NCBI GenBank assembly: GCA_009711805.1 | Contig: VEMX01000021.1 | Location: 1-64,000, forward strand | Source of the DNA: Balneolaceae bacterium | GTDB taxonomy: Bacteria > Bacteroidota > Rhodothermia > Balneolales > Balneolaceae | Direction: 5' to 3' | DNA length: 64,000 nt | Shown: piece by piece, positions 1-64,000 of the stretch | Numbering within the stretch: position 1 is the stretch's first letter | Layout: each line of letters begins with the position of its first letter | Program-made: the position numbers and the translations under genes | Notes under the pieces: model-generated | Database searches by the model: none | Seen by the model: the letters and a program-made list of their open reading frames with translations, nothing else | What the model was told of the DNA's origin: nothing

Positions 1-50
1 TGTAAGTCGATTCCGCAGTAATATGAATGGATACCCGTATATACGTTCAT
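1..50 (-). mobile_element. IS110-family transposase, 5' end only (cut by window edge)
   Basis: The reverse strand from position 50 reads MNVYTGIHSYYCGIDL and then runs off the window. The Y-x-GID-L motif is the start of the DEDD (RuvC-like) domain of IS110/IS1111 transposases, and its Asp would be the first catalytic acid. A good ribosome site, GAGGAAAACC, sits directly before the ATG. Only 16 residues are visible, so the subgroup and intactness cannot be judged. It marks the left edge as mobile DNA, in keeping with the MITEs and broken genes in the next 5 kb. Confidence 0.7.
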
Positions 51-235
51 GGTTTTCCTCCTTGGGTTTGTTATGAGTTTTTCCAAGCCGTAATGTACGA
101 GCTGGGAGGAGGCCATGAATAATATCAAGCACATTAACCTGACGTGGCCTTGCCTTCCAGTCGCCCCTTCCCTTGCGAAATCCGCCCATTCTGCTTAATT
201 ACACTAATAATCTCCACGCAGGTTATCTGCCTGCC
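51..235 (-). ncRNA. Possible IS110 non-coding end (candidate bridge RNA region)
   Basis: This non-coding stretch lies directly upstream of the IS110-type transposase. In the IS110 group the left end upstream of the recombinase is known to carry the bridge RNA. On the minus strand it is G-rich with short self-complementary pieces such as GGCC...GGCC, and a GCAGG/CCTGC hairpin lies at its far end (218-236). I cannot place the element boundary or fold the RNA. The call rests on position, not on a matched RNA model. Confidence 0.25.
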
Positions 236-271
236 GTAAAATAAAATTCAGTAATAAAATTGGAGGATAAC

Positions 272-673
272 ATGACACAATATATCGACGGATTTGTACT
301 TCCGGTTCCACGAATTCACCTGAACGAATACAAGAGTGTGGCTGAAAAAGTTGCTGAAATTTGGAAAGAATATGGTGCACTTGCTTACTTCGAGTATGTC
401 GGAGAAGATTTGAAATTGGAAGGCACACGTTCTTTCATTGAAGTAGTGGATTTGAAAGAAGATGAAGCAATTGTATTTGGATGGGTTTTGTTTCCTTCGA
501 AGGAGACCCGTGATTTAGCAAACAAACAAGTTCCCAACGACCCAAGGATGGCAGAATTAGTCGCCCCGTTGACCAACCCTGAAAGATTGATTTTTGATGC
601 TGAACGAATGGTGTATGGAGGCTTCCGGTCGTTCGTTCAATCATCCAGCTCATCCAGTCAAAGCGCCGTATAG
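272..673 (+). CDS. DUF1428 family protein
   Basis: A 133-residue protein that opens TQYIDGFVLPVP and contains GALAYFEYVGED, FGWVLFPSKETRD and a late MVYGGF motif. This is the pattern of the DUF1428 (YbaA-like) family of small alpha/beta dimers, whose biochemical role is not established. The ATG at 272 is chosen because TGGAGG lies 5 bases upstream; the in-frame TTG at 260 is part of that ribosome site region. The tail after GGF is an unusual Ser run (FVQSSSSSSQSAV) where relatives usually end in a short hydrophobic strand, so the 3' end may have been altered. It is a single gene between the IS110 fragment and a non-coding stretch. Confidence 0.85.
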   Translation: MTQYIDGFVLPVPRIHLNEYKSVAEKVAEIWKEYGALAYFEYVGEDLKLEGTRSFIEVVDLKEDEAIVFGWVLFPSKETRDLANKQVPNDPRMAELVAPLTNPERLIFDAERMVYGGFRSFVQSSSSSSQSAV

Positions 674-856
674 CAAAGCGTGTCAACGGCGGACAGGCCG
701 AGCTGTTTCCTTATCGAATTGCAACGAAAAGAGTGGATTGAGGTGGGACTTTTATATCTCAGTTATTTAGATACCGATCCATTTCACGTCTTTCCATCGG
801 GAACTATAGCCTGAATTTAAATAGGGCGGAGTCGACAAACCTCCCCCCTACTCTAT

Positions 857-1000
857 TTATTTTTTGACCATGGTTTTGCCACAGCAACATGTGGGGTTTT
901 GATCACCTTTGCAATCACTCGGAGCTCCTTTGGTAACAGTCACTTCGCAACCACAACTGTCATCCGGGCATTGGTATACTTCTCCTTTTTTTAAAGGCAT
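857..1000 (-). CDS. Small Cys-rich metal-binding protein (47 aa)
   Basis: A 47-residue protein, too short for most ORF callers, starting MPLKKGEVYQCPDDSCGCEV and ending CCCGKTMVKK. It has seven cysteines, at residues 11, 16, 18, 30, 38, 39 and 40. The GxVYxCP...CGxEVxVTKG...CCGKxM layout resembles the desulforedoxin/desulfoferrodoxin N-terminal fold and small metallothionein-like proteins, so metal (Fe or Zn) binding is likely. A textbook ribosome site GGAGGAATAATT precedes the ATG, which supports a real gene. It stands alone, and the palindromic element at 1029-1197 sits just upstream, probably between the gene and its original promoter. The exact function is unknown. Confidence 0.75.
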   Translation of the reverse strand: MPLKKGEVYQCPDDSCGCEVTVTKGAPSDCKGDQNPTCCCGKTMVKK

Positions 1001-1028
1001 AATTATTCCTCCATTTTAATTAACAATA

Positions 1029-1197
1029 ACCCGTTTACCGGTTAGAAGTACCATTTAGAGAACCTACGAGCGTCCGCAGGTCCTCGTAGCGTTCGGCTTT
1101 CCAGCGAGAATCCCGTAACGCTCGCAGGACCTACGGGTGCTGCTAGGTTACTCCCTTTCAATACTGTTTTAAGCTAATCTCCACCCGGTAAACGCGT
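1029..1197 (+). mobile_element. 169-bp palindromic MITE-like element, copy A
   Basis: The ends are inverted repeats (ACCCGTTTACCGG at the left, ACGCGTTTACCGG read inward from the right), with an internal long imperfect hairpin whose arms are near ACGAGCGTCCGCAGGTCCT and its complement. An 8-bp direct repeat TAACAATA lies on both sides (1021-1028 and 1198-1205), as expected for a target-site duplication. A nearly identical 169-bp copy in inverted orientation lies at 37064-37232. It has no coding capacity, so it is non-autonomous. The parent transposase is not in the window. Confidence 0.85.
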
Positions 1198-1205
1198 TAA
1201 CAATA

Positions 1206-1449
1206 GTGTGCTCTTGTAATATAAGCCCTGCAGCATGGTCGAGAGTCAAGTGATTTCTCAAATCTTTTCGATTCTTCAGTAGGTGAATTTGAATCAGACT
1301 TAATGTTACTTGGTGGTTTCTAATTTACAGGTTAACCAGCGTATTAATCAGACACACTTCGCCACGACTTGCCGCCTTCGGGCTTTCTCCCTCTTCGCTT
1401 GTTATTTATTCAATTCAATATTCATATGTACAGCTTATTCGGAGGGCCG
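1206..1449. other. Non-coding gap
   Basis: I see no supportable gene, RNA or strong hairpin between copy A of the palindromic element and the end of the MarR-type gene. Confidence 0.6.
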
Positions 1450-1872
1450 TTAGCTGTTTTCGAGTGGTTTAATGCATCTAACTAAGTTTTTTCTTGTTTG
1501 TTCAATATCCTCTTGAGTTAAATCACCCGTCATTTCACCTTCGATATTTTGTACAATCTCATGTGCCTTTTCGACTAATTTTTTTCCTTCTGAAGTTAAA
1601 AGAGTATTTATTTTCCTTCCATGGGATGGATCTGATTTCCTTTCAATCAATTCCTTTGCTTCCAATCCTGCCACGATCTTATGCATCGTTTGGGGCGTTA
1701 AAAAACAGCGGCGGGCTAATTCAGCATTTGACAGCCCTTGATCTTCTTCCAGAATACTTAAGGTGGCATATTGAGGTGTTGTCACTCCAACAGCAGCCAA
1801 TTTTTCATCCATCCGTGAGCGTAACAACTGTTGCAAGCGTTTAATCACATATCCTAACCTTTGGTCAACCAT
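1450..1872 (-). CDS. MarR family transcriptional regulator
   Basis: A 140-residue winged-helix protein. The N-terminal dimerisation helix is followed by TPQYATLSILEEDQGLSNAELARRCFLTPQTMHKIVAGLEAKELIER, a standard MarR helix-turn-helix with recognition helix around TPQTMHKIV, then the wing around DPSHGRKINTLLT and a C-terminal helical dimer region. It is divergent from the monooxygenase/EVE pair, with 80 bp between them holding two near-identical inverted repeats, so it probably represses both itself and that pair. MarR proteins of this type normally respond to phenolic or oxidative signals; the actual ligand cannot be told. No clear Shine-Dalgarno precedes the start. Confidence 0.9.
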   Translation of the reverse strand: MVDQRLGYVIKRLQQLLRSRMDEKLAAVGVTTPQYATLSILEEDQGLSNAELARRCFLTPQTMHKIVAGLEAKELIERKSDPSHGRKINTLLTSEGKKLVEKAHEIVQNIEGEMTGDLTQEDIEQTRKNLVRCIKPLENS

Positions 1873-1887
1873 AATTATTTTTTGATT

Positions 1888-1925
1888 TATCAGTATGCTG
1901 ATACTATATTGTCAGTACACTGATA
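1888..1925. promoter_or_regulatory. Two MarR-type operators in a divergent promoter
   Basis: Two 16-bp inverted repeats, TATCAGTATGCTGATA (1888-1903) and TGTCAGTACACTGATA (1910-1925), share the TATCAG-N4-CTGATA plan. Their centres are 22 bp apart, about two helical turns. They lie between the divergent MarR gene and the monooxygenase gene, where a MarR dimer would be expected to bind. Confidence 0.8.
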
Positions 1926-1952
1926 ACATAACCTATAATTTATTCAATTTCT

Positions 1953-2276
1953 ATGACCACAATTAATCAAAATGAAAATCTATTTACGCTAATAAATGTT
2001 TTTCATGTTAACCCGGCTAACCAGCAAGAACTTGTTGATTTGCTGATTAAAGCTACCGAAGAAACAATGCGTAATCTGTCCGGATTTATCTCAGCAAACA
2101 TTCATCAAAGTTTAGATGGGAAACAAGTTGTCAATTATGCCCAATGGGAAAGTAAAGAGCATTTTCAAAAAATGTTATCCAATTCCTCTGCTATTCCGCA
2201 TATGAAGAAAGCTGAAGAACTTGTTAACAGCTTTGAACCCATTCAAACCGAAGTCGTAGATTCTATATCGATGTAA
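1953..2276 (+). CDS. Antibiotic biosynthesis monooxygenase (ABM) domain protein
   Basis: A 107-residue single-domain protein: FTLINVFHVNPANQQELVDLLIKATEE, then GFISANIHQSLDGKQVVNYAQWESKEHFQKM. This matches the dimeric ferredoxin-like ABM fold (VFxVxPgxxdel...pGfisaxlhrs.dg..vvnyaqWes...f), a cofactor-free group of quinol-type monooxygenases or small binding proteins. It is the first gene after the two MarR operators and lies 9 bp before the EVE gene, so the two are probably co-transcribed and derepressed by the MarR ligand. The substrate is unknown. Confidence 0.85.
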   Translation: MTTINQNENLFTLINVFHVNPANQQELVDLLIKATEETMRNLSGFISANIHQSLDGKQVVNYAQWESKEHFQKMLSNSSAIPHMKKAEELVNSFEPIQTEVVDSISM

Positions 2277-2285
2277 ATAATCATC

Positions 2286-2705
2286 ATGAATTATTGGATT
2301 ATTGTTGCCTCTAAAGATCATATGCAAGACGCAAAAGCAGGAGGCTTTTGTCAGGCTTGTCATGGAAAGAGATGGCCATTAGCAAAAATGAATACTGGCG
2401 ATGGAATATTATTTTATTCTTCCAAAGAAAAGTTCAGCTCTGGTAAATCTTATCAAAAGTTTACTGCAATCGGTTTTGTTGAGGATAGGGTAGTATATCA
2501 ACCTAAAATAAATTCTGATTTTAACCCTTATCGCAGAGATATTGACTTTTTAGATTGTGAAGAAGTCAAAATACATCCTCTTCTTAAGAAGTTACATTTC
2601 GTGGATAACGTTAATAAATGGGGATATAAGCTAATGAATGGGTTTTTAGAAATAGACAAACATGATTTTGAACTCATCAAAAGTAAAATGCTAACTGTAC
2701 ATTGA
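2286..2705 (+). CDS. EVE domain-containing protein
   Basis: A 139-residue protein that is one EVE domain: NYWIIVASKDHMQ, GGFCQACHGKRWPLAKMNTGDGILFYSSKEKF, FTAIGFVEDRVVYQ, FNPYRRDIDFL, and WGYKLMNGFLEIDKHDFELI near the end. EVE belongs to the PUA-like superfamily and binds modified bases in nucleic acids in the characterised cases; stand-alone EVE proteins of this UPF0310 type have no agreed role. It follows the ABM gene closely under the MarR operators, which is a stress-response-like context rather than a restriction context. Its downstream side is open to MITE copy 1. Confidence 0.9.
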   Translation: MNYWIIVASKDHMQDAKAGGFCQACHGKRWPLAKMNTGDGILFYSSKEKFSSGKSYQKFTAIGFVEDRVVYQPKINSDFNPYRRDIDFLDCEEVKIHPLLKKLHFVDNVNKWGYKLMNGFLEIDKHDFELIKSKMLTVH

Positions 2706-2819
2706 GTCCGGCCAGCTAACCTCCGTTTTAAGACGAATGCACCCCGGCCTAATGTAGCCGTTTCTGATTTTTGAGTTAAAATGTATTATGTAAAACAAAA
2801 TCTTAAATGTGCCGCTTAA

Positions 2820-3055
2820 CCCGAATTATTCACGAATGGATGCAAAATGGCGATCTATATACTTGAATATATTACCATTGAATTGCTTTATGTAATAGCC
2901 CAATTTTGAGGTACGGATTAGGCGGCGAAATTTCCCCGTACGCTGCGTTCAAGTGAAAATTGGGGTACTCAGGTACTCAGGGTACCACAGTACCCTTCCG
3001 TTCCCACTTCCACTTCGCCTTGCGTACGATTAAATTTCTTGGTGAATAATCCGGG
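2820..3055 (+). mobile_element. TTAA-flanked MITE, copy 1 (236 bp)
   Basis: Terminal inverted repeats CCCGAATTATTCAC (left) and GTGAATAATCCGGG (right) are each flanked by TTAA (2816-2819 and 3056-3059), consistent with a 4-bp target duplication. The interior is non-coding and carries a GGTACC-rich hairpin. A copy 8 bp shorter lies at 4771-4998 in the same orientation and an internally deleted copy at 46348-46431. CC-starting ends with a 4-bp TTAA duplication recall the IS1380 family, but the parent element is not visible here. Confidence 0.85.
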
Positions 3056-3166
3056 TTAAGCATGGTACTGTTTTAGGGCTTCTCTTTACAGCTTATCCTT
3101 ATAGCTCATGTTTCTACCTTTCTCTCATTTTTAAAGCAGCAAAACAAAAAATACCAGCGTACTTGC

Positions 3167-3210
3167 GTAAGTAAGTTCTTACATTTATATTCGTGTAAGC
3201 AAATACTTAC
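3167..3210. promoter_or_regulatory. Two ArsR-type operators
   Basis: Two inverted repeats of the form GTAAG-N6-CTTAC, at 3167-3182 and 3195-3210, with centres 28 bp apart. They end 12 bp before the ArsR start codon, so they very likely cover the promoter and give autorepression of the ArsR/SRPBCC unit. Confidence 0.75.
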
Positions 3211-3222
3211 ATAATATTTTAT

Positions 3223-3555
3223 ATGGAAAAGCGAAGAGATGTCTTTCAGGCTATTGCCGATCCAACCAGGCGGGAAATACTGTGCCTGATTGCCAAAGAG
3301 CCGTTAAACCTGAATTCAATTGCGGACAATTTTGATATGAGCCGTCCCGCTATTTCACAGCACATTAAAGTACTGGATGAAAGCGGTTTGGTTGTTATGC
3401 ATAAAAAAGGGAGGCAACGGTTTTGCTACATTCGCCCTCAAAAAATTAAAGAAGTGGACGAATGGCTTGAGCAATTCAGGCAGCTTTGGGAAGATCGTTT
3501 CAATCAGCTTGACCAGGTACTCAATAACTTAAAAAACACAAAAAATGAAGAATGA
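3223..3555 (+). CDS. ArsR/SmtB-type regulator of the SRPBCC-linked class
   Basis: A 110-residue winged-helix regulator: VFQAIADPTRREILCLIAKEPLNLNSIADNFDMSRPAISQHIKVLDESGLVVMHKKGRQRFCYI. The DPTRR start and SRPAISQHIKVL recognition helix are typical of the small ArsR proteins that pair with an Aha1/SRPBCC gene. It lacks the ELxVCDL metal site of classic ArsR, so a metal effector is not supported. The reading frame overlaps the next gene by 11 bp. Two GTAAG-N6-CTTAC operators lie directly upstream. Confidence 0.92.
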   Translation: MEKRRDVFQAIADPTRREILCLIAKEPLNLNSIADNFDMSRPAISQHIKVLDESGLVVMHKKGRQRFCYIRPQKIKEVDEWLEQFRQLWEDRFNQLDQVLNNLKNTKNEE

Positions 3556-4051
3556 ATTAATGACAGATTTCTCTGTAGATAAGGAGAACAAAATTCTGAA
3601 AGTAAAAAGAGAATTTTTGTCCCCGAAAAAACATGTATGGGCAGCCTGGACGGAGCCTGAGCTTCTCGACCAATGGTGGGCACCCAAACCCTGGAAGTCT
3701 GAAACCAAGGCAATGGATTTCAGAGAAGGCGGGCGACGACTCTATGCCATGGTTAGCCCGGAAGGAGAAAGACATTGGTCATTGGTTGACTTCAAGTCTA
3801 TTACTCCCAGAACGAATTTCAAATATCACAGCAGTTTTTGTGACAGCCAGGGGAACTTAAACACCGATATGCCACAATCAGATTGGAGCGTAGATTTTAC
3901 CGGATCTAATGGTTCTACTACGGTGTATGTCGAAATCAAGCCCGAAAAATTTTCTGATTTGGAGAAGATGATCGAAATGGGCTTCAAGGAAGGGTTCACA
4001 GCTATACTGGAAGAGTTAGCCGAAATACTACCAACTATAAGCAATCAATAA
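3545..4051 (+). CDS. SRPBCC/Aha1 (AHSA1) domain protein
   Basis: A 168-residue START-like protein with the family signature early on: REFLSPKKHVWAAWTEPELLDQWWAPKPW, then MDFREGGRRLYAM and a C-terminal amphipathic helix region (MGFKEGFTAILEELAE). These helix-grip proteins bind small hydrophobic ligands; with ArsR partners they form a common two-gene cassette of unknown ligand. The start at 3545 overlaps ArsR by 11 bp; a second ATG at 3560, 4 bases after the ArsR stop, is equally possible and would remove five residues. It is followed after 80 bp by the DHFR-like gene. Confidence 0.88.
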   Translation: MKNELMTDFSVDKENKILKVKREFLSPKKHVWAAWTEPELLDQWWAPKPWKSETKAMDFREGGRRLYAMVSPEGERHWSLVDFKSITPRTNFKYHSSFCDSQGNLNTDMPQSDWSVDFTGSNGSTTVYVEIKPEKFSDLEKMIEMGFKEGFTAILEELAEILPTISNQ

Positions 4052-4131
4052 ACAAAAATTAAATCAGAGACATAAAGGGTCAAATATTAGGCCGACAAAA
4101 AAATCAATTATAAATTAAACGGTGAAAGATT

Positions 4132-4725
4132 ATGAGAAAAGTAATTGTTATATCAATGATCACATTAGATGGAGTTATGCAAGCACCTGGTGGACCTGAG
4201 GAAGATACATCAGGTAGTTTTGAATATGGCGGTTGGGTTGCACCGCATGGTGACGAAGATTTTGGTAAGGTGGTGGAAAAAGAGATGAAACCTGCAGAAT
4301 ATCTTTTGGGCAGAAAAACATTTGAGATATGGGAAGACTACTGGCCAGAACATGCAGAGATGTGGCCGGGTATCAATGATGGTACAAAATACGTCATGTC
4401 CGAGACCAGGGAACAGTCAGATTGGAAAAACTCTGTATTCCTCAATGATGTGGCAGATATCAAAAAAATCAAAAATTCAAAAGGTTCTGACATTCAGGTT
4501 TGGGGCAGCAGTGGGCTCATCCAAACACTATTCGAAAATGATTTAGTTGACGAACTCTGGCTCAAGATTTTCCCGATAACTCTTGGAACAGGAAAAAAGT
4601 TGTTTAATAATGGCACCATACCGGCAGCATTTACATTAACGGAAAGTACCGTTACTTCAACCGGAGTGATTATTGCCTATTACAAGCGAGCCGGAAAAGT
4701 TGAGACGGGTACTGCTGGAGTTTGA
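4132..4725 (+). CDS. Dihydrofolate reductase family protein (RibD C-terminal type)
   Basis: A 197-residue protein with the RibD_C/DHFR-like fold: MRKVIVISMITLDGVMQAPGG at the start, then YLLGRKTFEIWEDYWP, DIQVWGSSGLIQTLFENDLVDELWLKIFPITLGTGKKLF. These YwjB/YyaP-like proteins are putative NAD(P)H reductases, not housekeeping FolA; their substrate is unknown. Such genes often travel with ArsR, SRPBCC, YCII and ECF sigma genes. Here the cluster is ArsR-SRPBCC-DHFR followed, across MITE copy 2, by a dead ECF sigma gene. Confidence 0.88.
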   Translation: MRKVIVISMITLDGVMQAPGGPEEDTSGSFEYGGWVAPHGDEDFGKVVEKEMKPAEYLLGRKTFEIWEDYWPEHAEMWPGINDGTKYVMSETREQSDWKNSVFLNDVADIKKIKNSKGSDIQVWGSSGLIQTLFENDLVDELWLKIFPITLGTGKKLFNNGTIPAAFTLTESTVTSTGVIIAYYKRAGKVETGTAGV

Positions 4726-4770
4726 GGCGACTGACTTTTTTATAATCCGCCCTATAACAATGCACATTAA

Positions 4771-4998
4771 CCCGAATTATTCACGAATGGATGCAAAATG
4801 GCGATCTATATACTTGAATATATTATCGGTGAATTGCTTTATGTAATAGCCCAATTTTGAGGTACGGATTAGGCGGCGAAATTTCCCCGTACGCTGCGTT
4901 CAAGTGAAAATTGGGGTACTCAGGGTACCACAGTACCCTTCCGTTCCCATTTCCACTTCGCCTTGCCTACGATTAAATTTCTTGGTGAATAATCCGGG
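4771..4998 (+). mobile_element. TTAA-flanked MITE, copy 2 (228 bp)
   Basis: It has the same ends and nearly the same interior as copy 1, in the same orientation, with TTAA on each side (4767-4770 and 4999-5002). The main difference is loss of one 8-bp unit from a short direct repeat in the middle (GTACTCAG present twice in copy 1). It lies between the DHFR-like gene and the sigma pseudogene, and together with copy 1 brackets the ArsR cassette. Confidence 0.85.
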
Positions 4999-5069
4999 TT
5001 AAGTGGGAGGTGGCTCCCCATTAGCTGCCAGTTTCGATTTTGTCAGTTTCCATAGTAAGTTTTTTTAGA

Positions 5070-5380
5070 ATGGAACAAGAGATAATCCCTCATTTATTCA
5101 AAACAGAATTCAGTAAGATCACGGCTGTACTCTGTAAACTCTTCGGCATTGCGCACATTGAAACGGCAGAAGACATTGCCAGCGAGACATTTTCAGCGGC
5201 TGCAGAAAGGTAGAGCTATAAAGGTGTATCTGAAAACCCCTTTTTAAAAATAAATTTGCCAAAAAGCTTAAGGATTCATCTCCCAAAATTCAGGAACAGG
5301 ACATTGACTTGTCCGATAAAAAATATTTCTGCCAGCTACTCCATCCACTTAACCAAACACATGGAAGAACCTCATCGTAA
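5070..5380 (+). pseudogene. ECF sigma factor (ECF42/DUF6596-like), inactivated remnant
   Basis: From the ATG at 5070 the frame reads MEQEIIPHLFKTEFSKITAV and continues through the region 2 helix motif (LFGIAHIETAEDIASETF) to a TAG at 5211, where relatives have Trp. The same frame then continues SYKGVSENPF, as in intact relatives. After a frameshift and a short deletion the text resumes as NKFAKKLKD and DIDLSDK...CQLLHP, again matching the sigma family. Later regions, including the sigma4 and TPR-like parts, are missing. The intact relative at 57573 in this window has the parallel text (GKMTAVLCRIFGLY...EDIVQETF...KGVPEN). The gene is clearly dead. Confidence 0.8.
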
Positions 5381-5474
5381 GATTCAATTTCATGCATGCC
5401 CTCAATCAGGGCGAGGATAAGGCAGGTACCGAAAACCTATTCCAGTTTAAGCAAGGGTAGTTGGTCAATGGCTT

Positions 5475-6230
5475 TTATTTTCCTCCGTTGTTGGATAAGT
5501 CTTCGAGACAGAATTCACCGATTTCGGGGATGGAACCACCACTTAGATTGCTGATGAAGCCTGCATTTCGGACGGCATAATACATCAGGCAGTTATCGTT
5601 GGTGCAGTGGGCTCCATTAGGCTCATCAACATGATCGGTGAGCGCCGGCGTACCATTATCGACCAGGCCCAACAGGTGCCCCATTTCATGCTGTAGTACG
5701 GTTGATTCTACCGTGGCCTCGGCCGGCTGGCCAAAACCTCCTGAGTTCTCTTCTATCAGATCAGAAAACAGGGCTATAGACGTGTTCCAGTAGGCAATAC
5801 CCAGAACATTTTCTTCCTCGAACCGCCCATCCAGCACCAGCAAATGCACCACTAACTGATCGCCGGTAGTAAAATGATCCCGGTGGGCATCTTCCAAGCT
5901 GGCAGCCTCAGTTGCGGTGATGAAGCCGTCATTAGTAAGCGGGAATTCATCATCCAGGGTAATGGAAATACCGTCTGGCTTGTACAATCGCTGCTGTAAA
6001 AAAGTTTTTAAGTTATCCAGGGCTTCTTGTTCGGGTTTATAGCCTTGCACATAATCTACCTCTATTAACAGGCTGCTGTAGGCATTGGATGCCAGAAGTT
6101 CTGCGGCTGAAGTTCCGGGTGCTTTTTTATGACTGAAGGAATTATTGCCTCCGGGATCTGTGGGGGAATCCTCGCTATTGCCGCAACCGGTTACCCATAC
6201 CAACGCCAGCACGAAAAACAGCCAACGCAT
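5475..6230 (-). CDS. Lipoprotein zinc metalloprotease (HExxH, Cys-rich Met-turn type)
   Basis: A 251-residue protein from the chosen ATG at 6230, giving MRWLFFVLALVWVTGC: a lipoprotein signal with lipobox VTGC. Longer starts up to 6329 would put the signal peptide inside the protein and are rejected. The catalytic motif HEMGHLLGLVDNG is of the metzincin type (HExxHxxGxxD), followed by HCTNDNCLMYYA, a Cys pair just before the Met-turn, as in archaemetzincin-like enzymes. It is probably anchored in the inner or outer membrane facing the periplasm or surface. The substrate is unknown. A second, different lipoprotein metalloprotease lies at 15331. Confidence 0.8.
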   Translation of the reverse strand: MRWLFFVLALVWVTGCGNSEDSPTDPGGNNSFSHKKAPGTSAAELLASNAYSSLLIEVDYVQGYKPEQEALDNLKTFLQQRLYKPDGISITLDDEFPLTNDGFITATEAASLEDAHRDHFTTGDQLVVHLLVLDGRFEEENVLGIAYWNTSIALFSDLIEENSGGFGQPAEATVESTVLQHEMGHLLGLVDNGTPALTDHVDEPNGAHCTNDNCLMYYAVRNAGFISNLSGGSIPEIGEFCLEDLSNNGGK

Positions 6231-6582
6231 TCTGGTATTATCTAAAGTCAATATTTGATTTCCCATAGAACGAAAACTTATGAAGATTAAAAGGTGTTTT
6301 AAGATTTGAGATCTGTACATCAAATACAACAGTTAAAGCTCGCCTTAGTTGCCTCCCTGGTCTCGCTCTGCACGAACAAGGTGGGAGTGAAAAGACAGAA
6401 GGCAAAAGTAAAAGGTGAAAAGTTGTCACTGCCCCCATCCCTAATTGTTAATTGAACTATCCACTCCGAAATGGGTTTGCCCAGAAGGGATCCCACGGCA
6501 CAATCCCCAATAAAAAATCCCCCGCACGAAAATCATGCGGGGGATAAGTGCAAGTAGTGAAGACCTTTTGTCCTCGTTTAGT
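6231..6582. other. Non-coding gap with mdh terminator
   Basis: Apart from the mdh terminator at 6511-6543, I see only a short purine-rich dispersed repeat (AGAAGGCAAAAGTAAAAGG, near 6392-6420) that also occurs at 16346 and 46488. No gene is supported. Confidence 0.6.
6511..6543 (-). terminator. Rho-independent terminator after mdh
   Basis: On the minus strand a CCCCCGCA...TGCGGGGG hairpin is followed by ATTTTTTATT, 40 bp after the mdh stop codon. Confidence 0.85.
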
Positions 6583-7539
6583 TTACTTGTTCATTAGTTT
6601 TCTGAAGTCTTCCAGGGTACCGCGAACGGCTTTGGCCGACTCCACTAAAAGTTGTTGTTCTTTTTCGTTTAATTCAACCTCAATTATTTCTTTGATTCCG
6701 CCTTTACCCAGCTTAACGGGAACGCCGATGTAGAGGTCATCAATGCCATACTCGCCATCGATGTGTGCGCATACAGGGAAAATGCGGTTTTGATCGAGCA
6801 TGATGGCTTCCACCATTTGTGCGGCAGCAGCACCGGGGGCGTACCATGCTGAGGTACCCATCAGGCCTACAATTTCGCCACCGCCTTTTTTGGCTCTTTC
6901 TACAATCTCGTTTAGTCGGTCTTCATCAATGAAGTGGGTGATTGGCATTCCGCAAAGAGTAGTAAAACGCGGAAGGGGAACCATTGTGTCGCCATGGCCG
7001 CCCATCAGTAATGCCTGAATGTCTTTTGGAGAAACATCGAGTTCCTGCGCTATAAAAGAACGGAAGCGGGCCGTATCCAGTATGCCAGCCATCCCCATTA
7101 CTTTTTCGTGCGGGAGACCACTTGCTTCTTTAGCTACCTGAACCATTACATCCAGCGGGTTCGATACTACAATAATGATCGTATCCGGTGAATGCTTAAC
7201 CAGTTGCTCGGTAACGCTTTTTACAATATTGGCGTTAATCTCGAGGAGGTCGTCGCGGCTCATGCCTGGCTTTCTTGGAACACCGGCTGTAATTACACAT
7301 ACATCAGAACCTGCAGTATCGGCATAGTCAACGGTTCCGGTAATGCGAGTGTCAAAAAGATGAATAGGCGAGGATTCCCACTGATCGAGAGCGCGGCCTT
7401 TGGAAGGGTAAAAGGTTTTATCTCCGTCTTTACGTTCAAGATCTACGGCTACTACTTCTTTTGCAAAGTCACGTTGTGCAATGCAATCAGCCACGGTAGA
7501 TCCTACATTACCTCCGGCTCCAACTACTGTTACTTTCAT
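6583..7539 (-). CDS. mdh: Malate dehydrogenase
   Basis: A 318-residue enzyme of the LDH-like (type III) malate dehydrogenase group, which oxidises malate to oxaloacetate with NAD in the TCA cycle. Visible features are the Rossmann GAGGNVG (residues 7-13), the NAD-selecting Asp33, substrate arginines in AGVPRKPGMSRDDL (Arg89 and Arg95), VSNPLD (125-130), and the catalytic His182 in GGHGDTMVPL. Arg89 with Lys90 rather than Gln marks malate over lactate specificity. The sequence has no visible defect. It lies 128 bp after nadK, so it may have its own promoter, and ends in a strong hairpin terminator. Confidence 0.97.
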   Translation of the reverse strand: MKVTVVGAGGNVGSTVADCIAQRDFAKEVVAVDLERKDGDKTFYPSKGRALDQWESSPIHLFDTRITGTVDYADTAGSDVCVITAGVPRKPGMSRDDLLEINANIVKSVTEQLVKHSPDTIIIVVSNPLDVMVQVAKEASGLPHEKVMGMAGILDTARFRSFIAQELDVSPKDIQALLMGGHGDTMVPLPRFTTLCGMPITHFIDEDRLNEIVERAKKGGGEIVGLMGTSAWYAPGAAAAQMVEAIMLDQNRIFPVCAHIDGEYGIDDLYIGVPVKLGKGGIKEIIEVELNEKEQQLLVESAKAVRGTLEDFRKLMNK

Positions 7540-7667
7540 GTTAAGATGTTTTTAAATTATCGATTTTGATTAAAAATACGTTCCAGTCTGTGAATTTGGT
7601 GTTAAGATAAGAAATCAAAATTCAGAACTCAGATTCCTTATAAATAATTTTGAAGATTCATTATGGA

Positions 7668-8540
7668 TCAATGTTCTCTTCTGCTGTCCATACCCCACAT
7701 TAATTTTTTTCTAAGCGTTTCAAAATAATGCTGTCCAGGCAGGTGGATTAAATCAAACGTTAAACTTGAGAGTACAATCTCCACTTCAAAAGGTAATTCA
7801 GAGATTTCATGAACCTGACCATCGTATGAAAACAACATCTCACTTTGCTGTTTCTCGGCTATTATTTTGAGAGGGTGATTGGCATTTAGAATAAGCGGCC
7901 GGGTGGTAAGGGTGTGCGGGTTGATGGGGGTTACCAAAAAAACTTCAGTACCGGGTACAACGATGGGGCCTCCCGAAGCCAAACTATAAGCGGTAGAACC
8001 CGTGGGGGAGGCTACAATAAGTCCGTCTGCCCAGTAGGTATTGATGAGGGTATTATCATATTCGGCAGAAATATTGACCATTGTGGTTGAATCTTTCCGG
8101 GTAATGAGAAACTCATTAAGCGCATAATATTCGTTGCCGGTTCCATCGGTGGCTTTTAAGTAGGCGCGTTTATCGAGCGTATAATTGCCGGACTTAAGAT
8201 TATTGAGAGCCTGGACGAGGTCTTCGTTCTGAGTGTTGGCCATAAAGCCCAGCCGGCCGCTGTTGATGCCTAACATAGGTTTTCCAATACCCTTGGAGAT
8301 GCGAGCGGTATATAGAATGGTTCCGTCGCCTCCCATTACCAGTACAAGATCAGCTTTTTTTATTGATTCCTCATCTGAAGCAGTAAACTCAAGTATGTCG
8401 CTTCCTTCAATATGAGTTTCTTCAAATGTAAGTTGATGAATACATAAAGAAACCTCGTTTTCTTCAGCCCACTTTATGGTGTTCTCAAGTACTCCGCGAA
8501 CTTCGTATTTAAGCGGATTTGCTACAATAGCGAATTTCAT
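7668..8540 (-). CDS. nadK: NAD kinase
   Basis: A 290-residue NAD kinase, which phosphorylates NAD to NADP with ATP or polyphosphate. The GGDGT motif is at residues 70-74, the NE dyad at 142-143 in ALNEFLITRKD, and the glycine-rich DGLIVASPTGSTAYSLASGGP at 172-192. Length and order fit the family. Its start lies 4 bp after the stop of the upstream oligopeptide-binding lipoprotein gene, so the two are almost certainly one transcript, a pairing that has no obvious biochemical logic. Confidence 0.96.
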   Translation of the reverse strand: MKFAIVANPLKYEVRGVLENTIKWAEENEVSLCIHQLTFEETHIEGSDILEFTASDEESIKKADLVLVMGGDGTILYTARISKGIGKPMLGINSGRLGFMANTQNEDLVQALNNLKSGNYTLDKRAYLKATDGTGNEYYALNEFLITRKDSTTMVNISAEYDNTLINTYWADGLIVASPTGSTAYSLASGGPIVVPGTEVFLVTPINPHTLTTRPLILNANHPLKIIAEKQQSEMLFSYDGQVHEISELPFEVEIVLSSLTFDLIHLPGQHYFETLRKKLMWGMDSRREH

Positions 8541-8544
8541 CGAC

Positions 8545-9984
8545 TTAGCTTCCTCCCAATGTGGTCAAACCGAATAAATCCATATTCCAGGCGTATTTCC
8601 CAAAAGTGACACCTGATATTTCATTTTGGCTCATCAGGTAGAGGGGGGTTGTCCATTGTATCACGGGAATGGTTCCGGGGAAGGGACGGGTGCTAAAGGT
8701 AGTATTGCTATAAACGGCATAGGAAGGATTCATGGTGGTTGAATATCCATAGTTAGTGGATAGTGTTGCCACTCTGTTTATGAGAAAAAGGGGATAAATG
8801 CAGGGAGTGTTTGCAATGGTAACCTGAATACGATTTGTTGTATTTGAGTAGACAGCCGAAGTATCAGTTTTAGTGAACCGTACCTTGCCCAGGCTGGGGT
8901 GTTCAATTAGCTGTTCCTCCTGGAGACTTTGGATTAGCTGAGTGACTTCCTGCTGCTGGTTGGAAGCCGGGTTATAGTACACATAATAGTTTGTAGATGG
9001 CCCGGCTTCAGTAAAGTTAAAAGCACCGGCATAGGCCTCTTTCAGCTTTCCGTCATTGCCTATAATTGTTTTAATGACCGAGGGACTGGGTTGAATTAAC
9101 AGGTCAATTTTACCTTGCTCAAATTGGTGAAAGAGTTTGCTTTCAGATAAACCGTTCACGATATCCAGGCGATTTACCTGGGATTTGCTACCTGTATATT
9201 CTTTGTTGGATGACAGGATAAACCGGGTAGGTTCTTTCTTCACCAAATAAAACTGCCCCGTACCTACGGGGTTTTGAATAGGACCTCCTTTGGCCGCTTG
9301 TACACTTTCCCGCGGGTAGATGGAGGCATATGGATGAGCCAGGTTATGGATGAAATTACCAGACCGTTTGTTCAGCACAAAGAGAATGGTGGAATCATTA
9401 CGTACTTCAATACCGTCAATAGCATTCAGGGCTCTTTTGGCAGGATCCTTTACCCGTGTTTGCTCTTGATGGTATGCATAAAACCCCCGAATATTATTAA
9501 ACATATTGGCTGGCTGATCTGGTACTTGTACCGAGCCCATTCGTTCAAAAACATACTCAATATCGCTTGCTTTTAGTTTTCGGCCAATACCACTATTAAA
9601 CACATTAGAGTCGTGGAAGAATACATCTGGTTTCAGGTAAAAGGTGAAGCGGGTCGAATCTACATTTACTTCCCATCTTTTGGCGATAGCAGGCTGGAGT
9701 TCTCCCTTTGGGTCCAGTTGTACCAATCCTTCATAGATCAGCTTAATCATGCGCATTTCACTTTCAGAAGTGGCGAAGAGAGGATCTAAAGAGTAAATGG
9801 TATCAAATTCGCCCAGTTTGTAATGCGTGAAAGCGGAGGTTGGTTCCTCTTCAGTAAGCTGGTCAGCGGTAGATTCACTGTCAGAAGGGAGCAGAGGGTC
9901 AGAGTCGGCGATAATTGTTTCGGGACCTTTCCCACACGAAAGTAAAAGTATGGAACAGGTAAAGACAGCGATTAGTTTTTTCAT
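8545..9984 (-). CDS. ABC-type oligopeptide/solute-binding lipoprotein (SBP family 5)
   Basis: A 479-residue lipoprotein from the ATG at 9984 (MKKLIAVFTCSILLLSC, lipobox LLSC). The longer reading upstream adds residues ahead of the signal and is rejected. The SBP_bac_5 pattern is visible: DPLFATSESEMRMIKLIYEGLVQLDPKGELQPAIAKRWEV, then TFYLKPDVFFHDSNVF and LKASDIEYVFERM. It would bind peptides or other solutes outside the membrane. No permease or ATPase gene is nearby, so it is an orphan binding protein or takes part in sensing. The C-terminal lobe looks shorter than in DppA/OppA (usually over 500 residues). It sits in a ddl-SBP-nadK run. Confidence 0.85.
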   Translation of the reverse strand: MKKLIAVFTCSILLLSCGKGPETIIADSDPLLPSDSESTADQLTEEEPTSAFTHYKLGEFDTIYSLDPLFATSESEMRMIKLIYEGLVQLDPKGELQPAIAKRWEVNVDSTRFTFYLKPDVFFHDSNVFNSGIGRKLKASDIEYVFERMGSVQVPDQPANMFNNIRGFYAYHQEQTRVKDPAKRALNAIDGIEVRNDSTILFVLNKRSGNFIHNLAHPYASIYPRESVQAAKGGPIQNPVGTGQFYLVKKEPTRFILSSNKEYTGSKSQVNRLDIVNGLSESKLFHQFEQGKIDLLIQPSPSVIKTIIGNDGKLKEAYAGAFNFTEAGPSTNYYVYYNPASNQQQEVTQLIQSLQEEQLIEHPSLGKVRFTKTDTSAVYSNTTNRIQVTIANTPCIYPLFLINRVATLSTNYGYSTTMNPSYAVYSNTTFSTRPFPGTIPVIQWTTPLYLMSQNEISGVTFGKYAWNMDLFGLTTLGGS

Positions 9985-10061
9985 GACTGTGAATTTTGTT
10001 GTGTAAAGATAAAACATAGGGAGACAAAATAATTCCCATATCCGCTAATGAATATAACCGT

Positions 10062-11252
10062 TTACTTTGTTCCTTTCAGTCCTTTGATTCCTTTGGCTGC
10101 TTTTTCGTTCAGCAGGTTGGTGTCGTATGAACGAAGCCGGCCATTCTTTTCAAGGTGCCGCTTTAGGGCAATTGCAATAAGTTCTTCCAACAGCTGGGTA
10201 AAGTTCAGTTCTGATTCTTTCCACAAATAAAAAGAAAAAGATCCGGGGATGGTATTAATTTCATTAAAAAATATTTCCTTGGTATTGGCATTTACCAGGA
10301 AATCGAGGCGTGCAAGTCCGGCAGCGTCAAGGGTAGAAAAAATACGGGTCGCCAGATCCTGGATTTTTCGCCTAAGCTCGTTGGAGATGTTGGCAGGGAT
10401 TTCACGATCGGCTGAAGCCATTCCCTTTTCAGCACCTCCTTCACTTTGGTATTTATCCTGAAATGAAAGTGTCTCTGTCTGCCCAAGCGGTTTCTCACAT
10501 ACGCTGGCTCTGCAGTCATCAGCAGTACCTATAACCGAACAGTTTATTTCCATCAGGGGATTTACCGCTTCCTCTATAAGCAGGTGTGCGTCGAAGCGGA
10601 ATGCAGTTTCCACGGCATCAATAAGTTCATCCCGGTTATCAGCCTTGGCAACTCCAATACTGCTGCCCAGGTTAACAGGTTTTACAATAAGGGGATACCC
10701 AAAACGCTCGGCTACCTCTATGATATCCGACTGCTCCTTTTCCCAATCTCCTTCATAGAAGTTAATATCCCGGCTAACTTTCACACCGGCAGTACCAGCC
10801 AGCACTTTGGCCTTCACTTTATTCATTCCAACAGAAGAACCCAGGATTCCGCTTCCTGTATAGGGGATGTTCATCATCTCACACACTCCCTGGAAGGCCC
10901 CGTTTTCTCCTTCGCTTCCATGAAAAGCATTTATAACAGCATACACATCATAGCTCTGCTGTTTGGAAAAAAATCCTTTCTTTTCCTGTTCGCGCAGCAC
11001 CGTTTTCCCCAGTTTATCTTTTACAAAGGCACAGGCAGTTGCAGCTTGTTCAAGCGCAGAAGTGTTTTCGAAGTTACTGAGATCCAATAACACGGGGCCA
11101 GTGAGCCAGCGCCCTGATTTGGTTATATATAAGGGGATGCAGTGGTAAGAACTATCTTCTAAAGCAGACATTGCCTGCATAGCAGTTAATACTGATACTT
11201 CATGTTCAGGTGAAACTCCGCCAAAAGCGATAACAAGGTTTTTTTGAGACAT
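10062..11252 (-). CDS. ddl: D-alanine--D-alanine ligase
   Basis: A 396-residue ATP-grasp ligase that makes D-Ala-D-Ala for peptidoglycan. The N-terminal motif FGGVSPEHEVSVLTA, the HGSEGENGAFQG loop, IPYTGSGILGSSVGMNK, PLIVKPVNLGSSIGV, DFLVNANTKEIFFNEINTIPGS are the family marks in the right order. It is slightly longer than E. coli DdlB (about 306) and similar to the long Ddl/VanA-type proteins. It is the first gene of a minus-strand run with the SBP lipoprotein 77 bp downstream. No vancomycin-type resistance genes are near. Confidence 0.95.
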   Translation of the reverse strand: MSQKNLVIAFGGVSPEHEVSVLTAMQAMSALEDSSYHCIPLYITKSGRWLTGPVLLDLSNFENTSALEQAATACAFVKDKLGKTVLREQEKKGFFSKQQSYDVYAVINAFHGSEGENGAFQGVCEMMNIPYTGSGILGSSVGMNKVKAKVLAGTAGVKVSRDINFYEGDWEKEQSDIIEVAERFGYPLIVKPVNLGSSIGVAKADNRDELIDAVETAFRFDAHLLIEEAVNPLMEINCSVIGTADDCRASVCEKPLGQTETLSFQDKYQSEGGAEKGMASADREIPANISNELRRKIQDLATRIFSTLDAAGLARLDFLVNANTKEIFFNEINTIPGSFSFYLWKESELNFTQLLEELIAIALKRHLEKNGRLRSYDTNLLNEKAAKGIKGLKGTK

Positions 11253-11412
11253 AGGCTAAGATTAAATATTTAGGCCGAAAATAGAACAGTTATCATTTAA
11301 TTGTTAATGTATCTCAACGAATATTGAATGAAAATCTATAAATTCAAGACTTGTTCCAAAGAGTGTTTTTTCCAATCTTTATAATTCTTATCAAGAAACG
11401 GAGCAAAAGCAA

Positions 11413-12309
11413 ATGGGACAAGTAATCACCTCTGTAGAGGATTTAAATTTTGACATAGATCAAATAGAGGACATGCCGGCACCGGCTAAAGTGCTGCTGG
11501 TAAAACCAACCTATTTTTCAGTGGATTATGTGATTAATCCTCATATGAAAGGAAATATAGGCGGAGTAGATAAGCTGGCTGCCCAAAATGAATGGGAACA
11601 TTTGAAGTCGGCTTATGAGGAGGTTGGTTTATATGTTCATGAACTGGAGGGCGAACGGGGATACCCTGATATGGTTTTTTGTGCCAATCAAAGTTTGCCG
11701 AATATTACCAGTGATGGCAAAAAGCAGGTGATAATGAGTGTGATGCATGCGGATGAGCGTAAAGGTGAAGTCCCTTTTATTCAGGAAGAATATGAGAAGA
11801 GCAGCTACGAAATTGTGCACCTGGATGAAAACAAGTTCGACAATTTTGAAGGGATGGGAGATGCGCTTTGGCACTTTAAAAAAAGGTTGATTTGGGGCGG
11901 TTACGGTTACCGCTCTTCCAAAGAGGTGTATGAACATATCTCCGATGTGTTTGGTACTCCCATCATTGCACTGGAACTGATCGACGAACGCTTCTATCAT
12001 CTTGACACTTGTTTGTGCGTGCTGGATACGGATACAGCAATGATTTATCCGAAAGCATTTACCAATGAAGGTTTGGAGCTGATCAACAGACTGTTCAAAC
12101 ATGTAATTGAAGTATCAAAATATGAAGCAGAACAGCTGTTTGCCTGTAATGCTACTTCTGTTAGCGGCAAAAATGTATTTATTCAGCAAGGCTGTGTTGA
12201 TGTGAATCACAAGCTGAAAGACCTTGGTTTTAAAATTCATGAATTCAGTACCTATGAGTTTCTGAAAAGCGGCGGCTCGGTATTCTGCATGAAGATGCTG
12301 CTGTGGTAG
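11413..12309 (+). CDS. Arginine deiminase / dimethylargininase family hydrolase
   Basis: A 298-residue guanidine-modifying enzyme of the pentein superfamily. The acid and His-Cys catalytic residues are visible: PDMVFCAN (85-92), FEGMGD (145-150), His196 in RFYHLDTCLC, and nucleophile Cys292 in GGSVFCMKM. It would hydrolyse arginine, methylarginine or a related guanidine compound to citrulline or equivalent, or act as an amidinotransferase. No arc operon partners are next to it, so the substrate cannot be assigned. A 17-bp inverted repeat follows the stop codon. Confidence 0.88.
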   Translation: MGQVITSVEDLNFDIDQIEDMPAPAKVLLVKPTYFSVDYVINPHMKGNIGGVDKLAAQNEWEHLKSAYEEVGLYVHELEGERGYPDMVFCANQSLPNITSDGKKQVIMSVMHADERKGEVPFIQEEYEKSSYEIVHLDENKFDNFEGMGDALWHFKKRLIWGGYGYRSSKEVYEHISDVFGTPIIALELIDERFYHLDTCLCVLDTDTAMIYPKAFTNEGLELINRLFKHVIEVSKYEAEQLFACNATSVSGKNVFIQQGCVDVNHKLKDLGFKIHEFSTYEFLKSGGSVFCMKMLLW

Positions 12310-12323
12310 AGTTGTAATTTTAG

Positions 12324-12365
12324 TTGTTAAGTGTTAAATGTGAGAGGTCATTTAACACTTAACAA
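12324..12365 (+). terminator. Perfect 17-bp hairpin after the deiminase-family gene
   Basis: Arms TTGTTAAGTGTTAAATG (12324-12340) and their exact complement (12349-12365) enclose an 8-base loop. It lacks a T-run, so it may be a transcript-stabilising hairpin, a weak terminator or a regulator site for the penicillin-acylase-like gene that begins 25 bp later. Confidence 0.5.
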
Positions 12366-12389
12366 TCCGTAAAAAAACTTGTGTAGGCT

Positions 12390-14813
12390 ATGAATTATGT
12401 CAAGGCCGCGATTTCGGGGATACTCCTTCTCACTATTATTATTGCTCTGAACCTTAAACTGGGACCCTTACCACCGGTAGGTAAATTTGTAGATCCTGAT
12501 GGGGGTTTTTGGGCCAATGCCGAAACAACAAGCCCTGGCAGCGGGGAACTGAATCTACCCGGACTTGAAGGAGACGTGACGGTCTATTTTGATGAACGCA
12601 GAGTACCCCACATTTTTGCAGAGAACGATCATGATCTATATATGGCCCAGGGCTATGTAGTAGCCCGCGACCGGCTGTTTCAGATGGAGATGCAAACGTA
12701 CGATGCCGCAGGACGACTGGCCGAAATCATCGGTCCCGCTTTGCTTGAAAGAGATCAGCAAACCCGGCGCTGGGGTATGCCCTATGGCGCTGAAAAAGCG
12801 ATGGAAGAGATTCGGAAGGACCCGGAAATGTATGCCGTAATTTCAGCCTATGCCAAAGGGGTAAATGCCTACATCAATCAGCTTAGTCCCGCTGATTATC
12901 CATTAGAGTATAAAGTGTTGGATATAGCTCCGGAAGAGTGGAAGCCTATTAAGACTACTTTATTACTGAAGAACATGACACGGACTCTGGCCGCTGGTAA
13001 TGCCGAAGAGGCCACCAGCAACTCTATAGCTTTCTTTGGCAGCGATTTTATTGAGAAATATTTCGAGACCAAACCAGAATTGAATGACCCCATTATCCCG
13101 CCCAGCCGAACATGGGATTTTGAAGCAGACCTTCCCGAAGCCCCGGACAGTTTATATGTATCGGCTTCGGCCGAAGAGCTCCCCGCTTTTGAAATGCCGG
13201 AAGGCATAGGAAGCAACAACTGGGTTGTTGATGGTTCCAAAACGGCTTCAGGTTATCCTATCCTGGCAAACGACCCTCACCTTCATCTTACATTGCCGTC
13301 AATTTGGTACGAGGTGCAGCTACATGCCCCGGGAGTGAACGCCTATGGGGTATCTCTGCAGGGGGTACCGTCCGTCATCATTGGGTTTAACGAAGAGGTA
13401 GCCTGGGGAGTAACCAATGTAAGCGCCGATGTACTTGACTGGTATGAAGTGAAATTCAAAGACGACACCAAACAGGAATACCGGCACGGCGGCCAATGGA
13501 AACCAACAACCACCCGGATAGAGGAAATAAAAGTACGTGGAGGAGCAACGGTTCTTGATTCGGTGGTTTACACTCACCATGGACCTGTTACCGAAGTATC
13601 CTCAAGTACGGGAGATGAAAAAGATCCCGTTTATCATGCTTTGCGTTGGATTGCCCACGATGGCTCCAACGAACTCAAGACTTTTTATGGGTTGAACCGG
13701 GCCCGCAGTTATGACAACTATGTGGATGCGCTCAAACATTATATTGCTCCGGCTCAAAATTTTGTGTTTGCAAGCAATGAAGGAGATATAGCCCTTTGGG
13801 TGAACGGACTATTCCCCAAAAAATGGAAATATCAGGGGCGGACGGTGAGTGATGGAACGGATCCGAAATACGACTGGAAGGGCTGGATTCCCCGGGATCA
13901 TGTTCCCCATATTAAAAATCCCGAACGGGGGTTTGTGAGTTCGGCCAACCAGGAATCTGCCGCTCCCGACTACCCCTATTACCTGGACGATGACTTTGCC
14001 CCTTTTGAACGCGGCCGCCGGATTAATGATTTGCTGCGAGAGATGGAGAATATCACAACCGCAGATATACAGAAAATGCAGATGGACGATTACAGCTATT
14101 ATGCAGCCACCTTGCTTCCGGGATTACTGGAATGGATTCAGAAAGAGGAGTTAAGTGAAGCTGAAAAGGAAGTGCTGAATGTGGTGCAAAACTGGAATTA
14201 CCACATGAAAGCAGATCAACTGGCCCCGTCCGTATTCAGAAACTGGGCCAGTAATTTCTACCGGTCGGTTTTTGAGGATGAATTTGAAAGAACTGAAGCA
14301 AGGTTGAGATGGCCGCCACGCGACCGATTTGTAGAGGTGATAACAGAGGAGTCCGAAATGTCTTTTGTGGATAATGTGAACACTGCCGAAACCGAAAGCC
14401 GCCGGCATTTGGCCACAACCTCGTTTAAGGAAACACTACAGGAGATGACCGACGCATACGGCTCTTTTGGTGATGACTGGAAGTGGGGCATCGTAATTAA
14501 TAATGATATAGACCACCTGGCCCGGATTCCTGGTTTTGGCCGCCAGGATTTATACAGCAGCGGTAATTATGACGCGGTTAATGCTACCCGGGGAAAAAAT
14601 GGACCCTCCTGGAGAATGGTCGTAGAGTTGGGTCCCGAAGTTAAAGGGTATGGCGTATACCCCGGCGGGGCGTCTGGTAATCCGGGATCTCCTAATTATG
14701 ATTCTATGGTAGATGCCTGGCGTACCGGTGAGTTGTTTGAGCTGAATTTTTACAGGCAAGCCCCGGACACTTTTTTATACAAGATGAAACTACAACCTTC
14801 TGATTCTGAATAG
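12390..14813 (+). CDS. Penicillin acylase family (Ntn) amidohydrolase
   Basis: An 807-residue precursor of the S45 Ntn-hydrolase family. An N-terminal membrane/signal segment (residues 6-23) exports it. The alpha-chain motif DERRVPHIFAENDHDLYMAQGYVVARDRLFQMEM follows, then a spacer and GSNNWVV, where Ser275 would be the autocatalytic beta-chain N-terminus and nucleophile. Later family motifs are visible (ILANDPHLHLTLPSIWYEVQL, GVTNVSADVLDWYEV, FVSSANQE, GGASGNPGSPNYD). Family members cleave beta-lactam side chains, acyl-homoserine lactones or other amides; the natural substrate is not evident. It is probably monocistronic. Confidence 0.93.
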   Translation: MNYVKAAISGILLLTIIIALNLKLGPLPPVGKFVDPDGGFWANAETTSPGSGELNLPGLEGDVTVYFDERRVPHIFAENDHDLYMAQGYVVARDRLFQMEMQTYDAAGRLAEIIGPALLERDQQTRRWGMPYGAEKAMEEIRKDPEMYAVISAYAKGVNAYINQLSPADYPLEYKVLDIAPEEWKPIKTTLLLKNMTRTLAAGNAEEATSNSIAFFGSDFIEKYFETKPELNDPIIPPSRTWDFEADLPEAPDSLYVSASAEELPAFEMPEGIGSNNWVVDGSKTASGYPILANDPHLHLTLPSIWYEVQLHAPGVNAYGVSLQGVPSVIIGFNEEVAWGVTNVSADVLDWYEVKFKDDTKQEYRHGGQWKPTTTRIEEIKVRGGATVLDSVVYTHHGPVTEVSSSTGDEKDPVYHALRWIAHDGSNELKTFYGLNRARSYDNYVDALKHYIAPAQNFVFASNEGDIALWVNGLFPKKWKYQGRTVSDGTDPKYDWKGWIPRDHVPHIKNPERGFVSSANQESAAPDYPYYLDDDFAPFERGRRINDLLREMENITTADIQKMQMDDYSYYAATLLPGLLEWIQKEELSEAEKEVLNVVQNWNYHMKADQLAPSVFRNWASNFYRSVFEDEFERTEARLRWPPRDRFVEVITEESEMSFVDNVNTAETESRRHLATTSFKETLQEMTDAYGSFGDDWKWGIVINNDIDHLARIPGFGRQDLYSSGNYDAVNATRGKNGPSWRMVVELGPEVKGYGVYPGGASGNPGSPNYDSMVDAWRTGELFELNFYRQAPDTFLYKMKLQPSDSE

Positions 14814-14878
14814 TGCAAAGTGTCAGTATAGCTTGACTGCACTAAAACTGAAACTGAGTACAAAAAATTGATCAAAAC

Positions 14879-15232
14879 ATGATATTAGCATTAGCGATAC
14901 TGGTTCTTGCGTTCCTCCTCAATCTGCTTCTCCCGTGGTGGAGTATTGCCATTCCCGGACTGATTTTTGGGTATGTATTCAACAAAAAAGGAAGGGCGTC
15001 TTTTGGCTGGGGATTTTTGGCGTTGTTTCTTTTGTGGGGAGGACAGGCGTTTTATATCCATATAGCCAATGATGGGGTTTTATCTTCCCGCATAGCGGAG
15101 ATGCTGAATGCAGGCTCTCCCTTTGCTGTGATTTTGGTAACTGCCGTTGTAGGTGGTTTGGTTAGCGGATTGGCTGCATTAACAGGTTCCCTTGCCAATA
15201 GCAGTCCCCGACTTAGCTCCCGGGGGAAGTGA
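14879..15232 (+). CDS. Small integral membrane protein, unknown
   Basis: A 117-residue hydrophobic protein with about four predicted membrane segments (LALAILVLAFLLNLLLPWWSIAIPGLIFGYVF, FLALFLLWGGQAFYI, and VILVTAVVGGLVSGLAAL). A WWS and an NKKGRASFGWGF loop are conserved-looking. I do not recognise the family. It lies between two exported hydrolases and is followed by a 98-bp gap. Confidence 0.65.
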   Translation: MILALAILVLAFLLNLLLPWWSIAIPGLIFGYVFNKKGRASFGWGFLALFLLWGGQAFYIHIANDGVLSSRIAEMLNAGSPFAVILVTAVVGGLVSGLAALTGSLANSSPRLSSRGK

Positions 15233-15330
15233 GCATCCCCCTGTTGTTGGACAGGAGATACCCTAAAGTTGTAGAAAGTAACTTGTTTAATTAGCTTTCG
15301 GTCATTCTTTAACCAGCCATAGATAATTTC

Positions 15331-16335
15331 ATGAGGGTATTAGTTCCGTTTCTTGCAATGGTGTTCGCAATTCTCAGTGCTTGTTCAGGTGGAAAGCACC
15401 CGGGGCAGGATCATGATAAAGTGCAACAAGCAGAAACCCGGGTGGCATGGAGCGAAATTGATTCTATTGATGTGAATGGCTTTAACAGCGACCTGCAGCC
15501 CGGCCAGCTAACCATGGATGTTGGTATTTACTTTCCTTCCAATTTTGACAGCACCTTCAACAAGGTCACCCTCAGCAGGATGTTGGAAAGTCTGAAAGCC
15601 GCTAAAGAAATATATAAGCCCACCGGAGTACAGATTAAGCTGCTTTGGGTGAAGACGGGAAAGGTAAACCCCCGCTATTTTTCAATCCAGGCTAATGAGG
15701 TGCCGGGTATCCCAAATGCCGGCTATACAAACTTGTATGAGCACAGCTATCGCAATCCCGCAAAGCTAACCGAAGAGACTAAAAAAGCATTTGAGCATAT
15801 TGTTGAGCCTGCCCCCGATAATCATCGAACTATTTATCTGGTTGCTTTACAGGATGTATTTTATCCATTTTTAACGGTTTCCGAAGGCAGAAACTGGATG
15901 ATGAAAACGGTACGCACCGGCGGGCTTTCATTTCCGGGCTATTCCTATCCGGGCACCATCCCCAAAGAATACCGGGGTGTCATCACCATTACTAACCTGG
16001 ACCGTCCCGACCGCTTCATAAGAACCATAGCTCATGAATTAGGGCATAAGGTGATGAATGTAAGTCATGAATATAAAGACACCAGACCGCAACATGAAGT
16101 ATATGCAGATGGGGGACTGATGCTCTATGGGGAGGGAGAAGATATCCCATCTGGTAAAGATGGCCGATGGCACCTCGAGCGCCTCAAGCTTTCTCCCTTT
16201 CTGTACCAGCTTGGTGAAGACGGTTCCAAAACATGGAATTCCGATTATCTTGAAAACGGCCATTACTATGATCCCATTTATGGCAAGTATGTGGTTCATT
16301 TCCAAGGCGCTTCACCCATTGATGAAGACTGGTAG
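15331..16335 (+). CDS. Lipoprotein metallopeptidase with HExxH...HE site
   Basis: A 334-residue protein with signal MRVLVPFLAMVFAILSAC (lipobox LSAC). The likely zinc site is HELGHKVMNVSHEY, in which HExxH is followed six residues later by another His-Glu pair (HExxHxxxxxxHE), then EVYADGGLMLYGEG as a probable Met-turn region. It is membrane-anchored outside the cytoplasm. The region before it (residues 40-200) resembles the non-catalytic part of metallopeptidase-like Bacteroidota lipoproteins but I cannot name a family. It is not a close relative of the metalloprotease at 5475. Confidence 0.7.
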   Translation: MRVLVPFLAMVFAILSACSGGKHPGQDHDKVQQAETRVAWSEIDSIDVNGFNSDLQPGQLTMDVGIYFPSNFDSTFNKVTLSRMLESLKAAKEIYKPTGVQIKLLWVKTGKVNPRYFSIQANEVPGIPNAGYTNLYEHSYRNPAKLTEETKKAFEHIVEPAPDNHRTIYLVALQDVFYPFLTVSEGRNWMMKTVRTGGLSFPGYSYPGTIPKEYRGVITITNLDRPDRFIRTIAHELGHKVMNVSHEYKDTRPQHEVYADGGLMLYGEGEDIPSGKDGRWHLERLKLSPFLYQLGEDGSKTWNSDYLENGHYYDPIYGKYVVHFQGASPIDEDW

Positions 16336-16426
16336 TGGTGTAGTGCAGAAGGCAGAAGTGAAAAGGGTTGTCTTTCCCGGGGCGCAATGAATATCAACGT
16401 TGATCACAACGCCAACCTTAAAAGGA

Positions 16427-17905
16427 CTATGCCTCTCCAATCAGGTTCTGCGCTATGATAGAGGACGAAAGCACCCCTGGTAATCCTGCCCCGGGGTGAG
16501 TGCCGGCTCCTACAAAGTAAAGGTTATCTACATCTTCGGATTTGTTGTGTGGGCGGAACCAGGCCGATTGGGTCAGGATGGGTTCCACAGAAAAAGCAGA
16601 GCCTTTGTAACTATTGAGCACATCCCGAAAGTGCAGGGGATCAATGTAATGCTCAGCGATAATGTTTTCCCGGAGGTTGGGGAGGTAGTTTTCTTCCAGG
16701 AAATTCAGGATAGCATCCCGGTATTTTGGGGCCATTTCATTCCAGTCGGTTCCACTGTCGAGATGGGGGACGGGGGAAAGCACATAGAATCCCTCGCAGC
16801 CTTCTGGTGCCATCGAAGGATCGGTGAGAGTGGGCATGTGCAGGTAAAGGGAGAAATCATCTGCCAGCTTTTTATGGTGAAAGATATCTTTCAGGAGCTC
16901 CCGGTAGCGTTCCCCAAGAATGATATTATGGTGGGCCAGTCCAGAATCGAGGTAGCGTTTTTTGGTTCCGAAATAAATCACAAAAAGAGACATACTGTAC
17001 TTGGTGCGTTCTATTTTACGGTTGGTATATTTCTTTCGATGGTGGGAATTGATGAGGTTTTTGTATGTAAAAGCCACATCGGCATTAGATACAATTTCAT
17101 CGGCAAAAAAGGTTGTTCCATTCTTGAGGCGAACTCCTTTGGCTGATCCGTTTTGAATCAGGATTTCTTCTACTTCAGACTCTGTATGAATGGTTCCTCC
17201 CTGTTCCCGAATCAGTTTTTCCAGAGCTTCTATAATGGCACCGGTTCCTCCCATGGCATAGTGAACGCCCCATTCCCGCTCCAGGTAGTGGATCATAGCA
17301 TAGATGGACGTGGTATCGAAAGGGTTGCCACCTACCAACAAAGGATGGAAAGAGAAACAACGCCGCAGAAATTCATCATCAATAAACTGCTGCACATATT
17401 TATACACTGTTTTGTACGACTGCAGCTTGATGAGGTCGGGAGCAACCTTCAGCATATCAGTAAATTTCAGGAAGGGCTGGTCGGCCAGTTCTATAAAGCC
17501 TTTATCGAAAATCGCCTTGGTGGTCCTGATGAATTTTTCGTAGCCCTGTACATCCCCGGGATTCCGTTTATGAATTTCCTCCAGCGTGAATGCATGGTCG
17601 TTGTTGTAATCGAAGCTGCGACCATCCGCATCAAAAATACGATAGAAGGGATCACAGGGAACAAATTCTATATAATCTTCCCGCTTTTTACCGGCGGCTT
17701 CAAATATATCATCAAACATAAAGGGAGCAGTGATAACCGTGGGGCCGCCGTCAAACTTAAAACCGTTTATTTCATAGACGTATGCACGTCCACCCAGTTT
17801 ATCTCTCTTTTCGAGGATGGTAACATGGTGCCCCGCAGAAAGTAATCGGGATGCAGCTCCCAGTCCGCCAAAGCCGCTTCCAATGACAATTATATTCTTT
17901 TTCAT
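16427..17905 (-). CDS. crtI: Phytoene desaturase (CrtI type)
   Basis: A 492-residue FAD-dependent carotenoid desaturase. It starts with the dinucleotide site [60 protein letters not shown] (Pfam amine oxidase) and ends with the CrtI signature [29 protein letters not shown]. It probably converts phytoene to lycopene or a related polyene. No crtB or crtZ gene is in the window. It converges with the metallopeptidase gene and is followed on its upstream side by rlpA 63 bp away. Confidence 0.95.
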
Positions 17906-17968
17906 AGATTCATTCGGTTGACCGTCACGTCGAAAAACGGGAAATCAGGAAGAATCAATCCCGAAAAA

Positions 17969-18670
17969 TCATCCATTTTCAATTTGCTTCACAAAACCTG
18001 CAAAGCCTTTCCTCTTAAGTTTAGATAGTTCCTTTTTGGCTTTATTGGCATCCGTATATCGCCCATAATACACCCGGAATATTTTTTCTGATCCGACCTG
18101 AATGGATTCAACCCGGCTGTTTTTAATTTTGGAGGATTGTTCTTTGGCTTGATTTACTTTTTTATAGGAGCCCAGTTGAATTGTATAGTTGGGAACCTTA
18201 AGATCGGTGATGCGGGAATTTTTGAGATCACCATTTAACAGGTACAGCTTAATATTAGCGGTGCCCGGACCTATCACCCCAAGCTTTCGGGCTGCCCCCC
18301 TCGATAAATCCAGTATGCGATCTTTGGCGTAGGGACCCCGGTCATTAATACGAACCTGCAGGCTCTTCCCATTATCCAGGTTCTCAACAAGCACAATAGA
18401 GTTGAAGGGCAGGGTTCGGTGGGCTGCAGTGATCCCGTCCATGTCATAAATTTCTCCATTGGCAGTTAGCTTGCCGTGGAAATTGGGGCCATACCAGCTG
18501 CTGACGCCCGTTTCAATAAGCATGCCTTCCGATTTTGATGCGTCGGTATAGACTTCTTCTCCGGAAGGAGTATCTGAAGTGGATTTGGTTGCTTTTCGGG
18601 CAATACCACAGGAAGACAGCAGCAAACCTACAAGCAGGCTGCTTAATATGAAGATGAATCTTTTTTGCAT
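17969..18670 (-). CDS. rlpA: Septal ring lytic transglycosylase RlpA family lipoprotein
   Basis: A 233-residue lipoprotein with signal MQKRFIFILSSLLVGLLLSSC. The double-psi beta-barrel is GVSSWYGPNFHGKLTANGEIYDMDGITAAHRTLPFNSIVLVENLDNGKSLQVRINDRGPY, with the catalytic Asp/His-type surface and final D of INDRGPY. A C-terminal SPOR domain (about residues 165-233, with YTIQLGSYKKVNQAKE and VYYGRYTDANKAKKEL) binds denuded peptidoglycan at septa. It acts in the periplasm at cell division. Gene order with crtI is probably incidental. Confidence 0.93.
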   Translation of the reverse strand: MQKRFIFILSSLLVGLLLSSCGIARKATKSTSDTPSGEEVYTDASKSEGMLIETGVSSWYGPNFHGKLTANGEIYDMDGITAAHRTLPFNSIVLVENLDNGKSLQVRINDRGPYAKDRILDLSRGAARKLGVIGPGTANIKLYLLNGDLKNSRITDLKVPNYTIQLGSYKKVNQAKEQSSKIKNSRVESIQVGSEKIFRVYYGRYTDANKAKKELSKLKRKGFAGFVKQIENG

Positions 18671-18778
18671 GCAAATGGAGTTTATGTAGACCCCTAAAAT
18701 ATATCTTGCTTCAGCTAGAAAAGCTATCTTTTAACAAGGGTGCTTTCCGAGGTATATCTATGAGAAGGTTGAACGGTG

Positions 18779-18872
18779 AGCCGGTGACTGGATTTCCCCG
18801 TAGGGACGCCTTCGGTGGAACCAGCGACTTATTCTTTACGAGAGAATTACTCTACCACTGAGTTACACCGGC
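18779..18872 (-). tRNA. tRNA-Thr(CGT) with a 22-nt hairpin inserted in the T-loop
   Basis: On the minus strand the cloverleaf is complete: acceptor GCCGGTG/CACCGGC, D-stem ACTC/GAGT, anticodon stem ATTCT/AGAAT around loop CTCGTAA (anticodon CGT), variable AAGTC, T-stem GCTGG/CCAGT, discriminator T. All stems pair. The T-loop reads TTC...AAAT, a normal TTCAAAT split by 22 extra bases (18796-18817 on the plus strand). Removing them gives a standard 72-nt tRNA. The insert folds as CCGAAGG-CGTC-CCTACGG with one mismatch and can extend through TTCC/GGAA. It may be a functional tRNA with an extra arm, or a recent pseudogene. Confidence 0.8.
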
Positions 18873-19005
18873 ATTAGCAACAAGCTGTTTCTGTGGATGT
18901 CTTCCAAAGCAAACCGGTTTCTGTTGACCACAGTTTGTAATGTACAACACTTCTCAAATGATCTGCAATAGAGAGGGATAAATTATACCTTAAAAAGAAA
19001 AAAAT

Positions 19006-19599
19006 ATGTCTGCAACGCTAACCTTGATTGCCGCCAATGCGGTGGTATCTCTTCTGGCTTTATATGCCATACCCGGTTTATTCGATAAAGCTATGCTAAA
19101 ACCTTACCGGGTAGTTCGGGAAAATAGTTGGTACGAACTCATAAGCTCTGGTTTTATACATGCTGGTATGGGGCATCTGTTTTTGAATATGTTTACGCTG
19201 TTTTTCTTTGGGCCTGTATTGGAAAATACGATCGGTCAAACACAGTTTATAATGCTTTACTTTTCCGGCTTGTTGATTTCAAGTGTTCCTTCAGTTATTC
19301 GACATAAAGAAAACCCCGATTTTGCTACAGTAGGGGCTTCCGGAGCAGTTGAAAGCGTATTGTTTGGGTTTATTTTACTCTTTCCTTTTGAACCTATTTA
19401 TATCATGTTGGTTCCCATTGGAATTCCCTCGTTTGTTTTTGGGGCCTGTTTTCTGGGGTATAGTTTTTATGCCAGTAAGAAAGAAGGGAAGATTAATCAT
19501 GAAGCTCATATAGCCGGGGCCATCTGGGGTGTTTTATACCTGCTTGTATTTGTTCCCAACACCATTGATCATATACTGACTGTTTTGGGGCTTATTTAG
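19006..19599 (+). CDS. Rhomboid family intramembrane serine protease
   Basis: A 197-residue, six-segment membrane protein. The catalytic GASGAV is at residues 110-115 with Ser112, and the partner His168 is in NHEAHIAGAIWG. The oxyanion-loop motif GFIHAGMGHLFLNM (His57, Asn61) is present. All active-site parts are there, so it should cleave transmembrane helices. Loops are short, as in GlpG-less bacterial rhomboids. It is a single gene flanked by the tRNA-Thr and an opposing barrel gene; substrates are unknown. Confidence 0.93.
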   Translation: MSATLTLIAANAVVSLLALYAIPGLFDKAMLKPYRVVRENSWYELISSGFIHAGMGHLFLNMFTLFFFGPVLENTIGQTQFIMLYFSGLLISSVPSVIRHKENPDFATVGASGAVESVLFGFILLFPFEPIYIMLVPIGIPSFVFGACFLGYSFYASKKEGKINHEAHIAGAIWGVLYLLVFVPNTIDHILTVLGLI

Positions 19600-19679
19600 A
19601 ATTAGTAGCAGCTCCAAGCTGTGGGATCATGAGATTTTCTCAGATAAATTTTTAAACGAAATAAGAGATTAAGGTTATG

Positions 19680-20297
19680 CTATTTAGCTAATGGAATGGA
19701 TACACCAAATCGAACGCCGGCTTCCCATAGCTTTTGTTCTATTGAATTTAGTTGAGAAAATGGGATCATAGAGTGGAATTTAACATAGGGGTTTAGAAAT
19801 ATCGAAGTTCCCGAGGCAAGATCATATTCGGCTCCAATACCTGCCATGGCACCTATACCGGATTGGTTATTAATGTTGGTAGAGCTATTCGAATCTAAAC
19901 TTATGTCAATCAGTAATCCGCTGTTTGCATAAAAGTAGTTCAAAAAATTAGCCCTCAAGGTCACAGGGAGACTTAAAAGTGATATTTGTTCGTTGTGGGA
20001 GTTGTTAGCTGTTCCAGGGTGGAAAGGGGGATTGTACTTCATAGTGAATTTTGAATATTCAGCTGCCACTTCAATATCCAGCCATTTTTTCAGAGGGTGA
20101 GTATAATTTATTCCAAGTGAGAAGAACCGTTCTCCCTCATGTGATCCTGTACCAACGGCACCATTAGAGTTTATGATCTGGCTATTGCCCAGCGATGAAA
20201 AGGAAATTCCAAGCTTTCCGGCGTTTGTCGATGTTTGTGCATTAGCAGTGGTGAGGGTAAGCATTAACCCGAAGAGTAGTAAAGTTGTATACTTCAT
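19680..20297 (-). CDS. Outer-membrane beta-barrel protein, unknown role
   Basis: A 205-residue protein with signal peptide MKYTTLLLFGLMLTLTTANAQ (cut after AQA-like NAQ). The rest is a series of amphipathic strands (LGISFSSLGN, FFSLGINYTH, WLDIEVAAEYSKF, LPVTLRANFL, YFYANSGLLIDISL, IGAMAGIGAEYDL), and ends EAGVRFGVSIPLAK, typical of small OmpA/OmpX-like barrels in Bacteroidota. No periplasmic domain is present. It converges with rhomboid and is divergent from nothing obvious. Confidence 0.75.
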   Translation of the reverse strand: MKYTTLLLFGLMLTLTTANAQTSTNAGKLGISFSSLGNSQIINSNGAVGTGSHEGERFFSLGINYTHPLKKWLDIEVAAEYSKFTMKYNPPFHPGTANNSHNEQISLLSLPVTLRANFLNYFYANSGLLIDISLDSNSSTNINNQSGIGAMAGIGAEYDLASGTSIFLNPYVKFHSMIPFSQLNSIEQKLWEAGVRFGVSIPLAK

Positions 20298-20813
20298 TCT
20301 TTTGCTATTGTATTAAACCTGGATATGTTATGTTTTCAATTTAATGGCCAAGTTCTGTTTTATGGTTTCTGCTGATATAACAAAATTTAAATGTTTATCC
20401 TTGTTAGTAACTATACAAAACAAAATTAATTGTTTACAAACTTATGATGATTAGGATAAATCAACATATTGTCATTGCAGATTGGATAGAATGTACTCCA
20501 TTCATTCCTATGAGCTTGTTCAAGTCATCCTCTTCTTCTTATGAGTCTGCTTTGTCTTGGTATTCCATTTCTTTGGTACATTTACCGTATTTCAGCACGG
20601 GATTATCCCGTTGCGCATCTCAGGATAGTGGAAAAGAGATTGCCCGTAGTTAAGGAATCTTGGTCTTTGTAAAGCCCATTAACTCAATCTGTCGGATTGG
20701 CAAAACCTATGGCATTTTCCAGAGTTATGCGAGGAGGGTGTATGGTAGAAGAATTAAAAAAATCCCTTCTGATTTATCTCAGAAGGGATTTTGTATAAAT
20801 GCGTAATTTCGTT
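20298..20813. other. Gene-free gap between barrel gene and serC
   Basis: The only open frame (20444-20653, plus) is Ser-rich and unlike any protein I know, and the minus strand is broken by stops. I see a perfect 15-bp palindrome ACGGGATTATCCCGT (20597-20611) and the serC terminator at its right end. It may hold remains of a lost gene, but none can be named. Confidence 0.5.
20750..20790 (-). terminator. Terminator after serC
   Basis: On the minus strand AATCCCTTCTGA and TCAGAAGGGATT pair perfectly across a 6-base loop, followed by a T-run, 24 bp after the serC stop. Confidence 0.9.
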
Positions 20814-21890
20814 TTAGCCTTTCTTAGAACGGAAATCGTTCATGAAAGAGACGAGCGTTTCCACACTTTCCAGTTCGCAGGCATTATAGATACTGGCGCG
20901 GATACCACCAACACTTCGGTGTCCTTTTAAAGCAACCAGGTCGTGCTTTTTGGCGTCTTCAAGGAAAGTTTGTTCCAGTTCTTCAGAAGGGAGCCGGAAA
21001 GTGATATTCATCTTAGATCGGGAGTCCACTTGGGCAGTTCCGCGATAAAAATCGTCCTCATCAATAGTAGAATAGATGAGGTTGGCCTTCTTGGTATTTA
21101 GTTCCTGGAAGAAGGGAAGTCCTCCTTTGCCTTCAATCCATTTCAACACCAGGTTCACCATATAAACAGGATAGGATGGTGGAGTATTAAAGATTTTCTG
21201 GGTATGGGTATTATAATCCAGAAGAGTGGGAATATTCTTCTTATTTGCTCCTGCCAGGAAATCCTTTCTTATGATTACAATAGTTACTCCGGCAGGGCCC
21301 AGGTTTTTTTGGGCTCCGGCATAAATCATTCCGTATTTATCCACATCAACAGGGCGGGAAAGGATATCTGAGGAAGCATCACACACCAGGGGAATACCAT
21401 TTGTCTCGGGTTCGGAAGGGAACTGAGTACCAACAACGGTATTGTTTGAGGTGAAGTGAACGTAGGCTGCATCTTCGGTATAATCGAGCTTGTTGCCGGG
21501 CACATGGGTAAAATTGTCATCTTCACTTGAAAACGGAACATGTACGTTGCCAAATAATTTCGCCTCTTTGATCGCTTTCACTGACCATCGTCCGGTACTT
21601 ATATAATCAGCAGTTTGTCCTTCAGATAAAAAGTTAAATGGAATTTGCATAAACTGTCCGCTTGCCCCGCCTTGCAAAAACATAATGTGAAAGTCATCAT
21701 TAAGGCCAAGAAGTCTTTTCAGGCTTTCCTTGGCTTCAGCATCAATTTGGGTATACTCGGGACTGCGGTGGCTTATTTCCATAACGGAAGCCCCCAATCC
21801 TTTATAATCGAGGATTTCTTCTTTAGCAGTTTCTAAAACTTCTGTTGGTAGTGTGGCCGGTCCGGCACTAAAGTTGTGAACGCGTTTCAT
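20814..21890 (-). CDS. serC: Phosphoserine aminotransferase
   Basis: A 358-residue fold-type I PLP enzyme converting 3-phosphohydroxypyruvate to O-phosphoserine (and 3-hydroxy-4-phosphohydroxythreonine in B6 synthesis). It starts VHNFSAGPATLPTEVLE, has FLQGGASGQFMQIP, CDASSDILSRP (170-180) with the PLP-binding Asp, and the Schiff-base Lys195 in YAGAQKNLGPAGV. The end HRSVGGIRASIYNACELESVETLVSFM is typical. It follows the DUF1015 gene by 39 bp, forming an operon seen in many Bacteroidota, and ends in a perfect terminator. Confidence 0.97.
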   Translation of the reverse strand: MKRVHNFSAGPATLPTEVLETAKEEILDYKGLGASVMEISHRSPEYTQIDAEAKESLKRLLGLNDDFHIMFLQGGASGQFMQIPFNFLSEGQTADYISTGRWSVKAIKEAKLFGNVHVPFSSEDDNFTHVPGNKLDYTEDAAYVHFTSNNTVVGTQFPSEPETNGIPLVCDASSDILSRPVDVDKYGMIYAGAQKNLGPAGVTIVIIRKDFLAGANKKNIPTLLDYNTHTQKIFNTPPSYPVYMVNLVLKWIEGKGGLPFFQELNTKKANLIYSTIDEDDFYRGTAQVDSRSKMNITFRLPSEELEQTFLEDAKKHDLVALKGHRSVGGIRASIYNACELESVETLVSFMNDFRSKKG

Positions 21891-21929
21891 GGGATGGTTG
21901 GTTAATTGGTTGAGTTTATAAGTGGCGGA

Positions 21930-23141
21930 TTAAAAGGTATGTATTAATAGTCCTGAACGCAGTTTGGGTTCAAACCATGTGGATTTGGGAGGCATCAGTA
22001 AGCCCGCATCCGATACATCCAATAGCTCCTCAATACTGGTAGGATATAAGCTTATAGCCAGTTGGGTTTCTCCTTTGTCTACCAAGGATTCAAGTTCGGC
22101 TGTTCCTTTTATGCCCCCTACAAAGTCTATATTTGAATCAGTTCTTTGGTCTTTGATTCCCAGCAGTGGTTCCAGGATATGTTCTTGTAAACGAGCTACA
22201 TCCAGGCTGGAGGCTACATCATCATTGTTGCTTTCCGGGAGAGTAAGTCCATACCAGCTGCCGTTCGTGTATAAAGAAATGGTTCCTTTTTTATGAGGCA
22301 CAGCTGAGGCTCCTTCGTCGAGGTCAAATTGCTGTTTCAGGGTGTTAAGGAAACCATTGGGAATAGAATATACAATTCGGTTATAAGCCAGAATTTCCAT
22401 TTGATCCATCGGGAAAAGTACAGCTGGGAAGAAATTGTATTCTTCATTTCCGGTATGACCTGAATTTTGGGCTTCCATTTCTTTGGCTGCCCGTGATGCA
22501 CTGGCGCATCGGTGATGGCCATCGGCTATATATAGTTTGGGAATGTTGCCAAAGGTGTTTTCGAGTTCATCGGTTTCCTCAACTTTCCAAATAGTGTGCT
22601 TGATGCCGTCTTCCGTTTCAATTTCATAGATAGGATCATGAGCTTGCATATGCGAATTCATAAACGCATTTACATCGCCCGGATCTCTGAAGGTGACCAT
22701 TACCGGTTCGGCGTGTGCTTGCTGAGTGATAATGTGTTTGGTACGGTCATCCTCTTTGGCAGGGCGGGTAAGCTCGTGTTTAAGGATTACATCATTGTTA
22801 TAATCATCAACACTTACACAACCAAATATGCCCGTTTGTGAGCGACCGTCCATAATCAGCTGGTAAATATAGACAGAATCTGAATCTTCCTGCTGAAAGA
22901 AATCAGATTTAAGCAGTTTCTTAAGGTTCTCACTTCCTTTTTCATATACTTTAGTGTCGTAAAGGGAAATATTCTCAGGTAGGTCAATTTCCGGACGTAT
23001 CACGTGCAGAAAACTATTGGGTTTACCTTTCGATAGTTCTTTTGCTTCGGTTGAGTTTACTACATCGTAAGGCACACAGGCTACTTCTTTTGCATGTTCA
23101 GAGTGAGGTCGCCATGCCCGAAAAGACTTTAAATCCGCCAT
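21930..23141 (-). CDS. DUF1015 family protein, serC-linked
   Basis: A 403-residue soluble protein of the DUF1015 family. Marks are FRAWRPHSEHAKEVACVPYDVVNSTEAKEL at the start, a mid-protein GIFGCVSVDDY, and the strongly conserved LYIADGHHRCASASRAA. Family members are consistently linked to serine biosynthesis genes; the reaction is not settled, and a role at the phosphoserine step is a reasonable inference because no serB is visible here. It is the first gene of the pair with serC. A 26-bp tandem duplication lies in its promoter region (23145-23196). Confidence 0.88.
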   Translation of the reverse strand: MADLKSFRAWRPHSEHAKEVACVPYDVVNSTEAKELSKGKPNSFLHVIRPEIDLPENISLYDTKVYEKGSENLKKLLKSDFFQQEDSDSVYIYQLIMDGRSQTGIFGCVSVDDYNNDVILKHELTRPAKEDDRTKHIITQQAHAEPVMVTFRDPGDVNAFMNSHMQAHDPIYEIETEDGIKHTIWKVEETDELENTFGNIPKLYIADGHHRCASASRAAKEMEAQNSGHTGNEEYNFFPAVLFPMDQMEILAYNRIVYSIPNGFLNTLKQQFDLDEGASAVPHKKGTISLYTNGSWYGLTLPESNNDDVASSLDVARLQEHILEPLLGIKDQRTDSNIDFVGGIKGTAELESLVDKGETQLAISLYPTSIEELLDVSDAGLLMPPKSTWFEPKLRSGLLIHTF

Positions 23142-23144
23142 ATT

Positions 23145-23196
23145 TTTATGAAATAGATTATGATTTTAAATTTATGAAATAGATTATGATTTTAAA
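23145..23196. repeat. 26-bp tandem repeat, two exact copies
   Basis: The unit beginning TTTATGAAATAGATTATG occurs twice without gap (23145-23170 and 23171-23196). It lies just upstream of the DUF1015-serC start and so duplicates a piece of its leader or promoter. Confidence 0.85.
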
Positions 23197-23284
23197 TTAG
23201 AGTCAAAATGTACACAAATTTGAACTTTATTTAGTTAAAAACCCCTTAGTTTTAAGATCAATATAAATGTAAGAAAAAGGTGAT

Positions 23285-23608
23285 ATGGATTTAAACAATA
23301 TGAACATGAATAATTTGAATGAAGAACAGCAAAATCAGCTGCTTTTTATGATGCTGATACAACAACATCAGCAAATTGCGATGATGGGAATGGGCAAGAT
23401 CCAGCATCCGGAAACAGGTGAAACGCAGAAAGAGCTTTCGTCGGCCAAGTATGCTATTGATACACTGAACATGATAGAGGCATATACTAAAGGCAATTTG
23501 CCAGACGAAGCAAAGAATTACCTGGAGCAAACCCTGACGAATCTGCGGCTCAATTATGCTAAAGAATCGGAAGAGGACAACGCAGAAGAAGAAGAAGAAG
23601 AAGGATGA
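23285..23608 (+). CDS. DUF1844 domain protein
   Basis: A 107-residue protein matching the small helical DUF1844 family: LFMMLIQQHQQIAMMGMGKIQHPETGETQKELSSAKYAIDTLNMIEAYTKGNL...LEQTLTNLRLNYAKE. It begins with a Met/Asn/Gln-rich stretch and ends with an acidic tail of over ten Glu/Asp. The family has no known function. It is followed after 3 bp by the NUDIX gene, so the two are co-expressed. Confidence 0.85.
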   Translation: MDLNNMNMNNLNEEQQNQLLFMMLIQQHQQIAMMGMGKIQHPETGETQKELSSAKYAIDTLNMIEAYTKGNLPDEAKNYLEQTLTNLRLNYAKESEEDNAEEEEEEG

Positions 23609-23611
23609 TTG

Positions 23612-24058
23612 ATGACTGAAAACTCATCAGAAGAAACGGTTGTGATTGAGGCCGCCGGTGGCGTTGTACACCGTACTGGCTCGGAAGGGCATACCGAAGT
23701 ACTGCTCATTTACAGGAATGATGTTTGGGATTTGCCGAAAGGTAAGCTCGAAGAGGGGGAGACTATTGATAGCTGCGCTGTTCGCGAAGTATCAGAAGAA
23801 GTGGGCAGCAGTTTGCCTTCAATTATTTCAAAAACAGGAACCACCTACCACGAGTATAAAGAGAAGGGAAAGCTGCTGGGGAAAACCACACATTGGTATT
23901 CCATGGTTTTTTCTAAGCAGGAAGAAGATTTACGTCCGGAGCAGGAAGAAGGCATAACAGATGTGTGTTGGATCCGGCTGGCTGAAGCTATAGAGAAAGT
24001 AGGTTATGATAACCTGAAAGAGATTCTGCTTGCCTTTCAGCAACAAAAAAAGGCGTGA
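23612..24058 (+). CDS. NUDIX hydrolase
   Basis: A 148-residue NUDIX enzyme. The Nudix box runs from Gly44 to about residue 66: GKLEEGETIDSCAVREVSEEVG, matching G-x5-E-x7-REUxEExG. The AAGGVVH and DVWDLPKGK lead-ins and TTHWYSM/WIRLAEA tail recall MutT-like and diadenosine-polyphosphate hydrolases (the Ap4A-type group). It removes a nucleoside diphosphate-linked moiety; the true substrate is unknown. The ATG at 23612 is preferred to an in-frame TTG at 23609. It ends in a symmetric terminator shared with tonB. Confidence 0.93.
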   Translation: MTENSSEETVVIEAAGGVVHRTGSEGHTEVLLIYRNDVWDLPKGKLEEGETIDSCAVREVSEEVGSSLPSIISKTGTTYHEYKEKGKLLGKTTHWYSMVFSKQEEDLRPEQEEGITDVCWIRLAEAIEKVGYDNLKEILLAFQQQKKA

Positions 24059-24083
24059 TTTTTAAATCACGCCTTTTTTTTAA
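24045..24083. terminator. Bidirectional terminator between NUDIX and TonB genes
   Basis: AAAAAAAGGCGTGATT and AATCACGCCTTTTTTTT form a symmetric hairpin with A-run before and T-run after, so it can stop both converging transcripts. Confidence 0.92.
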
Positions 24084-24109
24084 ATGATAGTATAATTAAC
24101 GAAACTGTA

Positions 24110-24769
24110 TTAGTTCTGTAAGCGGAAGTTGACAGAAAGCGCATACTGTACACGTACGGGACGCCCTCTTTGTCTTCCCGGCTTAAACTTGGCATTTTTA
24201 ACGGCTCGGAGAGCTTCCTCATCACATCCACCACCAATACCGCGAACCACGTGAGCGTTTTCAACTTCTCCGCGTTCGTTTACAATAAACTGTACGGTTA
24301 CACGCCCTTCAATACCTGCTCTTCGAGCCATTTCAGGGTATTTTACTCCAGCCTGTAATTTTTTCATGCCCCCAATAAGTTCCGGCATATTTTCTACAAC
24401 TACGAAGAAATCATCTTCCTCTTCTTCTTCCTCAGGAGCTGGAGGTGGAGGTAAGTCTATAGGACCGTCCAGATCAAATTCAGAATCAAACTCAATGATG
24501 TCATCTTCAATGACTTCATCATTGGGAACCTCAACAGGTACCTGTGGACGAGCGGGAGGAGGGGGTGTTTCTTGTTGCTGAGTTTGAACAATTTCTTCCA
24601 TTTTTACAACCTCTTGCTCAGCGGCGGGAGGTGGAGCCGGAGGGGCATCTTCAACTTGAACCTTCACTGCTATTATCATGAACAGCAAAGCCACAATCAA
24701 CCCTGCTTCCAAATAAACAGGATATGACTTCTTTAAGTCAGCGTCAGGTTTTTTTCTTTGATTTGTCAT
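24110..24769 (-). CDS. tonB: Energy transducer TonB family protein
   Basis: A 219-residue TonB-like protein. One N-terminal membrane segment (about 18-38, YLEAGLIVALLFMIIAVKV) is followed by a periplasmic Pro/Glu-rich spacer (with PPPPARPQVPVEVP and an acidic EEEEEEDD run), and a C-terminal TonB domain: YPEMARRAGIEGRVTVQFIVNERGEVENAHVVRGIGGGCDEEALRAVKNAKFKPGRQRGRPVRVQYALSVNFRL. It would couple proton motive force to outer-membrane receptors. No ExbB/ExbD genes are adjacent. A 233-bp gap without a recognised feature lies upstream. Confidence 0.92.
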   Translation of the reverse strand: MTNQRKKPDADLKKSYPVYLEAGLIVALLFMIIAVKVQVEDAPPAPPPAAEQEVVKMEEIVQTQQQETPPPPARPQVPVEVPNDEVIEDDIIEFDSEFDLDGPIDLPPPPAPEEEEEEDDFFVVVENMPELIGGMKKLQAGVKYPEMARRAGIEGRVTVQFIVNERGEVENAHVVRGIGGGCDEEALRAVKNAKFKPGRQRGRPVRVQYALSVNFRLQN

Positions 24770-25002
24770 AGCAAAAAATTCGTGTTATTCATTCTATCTA
24801 AATGCAGCTTAAAAGAACGACATTTTTTTAAAAGCCTGCAAGTACTAATCCATATGTTCAACTAAGCAAACAACGAAATAGTATATACAATTCAGAAATT
24901 CCTGAGAGGGTTATATGATACAGTTATCTATCAAGAAAAAGATATCGGGGTGTCATATTTTTAATGGATGATTGTTCGAAGTTGAGAGTACAATAGGTTC
25001 TA

Positions 25003-25410
25003 TTACGGTGTTAGCGAGCGGTTAAAATGCTTAATCTTTGTTGAAATGACAGATAGCAAAACTAAAGCAGCGATAGAACCAAGCCCGTCGGCTATAAAGT
25101 CGTAGAGTTCAGCACTTCGCTGAATTGGCAAATAATGCTGTAAAGTTTCAATGAACAGGCCAAATAATATTCCCCAAACTATGATTGGCCATAAACGGTA
25201 ATCTTTTTTGAAGAAACGAAAGAGGCCAAGGAGTAATGTCCATATAAAAAAGGCAAAAAAGTGTACTAATTTGTCATTGCTCCAGAATTCGGGAGGTAAA
25301 TCGTGATTTGCAGGCGTTAATGTACCTCCAAGGATAATTAATGTGCACACCACAAGGCTGAATAAATAAAACTTCCATGATTTTGGAAGCAGATTCGAAA
25401 CGATTGCCAT
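25003..25410 (-). CDS. VanZ-like membrane protein
   Basis: A 135-residue protein from ATG 25410 (MAIVSNLLPKSWKFYLFSLVVCTLIILGGTLTP); a longer reading to 25485 overlaps the upstream gene and is rejected. The VanZ-like motifs are GGTLTPANHDLPPEF, NDKLVHFFAFFIWTLLLGLF, IWGILFGLFIETLQHYLPIQRSAELYDFIADGLGSIAALVLLS. It has four membrane segments. VanZ-like proteins have diverse or unknown roles. It follows nnr by 4 bp and is co-transcribed with it. Confidence 0.88.
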   Translation of the reverse strand: MAIVSNLLPKSWKFYLFSLVVCTLIILGGTLTPANHDLPPEFWSNDKLVHFFAFFIWTLLLGLFRFFKKDYRLWPIIVWGILFGLFIETLQHYLPIQRSAELYDFIADGLGSIAALVLLSVISTKIKHFNRSLTP

Positions 25411-25414
25411 CTTG

Positions 25415-26914
25415 TTATATAATATCGAGTGGTTCGGGGCCTCTTTCGTTCTCTCTGATGAAGTGAGCTGCTTTTTCGTAACCATTTAGCAAAGCGTGGA
25501 AACAAGCCAGTTTTGTTGAGGGATATGTTAACCAGTAAGCGCCGATTTTACCAGCCAAAATATCACCAAATCCTGCCCGCGCGAAAATACGAGTGTCATA
25601 GCCGGTTATAAAGGATTGGCCGCTTGTTGTTGCGACTATTGAAGGCAATCCTTTTGATAAAATAGTGACTTTTTTTTCTTTTGACGTGCTGCAGGTCTCC
25701 ATCATCCGTTCATAACTGTCACCAAAGTCAGGATTGAGAAGCAGCTGTAACTCTCCCGGGTGAGGAGTTAGAATCCATTCGGCGGCTTGGGGTTTGTCCC
25801 ATTTGTCTTGCTTTCCAAGGGCATATAATGCGTCGGCATCTATGATTAATTTTCCATTATAGGTTTGGATAAATTGTTGAGCGAATTGGATGGTTACCTT
25901 TTTCCGGCCAAGCCCCGGTCCAATTAAAACAGCTCCGGGTTTTTCTTTTATAGTATTGAGAATCTCGTCCAGGTGCGAGGGTTCAAAAAAAGAATCGCTT
26001 GTATTGCCGACCGGTTTCTTTATGATTTGTACAAGATTCTTTTCATAGATTTCCAGCAGGCCCTTAGGTGTAATCAGCACTACAGCGCCCAGGCCTGCCG
26101 ACCAGGCACTGCGTGCCGCCATAACCGCTGCTCCCGTTAATCCTTCCGACCCGGCTATGATGTATAGCACACCACTGTCGTATTTATGCTTTGGAGTTTG
26201 TACATCCGGAGAATTTGCATTTACCCACTCCTGGTCGATCAGGTATGCAGTTGCCTTCTTGTATTTATTAGGGAAAGAAAGCTCACAGTGGACAACCTGA
26301 CCGGTGATGTCAAAACCTTGATCGAGGTAGAAGCCTGTTTTCAGGGCACCGAAACTTAAGGTGTAATCAGCTTTAACAGCTGTTCCCAGAATGCGACCAC
26401 TGTCGGCATGTAAACCGGTGGGCACATCCAGGGAAAAAACGGGGCATTCCTGCTGATTAATCCATTTGATAGCATCAGAATATGGTTCTCGAACCTCAGA
26501 ATCTAGTCCGGTGCCCAGCATCCCATCTACAATAAAGTCATATTCGCCCGGAGCAAAGGTATCCCAGTTGTGGATATTGATCTCTGTATCCAGCTTTTTT
26601 AAGAGATCCAGGTTTTTTGAGGTATCCTGAGTCAGGGAATCAGTCCCCGAAATAAAGCAGATGGTGATATCAACCTCATGCTGCGAAAGCAGGCGGGCTA
26701 CTACCAGGGCATCTCCGGCATTGTTTCCTTTCCCGCAAATGAAAAGTCCATGCGATTTTTGTTCTGTAACCGCTTCAATATAATCGGCGGCCCGGGTTCC
26801 GGCGGTTTCCATGAGGGTGAACCCATCAATGCCAAAATCTGATATAGTTTTTTCATCCATATGCCGGCATTGTCCCGCAGAGCACAAATAGTAGGAGTAA
26901 GGAATGTTGAGCAT
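25415..26914 (-). CDS. nnr: Bifunctional NAD(P)H-hydrate epimerase/dehydratase
   Basis: A 499-residue fusion that repairs hydrated NAD(P)H. The N-terminal YjeF_N epimerase (about 1-215) shows MDEKTISDFGIDGFTLMETAG, CGKGNNAGDALVVARLL and DFIVDGMLGTGL. The C-terminal ribokinase-like ADP-dependent dehydratase (about 230-499) shows AGSEGLTGAAVMAARSAWSAGLGAV, LIGPGLGRKK and the anion-hole motif near GFGDILAG. Both parts are intact. It is co-transcribed with vanZ downstream. It lies 274 bp from proS, with no supported feature but a REP-like hairpin at 27059. Confidence 0.94.
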   Translation of the reverse strand: MLNIPYSYYLCSAGQCRHMDEKTISDFGIDGFTLMETAGTRAADYIEAVTEQKSHGLFICGKGNNAGDALVVARLLSQHEVDITICFISGTDSLTQDTSKNLDLLKKLDTEINIHNWDTFAPGEYDFIVDGMLGTGLDSEVREPYSDAIKWINQQECPVFSLDVPTGLHADSGRILGTAVKADYTLSFGALKTGFYLDQGFDITGQVVHCELSFPNKYKKATAYLIDQEWVNANSPDVQTPKHKYDSGVLYIIAGSEGLTGAAVMAARSAWSAGLGAVVLITPKGLLEIYEKNLVQIIKKPVGNTSDSFFEPSHLDEILNTIKEKPGAVLIGPGLGRKKVTIQFAQQFIQTYNGKLIIDADALYALGKQDKWDKPQAAEWILTPHPGELQLLLNPDFGDSYERMMETCSTSKEKKVTILSKGLPSIVATTSGQSFITGYDTRIFARAGFGDILAGKIGAYWLTYPSTKLACFHALLNGYEKAAHFIRENERGPEPLDII

Positions 26915-27058
26915 AATCAGGGCTTTTTAGCTGTTTGATAAGTATTTGATTACCCTGGTAAAGTAAGAAACTAAAGCAATAAAACTGAAGCTGAAGAGGT
27001 GCGATTACACGCCGGTAAATTATGAAAGGGGCAGATCATAAGAAGTCCCTTCTGCCAT

Positions 27059-27077
27059 GGGCATCCCTTCGGGAGGC
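27059..27077. repeat. REP-like hairpin repeat, copy
   Basis: GGGCATCCCTTCGGGAGGC. Read on the minus strand it shares TCCCGAAGGGATGC with the repeat at 37798 and is related to the insert in the tRNA-Thr T-loop. It lies in the nnr-proS gap. Confidence 0.5.
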
Positions 27078-27188
27078 AACAGCCTCAGGGTGACTCCTTT
27101 ACTTCACTAAAACTCAGAACATAGCTTTGGTTGCCCCTGATAAATATACTCTCAACAGCCCTTTTCTTTTTTAGCTGTAAGCTATACA

Positions 27189-28655
27189 TCAATACGACCG
27201 GGCGAACAATACCTTTTGTTTCGAAGGCTTACCGCTCACCATACATTCGCCTTCTTCTCCATCTTCCAGAGGGATGAGGCGGATGGTGGCTTTGGTGTCT
27301 TCTTTAATCTTTTCTTCAGTTTCGGGCGTGCCATCCCAATGAGCCCATACAAAGCCGCCTTTGTTTTCGATGATGTTTTTGAACTCCTCATAATTTCCTG
27401 CTTCAGAGGTCATCTCACCGCGGCGTTTTTGGGCTTTTTCAAACAGCTCATTCTGGATGTCATCCAGCATGTCTTTGATTTTAGCACTAATACCATCACG
27501 ATCTACAATGTTCTTCTCCAGAAGGTCGCGGCGGGCCAGCTCTACATTGTTGTTTTCCACATCGCGGGGTCCAACGGCAATCCTCAATGGAATCCCGGCT
27601 GCTTCATGTTCAGCAAATTTGTATCCCGGGTTGTAGTTGTCCCGGTCATCCAATTTGATGCGGACTCCCAGTTCTTCCAGCTCATTATAGATTTTGTCGG
27701 CGTATTCCAGCACCTCTTTGCGTTGCTCATCACTTCTGTAGATGGGCACGATCACCACTTGTACCGAGGCCAGTTTTGGAGGAAGCACCAAGCCCTGGTC
27801 ATCAGAATGAGTCATAATCAACCCCCCAATCAAACGGGTAGATACGCCCCAGCTTGTTGCCCACACCAGTTTGTGCTGCCCGTCCTTGTCCTGGAACTTC
27901 ACATCAAAAGCTTTGGCGAAATTCTGTCCCAGGAAGTGAGAGGTACCGGCTTGGAGGGCTTTTCCGTCCTGCATCAAGGCTTCAATACAATAGGTTTCTT
28001 CAGCGCCTGCAAAACGTTCGCCGGCAGTTTTAACCCCGGTGTGTACGGGCATGGCCATAAAATCTTCGGCAAAGGTGCGGTATACCTCCAGCATCTGCAG
28101 TGTCTCTTCAACAGCTTCTTCTTCGGTGGCGTGGGCGGTATGACCTTCCTGCCATAAAAACTCCATGGTTCTGAGGAACAGGCGGGTTCTCATTTCCCAG
28201 CGCACAACATTGGCCCACTGGTTCACCAGTATAGGCAGGTCGCGGTACGACTGTATCCAGTTGCGGTAGGTGTCCCATATAATAGTCTCGGAAGTCGGCC
28301 GTACAATCAGTTCTTCTTCCAGGCGAGATTCAGGATCTACTTCTACCCCCCCATCCACACTTTTGAGACGGCTGTGGGTGACCACGGCACATTCTTTGGC
28401 AAAGCCTTCTACATGCCGGGCTTCTTTGGATAAAAAAGATTTGGGGATGAACAGCGGGAAGTAGGCATTTTCATGTCCGGTGTCTTTGAACATCTGGTCG
28501 AGGGCTTGTTTCATATTTTCCCAGAGTGCCATACCGTTCGGCCGTATTACCATAGAGCCGCGTACGGGCGAATGCTCTGCCAGCTTGGCCTCTCTTACGA
28601 CGTCCAGATACCATTGTGAATAATCTTTTTCCTGTGATGTTATATTCTTAGCCAT
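27189..28655 (-). CDS. proS: Proline--tRNA ligase
   Basis: A 488-residue class II tRNA synthetase of the short, eukaryote/archaeal-like ProS group (no INS editing domain). Motif 1 and 2 text is seen as [38 protein letters not shown] and [24 protein letters not shown], motif 3 as [23 protein letters not shown]. The C-terminal anticodon-binding domain is [14 protein letters not shown]..., and the end shows a zinc-binding-like [15 protein letters not shown] tail. It charges tRNA-Pro. It is flanked upstream by a CAT-anticodon tRNA on the other strand. Confidence 0.96.
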
Positions 28656-28965
28656 GAAATGCTGTTGTGTGTTTTTCTTATCCGGTTAAATGAGGGATAT
28701 CGTGAGTGAAGGGCAGTGTCTTCAAACTGTTTTTAGCAATCAGTTTTTGGGAGAAGACTTCTTATTCCGCTCATAGCCACATCATTTAACAGAGTCATTT
28801 AAATCATCATGAGCCCAAAGGTAAGAAACTTATCCAACAGAATTGAGCGAAGGAACAGAAAAAATGTTTCCCATTGTTGTAGAATGCCTTATATTTACTG
28901 CTCTCGAAAAATCGGGGTGATCCTGAGGAGGTGAGCCCTTAAAGCGAGAACATAGTGACAACAAT

Positions 28966-29039
28966 GCCGTGGTAGCTCAGATGGTTAGAGCGCACGACTC
29001 ATAATCGTGAGGTCGACGGTTCAATTCCGTCCCACGGTA
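28966..29039 (+). tRNA. tRNA with CAT anticodon (Met elongator or Ile2)
   Basis: A 74-nt cloverleaf: acceptor GCCGTGG/CCACGGT (with a G1-T72 wobble), TA, D-arm GCTC...GAGC, anticodon stem ACGA-like around CTCATAA with anticodon CAT, variable AGGTC, T-stem GACGG/CCGTC with loop TTCAATT, discriminator A. No CCA is encoded. CAT serves either elongator Met or, after lysidine modification, Ile(AUA), and I cannot separate them from sequence. A terminator-like hairpin follows at 29047. Confidence 0.93.
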
Positions 29040-29046
29040 CATAAAT

Positions 29047-29080
29047 AAAGCCCAGCCTGGAAACAGCTTGGGTTTTTTTG
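29047..29080 (+). terminator. Terminator after the CAT tRNA
   Basis: CCCAGCCTG and CAGCTTGGG pair (one mismatch, one G-T) around GAAA, followed by a run of seven T. Confidence 0.8.
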
Positions 29081-29166
29081 TTTTGAGAGAGAATAAATTT
29101 TTGATTGCCACTTTTCCTACAGCTATCATTGCCCAAAGCAGAAACTGTGAGTCTAAACTGTTATAA

Positions 29167-29472
29167 ATGGGTAAACTTGATACTAACGAATTAAGCAACT
29201 GGCTATGGGATGCAGCAAGCCGGATACGTGGACCAGTAGAAGCTTCGAAGTACAAAGACTATATCCAGCCCCTTATTTTTATAAAACGTCTGTCAGATGT
29301 CTTCGAGGATGAAATGGATAAACTCGCTGAGGAATATGGTGACAGAGAGATTACAGAAGAAATAGTAGCTGAGGATCATGACTATGTTCGGGTATATATT
29401 CCTCCAGAGTACCGTTGGGATCAATTGAAGCAAAAAAAGTACTGACCAAGGTGTTGAAAGAACTGGGATTTT
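29167..29472 (+). pseudogene. hsdM (type I methyltransferase) remnant
   Basis: The frame from 29167 (MGKLDTNELSNWLWDAASRI...) is the N-terminus of an HsdM N6-adenine methyltransferase: WLWDAASRIRGPVEASKYKDYIQPLIFIKRLSDVFEDE. It ends at 92 residues after YIPPEYRWDQLKQKKY. In another frame the next bases read AKKVLTKVLKELGF and stop at 29472, which looks like the extreme C-terminus of HsdM. The whole catalytic core (GxGxF and NPPY/F) is gone, so it is an internal deletion with frameshift. It is the first piece of a collapsed type I RM locus. Confidence 0.8.
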
Positions 29473-29483
29473 GAGATAGAGAT

Positions 29484-30818
29484 ATGAATCCTTCCAACCT
29501 GAAAGAAAGCGAAACCGTTGAGCTCAAAGAGTCATTTAAAGATGACGCTTTGAAAACACTTTGTGCTTTTGCGAATACAAAAGGCGGATCTTTGTTTGTT
29601 GGGGTGAAAGATGACAGCACACTTCTTGGTGGAAGTATCTCAGATGAAAAGCAGCAGCAGATTATTAATAAAATTGTAAATCAGTTGAATATTCAACCTG
29701 GAGTCGTACTACATGAACAGTCTGGAAACGAGTTCCTGGAAATCAAGGTATCAAAGAGCTCGTACCCTGTTAATCTTCGTGGGCGCTTCTATAAACGAAT
29801 AGGAAATACCACCAGGGAATTAAGCCTTGAAGAGCAAAAAACGCTTTTGCTTAAAGATGTTCCCTGGGACTCTCAAGTAAGAGAAGGTATAACCTTCGAT
29901 AATCTTGCCACTAATTTGACCACTCCGATTGCTATTCGAGCCTACGAAAATATTCATGGTGCTTCGCCCGAATCGCTTGATGAAGAAGATTTCTTTGAAC
30001 ATCTCGGATTGATTAAAGGTGGGAAAATCACTAATGCCGCTTTATTGATGTTTGGTGATAATCAAAGCCCTTCTTTCCCATTTGCTAAAGTGCGTATCGG
30101 AAGGTTTAAAGGAGAATCCACGATTGTAGCTGACCATACCATTGGCCGTACTTTAATAAACCAGCTACAGGAATCTGAGCGTGTTATAAAAACGCTGCTC
30201 AATAAGAGGTATAGGATTACGGGTAAATCATTTCAACGTGAAGAAGTCTGGGAGTATCCCCTGGAAGCTATTCGTGAGGCCATATTAAATGCCTTGGTTC
30301 ACCGGGATTATCATATCAACAATGCGCATATAGAAATAAAGATTTTTGATGATCACATCCTGATCAGCAGCCCCGGCTCACTTCCGGAGGGGATTAGTGT
30401 TGATCAGTTAAAGAAGTCGCATCCCTCCGTTCGAAGGAACCCGCTGATTGCCGAGACTTTATTCAGAGCAGGTTATATTGAGCAGTTTGGTACCGGAACC
30501 TTAAGGATGAAAGAAACTCTTAGAAAAGCCGGTCACCCAGATCCGGAGTTTAGTGAGGAGGAAAACAGATTTACGGTACGTTTTGATGCTGCTCCTGAAC
30601 CGGTTGATCTGGATAGTCTTGATTTAAATGAGCGACAACTAAAAGCTGTTGAGCTTGCCCGTGAGGGTGAAATTCAGGCTTCAGACCTGCACGAAAATTA
30701 TCCGGAAGTAAACCGGAAAACGATTACCCGGGACTTAACTGAGCTGGTTGAACAGGAATTATTTGAAAAAACCGGCAAGGGTAAGGGGACCCGGTATCAC
30801 CTTCGGTTTAAACGTTAA
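29484..30818 (+). CDS. Schlafen/AlbA_2-type putative DNA-binding ATP-binding protein (type I RM accessory)
   Basis: A 444-residue intact protein. The N-terminal AlbA_2 (Schlafen-like) domain is NLKESETVELKESFKDDALKTLCAFANTKGGSLFVGVKDD. A HATPase_c_4-type region follows with REAILNALVHRDYHINNAHIEIKIFDDHILISSPGSLPEG, and HPSVRRNPLIAETLFRAGYIEQFGTGTLRMKE. A winged-helix end (RKTITRDLTELVEQELFEKTGKGKGTRYHLRF) closes it. Such genes are frequent passengers between hsdM and hsdS/hsdR and are sometimes called RecG-related or ATP-dependent helicase in databases. Here it is the only whole gene left of the locus. It follows the hsdM remnant by 11 bp. Confidence 0.88.
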   Translation: MNPSNLKESETVELKESFKDDALKTLCAFANTKGGSLFVGVKDDSTLLGGSISDEKQQQIINKIVNQLNIQPGVVLHEQSGNEFLEIKVSKSSYPVNLRGRFYKRIGNTTRELSLEEQKTLLLKDVPWDSQVREGITFDNLATNLTTPIAIRAYENIHGASPESLDEEDFFEHLGLIKGGKITNAALLMFGDNQSPSFPFAKVRIGRFKGESTIVADHTIGRTLINQLQESERVIKTLLNKRYRITGKSFQREEVWEYPLEAIREAILNALVHRDYHINNAHIEIKIFDDHILISSPGSLPEGISVDQLKKSHPSVRRNPLIAETLFRAGYIEQFGTGTLRMKETLRKAGHPDPEFSEEENRFTVRFDAAPEPVDLDSLDLNERQLKAVELAREGEIQASDLHENYPEVNRKTITRDLTELVEQELFEKTGKGKGTRYHLRFKR

Positions 30819-30824
30819 AAATTT

Positions 30825-30947
30825 ATGGGACATTTTATGGGACATTTTGAAACGCTCGTGAAATTTATTTGATCACAGAAACACCTTTTATGCATACATT
30901 AAGCCGGTTTGTGTTAACAAAACCCAGATGAACTTATGGGACATTTT
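30825..30947 (+). repeat. Three ATGGGACATTTT repeats
   Basis: Exact 12-bp units at 30825-30836, 30837-30848 and 30936-30947, plus a degenerate CGGACAT just after. The last two codons of these would spell MGHF-like text, as often seen at the tails of AlbA_2/Fic proteins, so the repeats may be old extended coding sequence. Confidence 0.7.
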
Positions 30948-30992
30948 ACCGGACATGCTCGGCATCCCGCAACCTACAGACAACGAATTAAT

Positions 30993-31820
30993 TCAGCTAA
31001 GAACAAAACGATTTATGACAGCCAGAGAAGGATTTAAAGAAACTGAAATTGGGGAAATTCCTGTGGAATGGGAATACATATAGCCTTCAATATAACTTCG
31101 GCTATCTGGTTTTTTTAAGCTTTCAAGTTCTGAGATATCCGATTCGATAAAGTAGTCTGGGGTTGATGACCAATAGTCGATTTCCTGGTTTGATATGGAA
31201 TATCTCCAAATGCCGGGATAGGAGAGATAAGAGAAATATACATTCTCAGCATCCGAAGTGATATATGTCCCATCAACATATTTACCAACATAGGCCATTG
31301 GGGGTGTATCGTGAATTGCCCCCAGGTGAGTATTTGATGAAATATCATAAATGGCCAATGCTTTATCTGATTCCCCATATCCAACTTCATTAATCGTTAC
31401 AAAAAGCGAGTCGTTTATTAGGGTAAAATTCTTGGTTCTGAAGTTTTTTAAGGTGAGCTCCAGATGATCAGTGCCGTCTCTTTCATACAAGATTGCTTTG
31501 AATTCATTAAATGGAAGTACGGCAAAATAGTTGCCGGATGTTTTGCAGTTGATAAGCGTTTGAAACTCACCCGGCCCCCTTCCGATCTGCTCTGCTTTTC
31601 GGATAAACTTTCCGGTATCATCAAAAACAAGAATGTTCTGTAAGTCGCAATAGTATAGGCTGCCATCATCATCCATGGCAGCCTTGTACAATTGAGGAAG
31701 GATAAATTCATCCTCTATGACGATGCTGTATGAGCCAGTTTTTTCTATTTGGAATTGCGAAACCCCTTGCTCGCTAAATAATGTGGTATAGAGGACAATA
31801 AATAATGCCAGGTATTTCAT
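30993..31820 (-). pseudogene. Six-bladed beta-propeller (NHL-like) protein, 3' truncated
   Basis: The 275-residue frame starts MKYLALFIVLYTTLFSEQGVSQFQIEKTG (signal peptide) and continues with propeller strands (YCDLQNILVFDDTGKFIRKAEQIGRGPGEFQTL) typical of Bacteroidota 6-bladed beta-propeller proteins of about 370 residues. From about residue 246 the frame enters sequence that on the other strand is the hsdS fragment (end at 31083), so the last ~30 residues are not native. The gene was cut by the same deletion or insertion that destroyed hsdS. Its start overlaps the DUF2939 stop by one base (TAATG). Confidence 0.75.
31015..31083 (+). pseudogene. hsdS specificity subunit, 5' fragment
   Basis: From ATG 31015 the reading is MTAREGFKETEIGEIPVEWE followed by YI and stop. 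The FKETEIGEIPxEWE text is the common start of type I HsdS subunits. After 22 residues the frame meets a TAG at the join with the opposing propeller gene, so more than 350 residues of HsdS are missing, and hsdR is absent as well. Confidence 0.8.
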
Positions 31821-32431
31821 TAATTCGACGTCTCCATCGCCTCAATATCACTCAGTAGCTGTGGGATGTTAGAGACTTCGGCTACCTGCCAATAGCCGTC
31901 CATATCCCGCATCATCAGTTCAATGGTAAGGGTAGTGTCTAAGTCTGCGTGGTTAAATTCGAGTCCGGCATAGGCGGTTTTGCCATCTCTGTCTATATAG
32001 CTGATGCTCTCTACCAGGTCTCCCTTAAATCCGAGTTTTCTTGCAAAACCATCCAGGCTGGGTCCTTTTGTTTGTTCTGAGGCTTCTATGTCTGTCTCTC
32101 CCGTTTCAACATAGCGGATGATTTGTTTTTCGGCCTGACTCACAAGCATAGGCTTTACCAGTTTCACCAATCCTTTGCCCATGGCAGCTCCCAGCTCTTC
32201 GAAGGGATCATCGCTGGATACATCCCGGGTGGCCTCGTCCAGCATATCATCAATCATCCGGGAAGTGAGGCCTTCAATATCAACATGCTTTTTGAAAGTG
32301 GTTACATCATGAGTTTTTACGGCCTGCTCTATCTGGTTAATGGAATATCGCGGTGTTGATGTCCAGTACCAATAACCACTGCCTGCTACAAGTACCAACA
32401 GTAAAAAAGAAATAATCGCTTTTGATTTCAT
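31820..32431 (-). CDS. DUF2939 domain protein
   Basis: A 203-residue protein with one N-terminal membrane anchor (MKSKAIISFLLLVLVAGSGYWYW) and the DUF2939 pattern TPRYSINQIEQAVKTHDVTTFKKHVDIEGLTSRMIDDMLDEA...LGAAMGKGLVKLVKPMLVSQAEKQIIRYVE. A C-terminal FARKLGFKGDLVESISYIDRDGKTAYAGLEF half follows. The family is uncharacterised and periplasmic. It is translationally coupled to the truncated propeller gene downstream. Confidence 0.85.
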   Translation of the reverse strand: MKSKAIISFLLLVLVAGSGYWYWTSTPRYSINQIEQAVKTHDVTTFKKHVDIEGLTSRMIDDMLDEATRDVSSDDPFEELGAAMGKGLVKLVKPMLVSQAEKQIIRYVETGETDIEASEQTKGPSLDGFARKLGFKGDLVESISYIDRDGKTAYAGLEFNHADLDTTLTIELMMRDMDGYWQVAEVSNIPQLLSDIEAMETSN

Positions 32432-32646
32432 ACAAACCCCTTTGCTTAGTTTAAATAACGCTTTGAGTATAGTAAATCCAATCCAAATAGTTTCAAGGTT
32501 GTTATCTGCCGGCCCGTGAATATAAAAGAGTTATTATTTGGCGTCTAAACCTCCAAGGTTTCCAATCTGGCTAATCGACTAAATGCACCAACGAGAAAAC
32601 CTTGGTGGTCTTGAATTGAAAGCTGATAGCTGACAATTAATATCCT

Positions 32647-35262
32647 CTACTTAACCAACGTCATCTTGCGGCTGATTTGATGTCCATTGGCGTTAAGCTT
32701 ATACAGGTATATGCCAGAAGAAAGCTTAGAAGCATCAAAGGTAACTGTATGTTCGCCAGCAGCTTTATGCCGATGTACCAAGGTTGCAACTTTGCGGCCG
32801 GATGTGTCAAATACTTCCAATTGTACCATGGCTGCTTGGGCAAGGCTATAGCGGATTACAGTAGATGGATTGAACGGATTCGGGTAATTCTGGTTAAGCC
32901 GGATTTGTTTGGGGACGTCTAATGAGGGCTCAGTTGAAGTGGTAACGACTTCCCGGAGTTGATAACGAAATACTCCCTCACCCTGGGTGGCAGCGTAGAG
33001 GAATTCACCGCCGGCAGAGAATTTGAGCATGGCCACCGAGCGGGTTGATAGTTCATCATTAATCTGTTCCCAGCTTTGGCCATTGTCTTTACTGACATAT
33101 ACTCCCCCATGCCATTCGGCGGCATATATATGGGAAGGCTCAACAGGGTCAATCACAATAGAAGTGATATGGGCATGATCCCGGGTACTCTGATCGATAA
33201 GAAGTGCCGGACTTAACACCTGAGCCCAGTTTTGTCCACCATCTTCGGTTTTATATACTCCAAAAATATTACAGCCTGTATATACCACCTGGTCGTCATC
33301 GGGATGTACCGCTACCGAGAGCAGGGAGTGGCGGGGCAGGGGATCATCCTCATGCCAGATGTCATCCCATGATTGTCCATCCGGCAGATTCCCCTTGGCA
33401 TCTTGCCAGTTGGCACCCCCATCGGTAGATTTATAAATACCACCATCCCTTAAGGTGATGTACACCAAATCTGCATTTTGGTAGCTGATGCCGATATCGG
33501 TGACATTTTTGGCCTGAGCTCCTGTGGGAAGGCCATCGTTACGTTCGTTCCAATGCCACCCTCCATCGGCAGAACGGTACACCCCCTGACTTTCAGGAAA
33601 ATCAAGTTGGTGGGGGTTGGGATGAAACCCGGCAGCCATAAATCCTGCATATACAATGAGGGGATCTGAGGGGGCATAAACAAGATTGCGGGCTCCATGA
33701 CGATCCCCTACTGCACCGGTTTCAAGATATAATGCTGACTCCCAGTTTTGTCCGGCATCCTCACTAATGAGGATATAGCTTTCATGTTCATCAGAGGTGA
33801 TGCGGGTATCCCCGGATGGATCCGAGGGATCAAAAGCGACACCAAAACCTTCGGGAAAAGCGGCAGGTCCATTACTGATACCATTCCAGTTATCACCGCT
33901 ATTATCACTATCAAACACACCACTGCGACCGTTGGCCATGATGCGTTCGGGGTCGTTGGGATCTACGGCAATACTGTGGATATCGGCCCCGGTATATCCT
34001 TTGCTCCAGCTTACCCAGCTTTGGGCTCCGTCTTCGGATTTAAACACTCCACCGCCGTAGTTATTTACATACAATTTGTCCTGGTCATTCTGGCTTACCA
34101 CCATGTCGATGGGAACCCCACTGCGCACCCCTTCCGGACCATAGGGGGCACCAAAGGCTCCACTATGTCGAGTCCAGTTAAGGCCGTTGTCCGCTGAGCG
34201 ATAAATAGCCTGTGCCGATCCCACATACACAATGGATGGGTTAGATGGCGAAAATGCCACAGCAGTCAATGGTTCCTGGTTCCACCCGAAGGTAGATGGG
34301 GAAACATCGGTCCAGCTTTGGCCAAAGTCGGTGGAGCGGTAGATGGCTCCGTAAAGCCCTTTATTATAATCGTTATTGTTTCCGGCGGCTATAATAAGGG
34401 TGGCAGGATTATCGGGATCCTGGTGTGCTCCACCTATAAACATGCTTTTTGAAGGATCGATACCAGCGTTGGAAGCACTCCAGGTTTGCCCGCCGTCTAC
34501 TGTACGGTACACTCCAAGCCCGGGCCCGGATGGGTAGGTTTCGTCGGGGTCGTCCGTGAATGCTTCCCGGTCAAAGATACCGGTGGTTACCAACATCTCG
34601 TCGGTGTTCTCAGGGTTGATGAAGAGCCAGCGTGTAAGGCTGTTAAATTCTTGCATCAGGGTGAAGTTCTCTCCGCCATCTTCGGAGTGATAGATGAAGC
34701 CTTTTACTTTTTCAAACTCGGTTCCCCATTCTGCGGTGTGCTGTTCTCCCATCACGAAAACGAAATCCGAGTTACCGGGCATTACTTCAATATGGCGGAT
34801 GGTAATCGGCCCGGTATCGGGGTTGGGATCCAGGTTAATGCCGTTGTCTTTTTTAACCCAGCTGTTCCCTCCGTCAGTGGATTTGTAGAGTCCCCCGCCT
34901 TGCTCCATGCCTGCCCACAGGATATTATTGTCGTTGGGATCGATACGGAATGCAAACACAGGGATGGCATCTGATGAGGCCCCGGCCCTGAAGTCGATGC
35001 CGTTGTTGGCAGTTTCCCAGTTTTGGCCGGAATCAAAACTTACTTGCAGCCCCGACCAGGCATCGGTCACAAAAATGGTCTCGGGGTTATCAGGTCGGTA
35101 CCGAACATTGTAGCCAAGCCCGCCAATAGGACCGCCGGTTTTGTGCCACACATTAAAATCAGTTTGGCCATTGTTGATGTTGATGCGGTTCAGAAATCTC
35201 CATGCAAAAGGAAGCCCTGCAGTTACAGTAAGTCCGGTTTTTAAGAATTCTTTTCGATCCAT
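32647..35262 (-). CDS. BNR/sortilin-type beta-propeller protein with T9SS C-terminal sorting domain
   Basis: An 871-residue secreted protein from ATG 35262 (MDRKEFLKTGLTVTAGLPFAWRF, a signal with RKEFLK near the Tat consensus). Most of the length is repeated Asp-box (BNR) units, for example YKSTDGGNSWVKKDNGI, YRTVDGGQTWSASNAGI, YVSKDNGQSWEQIND, making a glycosidase-like or VPS10-like propeller. It ends with a Por/T9SS type A sorting domain: IRLNQNYPNPFNPSTVIRYSLAQAAMVQLEVFDTSGRKVATLV...SGIYLYKLNANGHQISRKMTLVK. It is thus sent to the surface through type IX secretion. Without catalytic sites visible I cannot call it an enzyme. Confidence 0.9.
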   Translation of the reverse strand: MDRKEFLKTGLTVTAGLPFAWRFLNRININNGQTDFNVWHKTGGPIGGLGYNVRYRPDNPETIFVTDAWSGLQVSFDSGQNWETANNGIDFRAGASSDAIPVFAFRIDPNDNNILWAGMEQGGGLYKSTDGGNSWVKKDNGINLDPNPDTGPITIRHIEVMPGNSDFVFVMGEQHTAEWGTEFEKVKGFIYHSEDGGENFTLMQEFNSLTRWLFINPENTDEMLVTTGIFDREAFTDDPDETYPSGPGLGVYRTVDGGQTWSASNAGIDPSKSMFIGGAHQDPDNPATLIIAAGNNNDYNKGLYGAIYRSTDFGQSWTDVSPSTFGWNQEPLTAVAFSPSNPSIVYVGSAQAIYRSADNGLNWTRHSGAFGAPYGPEGVRSGVPIDMVVSQNDQDKLYVNNYGGGVFKSEDGAQSWVSWSKGYTGADIHSIAVDPNDPERIMANGRSGVFDSDNSGDNWNGISNGPAAFPEGFGVAFDPSDPSGDTRITSDEHESYILISEDAGQNWESALYLETGAVGDRHGARNLVYAPSDPLIVYAGFMAAGFHPNPHQLDFPESQGVYRSADGGWHWNERNDGLPTGAQAKNVTDIGISYQNADLVYITLRDGGIYKSTDGGANWQDAKGNLPDGQSWDDIWHEDDPLPRHSLLSVAVHPDDDQVVYTGCNIFGVYKTEDGGQNWAQVLSPALLIDQSTRDHAHITSIVIDPVEPSHIYAAEWHGGVYVSKDNGQSWEQINDELSTRSVAMLKFSAGGEFLYAATQGEGVFRYQLREVVTTSTEPSLDVPKQIRLNQNYPNPFNPSTVIRYSLAQAAMVQLEVFDTSGRKVATLVHRHKAAGEHTVTFDASKLSSGIYLYKLNANGHQISRKMTLVK

Positions 35263-35428
35263 ATGGCAATTAAACCATAAATTTTGAGAATAGAAATAAC
35301 AGCTATACCTGCGATGAAAATATAGAATGACATAAATAGACAAAGGCCATAGCATCCAGGTTTGAGTCAGGATTTGGGAGTGAAAAAAATTGTGTTAGTT
35401 TTAAGACGGAAAATTTTACTTTGCAGCT

Positions 35429-36049
35429 ATGAAAGAATCTCACAAAAATGATCTTGTAGTTATGGCGAGCCAAGCTTTAGAAAAGGCCTATGCCAAGTAC
35501 GAGGAAATAATAAAAGAGCTGGAAAATGAAGACACCTCTTCTGATCTGGCAATTGCGATTGATGACTCACTAAAAAATTTATCCAGGAAGATAGAGGCCT
35601 ATCTAAGCGGTAAGATTAACCTGGCTAAATTGGTGGATGAGTTCCTGTTTGAATATGAGATTGTGGAGGATGAGCTGGAAATGGGTAAGAGGGAACCGGT
35701 TCGTCTCAGAAGGCTAGCCAAGCGAATGTTGTCGAGTTATGAGGATTTCATAGAAAAGGTTGGAGGTAAGAAAAAGTTGAGCAGGCTTAAACAGGAAGCT
35801 CCTTTTTATGTGAATAAAAAATCTAAGACTACAGCATATCTGTTGTGGTTTTTTGGCCTTTTCGGAATATTGGGACTTCACCGCTTTTACCTGGGAAAGG
35901 CCGGAACAGGAATTGCCTGGCTGTTTACCGGTGGACTTTTTGGGATGGGAGCATTGTATGATGTCTTCGCTTTGTCCGGTATGGTAGATGAGGAAAATAC
36001 CTATCATGAGTTAAGGGCCGCGCAAATCCAGCAACTAACGGGAAAATAA
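35429..36049 (+). CDS. TM2 domain protein with N-terminal coiled coil
   Basis: A 206-residue protein. The first ~130 residues are charged and helical (KAYAKYEEIIKELENEDTSSDLAIAIDDSLKNLSRKIEAYL). Then comes a TM2 domain: KSKTTAYLLWFFGLFGILGLHRFYLGKAGTGIAWLFTGGLFGMGALYDVFALSGMV, two membrane hairpin segments with the LHRFYLGK motif. TM2 proteins have no agreed bacterial function. The stop is at 36047-36049; a hairpin terminator for the opposite strand lies just after it. Confidence 0.88.
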   Translation: MKESHKNDLVVMASQALEKAYAKYEEIIKELENEDTSSDLAIAIDDSLKNLSRKIEAYLSGKINLAKLVDEFLFEYEIVEDELEMGKREPVRLRRLAKRMLSSYEDFIEKVGGKKKLSRLKQEAPFYVNKKSKTTAYLLWFFGLFGILGLHRFYLGKAGTGIAWLFTGGLFGMGALYDVFALSGMVDEENTYHELRAAQIQQLTGK

Positions 36050-36052
36050 ATT

Positions 36053-36091
36053 CATAAAAAAGCCGCCCTCAACTCAATGAGCGGCGGCTAA
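36053..36091 (-). terminator. Terminator for the NarL-type gene side
   Basis: AGCCGCC and GGCGGCT pair around a 15-base loop; on the minus strand they are followed by TTTTTTAT. It would stop transcripts coming from the regulator gene at 36267. Confidence 0.75.
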
Positions 36092-36168
36092 TATCATCTA
36101 CAGACGGCTATTACCCCATTTGCACCTTTAACATACATGTACAGGGTGGACTCGTCAATGGAGTGAAA

Positions 36169-36197
36169 TACGTAATTTGACTACGTAAAAATACGTA
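36169..36197. promoter_or_regulatory. Triple TACGTA palindromic site
   Basis: Three TACGTA palindromes at 36169, 36182 and 36192; the last two form the 18-bp inverted repeat CTACGTAAAAATACGTAG. NarL/LuxR-type regulators bind TAC-containing inverted half-sites, and such a regulator gene lies just downstream. It could be the operator of an unseen transcript in the convergent gap. Confidence 0.5.
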
Positions 36198-36266
36198 GTT
36201 TTGAATATTGAACATTTCTTTTGGTTTTTCTCTTTTTTTTAATTTGTAAACACCCGCAAATGATCT

Positions 36267-36926
36267 CTACTTACCGAGCAGCAATCGTTCGTTTTCCATA
36301 GCGTAGCGAACCAGGGATGCCGTATTTTTTTGGTTCAGCTTTTTTAGCAGGTTGGTGCGGTGTTTATCTACTGTGCGTGGGCTAATGTACAGCTTGGTGG
36401 CAATCTCGGCACTGGTTAATCCCTGTACCAATAAACCAAGTATTTCTTTCTCTCTTTTAGTGACGGATTTAAAAGGATCGTGTCGCTTTTTTTGCCGGGC
36501 CAGCCGCATATACTCTTTGGTCATCATGCGGGAGAACTCTTTACCAAGGTAGCGGTTTCCCTGAGATACTTTTTGGGCGGCATCAATCAGTTCTATATGG
36601 TGGGCTGATTTATGGAGCAATCCGTAAGCCCCGCAATCCAGGAAATCATCCAGGGTTTTTTGGTCGGTGTTGTGGGCCAAGATCAGGATATTGGCATCGG
36701 GATAGCGGTGGATAATTTTTTTGGCTATTACAATGCCATCCATCTCGGGCATTTCGAAGGAAAGGATGCAGAGTTGGGGTTGAACACTTTCATAAGCGGT
36801 AAGTACAAGCGCTCCATTGTCAATTTCGCTGCATATGTTAAACGAACCCTGCCCACTTAAAATCGAGCTAAGTCCATAACGGAATATTTCGTTGCCGTCT
36901 GCTACAACGGTATCGATTGTGTTCAT
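36267..36926 (-). CDS. NarL/LuxR-type response regulator with atypical receiver
   Basis: A 219-residue protein with an N-terminal receiver domain (about 1-125) and a C-terminal LuxR-type HTH (SVTKREKEILGLLVQGLTSAEIATKLYISPRTVDKHRTNLLKKL, about 155-210). In the receiver the canonical phospho-Asp position is Ser56 in LCILSFEMPEMDG, and the acidic pocket is reduced to Asp10 (VVADG). Lys106 remains. So ordinary Asp phosphorylation is not expected and the domain may be a fixed or ligand-driven dimeriser. No histidine kinase is adjacent. The CTCCGA/TCGGAG hairpin at 36956-36972 lies upstream of its start. Confidence 0.88.
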   Translation of the reverse strand: MNTIDTVVADGNEIFRYGLSSILSGQGSFNICSEIDNGALVLTAYESVQPQLCILSFEMPEMDGIVIAKKIIHRYPDANILILAHNTDQKTLDDFLDCGAYGLLHKSAHHIELIDAAQKVSQGNRYLGKEFSRMMTKEYMRLARQKKRHDPFKSVTKREKEILGLLVQGLTSAEIATKLYISPRTVDKHRTNLLKKLNQKNTASLVRYAMENERLLLGK

Positions 36927-37063
36927 TATTACCTCCCCAGGTGCAAATGGATTTCCTCCGACCCAATCGGAGAAAGGACAAATAATGTAATTAAAATGAT
37001 TGGATAATCCCCAATATTATTTTTGTAGAGATGTTGAAGAATCCATATTGGCATATTAGTATT

Positions 37064-37232
37064 ACGCGTTTACCGGTTGGAGATTAGCTTAAAACAGTAT
37101 TGAAAGGGAGTAACCTCGCAGCGTCCGCAGGTCCTGCGAGCGTTACGGGATTCTCGCTGGAAAGCCGAACGCTACGAGGACCTGCGGACGCTCGTAGGTT
37201 CTCTAAATGGTACTTATAACCGGTAAACGGGT
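37064..37232 (-). mobile_element. 169-bp palindromic MITE-like element, copy B
   Basis: This is copy A of 1029-1197 in inverted orientation and exactly the same length. The ends read ACGCGTTTACCGG (left) and, from the right, ACCCGTTTACCGG. A 7-bp direct repeat TAGTATT flanks it (37057-37063 and 37233-37239). The internal hairpin arms are better preserved than in copy A, which has several substitutions near its right arm. Confidence 0.85.
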
Positions 37233-37316
37233 TAGTATTCTCAAAAAAAAGGAATTAAAAGGCTGGAGTATTTTTCTGTAAAGAGAACACCGGGTGTTGA
37301 TTAAAAAATATTTCCA

Positions 37317-37745
37317 CTACAGAATGGTAAGCAGGACCCAAAAATTGATCGCCGACTTGGCTGTCCAGAGCAGCGTGCGTACCCAGTTGGTGTATACCAA
37401 ACGGTTGATGAGAGAACTCTTTTTTTCTTTACGGAGCTTTGAGTGTAAAGGAACCGAAAGTAAAGCGGTGGATATCCAAATCAACAATACCAGGTAAAAA
37501 CCTATTGAGTTAAAAGAAAACCAGTGCTCAGTTAAAAAAAGCAGTGTGGATGTGATGAGTTCCAAAAGCATCACCGGTGCTACTATAAGTCCAATTCGAA
37601 GAGAGTGTTGGCGATGGAAAAGCGGGAAGTTTTCTTCGTCAGTATAGCGAAAAGAAGGGTAATGTACCAGTTGTACACACCAAATAACCCCCATCAAAAA
37701 GAAGGAAGAAAAAGTGTTCAGGAAAAAAATAAGTTGATATGACAT
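37317..37745 (-). CDS. Four-helix membrane protein, unknown
   Basis: A 142-residue protein with about four membrane segments. Recognisable text is WCVQLVHYPSFRYTDEENFPLFHRQHSLRIGLIVAPVMLLELITSTLLF, LLIWISTALLSVPLHSKLRKEK and LVYTNWVRTLLWTAKSA. The HYPSF and VPLHSKL motifs recur in an uncharacterised family of small proteins that I cannot name with certainty. It is divergent from aspS by about 100 bp. Confidence 0.65.
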   Translation of the reverse strand: MSYQLIFFLNTFSSFFLMGVIWCVQLVHYPSFRYTDEENFPLFHRQHSLRIGLIVAPVMLLELITSTLLFLTEHWFSFNSIGFYLVLLIWISTALLSVPLHSKLRKEKKSSLINRLVYTNWVRTLLWTAKSAINFWVLLTIL

Positions 37746-37797
37746 TGGTATAAGCGTTTCGTTTACATAATGTGTATTTTCTTCGCCTTAATAATCT

Positions 37798-37816
37798 CCC
37801 GAAGGGATGCTTTCGG
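37798..37816. repeat. REP-like hairpin repeat, copy
   Basis: CCCGAAGGGATGCTTTCGG, upstream of aspS. It differs from the core of the tRNA-Thr T-loop insert (CCCGTAGGGACGCCTTCGG on the plus strand) at three of 19 positions. Confidence 0.55.
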
Positions 37817-37848
37817 CCAAAATTTTTTACTCACATTCACCAAATATA

Positions 37849-39633
37849 ATGACATTTAAAAGAACACACACCTGCGGAGAACTATCAACCGATAACATTG
37901 GAGAGGAAATAACCCTCAACGGATGGGTGGGCCCGCGACGAGACCTGGGTGGAGTAATTTTTATCGATTTGCGAGACAGATACGGAATTACCCAGGTTGT
38001 ATTTACCGAAGAAGATGATACATTGCATGCTAAGGCCGAAGAACTGAGAGCCGAATATGTAATTGGAATTAAAGGAAAGGTTATTGAAAGAGGTGAAGGG
38101 AATATAAATCCGAATTTACCTACAGGAGAGATTGAAATTGAGGCTACCGAACTGGTGATTTATTCCCGGGCAGAAACTCCTCCCTTCGAGATTAAGGATG
38201 ATATACCAACCAACGAGGAAGTGCGGTTGCGATATCGCTACCTGGATTTGCGACGACCTGAAGTTCAGCGGAGGATGATGCTGCGCTCAAAAGTGTATCA
38301 ATCCATACGCTCGTACTATCACGGGCATGAATTTGCAGAAGTGGAAACTCCTGTGTTGATGAGAAGCACCCCCGAAGGGGCCCGTGATTACCTGGTTCCA
38401 AGCCGAGTGAATGCCGGTAAGTTTTTTGCACTTCCTCAAAGTCCACAAACCTACAAGCAGCTGTTGATGGTATCGGGATACGACCGGTACTTCCAGATTG
38501 TGAAGTGTTTCCGCGATGAAGACCTGCGTGCCGACCGGCAGCCCGAATTTACCCAGCTGGATGTTGAAATGAGTTTTGTGGACGAAGAAGATATTTTTAG
38601 TGCCCACGAAGACATGATGAAAAAATTGTTCAAAGAAACGGTTGGAGCAGATGTTGAGACACCATTTCCTCGCATGACTTACGAGGAAGCAATGAATACC
38701 TACGGCTCCGACAAACCGGATACCCGTTTTGGCCTCGAGTTTGCCGATTTTTCCGAAATCGTTCGGGACGCTGAATTTAAAGTATTTTCCGGAACGGTTA
38801 AAAACGGTGGTTCTGTAGTGGGAATTACCGTTCCCGGACGAGGAGATATGGGACGGGGAGCTATTGACCGGCTGACCGACCGTGTTAAAAATGAAACCGG
38901 AGCAGGCGGGCTTATCTATATCAAGATGCAGGAAGGCGGCCCTTTGTGTAGTGTGGCTAAGTTTCTGACGGATGAAATCGTAGATCAAATGGTAGCAGAG
39001 GCCGGAGCCAAAGAAGGTGACCTGGTACTTATTTTAGCCGGCCCCAACCCCGAAGTATTGAAACAACTTGGGCAGCTTCGCCTGATGATGGGTAAAGAAT
39101 TTGATCTTATTGATACTGATAAGTTCAATTTCCTGTGGGTTACGGAATTTCCTCTGTTGGAATGGGATGAGGAAAACAGAAGATATCATGCTATGCACCA
39201 TCCATTCACATCTCCCAAAGAAGAAGACATGGATTTGATTGATACGGATCCTGCGGCTGTTAAAGCACGTGCCTACGATTTGGTGTTGAACGGAAATGAA
39301 ATTGGCGGCGGCTCTATTCGTATTCATGACCAGCAAGTGCAACGCAAGATGTTTGAGCTGCTGGGAGTAGGCGAACAAGAAGCAGAAGAGAAATTCGGTT
39401 TTTTGCTGGATGCGTTCAAATATGGCGCGCCTCCACATGGCGGAATTGCTTTTGGGATAGACCGTATTGTGATGTTACTTACCGGGGCAGACAGCCTGCG
39501 TGATGTTATTGCTTTCCCTAAGAACCAGAAAGCACAGAGCCTGATGGACAACTCACCGGATACCGTAGATGAGCATCAGCTTGATGAATTACATATTTCA
39601 ATAAAGCGTAACATAAAAGAACAACTAAAGTGA
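37849..39633 (+). CDS. aspS: Aspartate--tRNA ligase
   Basis: A 594-residue class IIb synthetase, bacterial type with the GAD insertion. From ATG 37849 it begins MTFKRTHTCGELSTDNIGEEITLNGWVGPRRDLGGVIFIDLRDRYG (OB fold). The reading could start 14 codons earlier but those residues are outside the family. Motif text: FAEVETPVLMRSTPEGARDYLVPSRV, FQIVKCFRDEDLRADRQPEFTQLDVEMSF, GAPPHGGIAFGIDRIVMLLTG. It is followed by the DUF429 gene with a 4-bp overlap, so translation is coupled. Confidence 0.97.
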   Translation: MTFKRTHTCGELSTDNIGEEITLNGWVGPRRDLGGVIFIDLRDRYGITQVVFTEEDDTLHAKAEELRAEYVIGIKGKVIERGEGNINPNLPTGEIEIEATELVIYSRAETPPFEIKDDIPTNEEVRLRYRYLDLRRPEVQRRMMLRSKVYQSIRSYYHGHEFAEVETPVLMRSTPEGARDYLVPSRVNAGKFFALPQSPQTYKQLLMVSGYDRYFQIVKCFRDEDLRADRQPEFTQLDVEMSFVDEEDIFSAHEDMMKKLFKETVGADVETPFPRMTYEEAMNTYGSDKPDTRFGLEFADFSEIVRDAEFKVFSGTVKNGGSVVGITVPGRGDMGRGAIDRLTDRVKNETGAGGLIYIKMQEGGPLCSVAKFLTDEIVDQMVAEAGAKEGDLVLILAGPNPEVLKQLGQLRLMMGKEFDLIDTDKFNFLWVTEFPLLEWDEENRRYHAMHHPFTSPKEEDMDLIDTDPAAVKARAYDLVLNGNEIGGGSIRIHDQQVQRKMFELLGVGEQEAEEKFGFLLDAFKYGAPPHGGIAFGIDRIVMLLTGADSLRDVIAFPKNQKAQSLMDNSPDTVDEHQLDELHISIKRNIKEQLK

Positions 39634-40337
39634 AAACAGCGGGATTAGACGGCTGCCAGGCAGGTTGGCTGCTCATCAGTTTTGATGAGAATAATGAAAA
39701 GTATGAGGTGCTCCGAGATAAGGAAGACCTCAAAGAAGCGTTTGAGTCCTTCGAACGTATTTTCATTGATATGCCTATCGGCCTGGAAGATGACAAATAC
39801 ACACGCGATTGCGATGCCCTGCTCCGAAAAAAACTGGGCGGGAATTATGCTTCCAGTGTATTCAGTCCGCCTATACGTCCCGCTTTATATGCTCCTACCT
39901 ATGCTGAGGCTAATGCTGTGTTATATGATTACACAGAAAAAAAACTATCGCTGCAGTCCTGGAATATTGTTCCCAAGATTCAGATGGTAGACGACTTGCT
40001 TCAACAGAGTGAGCAGTTAAAAGAGGTAGTATTGGAAAGTCATCCCGAGTTGTTGTTTCAACAATTAAACGGTGGAATGATTTATCAGAAAAAAAACCTA
40101 AAGAAAGGCATTAAACACCGCTTGAAACTGGTAGAAGATAAAGAAGCTGTTTGTGATGACTTTTTCCGGGATATCAAAGAAGACTTTCGCCGCAATGAAG
40201 TGGAAGAAGATGATATAGTGGATGCCATGGTACTGGCATATTATGCCAAGCTTTCGAAGGAAAAAGGAGTTCAAACCCTGCCGGAAGAAGTACCTTACGA
40301 CTCGGAAGGAATGCGGAAAGCTATACACTTTGTATAG
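39630..40337 (+). CDS. DUF429 family protein
   Basis: A 235-residue protein with GTG start inside the aspS stop (GTGA). The family signature is visible: KTAGLDGCQAGWLLIS at the start, RIFIDMPIGLEDD, RDCDALLRKKLG...ASSVFSPPIRPALY, then VLESHPELLFQQLNG and DDIVDAMVLAYYAK. The fold is RNase H-like with conserved Asp residues (DG, DMPIG, DD), suggesting a nuclease, but no substrate is known. It is translationally coupled to aspS. Confidence 0.88.
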   Translation: MKTAGLDGCQAGWLLISFDENNEKYEVLRDKEDLKEAFESFERIFIDMPIGLEDDKYTRDCDALLRKKLGGNYASSVFSPPIRPALYAPTYAEANAVLYDYTEKKLSLQSWNIVPKIQMVDDLLQQSEQLKEVVLESHPELLFQQLNGGMIYQKKNLKKGIKHRLKLVEDKEAVCDDFFRDIKEDFRRNEVEEDDIVDAMVLAYYAKLSKEKGVQTLPEEVPYDSEGMRKAIHFV

Positions 40338-40412
40338 GCTAACCGCTTAAAGCATCCGTTATATATCGCATCACGCCATCGTTTTAGGTTGATGGTGGAC
40401 GGTTCTGCATTT

Positions 40413-41882
40413 TTAGTCTTCTTTGTTCTGATGCTTTAGAATTTTTTTGTATTTAACCCCTGCCTTATACACCCGGTTGATGCCATTAAGTGCTGCCGTG
40501 CGGTATGCTTCGCTGTAGGTAGGATAGTTAAGTACGTGATTAATGAAATAGCGAATATCTCCCCCCAGCGACATCACGGCCTGCCCAAGGTGAATGAGAT
40601 CACTGGCCCGTTCGCCAATAATATGGATACCGAGGATCTTGAGCGTTTCAGTAGAAAATACAAGTTTCAGCATGCCGTCGTCCTGGTTACTGATGTGTCC
40701 CTGGGTAATATTCCTGTAGTAGGCACGCCCAACGGTTACATTCAGGCCCATTTCATTTGCATCTTCTTCGGTGAGGCCAATGTTGGATATTTCAGGGATA
40801 GAGTAGATGGCAAAAGGGATTTCCGGCGGCACGTCAAGAGCATCTATACCAAACATGCGGCAGGAGGCGAGTCGTCCTTCTGAGAATGAAGCAGAAGCCA
40901 GGGCGGGGTATCCGATTACATCACCTGCGGCATATATGTTATCTACATTGGTTTTGTAATTATCATCTACAACAATGTAGTTTTTCTCGTCCGTTTCTAC
41001 GCCCGCCTTGCTGAGCCCTATGGTATCGGTATTTGGGATTTTACCACTCAGGAACAGAACGTGCTCGGTTTCAAGTACATGCGTACGGCCTTCTTCATGG
41101 TCGTTATTCAGTTTGTATTTCACTTCTGTAGTGTTGCGTAGTGAGTTTTCCTGAACATCAATGTCGTAGACAGAGGTGAGTACCTCAACTTTCTCTTTCT
41201 TGAGAATGCTTTTAAACTCTTCTTTTATTTCGTGATCCAGGAAGGGCAGGAAATTGTCTCTGGGATTTAAGAGAGATACACGACATCCCAGGTTTGAGAA
41301 CGTAGTGGCGTATTCAACCGCATTAACCCCGCCGCCAATAATAACCAGCTGGTGAGGGATATGGTTGAGCTTAAGTACGGAATTCCAATCCAGTACCTTA
41401 TCGTGATCAATGTGAAATTCTTTGGGTTGTACCGGCCTGCTTCCGGTAGATATGAGGATAAACTCTGCAGACAAGGTCTTTTCTTCTCCTTCGTGAGTAG
41501 TAATTACAACTTCATGGTCGCTTTTAAGCTTCCCATGCCCGCGAATAGTGTCTACTTCATTTTTATCGAAGTCGGTTTCAACCTTTCTGATTTTGCTTTC
41601 TTGTATTTGCTGTTTGTAGAAATGCAGATCAGCCATCTGGTGGCGCTTGTAGGTTTTTTCATGTTCCAGCTCAGAAAATTGTTTTTTAAAACGTTGTATA
41701 ATACGTGCTGTTTCCCGGAGAGCTTTACTGGGAACTGTACCCGTGTTTATCCAGTTGCCGCCAAAATCTTGTTCATTGGCTTCTACTATGAGTGCTTTTT
41801 TATCAAATTTTGAACTTTGCATGGCACAGGAAAACCCTGCTGGTCCGCTGCCAAGTATAATGACGTCGTAGTCGTATTTCAT
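40413..41882 (-). CDS. sthA: Si-specific NAD(P)(+) transhydrogenase (soluble)
   Basis: A 489-residue flavoprotein that moves reducing power between NADPH and NAD. The FAD site is DYDVIILGSGPAGFSCAMQSSKF, the second Rossmann is HQLVIIGGGVNAVEYATTFSNLGCRVSLL and the end is GIHIIGERASDLIHLGQAVMSLGGDIRYFINHVLNYPTYSEAYR. In the place of the disulfide (CxxxxC of lipoamide dehydrogenase) it reads NWINTGTVPSKALRE with no Cys at all, as expected of SthA, which lacks the active disulfide. No obvious operon partner is present. Confidence 0.93.
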   Translation of the reverse strand: MKYDYDVIILGSGPAGFSCAMQSSKFDKKALIVEANEQDFGGNWINTGTVPSKALRETARIIQRFKKQFSELEHEKTYKRHQMADLHFYKQQIQESKIRKVETDFDKNEVDTIRGHGKLKSDHEVVITTHEGEEKTLSAEFILISTGSRPVQPKEFHIDHDKVLDWNSVLKLNHIPHQLVIIGGGVNAVEYATTFSNLGCRVSLLNPRDNFLPFLDHEIKEEFKSILKKEKVEVLTSVYDIDVQENSLRNTTEVKYKLNNDHEEGRTHVLETEHVLFLSGKIPNTDTIGLSKAGVETDEKNYIVVDDNYKTNVDNIYAAGDVIGYPALASASFSEGRLASCRMFGIDALDVPPEIPFAIYSIPEISNIGLTEEDANEMGLNVTVGRAYYRNITQGHISNQDDGMLKLVFSTETLKILGIHIIGERASDLIHLGQAVMSLGGDIRYFINHVLNYPTYSEAYRTAALNGINRVYKAGVKYKKILKHQNKED

Positions 41883-42045
41883 AAATTGAGTTAGTGAGTT
41901 TGTCCCCCAAGATAGCTGAATTTTGAGAGTATTTCAGAGGTCTATTTTTCTTATAGGAGGTGCATATATCATGGATAGATTCTATAGATAGGAAGAGGAA
42001 CGATTTTAATAAAGTCATTGCTTACATTTGAGAACTGTAAACAAA

Positions 42046-42068
42046 AGGCGCACATCACATAAGCGCCT
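42046..42068 (+). promoter_or_regulatory. 5' UTR hairpin before sod
   Basis: AGGCGC and GCGCCT pair around an 11-base loop, 29 bp before the sod start. It may stabilise the message or be a transcription-linked regulator; no riboswitch class is recognised. Confidence 0.4.
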
Positions 42069-42097
42069 GTTAATTTGAAATTAATTTGGAGGAAACA

Positions 42098-42706
42098 ATG
42101 GCTTATTCTCTTCCTGAACTTCCGTATGATTACGATGCTTTAGAGCCACATATTGATGCTCGTACCATGGAAATTCATCATACTAAACATCATCAGGGAT
42201 ATACAAACAAGGTAAACGCAGCACTTGAAGGACATGAGTTCGCTGACCTTGATATTGAAGAGGTATTAGGACGTGTAAACGAACTACCTGACGATAAAAA
42301 ACAAGCGGTCATTAACAATGGCGGTGGATATGCAAATCATAAGTTATTCTGGACTATACTTTCTCCCAACGGAGGAGGCAACCCCACGGGTGATTTAGCA
42401 GATGCTATTAATGATACATTTGGCAGCTTGGATGCATTTAAAGAGCAGTTCGGTAATGTCGCCGGTAGTCGGTTTGGTTCAGGCTGGGCCTGGCTTTCTG
42501 TTGATGGAAGCGGAAACCTGAATATTCATTCTACAGCTAATCAGGATAGCCCGCTGATGGATGGTTATACACCTATTCTTGGGCTGGATGTTTGGGAGCA
42601 CGCGTATTACCTGAACTATCAAAATCGCCGCCCCGACTATATCTCCTCGTTCTGGAACGTAGTGAACTGGGACCAGGTTGCTAAAAATTACAAAGCAGCC
42701 AGGTAA
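42098..42706 (+). CDS. sodA: Superoxide dismutase (Mn/Fe type)
   Basis: A 202-residue SOD from ATG 42098, preceded by GGAGGAAACA. Metal ligands are His27 ([12 protein letters not shown]), His81 (NHKLFW), Asp164 and His168 ([10 protein letters not shown]). [10 protein letters not shown] and NQDSPLM complete the family pattern; Gln149 in the latter favours a Mn-type active-site hydrogen bond. It dismutates superoxide in the cytoplasm. No export signal is present. A strong hairpin terminator follows. Confidence 0.96.
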
Positions 42707-42730
42707 GCACAGCGATTGACTAACAATTTA

Positions 42731-42766
42731 TGACGGTGGACTTTTTTGTTCACCGTCATTTCTTTA
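42731..42766 (+). terminator. Terminator after sod
   Basis: TGACGGTG and CACCGTCA pair around a 12-base T-rich loop, followed by TTTCTTT. Confidence 0.8.
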
Positions 42767-42896
42767 CATGAGATATTAAGCTGTTTGAGTTTCAAGAAAG
42801 CTTTGAAAAGTTAGAGATCTGGCAATTAACGGCCATCAAATTTTGTTACAATAGTTTGTATATTTAGAAGAATCAAAAAAAGACATAGGTAATATT

Positions 42897-43349
42897 ATGC
42901 AATTTGGATTTGGAATGGGACCCGACACGTCTTGGATGAGAGAAGAACTTACTAAGTTTGGTGTTGAAGAACTGAAGACCACAGAAGATGTGGATCGTGC
43001 AATGAAAGAATATAAAGGCACGATGTTACTTGCCATTAACTCGGTGTGCGGATGTGCGGCAGGTAATGCCCGCCCGGGCCTGGGAATTGCTCTTGAGCAA
43101 AGCGATGCGAAACCTGATCATATGGTAACGGTATTTGCCGGACAAGATAAAGAAGCGACAGCTCATGCAAGAGATTACTTTAGTGAGTACCCGCCCTCTT
43201 CGCCAGCTTTTGCCTATTTTGTAGATGGTGAAATCAAAGCTATGATCCCACGTCACCGTATCGAAGGCCGAACCAAAGAGGAAGTGGCCAATGACCTGAA
43301 GATGGTATTTGAGGCATTCGGTAAAGAGGAGAAAGAAGCGGAAGAATAA
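42897..43349 (+). CDS. brxB: BrxA/BrxB family bacilliredoxin
   Basis: A 150-residue thioredoxin-fold protein of the YphP/YqiW (bacilliredoxin) group. The redox site is CGC at residues 51-53 in AINSVCGCAAGNARPG. These proteins reduce bacillithiol mixed disulfides and point to bacillithiol rather than glutathione chemistry in this organism. It is a single gene with its own terminator. The context near sod suggests an oxidative-stress setting, but they are separate units. Confidence 0.93.
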   Translation: MQFGFGMGPDTSWMREELTKFGVEELKTTEDVDRAMKEYKGTMLLAINSVCGCAAGNARPGLGIALEQSDAKPDHMVTVFAGQDKEATAHARDYFSEYPPSSPAFAYFVDGEIKAMIPRHRIEGRTKEEVANDLKMVFEAFGKEEKEAEE

Positions 43350-43383
43350 AAACCGCTTCTGTTGACTTAAAACTGAGATTCTG

Positions 43384-43413
43384 AAAAGCCGGCTCTATGT
43401 AGCCGGCTTTTTT
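43384..43413 (+). terminator. Terminator after the bacilliredoxin gene
   Basis: AAAAGCCGGCT and AGCCGGCTTTTTT form a hairpin with a T-run; each arm also contains the palindrome AGCCGGCT. Confidence 0.85.
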
Positions 43414-43557
43414 AATACTTTTGTTCACCGGCTTTCTGTAGAATGGTATCCTCCGGGATCCTAAGATGGGCTTCCCAGCTTATTTCGCTTTAAAACTGGC
43501 TCTTTTCTGTATATATGGTATATTTAAAAGGTTGTCGGATTAGCCTCAGGGATATAT

Positions 43558-43950
43558 ATGGAAATCACAAAAAAAGCCATTATTGTAGAAGATAATTTAA
43601 TCTTGTCGATACTGTACGAGAATTATCTGGAAGAAATGATATTTAAAACAGTAGGGGAAGTCAAGAATGGGGAGCAGGCGGTAGAACTCGTCAAAAAATA
43701 CAAGCCCGATGTAGTGATTATGGATATCATGCTGGAAGGGGACATGGACGGCATCCAGGCTGCAGAGTTAATCCGCGAGTTTTCCGGCGTTCCTATCGTT
43801 TTTATTACGGGAAATTCAGATGTCACTCATGTAAAAAGAGCTGGTACTATTTCAAATTCCAAGTTCCTGAAAAAACCAATTACCGAAGGTCGGTTAAAAA
43901 AGGCAGTAAAGTATTTGCTCTCTAAACAGAATAAACAAAATGGCACTTAA
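43558..43950 (+). CDS. Stand-alone receiver (response regulator) protein
   Basis: A 130-residue single receiver domain. The phospho-acceptor is Asp56 in DVVIMDIMLEGDMDGIQ, the acidic pair is in VEDN, the switch Thr is in FITGN and the Lys is in FLKKP (105-106). It has no output domain, so it likely acts by protein contact or feeds a phosphorelay such as the hybrid kinases in this window. It converges with the ExbD-like lipoprotein gene and overlaps its end by 4 bp. Confidence 0.94.
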   Translation: MEITKKAIIVEDNLILSILYENYLEEMIFKTVGEVKNGEQAVELVKKYKPDVVIMDIMLEGDMDGIQAAELIREFSGVPIVFITGNSDVTHVKRAGTISNSKFLKKPITEGRLKKAVKYLLSKQNKQNGT

Positions 43951-44531
43951 TTTTTTTTGAAGAGCCGGTTTTTATTTTGAGTGATGTTCAGGAATTCATT
44001 TCTTTTGAGTTCTGCCCGTACATCTGCAACAGTGCCGGAGGAAGCGCCGTCGGAAACACTCAGAAGAATAGTAATGTTACGATCGATAGCCGTAGAATTT
44101 AAGGCAATTCGCAGATCATCAGGGTGAATCTCTTTACCTCTGAGTAGTATGTTGCCGTTGGCAAGTACATCAATATGAAGGTATTTCTTTTTATAAGCTT
44201 CTATTTTGCTGCTGCTCAGGGCTATAAAATTAGCTCTGTTTAGCCTTAGTCTGTTTTGAAAAGCAGACTGCATATCATTCATCAATTCCCATGGAGCACT
44301 TTTGTTAAATAGAACTCTTACCGTGGAAGAGGAATCCAATGGGATATCCTTGAGCTGAGGTTTTAATGCTGTGGATGATATCAGCTTGCCACGCACCAAT
44401 ATCTGATCACTACTGTGAACCCGTATGTCAAGAAGTTCTATGGTATCTGTTTCTGCAGATGTTTTGTTATCCTGCTGGGTATTGGAGCAGGAAATAAGCA
44501 AAAAAGGAAGTAGAAGGAAAAGGTGTTTCAT
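43947..44531 (-). CDS. ExbD/TolR-like lipoprotein without membrane helix
   Basis: A 194-residue lipoprotein with signal MKHLFLLLPFLLISC (lipobox LISC). Two ExbD-like repeats follow: IRVHSSDQILVRGKLISSTALKPQL and LHIDVLANGNILLRGKEIHPDDLRIALNSTAIDRNITILLSVSDGASSGTVADVRAELKRNEFLNI, matching the periplasmic domain of ExbD/TolR. The usual N-terminal transmembrane helix of ExbD is replaced by a lipid anchor. It follows the MscS gene by 56 bp and may be co-expressed. Confidence 0.75.
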   Translation of the reverse strand: MKHLFLLLPFLLISCSNTQQDNKTSAETDTIELLDIRVHSSDQILVRGKLISSTALKPQLKDIPLDSSSTVRVLFNKSAPWELMNDMQSAFQNRLRLNRANFIALSSSKIEAYKKKYLHIDVLANGNILLRGKEIHPDDLRIALNSTAIDRNITILLSVSDGASSGTVADVRAELKRNEFLNITQNKNRLFKKN

Positions 44532-44587
44532 TAATGGATGATCTCAGGTTTGGATGGAGGATATAATGGAGCGCATTAAAGCATTTC

Positions 44588-46270
44588 TTAGTCTCGCCCA
44601 AAGTCTATTTCTTTGCCATCTTTAAAAATACGGATGCCCTCGGGTTTCCCTTTTTCACCACCGGGGCCAAAAGCATATACAGCTGCGGCCAGTTCTTCTT
44701 CACTTGGGTTGGTGCCCACTTCGCGGGGCTCGTCCTGGTAAAAAGAATCCAAGTGCAGGGTTTGTGTGGGGAAGGCAAACTCAACCCCCACTTCTTTAGC
44801 AAGGCGCATAATCTCCAGCAGAAAATTGTGGCGTTGTTGCAGTTCTGTTGTCCAGTCGGGAACATCAAAAAATACATAAACCAGCACGTCCAGAGAGTGT
44901 GTTCCCATAGAATTAAAGTGTACTTCATAATAATCCTGCCGGAAATGTTGATTGGATTTAACAATGGCTTTAATGCCTTCTACAAAAGCTTCCATCTGTT
45001 CGGGAGTGGTAGAGTAGGTGAGGTTCAGCATGGTTTTGAACCTGCGGTATTTCCGGAGGCCCAGGTTGTCAATGTCGGTATTGGCTACACTGGAGTTGGG
45101 CACACTAACCAACGAATTATAGAAAGTGCGAATGCGTGTTGAACGAAACCCGACTTCTTCAACCGTGCCTTCTACATCTCCCACTTTAATCCAGTCGCCC
45201 ATCTTAAAAGGGCGATCCACAAAGATGGTGATTGATCCAAAGAAATTGGCCAGCGTATCTCTTGCGGCCAGAGCTACAGCCAGGCCTCCAATACCAAGTC
45301 CGGCAATAAGGGAAGCTACGTTGTAGCCGTTATTCTGGAGGATGGCAATGATTCCCATCACCACTATAAAAAAGCGGAGGGTTTTGCGAATTAAGGGGAC
45401 CAACTGATCATCGAGCTGGGTCTCCGTCTTAGAGGTATACACCGAAAGGTATTTCGACAATACATCGGAGAGATTATACAACAGCCATATTACACCTGCA
45501 GAAACGGCTATTTCCAATATGGCAGACAAGTAGTAGTTGACGGTTACCGAAAGTTGAAGGTTGGAATAAGTGACTAAAAAGAAAGTCATTAGAAAAATGA
45601 AACCCACCGGTTTTTCGATACTTTTAATTAAATCATCATCCCATTGTATGGTCGTTTTTTGGGTAAGTCTTTTTACATAGTTATCAAGGATGAACTCGAA
45701 AATCTTTCGGAGAATAATCCCCATCAACAACCAGATAAAAATGCCAATATATTGCCAGATTTCTACTCCCAGCCATTGTTGTTGGGACCATTGGGGAAGG
45801 AAATCGAGGAGTACAGCTATATAGGTCGAAAAGGTATCCTGGTAAAGAACGGGAACTTGGTTAACGGTGGCTTTTGAGAATATCCACTCTCCATCTTCTT
45901 TTGTGAGATAGACCTCGGGCAGAGAGGGAAACAGAATATACTGCTGGAGCCCTGAAAGTGAATCGGTGTAGTTCGGAGATGCAGGAATCTCTTCATAGTC
46001 GATTAGCAAACCGCGGGCATCCAGGATCTTAAGCAGATGGGCCGCAAGTTTAAGCTTGTCGGCATCTGGTACTTCTGCCTGCTTCATGGTTTTAATAACA
46101 TACTCGGGACGTTTGTGCCCGGTTTGTTGCCAGTGCAGAAAGGTGTGCACCGCCCGCCTTGGAGTATTCAATAACGGGTCTGCCGTTGAGTCTGCCTTTT
46201 GCTGAAAGCCAAAAGCGGATGAATGAATAATGAACAAAAACAGGGTGGTAAGTAAGCCAACTCTCATCAT
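44588..46270 (-). CDS. MscS-type mechanosensitive channel
   Basis: A 560-residue membrane protein. It starts with a signal/long periplasmic region (about 1-160), then several membrane segments (IGIFIWLLMGIILRKIF, VGFIFLMTFFLVTY, LSAILEIAVSAGVIWLL, FFIVVMGIIAILQNNGYNVASLIAGLGIGGLAVALAARDTLANFFGSITIFVDRPFKMGDWIKVGDVEGTVEEVGFRSTRIRT), where the last is the MscS pore helix and beta domain. It opens on membrane tension to release solutes. The long N-terminus is larger than in E. coli MscS and similar to MscM/YbdG-like types. Confidence 0.93.
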   Translation of the reverse strand: MMRVGLLTTLFLFIIHSSAFGFQQKADSTADPLLNTPRRAVHTFLHWQQTGHKRPEYVIKTMKQAEVPDADKLKLAAHLLKILDARGLLIDYEEIPASPNYTDSLSGLQQYILFPSLPEVYLTKEDGEWIFSKATVNQVPVLYQDTFSTYIAVLLDFLPQWSQQQWLGVEIWQYIGIFIWLLMGIILRKIFEFILDNYVKRLTQKTTIQWDDDLIKSIEKPVGFIFLMTFFLVTYSNLQLSVTVNYYLSAILEIAVSAGVIWLLYNLSDVLSKYLSVYTSKTETQLDDQLVPLIRKTLRFFIVVMGIIAILQNNGYNVASLIAGLGIGGLAVALAARDTLANFFGSITIFVDRPFKMGDWIKVGDVEGTVEEVGFRSTRIRTFYNSLVSVPNSSVANTDIDNLGLRKYRRFKTMLNLTYSTTPEQMEAFVEGIKAIVKSNQHFRQDYYEVHFNSMGTHSLDVLVYVFFDVPDWTTELQQRHNFLLEIMRLAKEVGVEFAFPTQTLHLDSFYQDEPREVGTNPSEEELAAAVYAFGPGGEKGKPEGIRIFKDGKEIDFGRD

Positions 46271-46347
46271 GCAGGGATGTGTATTGTTGTGGTTATAGAG
46301 TTTGCTAAATCTAAGGAATGTTTGAGTAGTAGGAAAAGGCTGTTTAG

Positions 46348-46431
46348 CCCGGATTATTCACCAAACAATTCAACGGTAATATATTCAAGTATATAGATCG
46401 CCATTTTGCATCCATTCGTGAATAATTCGGG
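46348..46431 (-). mobile_element. TTAA MITE, internally deleted copy 3 (84 bp)
   Basis: In inverted orientation to copies 1 and 2, it keeps both ends (CCCGGATTATTCACC and GTGAATAATTCGGG) and about 50 bp of the left interior, including the ATATATTCAAGTATATAGATCG stretch, but lacks roughly 145-150 bp of the middle. The right flank is TTAA (46432-46435) and the left is TTAG (46344-46347), an imperfect duplication. Confidence 0.8.
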
Positions 46432-46545
46432 TTAAGGGGATGATTTGTTAATGTATCTTGGACAGGGAATGAAGGATTAACCAGCAAGTGAGAAGGCAGA
46501 AGTGAAAAGTGAAAAGCAGGCCTCTGCCTTCATTTCATCTGTTGG

Positions 46546-47538
46546 TTAATCCGTAGTATCCAGAAAAAGCTGCATCAGGTCTTTGGCAGCTTTGTAGGAG
46601 GAGATTTCTCCAGCTTGTACCCGGTGGCGATAGGTGGTAAGAGAAGCGTTTAAATCCGCATTATTGTAAAAGGCGTTATGCAGTTCCTGGTTGATGCTTT
46701 CGTTCAGCCAGTAGTTAGCTTGTTTTCTTCGCTTTTTATCAAAATAGCCCTTGGTTTTGGTATGGCGTATAAATTCATCTACTATATCCCATACTTCGGA
46801 AATTCCTTTGTTTTCGAGGGCTGATGAAGTGGTTACCCGCGGTTGCCAGCCCGATTCGGTTGGCGGAAAAAGATGCAGTGCATTTTTGTATTGAGCTACG
46901 GCACGCCTGGCTGCTTCCATATTCCCGGAATCGGCCTTGTTGATAACAATAGAATCGGCCATCTCCATGATTCCTCTTTTAATTCCCTGCAGTTCATCCC
47001 CGGCTCCGGCCAGCATAAGCAACAAAAAGAAATCTACCATAGAATGAACAGCTGTTTCAGATTGGCCGACACCCACCGTTTCTATTAGTATAGTGTTGAA
47101 GCCGGCTGCTTCACAAAGGGTGATGGTTTCCCGGGTACTTCGGGCTACACCTCCCAGCGAGCCTGAGGTAGGGGTGGGGCGTATATACGCTTTGGGATGG
47201 TTGGAAAGGGTCTCCATCCGGGTTTTGTCTCCAAGTATACTACCCCTGGTCTTAGAGCTGCTGGGGTCTACCGCCAAAACTGCCAGGCTCCGGTCTTGTT
47301 CTTCGATAATATAATTTCCAAAGGATTCAATAAAAGTACTTTTGCCTACGCCCGGTACACCCGTAATCCCAATACGAATGGAACTCCCAGCTTGGGGAAG
47401 ACAGGCTTCAATAATTTCTTGTGCCAAATCCTGGTGTTCTTGTCGGGTACTTTCAATGAGGGTGATGGCGCGGCTTAGCAACATACGGTTTCCCGAGAGG
47501 ATGCCATCTATATATTCCTGGGGTTTCAGTGCGTTCAT
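46546..47538 (-). CDS. meaB: Methylmalonyl-CoA mutase-associated GTPase MeaB
   Basis: A 330-residue G3E GTPase. Walker A is GITGVPGVGKST (residues 57-68), the base motif is VINKADSG, and the intervening LLIETVGVGQSE carries Walker B. MeaB protects and reactivates the B12-dependent mutase. It lies 62 bp after the large mutase subunit on the same strand, so it is the last gene of that operon. Confidence 0.96.
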   Translation of the reverse strand: MNALKPQEYIDGILSGNRMLLSRAITLIESTRQEHQDLAQEIIEACLPQAGSSIRIGITGVPGVGKSTFIESFGNYIIEEQDRSLAVLAVDPSSSKTRGSILGDKTRMETLSNHPKAYIRPTPTSGSLGGVARSTRETITLCEAAGFNTILIETVGVGQSETAVHSMVDFFLLLMLAGAGDELQGIKRGIMEMADSIVINKADSGNMEAARRAVAQYKNALHLFPPTESGWQPRVTTSSALENKGISEVWDIVDEFIRHTKTKGYFDKKRRKQANYWLNESINQELHNAFYNNADLNASLTTYRHRVQAGEISSYKAAKDLMQLFLDTTD

Positions 47539-47600
47539 TTAAGAAGGTCTGTTTTAGCCAGCTGTTCGTGTATTATGAATGACGTTGATAGCAGTAGTTC

Positions 47601-49742
47601 CTATTGAGTGCCGTTCGAATAATTCTGGATTAAGACTTCCAGGATCTGTTTGGCTGCTTTGGGGATAACTGTTCCCGGCCCAAACACGGCGGTTACCCCT
47701 GCATCGTAAAGGAAGTCATAATCCTGCTGAGGAATCACTCCGCCTGCGATCACAATAATATCATCACGTCCGTGTTTTTTCAATTCTTTAATCACCTGGG
47801 GCACCAGTGTTTTGTGGCCTGCAGCCAAACTCGAAACGCCCAGAATATGGACATCATTTTCTACGGCTTGTCGGGCTGCTTCTTCCGGGGTTTGGAAAAG
47901 AGGGCCAATATCTACATCAAAACCGAGATCCGCAAAGCTGGTAGAAATAACTTTGGCTCCCCGGTCATGCCCGTCCTGTCCCATTTTAGCAACCATGATA
48001 CGGGGACGTCGGCCATCTATTTCAGCAAATTCATCAGCCAGTTTAAGGGCTGCTTTAAATTGGTCATTATTTTTAAGTTCTGAAGAATACACGCCAGATA
48101 TTGATTTTATAGTTGCTTTGTACCGCCCGAATTCTTTTTCCATAGCGTCAGAGATTTCACCAAGTGTAGCACGTTCGCGGGCAGCATCAACGGCTAAAGC
48201 TAATAAATTTCCTTCACCAGATGCAGCTGCTTCGGTAAGTTTATTCAATACCTGCTCAACTGCCTTGTTATTTCGCTCTTCTTTTGTCCTGTTGATGCGG
48301 GCAATCTGAGATTTACGGACTTTCTCGTTATCCACCTCCAGAATATCAATGTGGGATTCTTCATCAGTTACATATTTATTGATGCCCACAATAGTATCCT
48401 TGCCCGAATCGATGCGGGCTTGTTTGCGTGCAGCAGCTTCTTCTATTCGCATCTTGGGGATGCCCGTCTCTATAGCTTTAGCCATACCACCTAAGTCTTC
48501 TACTTCAGCAATAAGTTCCCATGCCCGGCGCGCAATGCGGTCGGTCAGGTACTCCACATAGTAAGAGCCGGCCCATGGGTCTACAGCTTTGGTAATGCCC
48601 GTCTCTTCCTGCAGATAAATTTGGGTGTTCCGGGCTATGCGGGCCGAGAAGTCAGTGGGCAGGGCAATGGCCTCATCCAGGGCATTGGTATGCAACGATT
48701 GGGTGTGCCCCAAGGCGGCGGCAAGCGCTTCAATCGTTGTTCGGGCTACGTTGTTATAAGGGTCTTGCTCAGTCAGGCTCCAGCCGGATGTCTGGCAATG
48801 CGTTCTCAACGAAAGAGATTTAGGATTTTGTGGATTGAATGATTTCACCATTTTAGCCCAAAGTAAACGAGCCGCCCGCATCTTGGCAATTTCCATAAAA
48901 TGATTCATTCCAATGGCCCAGAAAAAAGAGATGCGTGGTGCAAACTGGTCAATGTCGAGTCCGGCTTCAATTCCTGTTCTCAGGTATTGCAAACCATCAG
49001 CAAGGGTATAGGCCAGTTCAATGTCACAAGTGGCCCCGGCTTCCTGCATGTGGTAGCCACTTACACTAATAGAGTTGAAGCGCGGCATGTTTTGGGAAGT
49101 GTATTCAAAAATATCTCCGATAATGCGCATGGATGGAGCCGGCGGGTAGATATAGGTGTTACGCACCATAAACTCTTTGAGGATGTCATTCTGTATAGTG
49201 CCGGAGAGTTTTTCAGGAGGTATTCCTTGTTCTTCAGCAGCTATGATGTAGAAAGCCATGACCGGAATTACAGCCCCATTCATGGTCATAGATACCGACA
49301 TCTTGTCCAGGGGGATTTGATCAAAGAGAATTTTCATGTCTTCAACCGAGTCGATGGCTACCCCGGCTTTACCCACATCGCCGGTTACCCGCGGATGATC
49401 AGAGTCGTAGCCGCGGTGCGTAGCCAGATCGAAAGCCACGGAAAGCCCTTTTTGACCTGCCTTCAGGTTCCTGCGGTAAAAAGCATTGGATTCCTCAGCT
49501 GTTGAAAATCCGGCATATTGACGGACGGTCCAGGGGCGCACGGCATACATAGTAGAATAAGGCCCCCTCAGATAAGGAGGAATGCCCGCTGCATAATCCA
49601 GGTGCTCCAGATTCTGAATGTCGTTCGCACTGAATTGAGGTTTTACATTAATCTGTTCCGGTGTTTCCCACTTTTCGGGGGTAGCCTTTGCTTGAGAAGC
49701 AGCAGAAGGGGTAAAATTGATGTTCGAAAAATCCTTTTTCAT
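47601..49742 (-). CDS. mutB: Methylmalonyl-CoA mutase, large (alpha) subunit
   Basis: A 713-residue catalytic subunit that turns methylmalonyl-CoA into succinyl-CoA with adenosylcobalamin. It begins with the TIM barrel ([43 protein letters not shown]) and ends with the B12-binding domain, where [13 protein letters not shown] holds the cobalt-ligand His592, followed by GVSSLAAG and [20 protein letters not shown]. The end [16 protein letters not shown] is complete. It overlaps the small subunit gene by 4 bp and is followed by meaB. Confidence 0.97.
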
Positions 49743-51178
49743 TGCTGAACTCCGGTTTCAATTTCAGCTTCAATGTTTAATTCTGGCAATTGCGTCACTT
49801 CATGGGACTCTTTGTAGGCGATCTTGGGGATGCTTTGATCGGCTGGATTCCCCCCTGTTTCCTGTTGATTTTCCGGAGGGTGATATTTGTTGATACCCAC
49901 CAACACCGACTGCTGTTGATTATAGGATTCGATTTTTTCGTTTTTGGAAGCTCGTATCTCATCCTGAATGAAGCCGTCTTTAACAGATGTATATAAGCCT
50001 CCTTTGGTTTCTATGCGTTGAAACAACTTCCAGCCCTGTTGTGCGATGCTATCGGTGAGCTTTTCAACATAGTAAGAGCCTGCAGCAGGATCGGATACTT
50101 TATCCAGGTAAGCCTCCTCCTGGAGAATGATTTGGATGTTCCGGGCAATACGGGCCGCAAAAGCTGAGTGCTCAGCATATTGTTCGTTGAAGCGGGCAAC
50201 GGTAACGGCCTGACAGCCGCCCAGTGCTGCCGACATAGCTTCAGTTGTGGCACGCAGCATGTTGTTGTGAGCGTCTGCCTGCGCCTGGTTCCATCGTGCA
50301 GTATCTGCCTTTATATTGAGACGATGAGGGACTTTTGAGGTTGATTCGTAGGCGGTTACCACCTGATCCCAGCATAAACGGAATGCCCGGTATTTAGCAA
50401 TTTCAAGGAAGTAAAGGGGGCCGGTGGCAAAGCGAAACGTTATGGAGTTTGCCATTTGAGGTATAGAGAGATCAAGTTTTTCGGCTTGTCCAAGCAATTC
50501 GTTTCCGGCAGCAAGAGCAATTGCCAGCTGTTGTACAATAGTGGCTCCTGAGTTTGCATAAAGGGCCGCATCAACAGAAAACGAAGAAAAAGGGGACACT
50601 AAACTTGCGTACAGTTCTGAGAGCTCAGAAGATGAAGGGAGTTTCCCGGATCGCAATGATTGAGCTAATGCATCATATTGAAAAAAGATAGAAAGGGCGT
50701 CGGTGTTCAGTTCTCGGCTTTCGCAAATTTCCTGAAGCCAAGAGAGCATCTCAGCTGTTGAAAGCTGAGGGGCAAAATAAAGGCCAATCAGTTCAATTTT
50801 AATATCCTTAAGCAGCTCTTCGAGACCTTCCCTGGATGTAATTGATTCGGGGGGTAAATCAAACTCCAGTCCGGAGGCACCGTTTTCAAGAGCTTGAAGT
50901 GCCTGTTGATTGGCTTCCGATATTTGGGTTAGATCAATTTTTTCGATTACCGTCCATTGGGCTTTGTCATACAGCGGGGTGCTGGTATGGATTAGCTCAT
51001 CATTGTGTTCCCTTCTGTAAAAAGGAAGGGGCTGAACTCCTTCTCCGCTTACCCATCGAAGTGTTTCTTTGTAATTAGCTCCCTTCAGGTCTTTCCGAAT
51101 TCTGCGTTCCCATTCCTCCAGAGAGACGGGAGGAAATTCACTGAAGCTTAATGTGTGATTAAATGTAATTTTACTCAA
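49739..51178 (-). CDS. mutA: Methylmalonyl-CoA mutase, small (beta) subunit
   Basis: A 479-residue non-catalytic subunit that stabilises the mutase. It has the barrel text [36 protein letters not shown] and [47 protein letters not shown], paralogous to the large subunit. It lacks the C-terminal B12-like domain carried by longer forms (about 620 residues), ending soon after the barrel in a low-complexity tail. This short form is common in Bacteroidota. It is first in the operon and overlaps mutB by 4 bp (ATGA). Confidence 0.95.
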
Positions 51179-51327
51179 TGGAAAAAAATTATCTTGGTTG
51201 GTGAATCAAAATAAAGAGCGGTTCAATACAATACTAAAGAATTGTGAACAAAATGTGTGAATAATTAGCAAAAAAGCGCTTACAATTTGTATATTGCCCG
51301 CCGTATTCACTGAAACGAAATTAAGCA

Positions 51328-52491
51328 ATGAATCAAGTAGAAGAAAAAATTCCTTCGTTATCACAACTAACCGAAGATGAACAGATGCTTAAGGAAGCGG
51401 CAGCCGATTTTGCCGCATCAGCTATTAAGCCACTGGTCGAAGAAATGGATGAAAAGGCTCAGTTAGATCCCAAACTGGTGCAACAGTTTTTTGAGATGGG
51501 GCTCATGGGAATAGACGTGCCCGAAAAGTATGCCGGCGGCGGCGGTACCTTTATGATGTCGATTGTAGCCATTGAACAGATTTCCAAGGTAGACGCTTCT
51601 GCCGGGGTGTTTATGGATGTACAGAATACATTAGTAAATAATGCCTTTGTGAATTATGGTTCAGAAGAATTAAAACAAAAATATTTGCCGCAGCTTGCCA
51701 CGGAAAAGGTAGGGGCGTATTGCCTGTCTGAAGCCGGTTCAGGAAGCGATGCTTTTGCACTCAAGACCACAGCTATAGAAGATGGCGACGACTATGTGTT
51801 GAATGGAGCCAAGCTCTGGATTACCAATGCCAAGGAAGCTGAAATTTTTATTGTGTTGGCCAATGCGAATCCTTCAGCGGGATATAAAGGGATTACCGCT
51901 TTTGTTGTTGAAAAGAAGATGGAGGGTTTCTCGGTTTCAAAAAAAGAGAATAAATTGGGAATCCGAGCCAGTTCTACTTGTGAAATTCTGCTGGAAGACT
52001 GCAGGGTTCCCAAAGAAAATATTTTGGGAGAACTCGGAAAAGGATATAAAGTAGCTATTGAAACATTGAATGAAGGCCGCATTGGGATTGGAGCACAAAT
52101 GGTAGGTATTGCACAGGGTGCTTTTGATGCAGCCTTGGCCTATGTGCAGGATCGCAAACAGTTTGGGCGATCCATATCGGAGTTCCAGGGAGTTCAATTC
52201 CAGTTGGCTGAAATGGCAACCGATATTGAAACGGCTCGTCTGTTAGTCTACAATGCTGCACGCATGAAGATGGCGGGACAGAATTTTCTGAAAGAGGCAG
52301 CGATGGCAAAATATCGCGCTTCTGAAGTTGCCGAGAAAGTAAGCTCAATGGCAGTAGATTTATTTGGCGGATACGGATATGTGAAAGAATATCCCGTAGA
52401 AAAATATTACCGTGATGCAAAGATCGGTAAAATCTACGAGGGTACAACGAACATGCAACTCAGTACAATTGCTAAGTTGCTACTTCGATGA
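51328..52491 (+). CDS. Acyl-CoA dehydrogenase
   Basis: A 387-residue flavoenzyme oxidising acyl-CoA to enoyl-CoA in beta-oxidation or branched-chain breakdown. Family text is AYCLSEAGSGSDAFALKTTA, KLWITNAKEAEIFIVLANAN, GIRASSTCEILLEDCRVP, VQDRKQFGRSISEFQGVQFQLAEMATDIETARLL, and the catalytic base Glu371 in KIYEGTTNMQLSTI. It is divergent from the mutase operon across a 149-bp gap, so a common regulator linking it to propionate/branched-chain metabolism is plausible but unproven. The exact chain length is unknown. Confidence 0.95.
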   Translation: MNQVEEKIPSLSQLTEDEQMLKEAAADFAASAIKPLVEEMDEKAQLDPKLVQQFFEMGLMGIDVPEKYAGGGGTFMMSIVAIEQISKVDASAGVFMDVQNTLVNNAFVNYGSEELKQKYLPQLATEKVGAYCLSEAGSGSDAFALKTTAIEDGDDYVLNGAKLWITNAKEAEIFIVLANANPSAGYKGITAFVVEKKMEGFSVSKKENKLGIRASSTCEILLEDCRVPKENILGELGKGYKVAIETLNEGRIGIGAQMVGIAQGAFDAALAYVQDRKQFGRSISEFQGVQFQLAEMATDIETARLLVYNAARMKMAGQNFLKEAAMAKYRASEVAEKVSSMAVDLFGGYGYVKEYPVEKYYRDAKIGKIYEGTTNMQLSTIAKLLLR

Positions 52492-52504
52492 GTGAGTGAG
52501 TAAA

Positions 52505-52527
52505 GGGGGCTTCGGCCCCCTTTTTTT
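52505..52527 (+). terminator. Terminator after the acyl-CoA dehydrogenase
   Basis: GGGGGC-TTCG-GCCCCC followed by TTTTTTT. Position-perfect stem with a stable UUCG-type loop. Confidence 0.95.
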
Positions 52528-52784
52528 ATGGGGGTATGTATAGGTATATAGGTTTATTGTGTAATAGGTAAGAGTGTTCGATATAAGGTTTTAAGGAATC
52601 AAAAAACAGTATTTTTCTTTGCTGAAAAAGGAGAAAATTTCACAGTGTCAAGGCAATTCTTCCAGGCAGTTAGTACGTGATAAAAAATTAATATTAAATT
52701 GGAATGATGAGAGGAAAAGCAGAGTTGTAGTTCGACAGAACAAGACGGTCAATATCCTTACTTAGGCAAAAAAATCAGAGTAAT
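52528..52784. other. Non-coding gap
   Basis: I see no gene or hairpin of note between the acyl-CoA dehydrogenase terminator and the PAS-only gene. A promoter for that gene is presumably within it. Confidence 0.5.
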
Positions 52785-54053
52785 ATGGGAAACAAGTTGA
52801 AGGCGCCATTGGTGCGTGAGCTAAAGGAATGTTGCAAAGATAAAGCTTCATTTTTAAGACTCAAAGAGATATTTGGAGAACTGAAGGACAAGTACGAATC
52901 AATATCTCAACAATTATACTTGCTGGAACAAGCTATTAGATATGATTATGATTCTATTTTAATCACGGAACTGGATTTGGTGGAGCCCGGCCCCAAAATT
53001 GTATATGTGAATGACGGTTTCACAAAAATGACAGGTTATTCCAAAGAAGAAGTGATCGGAAAAACCCCTCGTATACTTCAGGGCGAAAAGACTGATCAGG
53101 AAGTTCTGGATCGCCTGAAAGAAAAGCTAATCGAAGGGCAGGCCTTTTTTGGGCATACCATTAATTATCGAAAAGATGGTTCGGAATTTGTAAACCAATG
53201 GGATATTCATCCGCTTACCAACGATAATGGAGAAATTACCCACTGGGTTTCTTACCAACGGGATATTACAGACCGCAAAGAAACAAGTAAACTGGTATTT
53301 AATACCAGCCTGGATTTTGAAAATCTACCTGAAGAATCAAAAAGGACATTTGTAGATCTGGACGTTCAAGGTAATTTTATTTTAGCAAACAACGCTTTTA
53401 AAGATACATTGGGATACGATGATGATGAACTCAAAGAGATTAAAATATGGGAACTGACCCAGGGTAAAGACAGTGAAGAAATGAGATACTTTTTTGCTGA
53501 CTTTGACGCCAACAGTATTGAAGAACGTCCGTATCCCTGGGAGTTCATGACCAAAGAAGGGCAGCCTATAACGCTGGCCGGGAATGTGCATCATTTTGTG
53601 AATAAGAATAAAGAAACAGTAGTGCGCATCAATTTTGATAACCTGACAATGCGAAACCGCGTTATAGAGGCTTTGAAAAAGAAAAAAGAGAGCCTCGAAA
53701 AAATGCTGAACCAAAAGGACGAGTTTATGTTCCGTTTCAGAAGGAAAGAAAATGGAACCATTCATTGCCAATTTGTATCTGAAGGCTATTCTGAGATTAC
53801 AGGAATGAATGCCAATGCTGTAAGAGAAAAAGGGCTGGAAGGTGCCGTACACCAGGAAGATATTGCCAAGAATAAAAAAGCTCTCACAGATGCTTTTGAG
53901 GGCAAAAAAAACTCAGTACGCTGTAAATACAAAACGGCAGAAGGTGATTATATTTCGGTGATTCAGTCGTTCTCGCCCAGCTACGCAGAATCTTCTGCTC
54001 AGGTAGATAGCGTAAAATGTGTGGGGATGATAGAGCTGGAAGTTGAGAACTGA
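52785..54053 (+). CDS. PAS-only signalling protein (three PAS domains, no output)
   Basis: A 422-residue soluble protein. PAS 1 (about 45-165) reads ILITELDLVEPGPKIVYVNDGFTKMTGYSKEEVIGKTPRILQGEKTDQEVL...YRKDGSEFVNQWDIHPLTNDNGEITHWVSYQRDITDRK, close to LOV but with Pro in place of the flavin-adduct Cys (TPRILQG against NCRFLQG). PAS 2 (about 180-290) and PAS 3 (about 305-415, MFRFRRKENGTIHCQFVSEGYSEITGMNANAVREKGLEGAVHQED) follow. No kinase, cyclase or HTH is present. It may act by binding a partner such as the hybrid kinase at 54630. Confidence 0.88.
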   Translation: MGNKLKAPLVRELKECCKDKASFLRLKEIFGELKDKYESISQQLYLLEQAIRYDYDSILITELDLVEPGPKIVYVNDGFTKMTGYSKEEVIGKTPRILQGEKTDQEVLDRLKEKLIEGQAFFGHTINYRKDGSEFVNQWDIHPLTNDNGEITHWVSYQRDITDRKETSKLVFNTSLDFENLPEESKRTFVDLDVQGNFILANNAFKDTLGYDDDELKEIKIWELTQGKDSEEMRYFFADFDANSIEERPYPWEFMTKEGQPITLAGNVHHFVNKNKETVVRINFDNLTMRNRVIEALKKKKESLEKMLNQKDEFMFRFRRKENGTIHCQFVSEGYSEITGMNANAVREKGLEGAVHQEDIAKNKKALTDAFEGKKNSVRCKYKTAEGDYISVIQSFSPSYAESSAQVDSVKCVGMIELEVEN

Positions 54054-54080
54054 AAACTGGTAAATTTACGTTGAGAAAAA

Positions 54081-54111
54081 AAGCCTGCTTAAATAGTGGG
54101 CTTTCTTTTTC
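54081..54111 (+). terminator. Terminator after the PAS-only gene
   Basis: AAGCCTGC and GTGGGCTT pair (two G-T) around a 7-base loop, followed by TCTTTTT. Confidence 0.75.
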
Positions 54112-54146
54112 TATCGCTGACTTAAAGCTTATATTTAAAACAAAAA

Positions 54147-54575
54147 ATGAGTATTCAGGAAAAGCAGGAACGTATTGTTAAAGAATTTAAGGTTTTACAA
54201 GACTGGCCCGAGCGTTATAAATACATCATAAAGCTGGGCTCCAAAATGGATCCACTCCCGGAAGCCGACAAAGTGGATGAAAACCTTGTAAAAGGCTGTC
54301 AGAGCCAGGTATGGCTAACTGCCGATATGAATGATGGAAAAGTAGAGTACTACGCCGATAGTGATGCCGCTATTACCAAAGGACTGGTGGCGCTGATGGT
54401 ACGGTTTTTTTCGGGGCACGATCCGAATACGATTTTAACCACAAATCCTGATTTCATTGATGAAATTGGGATGGCTCAGCACCTATCTCCAACGCGCGCT
54501 AATGGTTTGGCGTCCATGGTTAAGCAGATGAAAATCTATGCTATGGCCTTCAAAACGAAAGAATCGTTATCTTAA
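54147..54575 (+). CDS. sufE: SufE family sulfur acceptor
   Basis: A 142-residue protein. The persulfide-carrying Cys51 is in VKGCQSQVWL, followed by the family text VEYYADSDAAITKGLVALMVRFFSGHDPNTIL and GMAQHLSPTRANGLASMVKQMK. It accepts sulfur from a cysteine desulfurase (SufS) for iron-sulfur cluster building. The rest of suf is elsewhere. It is followed after 54 bp by the hybrid kinase, probably as a separate unit. Confidence 0.95.
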   Translation: MSIQEKQERIVKEFKVLQDWPERYKYIIKLGSKMDPLPEADKVDENLVKGCQSQVWLTADMNDGKVEYYADSDAAITKGLVALMVRFFSGHDPNTILTTNPDFIDEIGMAQHLSPTRANGLASMVKQMKIYAMAFKTKESLS

Positions 54576-54629
54576 TCTAATTGTTCGGAAGTAAAAAAAT
54601 CAGTTTTTTATACACCTAAATTAGGTTAT

Positions 54630-56462
54630 ATGAGCGCCAAATTTTCATTTACGGGTATTTCAAACATTGCTTTAGGCAAAGACCTCCGGCAGCAAGAACA
54701 AGAAATTGGTAAATCAGGTGGACTGTATATACTTAATTCAGTCTCTTTTTTCCTGGTAGGGGTTTCTGTCCTCTTTCTTATTGCTTTTCAGATTAACCGA
54801 TCGGTTTCACTTACCTGGTTTTTTCTATCCGAAGCGGTCGCCTTTTTGTTAATCCCTATACTGGCACGGCAGGGCTTTGAGAAAACGTCGAAGATGCTCC
54901 TGATTATATATGTGAACATTGGGATTATCATATTGAGCTCCGTATTTGGTAGTCAGGCTATGATCCAGGCCTTCTTTATACCTGCGATGGGACTGTCGAT
55001 TTTGCTTTTCGATAATAAAGATATACAGCTTCGGAATGCAGGGATCATGTTCTCCATTATATCTTATTTTATACTCGATTATATCATATTTGAAAGCCTG
55101 CATATGACAGAGAGCGGATTTTCTGTTGTGCGGTGGAGCATACTTACAGCTTCTTTTGTTACTACCTGGATCATTTTTAATACCTTTTCAGAATTTAAAG
55201 AACAGGCCGAACACCGTACGCTTGAGCTGCTCGAAAAAGAAAAAGAGCTGAACCGTGAATTAAGTGCCAACCAAAAGAAACTGGAAAATTATATTGAGCA
55301 GCTGGAAGTAGCTTCCAGGGAATTGGAGAAAAGTACCCGGGCTAAATCGGATTTTCTGGCAACTATGAGCCATGAGATTCGAACTCCGATGAATGCTATC
55401 CTTGGGATGACGCATCTTTTGAAAGAAGATGAGCCCCGTAAAGATCAAATTGAGCCTATTAATATTCTTGATTTTTCCGGAAAAACACTCTTGTCTCTGA
55501 TTGATGATATCCTTGATTTCTCAAAAATTGAAGCGGGAAAAATTGAGTTTGAACACATTGACTTTGAGCTGGATAAGCTGATTAATGTTATCCTGGAAAG
55601 TTTCCGGGTTACGGCAGAAAACAAAGGCATTAATTTAAAAGTGACAGTGGATGAAGGAGTTCCCAATGCCCTGGTAGGAGATCCGGCGCGGTTAACCCAG
55701 ATATTGAATAATCTGCTCAGTAATGCTCTTAAGTTTACCGAAGAGGGTGAGGTGGAACTGGCTATTAAAGTATCAGACCGTGTCGATAAAGAGCTGCATA
55801 TGCAGTTTATTGTAAGTGATACCGGCATTGGAATTGAGGAAGAACGTAAAGAAACAATTTTTGAGAGTTTTACTCAGGCCAGCCAAAATACCAAGCGGTT
55901 GTTTGGAGGAACGGGTTTAGGACTTACGATCTGTAAACAGCTGGTGGAGCTGCAGAATGGCTCCATCACATTGGAAAGTGAAGAAGGGGTAGGCAGTACG
56001 TTTTATGTAGATTTGACGTTTGAGAAAGGCACAGATACCGCTGACGCTAATATCAATATGGACAGCTCGGTAAATGGGAGAGGGTTGAAAGGGCTCAGAG
56101 TACTGCTTGCCGAAGATAACCTGGTAAATCAGAAAGTGATGAATCGCTTTCTGGAGCGCTGGGATGTAGAAATGAAAGTTGTAGCTAATGGACAGGAAGC
56201 TGTAGTTGCCGCAAAAGAGAATGTGTATGATGTTGTGCTGATGGATCTTCAGATGCCCACAATGGATGGCTATGAGGCCACAGGGGAAATCCGCAGACTG
56301 GATGATCCCAATAAAAGAAAAGTACCGATCATTGCATTAACAGCGGCGGCACTAAAAGAAGTGAAAGAGCGGGTATATGCATCCGGGATGAACGATTTTG
56401 TGACCAAACCGTTCAATCCTGCCGAACTGGAAAGTAAGCTGCTTAAGTATATAAAAAACTAA
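54630..56462 (+). CDS. Hybrid sensor histidine kinase/response regulator
   Basis: A 610-residue protein. Residues 30-190 form about six membrane segments without a large sensor loop. A coiled coil (about 195-235) leads to HisKA with His248 in FLATMSHEIRTPMNAILGMTHLL, then HATPase_c with N-box (GDPARLTQILNNLLSNALKFTEEGEV) and G-boxes (DTGIGIE, FGGTGLGL). A C-terminal receiver (about 487-608) has Asp539 in VVLMDLQMPTMDGYEA. The sensed signal is in the membrane domain and unknown. It may phosphorylate the stand-alone receiver at 43558 or an HPt protein. Confidence 0.96.
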   Translation: MSAKFSFTGISNIALGKDLRQQEQEIGKSGGLYILNSVSFFLVGVSVLFLIAFQINRSVSLTWFFLSEAVAFLLIPILARQGFEKTSKMLLIIYVNIGIIILSSVFGSQAMIQAFFIPAMGLSILLFDNKDIQLRNAGIMFSIISYFILDYIIFESLHMTESGFSVVRWSILTASFVTTWIIFNTFSEFKEQAEHRTLELLEKEKELNRELSANQKKLENYIEQLEVASRELEKSTRAKSDFLATMSHEIRTPMNAILGMTHLLKEDEPRKDQIEPINILDFSGKTLLSLIDDILDFSKIEAGKIEFEHIDFELDKLINVILESFRVTAENKGINLKVTVDEGVPNALVGDPARLTQILNNLLSNALKFTEEGEVELAIKVSDRVDKELHMQFIVSDTGIGIEEERKETIFESFTQASQNTKRLFGGTGLGLTICKQLVELQNGSITLESEEGVGSTFYVDLTFEKGTDTADANINMDSSVNGRGLKGLRVLLAEDNLVNQKVMNRFLERWDVEMKVVANGQEAVVAAKENVYDVVLMDLQMPTMDGYEATGEIRRLDDPNKRKVPIIALTAAALKEVKERVYASGMNDFVTKPFNPAELESKLLKYIKN

Positions 56463-56489
56463 GAGCGCCTTCCCTCAATAGCTTTAATT

Positions 56490-57110
56490 TTATACCTCAT
56501 CCTCAAAAGTATTCTTCATAACTTCTGCAACGGCTTGGTCTGCTTCACGCTTAGAAGATGAAAGAGCTTCAATAACTCCTTTTTGGTCTTCCTGACTTCT
56601 GTTTTGATTGAATTTGAATGTCCCTTCCATCTCAAGTATTTCAAGCTGAATGCCAACAATAGCTTTTAGTAATCGGTCTCTTTTGGGATGGGCCGCTTCA
56701 TAATCCCATTCCGAATCAACCATTTCTTCATGATGATGGGTGAGCTGGTCAACCATTGATCGGAGCCGTTCTTTTTCATGTATAATAACCGGCTTGGCTT
56801 TCACATGCACCGCAGCATAATTCCAGGTAGGCACCGTATCTTTTTGTTCATACCAATCAGGGGAAATATAGGTGTGAGGGCCATGGAAAACTACCAATAC
56901 AGGTTCATTATCGGTAATACATTCCCAGTGCTTGTTAGCCCGGGAAAAATGGGCATATAATCTGTTGTTGTCCCGGTCAACCATAAAGGGGAGGTGGGTG
57001 GCTTCGGCTTCTTTTTGGTGTTGACTAAATAGCACTCCAAAACTATACTCTTCTATAAAATCGTATAGTTTCTCTGGGTTTTCTTCGCGGAATGATGATG
57101 GAATGTACAT
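56490..57110 (-). CDS. PaiB-like FMN-binding protein
   Basis: A 206-residue protein of the PaiB/FMN_bind_2 family: MYIPSSFREENPEKLYDFIEEYSFGVLFSQHQKEAEATHLPFMVDRDNNRLYAHFSRANKHWECITDNEPVLVVFHGPHTYISPDWY, then VPTWNYAAVHVKAKP. PaiB homologues were named negative transcriptional regulators but their FMN-binding split-barrel fold suggests an enzyme-like role. It converges with the hybrid kinase gene. Confidence 0.9.
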   Translation of the reverse strand: MYIPSSFREENPEKLYDFIEEYSFGVLFSQHQKEAEATHLPFMVDRDNNRLYAHFSRANKHWECITDNEPVLVVFHGPHTYISPDWYEQKDTVPTWNYAAVHVKAKPVIIHEKERLRSMVDQLTHHHEEMVDSEWDYEAAHPKRDRLLKAIVGIQLEILEMEGTFKFNQNRSQEDQKGVIEALSSSKREADQAVAEVMKNTFEDEV

Positions 57111-57236
57111 TTGTTAAAAAAGTTGGTTATTAATTTGTCCCCTTTTCTCTCCCTGGGTTATTATAAGGGTGAACATTAACATAGATTTTGCAACTTATTG
57201 ATGCTGCAAAATCACTTTAACATATATAATATTGCC

Positions 57237-57572
57237 ATGAATAAATACCTGCTTATACTTTTCGAGAAAGAAGATGTATACACAAACTTTTCTCCCGAGG
57301 AGATGCAACAAGAGATAGAAGCCCATGGTAAATGGATACAAGAACTGGGCAAACACTACGATTCTGGTGAACCGCTGGAGCAAGCCGCCAAAACGGTGAA
57401 CGGCAAAGAAAAAGTGGTGACAGACGGGCCATTTATGGAATCCAAAGAACTGGTGAGCGGTTTTTACATTCTTAAAGCCCATAATCTTGAAGAAGCTACA
57501 GAATTATCGAAGGGATGCCCGGTGCTGAAGCTCGGCGGTAATGTTGAGGTTCGGGAGATTGCACAGTTTTAA
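57237..57572 (+). CDS. YCII/DGPF family protein
   Basis: A 111-residue protein from ATG 57237 (an earlier ATG-less extension to 57198 is rejected). It has MNKYLLILFE..., the signature VTDGPFMESKELVSGFYILKAHNLEEATELSKGCPVLKLGGNVEVREI, of which DGPF and the ferredoxin-like fold define the family. It abuts the ECF sigma gene (stop TAA then ATG), the classic DGPF-ECF42 pair. These small proteins are thought to be dehydrogenase- or lactonase-like, substrate unknown. Confidence 0.92.
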   Translation: MNKYLLILFEKEDVYTNFSPEEMQQEIEAHGKWIQELGKHYDSGEPLEQAAKTVNGKEKVVTDGPFMESKELVSGFYILKAHNLEEATELSKGCPVLKLGGNVEVREIAQF

Positions 57573-58847
57573 ATGTGTGCTTCTACTTCAAATAATACGG
57601 CAGATCTCGTCGATCATCTTTTCCGGGAACAATCCGGAAAGATGACGGCGGTATTATGCCGTATCTTTGGATTGTACAACTCAGGGATTATTGAAGACAT
57701 TGTACAGGAGACTTTTATTGCAGCCTTAAAAACATGGCCGGTAAAAGGAGTACCCGAGAATGCCCCGGCCTGGCTCATGCAGGTGGCAAAGAACAAAACC
57801 CTGAATGTCATCAAAAAAAGAAAAAAGCTAAGCCAGTGGTCGCAGAATATGCAGGTTGGGGAGGAACACATCGAGCGTTTGTTTCTGGATGGAGAGATCA
57901 GAGACAGTCAGTTGCGGGTACTGGTGGCCTGTTGCTATCCCGAAATCCCGGTAAAGGTACAAATTATGCTTACCCTCAAAATTATCGGGGGATTTCATAA
58001 CAAGGAAATAGCCGGTGCCCTGCTGATGACTGAGGCGGCGGTTAAAAAAGCCATCTACAGAGCCAAAAAAGAAGTGCAAGTCCTGCATGATGGAAGTACA
58101 ATTCCCGGAACCAGGGAGGCTATAAACCGGGTAGATACTATCTACAGGGTAATATACCTGATGTTTAACGAAGGCTATAAAAGCAATTATAAAGATACTC
58201 CCGTAGATGAAGACCTTTGTTTTGAAGCGATAAGACTGGCCCACCTGCTGCTTAAAATTGAAGAGTTAAATCACGGCGAATGCCATGCATTGCTTTCATT
58301 GATGTATTTTGGGATGGCCCGCTTTCCAGCACGGACACGGGAAGGCATTTTGTTGGTAGATCTGAAAGAACAGAACCGGCAGCATTGGAATCAACAGTAT
58401 ATACAGGCAGGGTTTCACCACTTGAGGAAATCACGAGTGAGCACCAGGCTCAGCAAGTATCACCTGGAGAGTACTATTGCTTCACTGCATTGCTCGGCGG
58501 CCTCGTTCGATGAAACCGATTGGGAAACCATTGTAGGCTGCTACGAAAAGCTATTGCATATTGAAGGCACTCCTTTGATAAGAATTAATTATGCCATAGC
58601 CCTTGGTAAAGCAAAAAGCCCCCAGGAAGGAATTTTAGTATTGGATAAGATTGATACCAGACTATCAAAAAATGAACTGAGCCTGCTGCATGCAGCCCGC
58701 GGAGAGCTGCAGGCAGATATGGGGCATTATGCCGCCGCCAGGTCCTATTACCAGGTAGCCTGTGATATGGCGGTATCAGAAGCCGATAAAGCTTTTCTGA
58801 GAGAGAAAATGGAAGAGTGTAACAGAAAGGATATATCTCCGAATTAG
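57573..58847 (+). CDS. ECF RNA polymerase sigma factor, ECF42/DUF6596 type
   Basis: A 424-residue sigma factor. Region 2: LVDHLFREQSGKMTAVLCRIFGLYNSGIIEDIVQETFIAALKTWPVKGVPENAPAWLMQVAKNKTLNVIKK. Region 4: VQIMLTLKIIGGFHNKEIAGALLMTEAAVKKAIYRAKKEV. A long C-terminal extension (about 210-424, helical, TPR-like) replaces an anti-sigma factor in this group, with LMFNEGYKSNY as its marker. It starts on the base after the YCII stop, so the pair is one operon. It is the intact relative of the pseudogene at 5070. Confidence 0.95.
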   Translation: MCASTSNNTADLVDHLFREQSGKMTAVLCRIFGLYNSGIIEDIVQETFIAALKTWPVKGVPENAPAWLMQVAKNKTLNVIKKRKKLSQWSQNMQVGEEHIERLFLDGEIRDSQLRVLVACCYPEIPVKVQIMLTLKIIGGFHNKEIAGALLMTEAAVKKAIYRAKKEVQVLHDGSTIPGTREAINRVDTIYRVIYLMFNEGYKSNYKDTPVDEDLCFEAIRLAHLLLKIEELNHGECHALLSLMYFGMARFPARTREGILLVDLKEQNRQHWNQQYIQAGFHHLRKSRVSTRLSKYHLESTIASLHCSAASFDETDWETIVGCYEKLLHIEGTPLIRINYAIALGKAKSPQEGILVLDKIDTRLSKNELSLLHAARGELQADMGHYAAARSYYQVACDMAVSEADKAFLREKMEECNRKDISPN

Positions 58848-59094
58848 GACTAAATTAGCTGTACTATTGCCCGGGGTATAGGTCAATTTTGGTTGAAAAA
58901 TTCATGCTTCTTATGGAACAGCTTACTGAATAATCGAATCTTCCGATTAGGACTCCCCCACATTGGTTTTATTTTTCTAATATGCATTAGCTCACCGAAT
59001 ATGTAAGTTCGCATCCAAAAAAGGGAACCCTAACCGTAATATTCTATTTACATCTATATGGTATGATGGATAATGCGAGTTAACAATTAATGCT
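58848..59094. other. Non-coding gap
   Basis: No gene seen. It should hold the AsmA-family gene promoter; I note no clear motif. Confidence 0.4.
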
Positions 59095-62000
59095 ATGAGA
59101 GTTTTTCTGAAGATTACAGCCGGCGTATTATTATGTATAGTGGCCATCGCTATTGGATTGAACCTATATTTTACCAGCGACCGGCTTAAAACAACGGTTA
59201 TGCCTCACATTAAAGAGGCTGTGGGCGACCGGGTTGAGGTTCAGACCATGTCGCTAACATTCCTGAGTACTTTCCCCCATCCGGGAATCAGCATTGAAAA
59301 AATGAATATGACAGGTACTACTCCCCAGGATACCTTGATTAGCCTGGATGAATTGGATATTGGGATAAAAGCTATTTCTTCTCTTTTCGGGGATGGGATT
59401 AGTTTTTCTGAAATACAATTAAACAACCCCAGGATTTGGTATGAAGTCTATGAAGACAGCACTACAAATGTAGACCCTTTGTTTTCCGGAGGCTCAGATT
59501 CTTCTTCAGGAGAGATGGGAGTGAACATTCCATATTTCGAGATTAACAATGGAGATATTGCATACAGCGATGCTGTTGAGAATACGGAAGTGTACTTAAA
59601 AGATGTCAACGCAGACATTTCGCTACATTATGCCAAGTTGATTAAAAGTGAGGTAAACCTGCAGGCCGGTGCCTTGTATGCCAAGGCAGGCGGAAGTACC
59701 TACGTAAATGGTTTACCGGTTGAATTGTCAGAGACATCCACTATCAACCTAAAAGAAGAAATGGTGAGTATGGATGAGGGCACATTTTCTATAAAAGGGC
59801 TCGCTTTAAACCTGTCAGGGACATTCAGGGATTGGAGCACTTCGCCGGATGTAAGCCTGGTGTTTAATTCTTCCTCTAATAATTTTGGGGAACTGCTCCG
59901 GTTGGTGCCCGAAGAGTTTGAGTCGCACGTCCAGGGATTGGAAACGCATGGCATCCTTACGTTAAAAGGTACGGTTCGTGGTTCACTAAAAGGTGAAGAG
60001 CTGCCTGCTTTCGATATGCTGTTGAAGGTAGAAGAGGGATACCTCAGGAACCCGAACCTCGAAGAACCCATCGAGAATATACAGGTAGAAGCAAAGTTGT
60101 CGAACGATGCTTTGGCTGTGAATACTTTTAATGCAACGGCTGGAGATAACAGGATATCAGGCCATGGTGTTATTGAAAATCCGTTAGGGGATGAAGGAGA
60201 TTTTGAGCTGGATATAGATGGAGCCATCAACCTGGCTACGGTTGGCAGCTTTATTGATTTAACCACATTTGATATAGAGCAGATGAAGGGGCGTATGAGT
60301 TTGGATGCACAGGCATCAGGTAATACGGCAGAAATGAGCCAGGCTACATTTAGCGGAAGTGTGGTACTTCAGGATGGTACCCTTAAATATGCTGAGGTGC
60401 CGAAGGCTATCCATAATATCAATATAGATATTGAAGGAGACCAACAAGCAGCGCAGGTAAAAACAATGAAGTTACGGGCCGCCGGGAATACGTTTGATAT
60501 AAACGGAAATGTATTCAATCCCCTGGATAAGAATACACGAACTATAGACCTGGAAACCAATCTGAATTTTGATCTGGCTACCATCAAAGAGTTTTACCCC
60601 ATTGATGAGGATACACTCAAAATGGCTGGTTTGTTGACGGCTCATGCCCGGCTTGAAGGAAAGGCCGAACAGATTGAGCAGGCAGTGCAGAGCGGAAGTG
60701 TGAACCTGGAGAATGGGTTGATCGACTACCAAAAAGCAGGTAAACCCCTTCGGGATATTTCCCTGGAGTCGGTATTGGAAGGCAATAAGATGACTATTGT
60801 ACAGGCCGGATTCAAAAGCGGGGATAATGACCTGACCCTAAGCGGACTGATTACCGATTACCTGGATGATGACCGCAACATCAACCTGCAAATAAAGGGG
60901 CATGCCGAACTCTATGAACTTACCGATTATTACAAGCTTGATGGCATTTCATCTCTTACCGGACAAGCCGACCTGGATTTAATAGCAGAAGGGCCGGCGA
61001 ATACTCCTTCCGAGATAAGTTTTGATGGGAGTCTTGCGATCAAAGAAATGAATGCTGATGGAAGTTCTCTTCCTCAGCCAGTTGAAAATTTGAATGCCGA
61101 AATGGAGCTGAAACCGACCACAATGACTCTGAAAAACCTGACCATGAAACTGGGTTCTTCCGATATATCATTAAACGGGTCACTTCAGGATTATATGGAG
61201 CTATTGAAAGAAGAATCTCAGCGAGGTACTACTCCGCAGCTAACCGGTACTTTCCAAAGCAATTATTTTAACCTGGATGAATTGATAGATTGGAGCGATA
61301 CCACCGAGGCAGGAGAGGTGTTAATCCATTTGCCCGGGATCAACAGTATCCTTGAAGCTTCCATAGATAAGCTGGTGGTTACCGGGGTAGAAATGCGTAA
61401 CCTAAAAGCCAGCGTGGGAACTACACCGGAGCAGATTAAACTGAATGAAGCTTCCATCCAGATGTTTGAAGGAACAGCAAGCGGAGCTTTTACATGGGAT
61501 GTCCCGCGTCCCGACCGTACCTCAATTTCCTTTCAGGGCGCCTTGGATACGCTGAGGGCAGCGTCATTTTTCAGGGAATATGCCATTATGGGAGAGAAGA
61601 GTGCGTTTCACGAGTATATTTCGGGTTCATTCAGTACTCATGTTAACTACCATTCCGGGCTCAATAGCTATCTTAAGCCGTTGCTTGCTACATCCGATAT
61701 GGAGGGGGATTTTTCGATGAGCAAATCGCGGTTAAAGGGACATCCCGTACAGGATGCCATAGCTGAGTTTTTGAAAACCAAAGAGTTCCGAAATATGGTC
61801 CTCGATAAATGGGAAACCAGCTTTGCCATGGACAGCAGCATACTGAAGGTGAATAATCTGCAATTAACCAGCGAAGATATTGGCTTGGAGCTCAATGGCT
61901 CGCAGCACCTGGTACATGAGGAAGTTGATTATCAAGTGCAGTTATTGCTGCCTTCTCGCTTCAAAAAAGGGATTGCAGCTGTTATAACCCAACAGGCAGC

Positions 62001-62175
62001 AGATGCCCTTACGCAAGAAAATGGAACCGTCATGGTGCCGTTGCGGGTATCGGGTAAGCAGGATAATCTTTCTGTAAAACCAGACCAGGATGTTATAAAG
62101 CCCATAGTAAAAGATTACCTGAAGAATAAAGCCGGTAATGTGTTAAAAAAGCTTTTTAAAGATGATGGAGAATAA
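59095..62175 (+). CDS. AsmA-like (AsmA/TamB family) protein
   Basis: A 1026-residue protein with one N-terminal membrane anchor (MRVFLKITAGVLLCIVAIAIGLNLYF), followed by the AsmA-type entry (LKTTVMPHIKEAVGDRVEVQTMSLTFLSTFPHPGISIEKMNM) and a long run of repeating beta strands with periodic DxxLxxxxAxG and LxLxGxxxDYxxL motifs (for example LNLSGTFRDWSTSPDVSLVFNS, DLTLSGLITDYLDDDRNINLQIKGHA). It ends VMVPLRVSGKQDNLSVKPDQDVIKPIVKDYLKNKAGNVLKKLF. AsmA-family proteins bridge the envelope and are implicated in phospholipid transport to the outer membrane. Confidence 0.88.
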   Translation: MRVFLKITAGVLLCIVAIAIGLNLYFTSDRLKTTVMPHIKEAVGDRVEVQTMSLTFLSTFPHPGISIEKMNMTGTTPQDTLISLDELDIGIKAISSLFGDGISFSEIQLNNPRIWYEVYEDSTTNVDPLFSGGSDSSSGEMGVNIPYFEINNGDIAYSDAVENTEVYLKDVNADISLHYAKLIKSEVNLQAGALYAKAGGSTYVNGLPVELSETSTINLKEEMVSMDEGTFSIKGLALNLSGTFRDWSTSPDVSLVFNSSSNNFGELLRLVPEEFESHVQGLETHGILTLKGTVRGSLKGEELPAFDMLLKVEEGYLRNPNLEEPIENIQVEAKLSNDALAVNTFNATAGDNRISGHGVIENPLGDEGDFELDIDGAINLATVGSFIDLTTFDIEQMKGRMSLDAQASGNTAEMSQATFSGSVVLQDGTLKYAEVPKAIHNINIDIEGDQQAAQVKTMKLRAAGNTFDINGNVFNPLDKNTRTIDLETNLNFDLATIKEFYPIDEDTLKMAGLLTAHARLEGKAEQIEQAVQSGSVNLENGLIDYQKAGKPLRDISLESVLEGNKMTIVQAGFKSGDNDLTLSGLITDYLDDDRNINLQIKGHAELYELTDYYKLDGISSLTGQADLDLIAEGPANTPSEISFDGSLAIKEMNADGSSLPQPVENLNAEMELKPTTMTLKNLTMKLGSSDISLNGSLQDYMELLKEESQRGTTPQLTGTFQSNYFNLDELIDWSDTTEAGEVLIHLPGINSILEASIDKLVVTGVEMRNLKASVGTTPEQIKLNEASIQMFEGTASGAFTWDVPRPDRTSISFQGALDTLRAASFFREYAIMGEKSAFHEYISGSFSTHVNYHSGLNSYLKPLLATSDMEGDFSMSKSRLKGHPVQDAIAEFLKTKEFRNMVLDKWETSFAMDSSILKVNNLQLTSEDIGLELNGSQHLVHEEVDYQVQLLLPSRFKKGIAAVITQQAADALTQENGTVMVPLRVSGKQDNLSVKPDQDVIKPIVKDYLKNKAGNVLKKLFKDDGE

Positions 62176-62239
62176 ATAAGATCCGATTTGCTAAGCAGTA
62201 CTCTTTATCTTGAAGAGGGTTAAGCCGAATAATTTACCA

Positions 62240-62278
62240 AGAAAAGAAAGAGCCGCCTCTAAATCACGAGCGGCTCTT
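62240..62278 (-). terminator. Terminator of the PAS histidine kinase gene
   Basis: On the minus strand AAGAGCCGC and GCGGCTCTT pair perfectly around a 13-base loop, then TCTTTTCTT. Confidence 0.85.
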
Positions 62279-62320
62279 CGGAATCCATGCAAACTGCTTC
62301 ACTTTTTTGCGATGGGCTTC

Positions 62321-64000
62321 CTAATATTCGGTATCCAGTGCGTTATGGGCGCCTTTTATGTTTTTCTTGTTAAACGAAATTGTCAGGGTGTATTCTTCTT
62401 CACAATGTACTTCCATTTCTCCCTGAAGTTGTCTCAGCAGAGCGTCCATTAGTTCTTTACGCAATGAAGAGACATCGTCTTTTTTCAGGCACAGGTATTT
62501 CAGTAACTGTTTACTATTATCGAGTAGGTGAAACTGGATTTTATTATTGACTTCACGCAGGGTGAAATCGATGCAGGGGAGAAGGTCTCCGGCAGGATCG
62601 GTGCTTGTAGATTGCTCTATTAACTGATTGATAATTTCATTCAGCAGTAAGGCAGCAGGAATAGCCTGGTTCACATTCATGCTTACATCTTCAAGTTGGG
62701 TCTGAACAAATAATTCGATCTTTGTTTGGTGAGGAGTAAGGTGTTTGCCGCAGATGATATCCTGAATGTATTCATCAAACTTCACATGCGAGAGGCTGTC
62801 ATTCTTGTACAGCAGTTCATGAACTTTTGCAATGGTAGATATTCGCGATTGAGAAACATTAAGAAAATGCTGTGCCTTGGTCCCTGTTTCACTCATGGAT
62901 TCCAATTCGAGCAGACCGGTTACAATGGCCAGGTTATTTTTTACTCTGTGGTGGACTTCATTTAGCAATACTCCCTTTTCAGCCAGTGATTGTTCAATAA
63001 TCTTTCGGGCTTTTACCTGTTCGGTCACGTTTACGGCTTCAAAGAAAATACCATATACCTTTCCCTGATCATCAAACAAAGGCTTATAAACAAAATCGAG
63101 GTATAAGGTGACCTGCTTTCCTTTTCTATTGATGTAAACTTCTTTCTCTTTAAAGGTCATAGATTCGCCTTGTTCATAGACCTTTTGTAAGAGGGTAATT
63201 AAACCCTGTTCTTCAAGCTCGGGGTGTAGTTCAGCTACCTTTTTGCCTATTATGGTATCCAGCCCCACCAATTTTTTGTATGTGTTATTTACAAAACTGA
63301 ATGTTAATTCTTTCCCTTTGAGCATGGCAATGGCAGAAGGTGCTTCCTCAAACATATCCTCCATATGAATGCGGGCTTTTTGTTCGGTTTGGAGGAGCTC
63401 GATAATCTGGTTTTCTAAATTTTTACGCTCTGTAATATCCATATACATGCCAAAGCTGGATATGATTTCACCCCGTTTTTCTACGGAGAGGGTATAGGAG
63501 GAAAGGCTGACAGCCTTTTCTTCGAGCTCTTTGGGAGCAATAACGGCATCAAGTTCATTCCCAATAAGTTCGGTTCGGTTATATCCAAAAATACGTTCAA
63601 AGCTTGGGTTTGCTTTTATAACCTTCCCGCTTTTATCAATCTGTACAATACCGATGGGCGAATTCTGGAAAAGTTGATTCAGGAGTTGCTGGTTTTTACT
63701 GTTGTCAGCCTCCATTTTTTTGCGTTTAGTTATATCCAGGTGCGAACCGGCAATCTTGCGTGGTTCGCCGTGTTCATCGTGGTCGGCATATTTACCAATG
63801 GCTAGTATCCAGCGGTAGCTGCCATCTTTGGCACGAAGCCTGAATTCTGTCTCATACTGGTCTCTCTTATCGTGGTAACGCTGGAGTTCCTGCTCAGGTA
63901 TATCATAATCATCGGGATGAATAAGGGTATAAAAGAAATCCCGGTTGAATTTTATATCTTCTTCTTTATAACCCAGCATGGCAAACCATTTTTCATTGTA
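62321..64000 (-). CDS. PAS-rich HisKA_2-type sensor kinase, degenerate C-terminus (cut by right edge)
   Basis: The frame is open to the right edge (YNEKWFAMLGYKEEDI), so the N-terminus lies outside. It contains PAS/PAC units (MLGYKEEDIKFNRDFFYTLIHPDD...; FQNSPIGIVQIDKSGKVIKANPSFERIFGYNRTELIGNELDAV; PSAIAMLKGKELTFSFVNNTYKKLVGLD), then HisKA_2 with LLNEVHHRVKNNLAIVTGLLELESM. The HATPase end keeps an N-box (PAALLLNEIINQLIEQ) but where DxGxGL is expected it reads LLDNSKQLLKYLCL, and the last G-box is also altered. So kinase activity is uncertain. It runs 1.68 kb to a good terminator. Confidence 0.88.
   Translation of the reverse strand, partial: YNEKWFAMLGYKEEDIKFNRDFFYTLIHPDDYDIPEQELQRYHDKRDQYETEFRLRAKDGSYRWILAIGKYADHDEHGEPRKIAGSHLDITKRKKMEADNSKNQQLLNQLFQNSPIGIVQIDKSGKVIKANPSFERIFGYNRTELIGNELDAVIAPKELEEKAVSLSSYTLSVEKRGEIISSFGMYMDITERKNLENQIIELLQTEQKARIHMEDMFEEAPSAIAMLKGKELTFSFVNNTYKKLVGLDTIIGKKVAELHPELEEQGLITLLQKVYEQGESMTFKEKEVYINRKGKQVTLYLDFVYKPLFDDQGKVYGIFFEAVNVTEQVKARKIIEQSLAEKGVLLNEVHHRVKNNLAIVTGLLELESMSETGTKAQHFLNVSQSRISTIAKVHELLYKNDSLSHVKFDEYIQDIICGKHLTPHQTKIELFVQTQLEDVSMNVNQAIPAALLLNEIINQLIEQSTSTDPAGDLLPCIDFTLREVNNKIQFHLLDNSKQLLKYLCLKKDDVSSLRKELMDALLRQLQGEMEVHCEEEYTLTISFNKKNIKGAHNALDTEY

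Follow-up and report, generated by a model that had tools for sequence, protein, structure and literature searches.

The window, the 64,000-nucleotide stretch of Balneolaceae DNA analysed here, contains a tRNA-Thr(CGT) gene with a 22-nt hairpin in its T-loop. That this insert belongs to a family of tRNA-targeting elements associated with GIY-YIG nuclease genes is strongly supported, and the family, apparently undescribed so far, is widespread. The window gene is best regarded as the probable leftover, or a nuclease-resistant allele, of such an element, with the insert as the diagnostic end of the element and a tRNA that probably no longer works.

The interrupted gene and its locus

The gene, its parts, its conserved neighbours and two related hairpins are located as follows:

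18779..18872, minus strand: tRNA-Thr(CGT) with interrupted T-loop, 94 nt including the discriminator, identified by its stems, Rfam, its fold and synteny with the uninterrupted genes of relatives
18796..18817, minus strand: the 22-nt insert CACCGAAGGCGTCCCTACGGGG, which separates C56 from A57 in the T-loop and belongs to the double mini-hairpin family
18818..18825, minus strand: 5' strand of the T-stem, GCTGG, followed by TTC (positions 49-56)
18787..18795, minus strand: remainder of the T-loop, AAAT, followed by the 3' strand of the T-stem, CCAGT (positions 57-65)
18838..18840, minus strand: the anticodon CGT
17969..18670, minus strand: ORF that we take, from recognition of its sequence, to encode an RlpA/SPOR-like lipoprotein; conserved neighbour of Thr(CGT)
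19006..19599, plus strand: ORF that presumably, again from recognition of its sequence, encodes a rhomboid-like protease; conserved neighbour on the opposite side of Thr(CGT)
27055..27073, plus strand: related hairpin, intergenic and outside tRNAs
37797..37816, minus strand: related hairpin, intergenic and outside tRNAs

The initial annotation of this DNA had described a tRNA-Thr(CGT) with every stem paired and a hairpin inserted after the TTC of the T-loop; its coordinates and the position of the insert (18817-18796) proved exact. The T-loop TTCAAAT is divided into TTC (54-56) and AAAT (57-60), and pairing is complete in the acceptor (7/7), D (4/4), anticodon (5/5) and T stems (5/5, one G-U). 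The minimum free energy fold is the cloverleaf with an extended TTCC/GGAA hairpin (-34.7 kcal/mol; z = -3.38), and none of 200 shuffled sequences folded equally well. Rfam called a tRNA at 35.2 bits but skipped the T-arm, and ARAGORN missed the gene. The T-loop in the gene is 29 nt long, as against the 7 nt of a functional tRNA-Thr. No terminator was found downstream of the gene, whereas some relatives do have one, and aligning the sequence upstream of Thr genes showed no conserved promoter. Neither a GIY-YIG gene nor a second tRNA copy was seen near 18779-18872. We interpret the window gene as derived from an element, not as an element itself.

Uninterrupted Thr(CGT) genes are present in about 30 relatives from the same family. 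The possibility had been raised that relatives carry the uninterrupted gene elsewhere; it lies instead at the same syntenic locus, between the same rhomboid-like and RlpA-like neighbours, and the window gene is thus the interrupted orthologue. The 10-25-45 triple is A-U-A in the window gene and G-C-G in 29 of 29 relatives. This linked change speaks for a structural constraint on the gene at some time, which may have been before or after the insertion. A search for another tRNA-Thr(CGT), suggested at the outset, detected none in the 4.08-Mb genome to which the window belongs, examined by pattern and by region; the assembly (99 contigs) is not perfectly complete, as Ile(GAT) and Ala(TGC), which are usually located in rRNA operons, are absent among the detected tRNAs. 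The Thr(GGT) and Thr(TGT) genes of this genome are both on contig 60. Thr(CGT) appears to be dispensable, since there are whole genera of the family, with nearly complete genomes, in which it was not detected, and a U34-containing Thr(TGT), able to read the codon ACG, is present. Loss of function of the window gene is likely.

A scan of 394 genomes across the phylum for whole class-I tRNAs with the hairpin returned the window gene alone; two further genomes matched through partial copies within tandem arrays. Another solitary blocked Thr(CGT) with intact stems was found in a Cyclobacteriaceae genome, in which no other copy was found. Furthermore, three genomes of another genus (L205, L206 and L210) have degenerate partial 5' copies of the tRNA directly upstream of an intact Thr(CGT), and an Ignavibacteriae genome (L165) has a blocked displaced copy downstream of it. 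Together, these 5' copies and the blocked copy suggest that Thr(CGT) may be a recurrent target.

The hairpin family and its association with GIY-YIG genes

The insert had been called repeat-like, with resemblance to intergenic repeats at 27059 and 37798. Both observations hold: the window contains four matches to the hairpin with up to three mismatches, compared with 0.04 expected, and at the same threshold the hairpin core has 31 matches genome-wide, compared with zero for a reversed control. About half of these 31 fall outside tRNAs. In contigs 30, 19, 4, 9, 21 and 22 the hairpin core terminates a longer interspersed repeat, with CTCCTCGCGTG or a similar sequence immediately preceding it.

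The T-arm and insert of the window gene are 91% identical to blocked 3' ends of tRNA-Pro on contig 18. At that locus (contig 18:34934-35560) five units of about 111 bp stand in tandem behind an intact tRNA-Pro(GGG). Every unit has a blocked T-arm and the 3' strand of the acceptor, and all but the last have the same terminator. Inspection of the hairpin matches in their context, combined with a search of the flanks of all tRNAs, revealed that in this genome the 3' ends of about ten tRNA genes and of the tmRNA gene recur as displaced copies that have a hairpin at the T-loop position seen in the window gene. Such blocked copies lie about 60-400 bp downstream of intact Pro(GGG) (five in tandem), Phe, Asn, Ser(GCT) (two), Ser(TGA), Thr(TGT), both Glu genes, Pro(TGG) and tmRNA (two). 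The tmRNA copies (contig 31:16984-17573) are in tandem and have the T-loop hairpin in the opposite orientation. The displaced copies of Leu(GAG), Leu(CAG), Gly(GCC) and Ser(GGA) are disrupted in other ways. Of the 49 displaced 3'-end copies scanned without assuming a hairpin, in a set of loci partly retrieved by the hairpin pattern and with the window's own genome as its unbiased core, 47 had a disrupted T-loop; the other two have a hairpin elsewhere in the copy. Hairpins were also observed in the D-loops of a partial Ser(TGA) copy (contig 40:7637) and an Arg(TCT) copy (contig 9), both upstream of intact genes.

The inserts follow the pattern TNCC-nAA-GGNA-T-NCC-nnn-GGN, between TTC and RAA. 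Among 36 distinct hairpins, and counting only the free pairs because the CC/GG parts were set by the search pattern, the free pair is complementary in 36/36 for the first mini-hairpin and 35/36 for the second, far above shuffled sequences. The pairs of an alternative long hairpin are below chance in the same 36. Although one long hairpin is favoured by thermodynamics, for RNA as well as DNA, the covariation supports two mini-hairpins as the probable structure. The window copy agrees with the family in its position and its second mini-hairpin. In its first mini-hairpin the outer pair is compensated, and one family pair is lost through an A-C mismatch (CACC/GGCG).

An ORF for a GIY-YIG nuclease often separates the blocked copy from its intact tRNA; many copies have no ORF. 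Within the genome of the window, the ORF is part of the element at the Asn, Ser(TGA), Leu(GAG), Gly(GCC) and Met loci, and the same was seen at many GTDB loci. Six of the 12 GIY-YIG matches of this genome lie less than 700 bp downstream of a tRNA, for which we calculate a chance probability of the order of 1e-10 (binomial, 36 tRNAs). The encoded proteins are 80-120 aa long, with UPF0213 proteins and SLX1 as the best matches among solved structures. Two further arrangements were observed in this genome: at contig 80:2066-3015 a tRNA-Met(CAT) is followed by two tandem GIY-YIG units with a strongly degenerate displaced 3' end, and at contig 3:126445-127209 a tandem pair of GIY-YIG genes lies away from any tRNA match.

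The Ser(TGA) site of one genus of the family is empty in seven genomes and filled in one. At the filled site the order is tRNA, a GIY-YIG ORF that starts at once, a blocked 3' end, and then the native flank, which is resumed exactly. This comparison of empty and filled sites identifies the filled state as an insertion. The strict hairpin pattern was found in 7 of 92 family genomes (zero for the reversed control), and all matches outside the genome of the window are displaced 3' ends of Ser, Asn, Pro or Glu tRNAs. GTDB yielded 37 stretches, from Balneolaceae, Ignavibacteria/Melioribacter, Cyclobacteriaceae, Bacteroidales and records labelled Bacteroidetes or Chlorobiota, all of them within the Bacteroidota/Ignavibacteria/Balneolales group. 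Where enough of the contig is available, the sequence immediately upstream usually holds an intact tRNA of matching identity, and it is normally the 3' end of this upstream tRNA that the blocked arm duplicates. A second layout, in which a whole blocked tRNA-Glu(CTC) is followed by GIY-YIG and then by an intact Glu(CTC), occurs at two loci (L183 and L187), which shows that whole tRNAs can be blocked. One contig (G215 contig 60, L251) carries a tandem array of four units, each about 215 bp long and containing a tRNA remnant in which the anticodon arm is replaced and the T-loop bears the hairpin.

Phage-borne mobility was considered and rejected: the strict pattern matched one IMG/VR contig, in an intergenic position not clearly a tRNA copy, and searches for the element nuclease among phages and plasmids returned Listeria records only. 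No description of elements of this type in bacterial chromosomes was found in the open-access literature.

A proposed mechanism and competing explanations

SegB, a GIY-YIG homing enzyme of phage T6, cuts inside tRNA genes and prefers the motif RAWTSGAAC, the disruption of which reduces cutting (PMC13096335). The reverse complement, GTTCSAWTY, fits the tRNA T-loop GTTCGAATC. In our reading, which is absent from the part of the SegB text available to us (PMC13096335), the motif would correspond to the tRNA T-loop on the other strand. The hairpin splits exactly the motif matching GTTCSAWTY. We therefore propose, by analogy, that the nucleases of the elements may cut T-loops and that the hairpin may spare the displaced copy. 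In such a mechanism, the GIY-YIG nuclease would cut the conserved T-loop (GTTC^RAAT), repair would copy the element into the cut tRNA gene, and the hairpin, by splitting the cutting motif, would make the displaced copy safe from recutting. One complete tRNA is kept at the site of an element, and the other copy, usually only a displaced 3' end, carries the hairpin. Both layouts could result from a single crossover between a unit with a blocked T-arm and a normal T-arm, on either side of the hairpin. The intact tRNA could be spared if the native flank is also recognised, as only the empty allele combines an intact T-loop with the native flank; this would fit the commoner layout.

As to how the window gene came to stand alone, we infer as most likely that an element was lost by recombination between the two T-arms or that the gene was converted from a blocked T-arm. 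Cells would tolerate the defect, since ACG can be read by Thr(TGT). Several observations weigh against this explanation. Element loss is not directly seen at the window, where both the GIY-YIG gene and a second Thr copy are lacking; no stem is broken, and the bases of the 10-25-45 triple have changed together. T-loop cutting by the short GIY-YIG proteins is an analogy with SegB, which is only a distant relative of them. Moreover, since intact T-loops persist within this genome, protection would have to depend on the flanks as well, and hairpins of the same type occur outside tRNAs too.

A hairpin in the T-loop had been said to have no standard explanation, for which the element family, with the same T-loop site in many tRNAs, can now be substituted. 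Two explanations had been offered, a very recent insertion or a functional tRNA with an extra arm. The intact stems on which they rested stand, but the T-loop site shared by many tRNA copies and tmRNA had been missed. A functional five-armed tRNA, with the hairpin directed away from the elbow and ACG decoding retained, is unlikely. It would agree with the perfect stems and the cloverleaf as the optimal fold, with the three linked changes that preserve the 10-25-45 triple, and with the intact stems of the second solitary case in another lineage. The insert, though, falls between C56 and R57, a region that in normal tRNAs makes the contact between the D-loop and the T-loop. The lost family pair of the window hairpin, the lack of a detected terminator and the absence of Thr(CGT) from many relatives also count against such a tRNA, as does the fact that almost all other sites with the hairpin are redundant copies. 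Removal of the hairpin from the RNA like an intron, with religation of the halves, would match the precise position and would restore the normal T-loop TTCAAAT, but we regard it as very improbable. The first reading of this DNA had already set the insert apart from group I introns, and rightly so: 22 nt is far below group I/II size, the catalytic core being about 100 nt or more, and Rfam matched no intron. An archaeal-type intron was rejected on size, on Rfam and on the fold, which has no bulge-helix-bulge. Known introns of bacterial tRNAs likewise interrupt a tRNA gene, but they are self-splicing group I/II introns of hundreds of nt next to the anticodon (PMC4033280). In addition, most hairpin copies are in fragments incapable of being tRNAs.

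An ordinary REP-type palindrome, mobilised by a RAYT/IS200-like transposase and landing by chance in a tRNA gene, would account for the intergenic hairpin copies, and the genome has two Y1 transposase (Y1_Tnp) matches above the cut-off, located on contigs 36 and 29; one of the two contains an internal stop. REP/RAYT systems with CGTC-tagged palindromes also have many short palindromic copies, some of them intergenic (PMC3733652). The elements described here differ from them in the fixed TTC^RAA site, the covariation of tandem mini-hairpins and the link with GIY-YIG. One T-loop position is used in a dozen tRNA 3' ends and in tmRNA, in several lineages and beside GIY-YIG genes, and this position is too constant for random REP insertion, which was rejected. 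REPs are recognised by a GTAG/CGTC tag and an extragenic position; the T-loop inserts lie within tRNA sequences and have no GTAG tag, with CGTC in the window copy and CATC or similar in others. We therefore consider a REP origin improbable. Alternatively, hairpins might enter the single-stranded loops of any DNA stem-loop and be collected by unneeded tRNA copies. The D-loop hairpins of the Ser(TGA) and Arg(TCT) copies would be in line with this, and so would the hairpins that some displaced copies have in their anticodon or T-stem regions. Relaxed selection alone should, however, leave many copies unhit, whereas the T-loop was hit in 47 of the 49, and in the only filled Ser(TGA) genome hairpin and GIY-YIG are present together, which counts against later collection. 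This makes the collection of hairpins quite improbable, and we retain the leftover of a tRNA-targeting element as the preferred explanation.

Relation to known systems and implications

Tyrosine-integrase islands rebuild the 3' end of the tRNA that they target and leave a displaced 3'-end copy at the far end. The elements described here resemble them in keeping the tRNA intact with a displaced 3'-end copy at the far end, but are only about 60-600 bp long, have no integrase between the copies, and have the displaced copy blocked by a hairpin. The double-hairpin elements of Allomyces belong to the mitochondrial hairpin elements. These are also small hairpins in structural-RNA genes and spacers (PMC2800124); the elements found here differ in their occurrence in bacterial chromosomes, at one exact tRNA site and linked with a nuclease gene. 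The free-standing GIY-YIG homing endonucleases of T-even phages, such as SegB, are similar in having the nuclease gene beside tRNA genes, in cutting within tRNA genes at a motif that would match the T-loop, and in the tandem copies that arise around the SegB gene (PMC13096335, PMC2988022). Those systems belong to phage genomes, and a hairpin-bearing copy of a tRNA 3' end is not described in the available part of the SegB text. The elements of this study, unlike SegB, occupy bacterial chromosomes and encode short proteins closest to UPF0213 and SLX1.

Tentatively, the elements may represent a minimal class of homing elements in the Bacteroidota/Ignavibacteria/Balneolales group, with the universal T-loop as target and the double mini-hairpin as protection tag. 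Solitary tagged tRNAs would in that case be selected, nuclease-resistant alleles, not mere debris, a possibility that we put forward with considerable reserve.

Genes tagged by the hairpin are missed by tRNA finders. The family indicates a recurrent mobile element, present over several lineages and aimed at the T-loop, which is among the most conserved DNA sequences in life. It offers a possible reading of the SegB motif, accounts for duplications of tRNA 3' ends in many genomes, and suggests a route by which tRNA genes may be lost.
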